Shown: positions 1 to 5,455 of the stretch, piece after piece | How positions within the stretch are numbered: the stretch's first letter is position 1 | Layout: the number at the start of each line of letters is the position of its first letter | Source: Candidatus Alcyoniella australis | Lineage (GTDB): Bacteria > Lernaellota > Lernaellaia > JAVCCG01 > Alcyoniellaceae | Assembly: GCA_030765605.1 (NCBI GenBank) | Contig: JAVCCG010000156.1 | Span: 1-5,455 of the forward strand | Reading direction: 5' to 3' | DNA: 5,455 nt | The notes under the pieces: model-generated | Databases searched by the model: none | What the model saw: the letters and a program-made list of their open reading frames with translations, nothing else | Told to the model about the DNA's origin: nothing | Made by a program: the position numbers and the translations under genes

Positions 1-627
1 CTCCTCCGCCAGCCGTTTTCCGCCGTATTCGCCGGGGCGCTCGCCCATATATTTATGAAAATCCCAATATTTTTTTCCGTAACCGTATTTATGGCTGGTC
101 AGCGGGTTTTGGGTGGCGGAGATGGTTATATATTTCTTCGACTTCTTGATCAGCTCTGGAAACGTGATCAGACTTCTGGGAATCGTGGAGAATTGACCTT
201 TGCAACGTAGCGGGTTTTGGCACAGATGATCGAACCCCGCAGTGTCGGCTTCTCCCAAGCGCTCGAACCGGGGCAACAGGCCGGAAAACAACGATGCGCA
301 AGATGCTTTGGTAAATCCGGCATTGACAAAGTAGTTTTCAAACCGTATTCCGCGGTTGCTCATCTCCCAAAGGTTGGTCGTGATGTTCTGATTGAAATAG
401 TCGTGCCTCAGGCAGTCTGAAATCATAAAAATGATATCAGGGTCGTTCGTGTCCTTTGAAGGCGCCCGATCAAGAACCCGGCAGTCGGCCGAACCGTTCC
501 CCGCTTGATATCTGTTATCGTCCAATGGGATGGGGCAGTCCTCGACGATCGGCAGATACTTGCAACCCAAGCCCAGGCCGGATGCGGCGGCTAAAAAATA
601 CGAGATGCATGCCCTTCTAGAGATCAT
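1..627 (-). CDS. Tat-exported alkaline phosphatase/sulfatase-superfamily hydrolase, C-terminus beyond window
   Basis: An open frame runs on the minus strand from ATG at 627-625 to the window edge, giving 209 residues with no stop. An in-frame TAG lies nine codons upstream (654-652), so this ATG is the only good start; its ribosome binding site is weak. Residues 1-22 resemble a Tat signal: MISRRAC, then a mildly hydrophobic stretch ending LGLGC, where C22 is at best a poor lipobox. A polar linker (about 29-62) follows. The catalytic fold opens with DIIFMISDCLRHDYF (64-78), where D71 fits the first metal-binding Asp of the superfamily. NRGIRFENYF (91-100) and FTKASCASLFSGLLP (105-119) fit the nucleophile region. 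By alignment to the C-x-P-S-R...TG sulfatase signature, the nucleophile is T106 and the signature Arg is C110. By family analogy this suggests a phosphatase, phosphotransferase or LtaS-like activity more than a formylglycine sulfatase. The substrate is unknown. It lies 87 bp downstream of the eRF1-like gene on the same strand and is more A/T-rich than that gene. Confidence 0.8.
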   Translation of the reverse strand, partial: MISRRACISYFLAAASGLGLGCKYLPIVEDCPIPLDDNRYQAGNGSADCRVLDRAPSKDTNDPDIIFMISDCLRHDYFNQNITTNLWEMSNRGIRFENYFVNAGFTKASCASLFSGLLPRFERLGEADTAGFDHLCQNPLRCKGQFSTIPRSLITFPELIKKSKKYITISATQNPLTSHKYGYGKKYWDFHKYMGERPGEYGGKRLAEE

Positions 628-685
628 TGGATTCGCTTTAAAAGAGATGTCCTATTTATCGATATGCATCAGGCTGCTGTTGTCC

Positions 686-711
686 ATCAATGATTCGGCC
701 CCCCGATTGAT
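686..711 (-). other. Stem-loop just after the eRF1-like gene stop
   Basis: ATCAAT (686-691) pairs with ATTGAT (706-711), and CGG (696-698) pairs with CCG (703-705) around a four-base homopolymer loop. A four-base bulge (692-695) lies on one side. It begins three bases past the minus-strand stop at 717-715, in the gap before the sulfatase-like gene. No U-run follows on the minus strand, so it is not a canonical intrinsic terminator. It could be a 3'-end stabiliser or an attenuator, or it could be chance. Confidence 0.3.
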
Positions 712-714
712 TGT

Positions 715-1812
715 TCAGTAGCGTAACAATGCCGCCAGGTCGCCGAGTTTGGCCAGGCCGGGCAGGGGCTCGGCGAACTCGGCATGGGCGCTGGTCAGTT
801 TGAGCAGATCGACGATCTGTTCCACCAGGTCGACCTCGAACACCGAGCTTGACCCGCAGGCCGGGCAGGTGGCAATCGCCTGCGGCGCCAGATGCTCGCA
901 ATCGCGGCAGCGCGTGCCCGGGATCTTGCACCCGATGTTGATCAGCGCCTGATCCACGCGTCCTTGTTGCACGGCCTCAAGCACGTCTTGCGGGCCGACC
1001 GCGGCCAGGCCGTGGCGCAGATATTCGCTACGAATGCGTTGCCACAAATCGGCCTCTTGGCGGCGCTCGTCCTGGGCCAGCATTTGAAACAGCTCGTGGT
1101 CCACGAACTGTTCGCCCTGACCCAAATCAAGCGGTTTGGTGCCGACGAGTTTGCGCAAGAGTTGGTCGGGCAGCTCGCGTTGGATCTCGGCCAGAGTTTC
1201 GCGCGAGCCGACCATCATCAGCCGGGTGAACGGGTCCTCGCGCTCGAGCTCGATCAGTCGCTCGACAATCTGCTTGGAGTACTGCTGGAGCTGCTTGTCG
1301 CGGCGGCGTTCGTAGCGCTGCTGGCTCCAGCCGCCCTTGCGCACGTGGTTCTTGACGTTGCCCCGCACGCGGCTCTCGTGCTCGTGACGAGCCGAGCTGA
1401 CCATGAAGACCCGCGCGGCCGTATTGTCGGCCACCACTACGGCGAACTCCTCGTACTCGTCTTGCAGCCGGGCCAGGGGCCGGATGTAGGGCGAGCTGTC
1501 GACGATCAGCAGGTCGGGCAGCGGCAGCTCGAGCCGATAATCCTCGATCAAATCCTCGGCCCAGCAGACCAGCACACACATTGCGCCGGATTTCAGCGGG
1601 CTGTCTTCCAGGTGTTTTTCGAGCAGGCGCACGTTGTGCTCGAAGTGCTCCAGCTCGTCCGGGCTATCGCCGAGCAGATGCCGGGCGTTGTTGATCCGGC
1701 TGCTCAGCGAGACCAGGGAGCGCGGCTGGGATACGTAAAGGCTGAGGAACGCCTGCTCGGGCGCGCTGATCTCGGAGAGTCGGCGTAGGTCGATCTGCTC
1801 GATGCTGTGCAT
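715..1812 (-). CDS. eRF1-like protein of the baeRF/VLRF1 (Vms1-type) group
   Basis: A 365-residue protein. The start is set at ATG 1812-1810, because AGGAAGGAAA lies just upstream; an in-frame ATG 18 codons earlier (1866) has no such signal. Three parts match the eRF1/archaeal aRF1 layout. The N-terminal portion (about 1-115) is alpha/beta. The middle domain (about 118-225) opens with EEFAVVVADNTAARVFMV and holds the loop KGGWSQQRYERRRDKQ (159-174), which corresponds to the GGQ/VLRF1 catalytic loop, followed by a basic helix. A C-terminal zinc ribbon has C302, C305, C316 and C319 (CRDC and CPAC). The extreme end, LGDLAALLRY, closely resembles the GGIAAILRY ending of aRF1/eRF1. Vms1/ANKZF1 relatives cleave peptidyl-tRNA on stalled ribosomes, so a ribosome-rescue or release role in the cytoplasm is the best inference. 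The exact reaction in bacterial members is unsettled. Transcription diverges from the pseudogene/rlmB side. Confidence 0.82.
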   Translation of the reverse strand: MHSIEQIDLRRLSEISAPEQAFLSLYVSQPRSLVSLSSRINNARHLLGDSPDELEHFEHNVRLLEKHLEDSPLKSGAMCVLVCWAEDLIEDYRLELPLPDLLIVDSSPYIRPLARLQDEYEEFAVVVADNTAARVFMVSSARHEHESRVRGNVKNHVRKGGWSQQRYERRRDKQLQQYSKQIVERLIELEREDPFTRLMMVGSRETLAEIQRELPDQLLRKLVGTKPLDLGQGEQFVDHELFQMLAQDERRQEADLWQRIRSEYLRHGLAAVGPQDVLEAVQQGRVDQALINIGCKIPGTRCRDCEHLAPQAIATCPACGSSSVFEVDLVEQIVDLLKLTSAHAEFAEPLPGLAKLGDLAALLRY

Positions 1813-1922
1813 AATGTTTCCTTCCTGGTTGCCGTCGATACTACGCAACAGGCCTTGACCGTTCAACCGCCGTGGGCTATCTGTGCCCAGTCCATTGGAT
1901 AATCAACCCGGATAATTACGCT
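1813..1922. promoter_or_regulatory. Divergent intergenic region, probable promoters
   Basis: About 110 bases separate the minus-strand eRF1-like gene from the plus-strand remnant, so promoters must face both ways or have done so. A plus-strand candidate is TTGACC (1855-1860), 17 bases, then TATCTG (1878-1883). A minus-strand candidate is TTGATT (1906-1901), 17 bases, then CAGATA (1883-1878), using the same hexamer read in reverse. Matches to the -10 consensus are poor on both strands. Two GGATAAT copies 13 bases apart (1897-1903, 1910-1916) are also present. No clear operator is seen. Confidence 0.25.
1817..1826 (-). promoter_or_regulatory. Ribosome binding site that fixes the eRF1-like start
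   Basis: On the minus strand AGGAAGGAAA precedes CATT and then ATG (1812-1810). This purine-rich Shine-Dalgarno is the reason for preferring this ATG over the in-frame ATG at 1866-1864. Confidence 0.75.
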
Positions 1923-2222
1923 ATGAAGAAGATCGTGATCATCACCAACCCCAACGCGCGCGAGAACTCGCGCCTGCCGGCGCGCGCCTGCGAAAAGCCC
2001 GGATGCTTCGCGCTCTGGGCCTCGGAGCTTAGGCCCAGCCGGATGCTGGCCTAGATCCATAAGATGTATCAGGGCAAGCCGCTGAGCGGCGCGGGGCATT
2101 TCGAGGCTGTGCCGCGACAGGTGAGCTTCGAGCCCAAGGAGGGTCGCATGGCCTACACCCTGCGAGCTATACGCGGCCGCGTCCTGCGAGCTGAGCTGCG
2201 GCCCGCTGATCAGCATTATTAA
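1923..2222 (+). pseudogene. Decayed gene remnant, possibly a diacylglycerol/lipid kinase
   Basis: A frame starting MKKIVIITNPNARENS (ATG 1923) looks like the opening strand and NPN/NPxAR loop of the diacylglycerol-kinase catalytic family. The similarity then fades and the frame meets TAG at 2052-2054. The same frame continues without a shift from 2055 to TAA 2220-2222. It includes HKMYQGKPLSGAGHFEA, which resembles the kvyrGkh-type C-terminal strand of lipid kinases. Intact members are about 300 residues; only about 99 codons remain here, including the stop, so most of the catalytic middle is missing. I read this as an internally deleted, nonsense-interrupted gene. The family assignment rests on two short patches and is uncertain. 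The alternative is non-coding spacer with chance resemblance. The TAA overlaps the rlmB ribosome binding site. Confidence 0.42.
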
Positions 2223-2226
2223 GGAG
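2221..2226 (+). promoter_or_regulatory. Ribosome binding site of rlmB
   Basis: AAGGAG lies four bases before ATG at 2231 and overlaps the TAA (2220-2222) that closes the upstream remnant. The arrangement suggests rlmB was once translationally coupled to an intact upstream gene. Confidence 0.75.
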
Positions 2227-2230
2227 TAGC

Positions 2231-2998
2231 ATGGGTCACAAGCCGGACAATCGCCATGACGACGAACAGTGGTGGAAGGGGCCGCACGCGGTGCTCGAGC
2301 TGCTGCGTGCCGACCCGACGCGTATCGAGGCGCTGTTTGCCACGCCCCAGGCCCTGGGTCGGCTAAAAAACAGCCTGGCTGCGGCCCTGCCCAGCCATAT
2401 CAAGGTCCGCAGCGTGGACCGCGCGCGCCTGGATCAGCTCTGCGGCGCCAGCGACCATCAGGGGATCGCCGCGCGTTTGGCGATCGATGTGCGGTTGCTC
2501 GACCGCCAGGATCTGCTCAACATGGCCGCCAAACTTGAGCCGCCCGCGTTGCTGCTGGTGCTCGACGGCATTGAGGACCCGCACAACCTTGGAGCCCTGG
2601 TGCGCAGCGCCGATGCTGCCGGAGCAGCGGCCGTGATCTTGGCCAAAGATCGCAGCGCGCCGCTCTCGAGCACAGCGGTGCGCGCCTCGGCCGGAGCCCT
2701 GGCCCACGTGCCCATTGCCCGTGTGCCCAACCTGGCCCAGACAATTATTGCGCTCAAGGATTGCGGCTGGTGGTGCGTGGGGCTGGACATGCAGGGCGAT
2801 TGCTCGCTGTTCGACCTCGACCCGTTTGACAAGACCGTGCTGGCCCTGGGCGCCGAGGGCAAAGGCCTGGGCCGCACCGTGCTTAAAGCCTGCGACCTAG
2901 TCTGCTCGATCCCATTGGCAGGCAAGGTCGAATCGCTCAACGCCTCGGTGGCCGGAGCCCTGGGCCTGTTCGAGGTAGTGCGGAAAAGAAAAATATAA
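2231..2998 (+). CDS. rlmB: 23S rRNA (guanosine-2'-O-)-methyltransferase, RlmB/TrmH (SpoU) family
   Basis: A 255-residue SPOUT-class methyltransferase that transfers a methyl from S-adenosylmethionine to a ribose 2'-OH. RlmB members modify the G2251 equivalent in the 23S rRNA peptidyl-transferase P loop. The N-terminal substrate-binding domain (about 14-80) has WWKGPHAVLELL and ends at the conserved HQG (76-78). A linker joins it to the trefoil-knot domain (about 105-252), which has all three SpoU motifs. Motif 1 is DGIEDPHNLGALVRSADAAG (112-131), with N119 and R125 the expected conserved residues. Motif 2 is LGAEGKGL (206-213), with E209; Ala replaces the first Glu of the commoner GEEGxGL. 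Motif 3 is ESLNASVAGALGLFEVVR (234-251), with S235 and N237. Length is normal for the family. A strong AAGGAG sits at the right spacing. TrmH (tRNA Gm18) is the main alternative; the N-terminal domain favours RlmB. Confidence 0.88.
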   Translation: MGHKPDNRHDDEQWWKGPHAVLELLRADPTRIEALFATPQALGRLKNSLAAALPSHIKVRSVDRARLDQLCGASDHQGIAARLAIDVRLLDRQDLLNMAAKLEPPALLLVLDGIEDPHNLGALVRSADAAGAAAVILAKDRSAPLSSTAVRASAGALAHVPIARVPNLAQTIIALKDCGWWCVGLDMQGDCSLFDLDPFDKTVLALGAEGKGLGRTVLKACDLVCSIPLAGKVESLNASVAGALGLFEVVRKRKI

Positions 2999-3094
2999 GT
3001 TAGAATATTATTTAGCTTGGTAGCGATGAAATAGAATCGACGTTTAATCGGGCGATAGGTTCCCCCTGCTGTAATCAATAATCGATGGTGCCCC
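2999..3094 (+). other. A/T-rich spacer before the KAP fusion gene
   Basis: The base composition drops abruptly to A/T-rich straight after the rlmB stop. No strong hairpin plus T-run is present, so no intrinsic terminator for rlmB is evident. TAGAAT (3032-3037) is a fair -10 match without a good -35. No Shine-Dalgarno precedes ATG 3095; the bases just before it are GGTGCCCC. The composition change suggests a junction between backbone and acquired DNA. Confidence 0.3.
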
Positions 3095-5179
3095 ATGAGT
3101 AACGATAAGATCCTGATCCTCGACGATGGCCCGGCTGGTCTGGAAAAGGAAGGCAAGGATAAAGACAAGGACAAACTTGGGTTCTCGATCTTCCGCGATG
3201 TGATCTGCAAAATCATTGACGCGCAGGACCTGGAAAGTTCGTTCACCATCGGTCTGTTCGGCCAATACGGTTCGGGCAAGACCACGGTGCTGCGTTGGAT
3301 ATTCGATGCCGCGACGAAGAAGGATGCAGTGGTGACGGTGTGGTTCAACCCCTGGCGCTTTGTGCAGGAAGAGCACCTGATCATCCCGTTCTTTCATGCC
3401 CTGGCCGATGCACTGAGTAGTTACAAGACACCAGACCCCACTGTCCGAAAGACGGTTAAGGGATTCTTGAAAAAGGTGAAAATGATCCCGGCGGCCCTGG
3501 CCCACGGGGCCAAGCTCGGCGTTTCGTTGCCCGGAGGGTTGGCGAGTGTTGAGATCGATGTGGAAAGGGCATTGGCCTATGAAGAATCAGCCAAAAGAAA
3601 AAAAATAGATAAATTAAAGGATGAGTATCAAAGCCTATATTACAACCTGACCGAGCAGCTGACAGCGGAGGTCAAGGATTTTCGCGTTGTGGTCTGTATC
3701 GACGATCTGGACCGTTGTTTGCCGGAAAAGGCGATCGAGCTGTTGGAGGGGATCAAGGTTTTTCTCGATATCCCCGGATTCTTCTTTGTCATCGGCGTTG
3801 ACGAGCGCGTTATCCGGCGCGGGATCGAGGTTCGTTACCAAGACTTCACACTCAACAAATCCGCGAAGATCCCCATCGATCCCGGCGAATATCTGGAGAA
3901 GATCATCCAACTGCCGATCAACCTTCCCACACCCGCACAGACCAAGATGAAGGCCCTGATAAAAGAGAAGACAAAGGGCGACAAGCAGCTTACCAATTAC
4001 TGCGACCTGGTCTCGGACGTGATGCAACGCAGACCGCGGGCCTGCAAGCGCGCGATCAACATGCTCTCGACCAACATTGCTTTGGCCGATGCTCGGAAAA
4101 AGCAGGACACGGAGTTTGATTATAAGCCAGACCTGCTGGCCAAGTGGACGCTGCTCAGATCGTTGGCCAATCCGGAGCTGATCCGCTGGATAGAGAAAAA
4201 ACCGTCTCTTCTGTTCGATATTCAGCAGGCAATCTCAAAGGACGACCAGCAAATGTCAGGGCCGAAATTAAAACTTCCCGAAGAGCTGACGGACTGGGAT
4301 GCGGTAATTACCGGGGACTGGTATGAAGATGTGTGTGCAATTCTTGTCACGGGCGGTGAGTCAAAATTAGAGGTATTTCCTAACGATGAACGGGAGATAA
4401 GAAAGTATATCGAATTGGCCGCGGCTACTGGAATCGATAAACCGGAATCAAAGGGTGTGCGACGGACGAAAAGCCGCAGAAAGCCGGGCGAAATGGTGCG
4501 CATCCCGGCGGGCGAGTTCTGGATGGGCAGCGACGATGGAAAACCTGATGAGAGCCCGGCCAGACGTGAGCAAACCGGTGCATTTGATATCGGCGTATTC
4601 CCGGTGACCAATGCGGAATTTAAGGTATTCATTGATAACGACTCAGAGTATTTCAATCGAGTCCGCAACGAGGAGCGATTCCTTATGCATTGGGAAAGGG
4701 GGGATGAAGAATCAGCAAATTGGAATCCGCGCACAGGCAAGGAAAATCACCCGGTTGTGTTTGTGAATTGGCACGATGCTGCGGCCTACTGCAAATGGCG
4801 CAGCCAAAAAGAGGGAAAACACTATCGTCTGCCCAAGGAGAAAGAGTGGGAAAGGGCGGCCAGGGGAGACAATGATCAGCGGAAATATCCCTGGGGTGAT
4901 GAGTTCGATTCTGCATTCTGCAATTCCGAATCATCGGACATTGGGGATACCAATGAAGTCGGGTCATACCCCGAGGGAGCGAGCCCCCACAGTTGCCAGG
5001 AGATGGCCGGCAACGTCTGGGAATGGTGCGATGATTGGTACGACCGATGGAAAGATTCCCATGTTGTTCGCGGCGGTTCCTGGAACTACAATGCGTTCAA
5101 CATACGCGCATCGAGTCGCCTCAGGATCGGGCCGGATGCTCGCGGCTACTACATTGGATTTCGACTTTCCCGGGACTGA
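3095..5179 (+). CDS. KAP-family P-loop NTPase fused to FGE-sulfatase-like (C-type lectin fold) domain; candidate DGR target
   Basis: A 694-residue two-part protein. Residues about 27-335 are a KAP NTPase. They contain DKLGFSIFRDVI, Walker A GQYGSGKTT (56-64, K62), the KAP-typical VWFNPWRFVQEEHL (82-95), Walker B VVCIDDLDR (199-207), DIPGFFFVIGVDERVI (225-240), GEYLEKIIQLPINLP (264-278) and a basic QRRPRACKRAINML segment (311-324). KAP members such as F-plasmid PifA (phage T7 exclusion) and Kidins220 often carry membrane segments between Walker A and B; here only a weakly hydrophobic patch (130-150) is seen, so the protein is probably cytosolic. A linker (about 340-464) leads to an FGE/SUMF1-like domain (465-694): PAGEFWMGSDDGKPDESPA, FPVTNAEF, HPVVFVNWHDAAAYCKWRS, RLPKEKEWERAARG, YPWGDEF, EMAGNVWEWCDDWYD, VVRGGSW and IGFRL. 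The two FGE catalytic cysteines align with Y665 and I670, so it should not make formylglycine. The likely role is nucleotide-driven sensing or defence (inference). No clear ribosome binding site precedes the start, but no alternative start fits the domain boundary. Confidence 0.88.
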   Translation: MSNDKILILDDGPAGLEKEGKDKDKDKLGFSIFRDVICKIIDAQDLESSFTIGLFGQYGSGKTTVLRWIFDAATKKDAVVTVWFNPWRFVQEEHLIIPFFHALADALSSYKTPDPTVRKTVKGFLKKVKMIPAALAHGAKLGVSLPGGLASVEIDVERALAYEESAKRKKIDKLKDEYQSLYYNLTEQLTAEVKDFRVVVCIDDLDRCLPEKAIELLEGIKVFLDIPGFFFVIGVDERVIRRGIEVRYQDFTLNKSAKIPIDPGEYLEKIIQLPINLPTPAQTKMKALIKEKTKGDKQLTNYCDLVSDVMQRRPRACKRAINMLSTNIALADARKKQDTEFDYKPDLLAKWTLLRSLANPELIRWIEKKPSLLFDIQQAISKDDQQMSGPKLKLPEELTDWDAVITGDWYEDVCAILVTGGESKLEVFPNDEREIRKYIELAAATGIDKPESKGVRRTKSRRKPGEMVRIPAGEFWMGSDDGKPDESPARREQTGAFDIGVFPVTNAEFKVFIDNDSEYFNRVRNEERFLMHWERGDEESANWNPRTGKENHPVVFVNWHDAAAYCKWRSQKEGKHYRLPKEKEWERAARGDNDQRKYPWGDEFDSAFCNSESSDIGDTNEVGSYPEGASPHSCQEMAGNVWEWCDDWYDRWKDSHVVRGGSWNYNAFNIRASSRLRIGPDARGYYIGFRLSRD
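5069..5176 (+). other. Candidate diversity-generating retroelement variable region (VR)
   Basis: These are the last codons of the KAP-FGE gene, residues 659-694. A fixed frame (RGGSW, R671, S673, R675, R677, P680-D681, R683, IGFRL) alternates with positions that are Asn (AAC/AAT) in typical DGR template repeats of this fold. Here N664, N666 and N669 remain AAY, while Y665 tac, F668 ttc, S674 agt, L676 ctc, I678 atc, A682 gct, G684 ggc, Y685 tac and Y686 tac all end in C or T, as adenine-directed mutagenesis of AAY codons would leave them. The location at the C-terminus of a C-type-lectin-fold protein, just before the stop, is the classic VR site. No template repeat or reverse transcriptase is in the window, so this rests on pattern alone. 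An undiversified FGE tail could look similar. Exact VR limits cannot be set without the template. Confidence 0.55.
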
Positions 5180-5194
5180 AAAATTACCCTTGAG

Positions 5195-5218
5195 CCCTTT
5201 TTCCCTTTTACCCTTTGC
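5195..5218 (+). repeat. Three tandem CCCTTTTN-like octamers
   Basis: CCCTTTTT (5195-5202), CCCTTTTA (5203-5210) and CCCTTTGC (5211-5218) follow one another without gaps. A further partial CCCTT lies at 5187-5191. Together they form a pyrimidine tract between the stop codon and the GC stem-loop. Function is unknown; such tracts are prone to slippage. Confidence 0.6.
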
Positions 5219-5220
5219 CT

Positions 5221-5242
5221 GCCCCGAGCTTGGTCGAGGGGC
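5221..5242. repeat. GC-rich imperfect palindrome with tandem G-A mismatches
   Basis: GCCCC (5221-5225) pairs with GGGGC (5238-5242). Inside the stem are two opposed G/A pairs (5226-5227 against 5236-5237), then G5228-C5235 and a small loop. This has the architecture of the dispersed palindrome CCCTGAGCYTGTCGAAGGG that I recall from many environmental bacterial genomes. It sits about 42 bases beyond the stop of the candidate VR gene. It may be an interspersed repeat, a 3'-end structure or a hairpin of the kind found next to DGR variable regions. No U-run follows, so terminator function is doubtful. Confidence 0.5.
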
Positions 5243-5284
5243 CGGGTTTCGCCGGTGTGGAAACGAGTTGCAGCCACTGAATAG

Positions 5285-5297
5285 GCGCTTTTTGCGC
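5285..5297. other. Small hairpin GCGC-T5-GCGC
   Basis: GCGC (5285-5288) and GCGC (5294-5297) flank TTTTT. The four-base stem is short, with one possible extra G-T pair (5284-5298). No T-run follows on the plus strand. A weak structure whose role cannot be stated. Confidence 0.3.
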
Positions 5298-5336
5298 TGG
5301 CTAAAAAATCGATGATTAGGGCAAGCATCGTCCCCG

Positions 5337-5350
5337 CGCCACAAATGGCG
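5337..5350. other. Small hairpin CGCCA-CAAA-TGGCG
   Basis: A perfect five-base stem (5337-5341 with 5346-5350) closes a four-base loop. It lies in the non-coding tail, upstream of the very A/T-rich final stretch. Short stems with four-base loops are found near DGR variable regions, but this one is about 160 bases beyond the stop codon and could be chance. Confidence 0.3.
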
Positions 5351-5455
5351 ATGTAGTGTGGTCGATATGCCTGAGCCCGGAAAATAAAGCTAAAGATTAT
5401 CAATAAAATAAACTAAAAGTGGATTTATTTGGATTGCTTAACTGGAGCGTTAAAA

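Follow-up and report, generated by a model that had tools for sequence, protein, structure and literature searches.

KAP NTPase–FGE gene at a contig end

The stretch of DNA analyzed here (the window) is the entire contig C156, with a length of 5455 nt, and belongs to a genome assembly of 4.29 Mb (G000; 157 contigs, 98% complete), which is the sole genome of its own family among those compared; the phylum set comprised seven genomes. The features that the analysis relies on are the following:

3095–5179, plus strand: intact KAP NTPase–FGE (C-type-lectin-fold) fusion gene, 694 aa (open reading frame and Pfam)
3197–3994, plus strand: KAP P-loop NTPase domain, residues 35–300 (Pfam; top PADLOC matches PifA and QatA)
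4490–5167, plus strand: FGE/CLec-fold domain, residues 466–691 (Pfam, AlphaFold2 model and Foldseek)
5069–5176, plus strand: putative DGR-type variable region (VR), 36 codons (gapless register with template repeats, TRs, of relatives)
5168–5178, plus strand: TCCCGGGACTG, 3' end common to the TR and VR of G005 and to the VRs of G006
5177–5223, plus strand: pyrimidine-rich conserved non-coding element after the stop codon, ACCCTTGAGCCCTTTTTCCCTTTTACCCTT, about 47 nt
5221–5242, plus strand: imperfect inverted repeat, GCCCCGAGCTTGGTCGAGGGGC, weak (z +0.5), where several relatives' VRs carry strong hairpins

The encoded protein matched the Pfam families KAP_NTPase (1e-38) and FGE-sulfatase (9e-49), and both a Walker A (GQYGSGKT) and a Walker B motif (VVVCIDD) were found in it. 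With a KAP/STAND NTPase followed by a C-terminal FGE domain, it displays the fusion that characterizes NTPase–FGE sensors. The FGE domain as modelled by AlphaFold2 (pLDDT 83) had FGE enzymes as best Foldseek matches, and also matched the Treponema DGR variable protein TvpA (2y3c) with an E value of 1.6e-12. A function as a catalytic formylglycine-generating enzyme was considered and rejected, as the GGS..C....C active-site cysteine pair of true FGE enzymes is missing from the protein, which reads GGSWNYNAFNI, with no Cys, vs. GGSYMCHRSYC in SUMF1. On the minus strand, positions 1–627 hold a truncated open reading frame (N-terminus PDIIFMISDCLRHDYF...), which appears sulfatase-like by eye and had no Pfam match at 1e-3.

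Codon pattern of the C-terminal tail

The last 36 codons (5069–5176) translate as RGGSWNYNAFNIRASSRLRIGPDARGYYIGFRLSRD. An earlier note on this DNA had read this tail as a diversified DGR variable region, on the grounds that nine variable residues with codons ending in C or T stand beside three retained AAY asparagine codons. The codons are indeed as described, since all nine end in C or T and the three asparagine codons are present (N664, AAC; N666, AAT; N669, AAC). When these 12 positions were compared with the DGR templates of relatives, 11 coincided with template-adenine codons, while F668 did not. The nine residues were, however, chosen post hoc. NNY codons amount to 69% in the last 36 codons vs. 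50% across the gene, and 5.8% of 35-codon windows are equally or more NNY-rich; this enrichment on its own is modest, hence weak, and was discarded as evidence for a VR. Further, the RGGSW...R...GFR frame is the usual C-terminus of FGE-fold proteins generally. Given a generic frame and a mild NNY enrichment, the observation alone, taken without the relatives, would be weak.

An independent test, and a stronger one, uses the 12 codons at which the TRs of both related species have template adenines. In the window, all 12 are NNY (background 0.52, P = 4e-4). When the same register was surveyed more widely, each TR and VR from the complete DGRs of the phylum also scored 12/12, and unselected FGE C-termini ranged from 5 to 12; the three other FGE genes of G000 placed in this register gave values of 6 (C1), 9 (C85) and 12 (C34).

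Complete DGRs and sister variable regions in related genomes

Relatives within the class carry complete DGRs, with RT and bAvd genes adjacent at two loci in G004 and at one locus in G005, and with TR/VR pairs present. Caspase–FGE proteins serve as targets at the G005 locus and at the one G004 locus that was checked. In both TR/VR pairs of G004, mismatches were found exclusively at template adenines, of which 21/34 and 22/33 were changed, vs. 0 of 81–82 non-A bases. The translated G004 template, RGGNWNNNPRNNRASNRNNNRPDNTNNNIGFRCSRD, aligns gaplessly and codon for codon with the window tail. At non-A positions, the window VR is unlike the G004 TRs at 21 of 74 sites, and unlike the G006 sister VRs at 15–16 of 73–76. 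The shared 3' end at 5168–5178 is the probable initiation-of-homing end.

In the intact DGR of G005 (C11; L133:9959-11878), the VR of the caspase–FGE target (approximately 10070–10180) is 1 nt shorter than the TR, which shifts the frame, and the open reading frame runs on into the post-stop element. Two sets of candidates from other genomes were rejected: the avd-like matches in G002 and G003 are 23S-IVP four-helix proteins instead, and the RTs in G001 and G002 showed only 29% identity to the G005 RT and had no TR/VR pair nearby.

An orthologue of the window gene, 51% identical in the KAP part, was found in G006, where it bears a VR. This VR is one of a group of four, which also includes those of a DUF4062–NACHT–FGE gene, a NACHT–FGE gene and a short FGE gene. 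Within the group, 26 of the 34 template-A columns are variable vs. 6 of the 74 others (P = 1e-12), and the non-A columns are 92–97% identical, with values of 18–80% for the FGE coding DNA directly upstream. As judged from these alignments, the pattern bears the mark of adenine-directed copying from a single template. Compared with the group, the window was 79–81% identical at non-A columns, 29–34% at A columns and 81–83% in the post-stop element. No RT was found in the 96%-complete G006 assembly, and several of the inferences drawn from G006 depend on this one draft of approximately 50 contigs. The orthologous gene itself is interrupted at about residues 161–166 by an apparent frameshift, either genuine or an assembly error (C5; L139/L116).

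In G000, the FGE C-terminus encoded on C34 (L189:4900-5007), which has 12/12 NNY codons and no post-stop element, is as close to the VR frame of G006 as the window is, and is possibly another orphan VR. Because this tail without the element is equally similar to the G006 frame, similarity of the VR core by itself was rejected as evidence.

Conserved element behind the stop codon

The element at 5177–5223 is common to the window and to the VRs of G006, G005 and G004, and is not present in the TRs of G004 and G005. Window positions 5147–5224 showed 79–85% identity to eight dispersed G006 sites and to the 3' terminus of the VR in G005 (E down to 1e-14); each of the eight long matches in G006, like the one in G005, spans the VR end, the stop codon and then non-coding DNA. 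The post-stop part used alone as a query yielded an E value of 9e-10. Within this set of search matches, the element was seen, besides the window, only behind VRs, namely those of dispersed G006 FGE genes and of the G005 DGR; the exact element pattern had no match in viral contigs.

Strong hairpins are located 3' of the element in G005, in G004 (C46), in the G006 KAP–FGE copy and on contig C111 of G000. The window palindrome at 5221–5248, CCCCGAGCTTGGTCGAGGGG, lies within a stretch that has short matches scattered in G001 and G003 and is possibly a REP-like repeat. The termini of two G006 contigs (C25 and C6; L204 and L205) lie precisely within the 3' part of the element, which suggests more VR loci broken in the assembly.

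Homing in BPP-1 requires 24–35 bp just downstream of the VR, outside the TR homology (PMC3240598). By analogy with this requirement, a similar role for the post-stop element is plausible.

Search for a template, reverse transcriptase and avd in the same genome

The DGR reverse transcriptase that the earlier note had called for did not turn up, as the 98%-complete assembly yielded neither an RVT_1 protein by profile nor a homologue of the DGR RT of the phylum. The search for an adenine-biased second copy was likewise negative: template patterns, which accept any template that this VR could have been copied from, matched only the VR itself when up to 3 violations were allowed over 38 and 44 nt. 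As controls, the same pattern logic located the BPP-1 template, with 0 violations across the greater part of its VR, and the Pfam models employed detected the BPP-1 RT and Avd. The window contains no near-repeat of the VR, a DNA search of G000 returned, besides the VR itself, only short matches, part of which lie in other FGE genes, and no relatives of the FGE domain were detected in viral contigs. This negative result for template and RT in G000 is not final, because only 276 nt of contig follow the stop codon and other contigs break inside VRs: C100 ends within another VR, and the start of C32 coincides with that of a further one.

Of the avd accessory gene, contig C1 holds a frameshifted relic: the contig begins with a VR-type hairpin, behind which stands an avd N-terminus with a match to bAvd rather than to the IVP family. 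After it lies a gene with a weak HEPN (RiboL-PSP) match, below the curated cut-off (L198:102-1262).

Another FGE gene, located on contig C111, has a VR plus the element at its end, and approximately 190 nt behind it lies a truncated TR. Ahead of the truncation, 9/9 mismatches between this TR and the C111 VR fall at template adenines, and the frame leading into the TR resembles the final codons of a DGR RT. The truncated TR, the avd relic and the further VRs in G000 indicate that the lineage had DGRs. At non-A sites, the window VR is unlike both the other G000 VR and the truncated TR, and it was therefore not recently copied from the remnant template.

Origin and present state of the variable region

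The KAP–FGE tail (residues 659–694) is, in our judgment, very probably a DGR variable region by descent. This central proposal of the earlier note is upheld, on sequence comparison, by the homology with same-class TRs and VRs, by the VR-linked post-stop element and by the diversified sister VRs, one of them on the orthologue. Counted against it are the lack of an RT and of a template, the drift at non-A positions, the non-discriminating VR core and the weak hairpin. The additional claim that the gene is rapidly evolving now is not supported, in view of the negative search for RT and template in the assembled genome. In G000 the retroelement would have been lost, would have decayed or would lie in unassembled DNA, so that the window VR is most likely orphaned, or else a remote target served in trans, and not a component of a local cassette. 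The FGE/C-type-lectin domain would then form the tip with which a KAP-NTPase conflict protein senses its ligand, and adenine-directed mutagenic retrohoming from a TR would in the past have diversified residues of this tip; past diversification of the window VR itself is what we infer from these comparisons.

Were the gene instead one that no DGR has ever acted on, its frame and loop variability would be generic to FGE-like domains, in keeping with the fact that non-DGR FGE proteins share the frame, that ordinary homologues show variation in these loops too, and that NNY enrichment alone is modest. Such an ordinary domain, already disfavoured, is very improbable in light of a post-stop element otherwise seen only with VRs, an orthologous G006 gene that bears a diversified VR, and a gapless register with same-class TRs in which the window scores 12/12 and C1 and C85 only 6 and 9, but C34 also 12. 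A more serious possibility, which we nonetheless do not favour, is that the VR is live, with RT and template residing on unassembled or unbinned DNA and rewriting it in trans or from beyond the contig end; this is a sub-case of the reading as a DGR variable region, and the likelihoods given to the two are not meant to sum to one. The contig end so close to the stop, the breaks of C100 and C32 at VRs, the 12/12 template-defined codons that are still NNY, and the at least eight VRs of G006 that seem recently homogenised, yet stand in an assembly without RT, are all compatible with live rewriting. It is opposed by the failure of both profile and phylum RT query at 98% completeness, by the truncation of the sole TR found and the frameshift in the avd relic, and by the unlikeness of the window VR to the other G000 VR at non-A sites.

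The element, for its part, could be a shared terminator or a dispersed repeat that moved with duplicated FGE gene ends, in which case its conservation would reflect recent duplication and not homing-site function. Its pyrimidine-rich composition, the inverted repeats after several copies and the two G006 contigs ending at its 3' part, as repeats would, agree with this. We nevertheless regard it as unlikely, because the coding and downstream flanks of the G006 sisters are 18–37% identical in most pairs, in contrast with 83–97% for frame and element, and because 8/8 long G006 matches, as well as the G005 match, lie behind VR stop codons.

Taking the tail as a DGR variable region by descent, we tentatively suggest, with more doubt than confidence, that in this phylum one cassette of VR plus post-stop element is common to unrelated KAP–FGE and NACHT–FGE sensors throughout the genome and is served in trans, the element being a new cis-acting address of homing targets. 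The locus ties a KAP-NTPase sensor of a sparsely sampled phylum to DGR-driven diversification, and VRs become recognizable without a local retroelement through their conserved 3' element. If the element is a homing address, orphan or remote DGR targets that are missed by template-based searches become findable.

Comparison with known systems

The closest FGE homologue outside the phylum, a NACHT–FGE protein of Anaerolineae (L035), is a DGR target in its own right, with an RT and TR/VR. Along with L035, the extra-phylum homologues L043 (caspase–FGE in Methylumidiphilus) and L104 (two VRs in a Deltaproteobacterium) are DGR loci with clean TR/VR pairs. A scan of L045, L078, L036 and L037 revealed no clean pair.

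The BPP-1 DGR (Mtd) resembles the window in its C-terminal VR and in adenine-directed TR/VR mismatches, and has a cis element downstream of the VR, beyond the TR homology (PMC3240598); it differs in that its target determines phage tropism, has another N-terminal architecture and has all components in cis. Treponema denticola TvpA (2y3c), a solved DGR variable protein, shares the fold (TM 0.74; sequence match 4.6e-6), but is only 22% identical in the structural alignment, and the matched entry shows just the variable protein and no NTPase. The phage defence proteins PifA and QatA have the KAP domain in common with the window protein (PADLOC E 1e-32); their matches, however, span only residues 21–371 and 34–284 of it, and are therefore uninformative on the FGE tip and VR.

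The nearest parallel is offered by the NTPase–FGE antigen sensors that DGRs diversify in multicellular bacteria (Doré et al. 2024, PMC10907252; Kaur et al. 2021, PMC8195603), for which the portions of both papers drawn on here name KAP as an alternative NTPase. According to the same portions, these sensors have a central NTPase (NACHT, nSTAND1 or KAP) and a C-terminal FGE/CLec domain with a VR, with the DGR nearby or elsewhere in the genome and several targets per genome. The window assembly differs in that it holds no RT or complete TR, and the window VR in that it is followed by a conserved post-stop element, which those portions do not describe. On the analogy of the Kaur and Doré sensor families, and of PifA and QatA, to which PADLOC matches the KAP part, the KAP–FGE protein presumably senses a ligand and may act against phages. 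DGR-diversified KAP/NACHT–FGE sensors are already described, and the window gene joins them.
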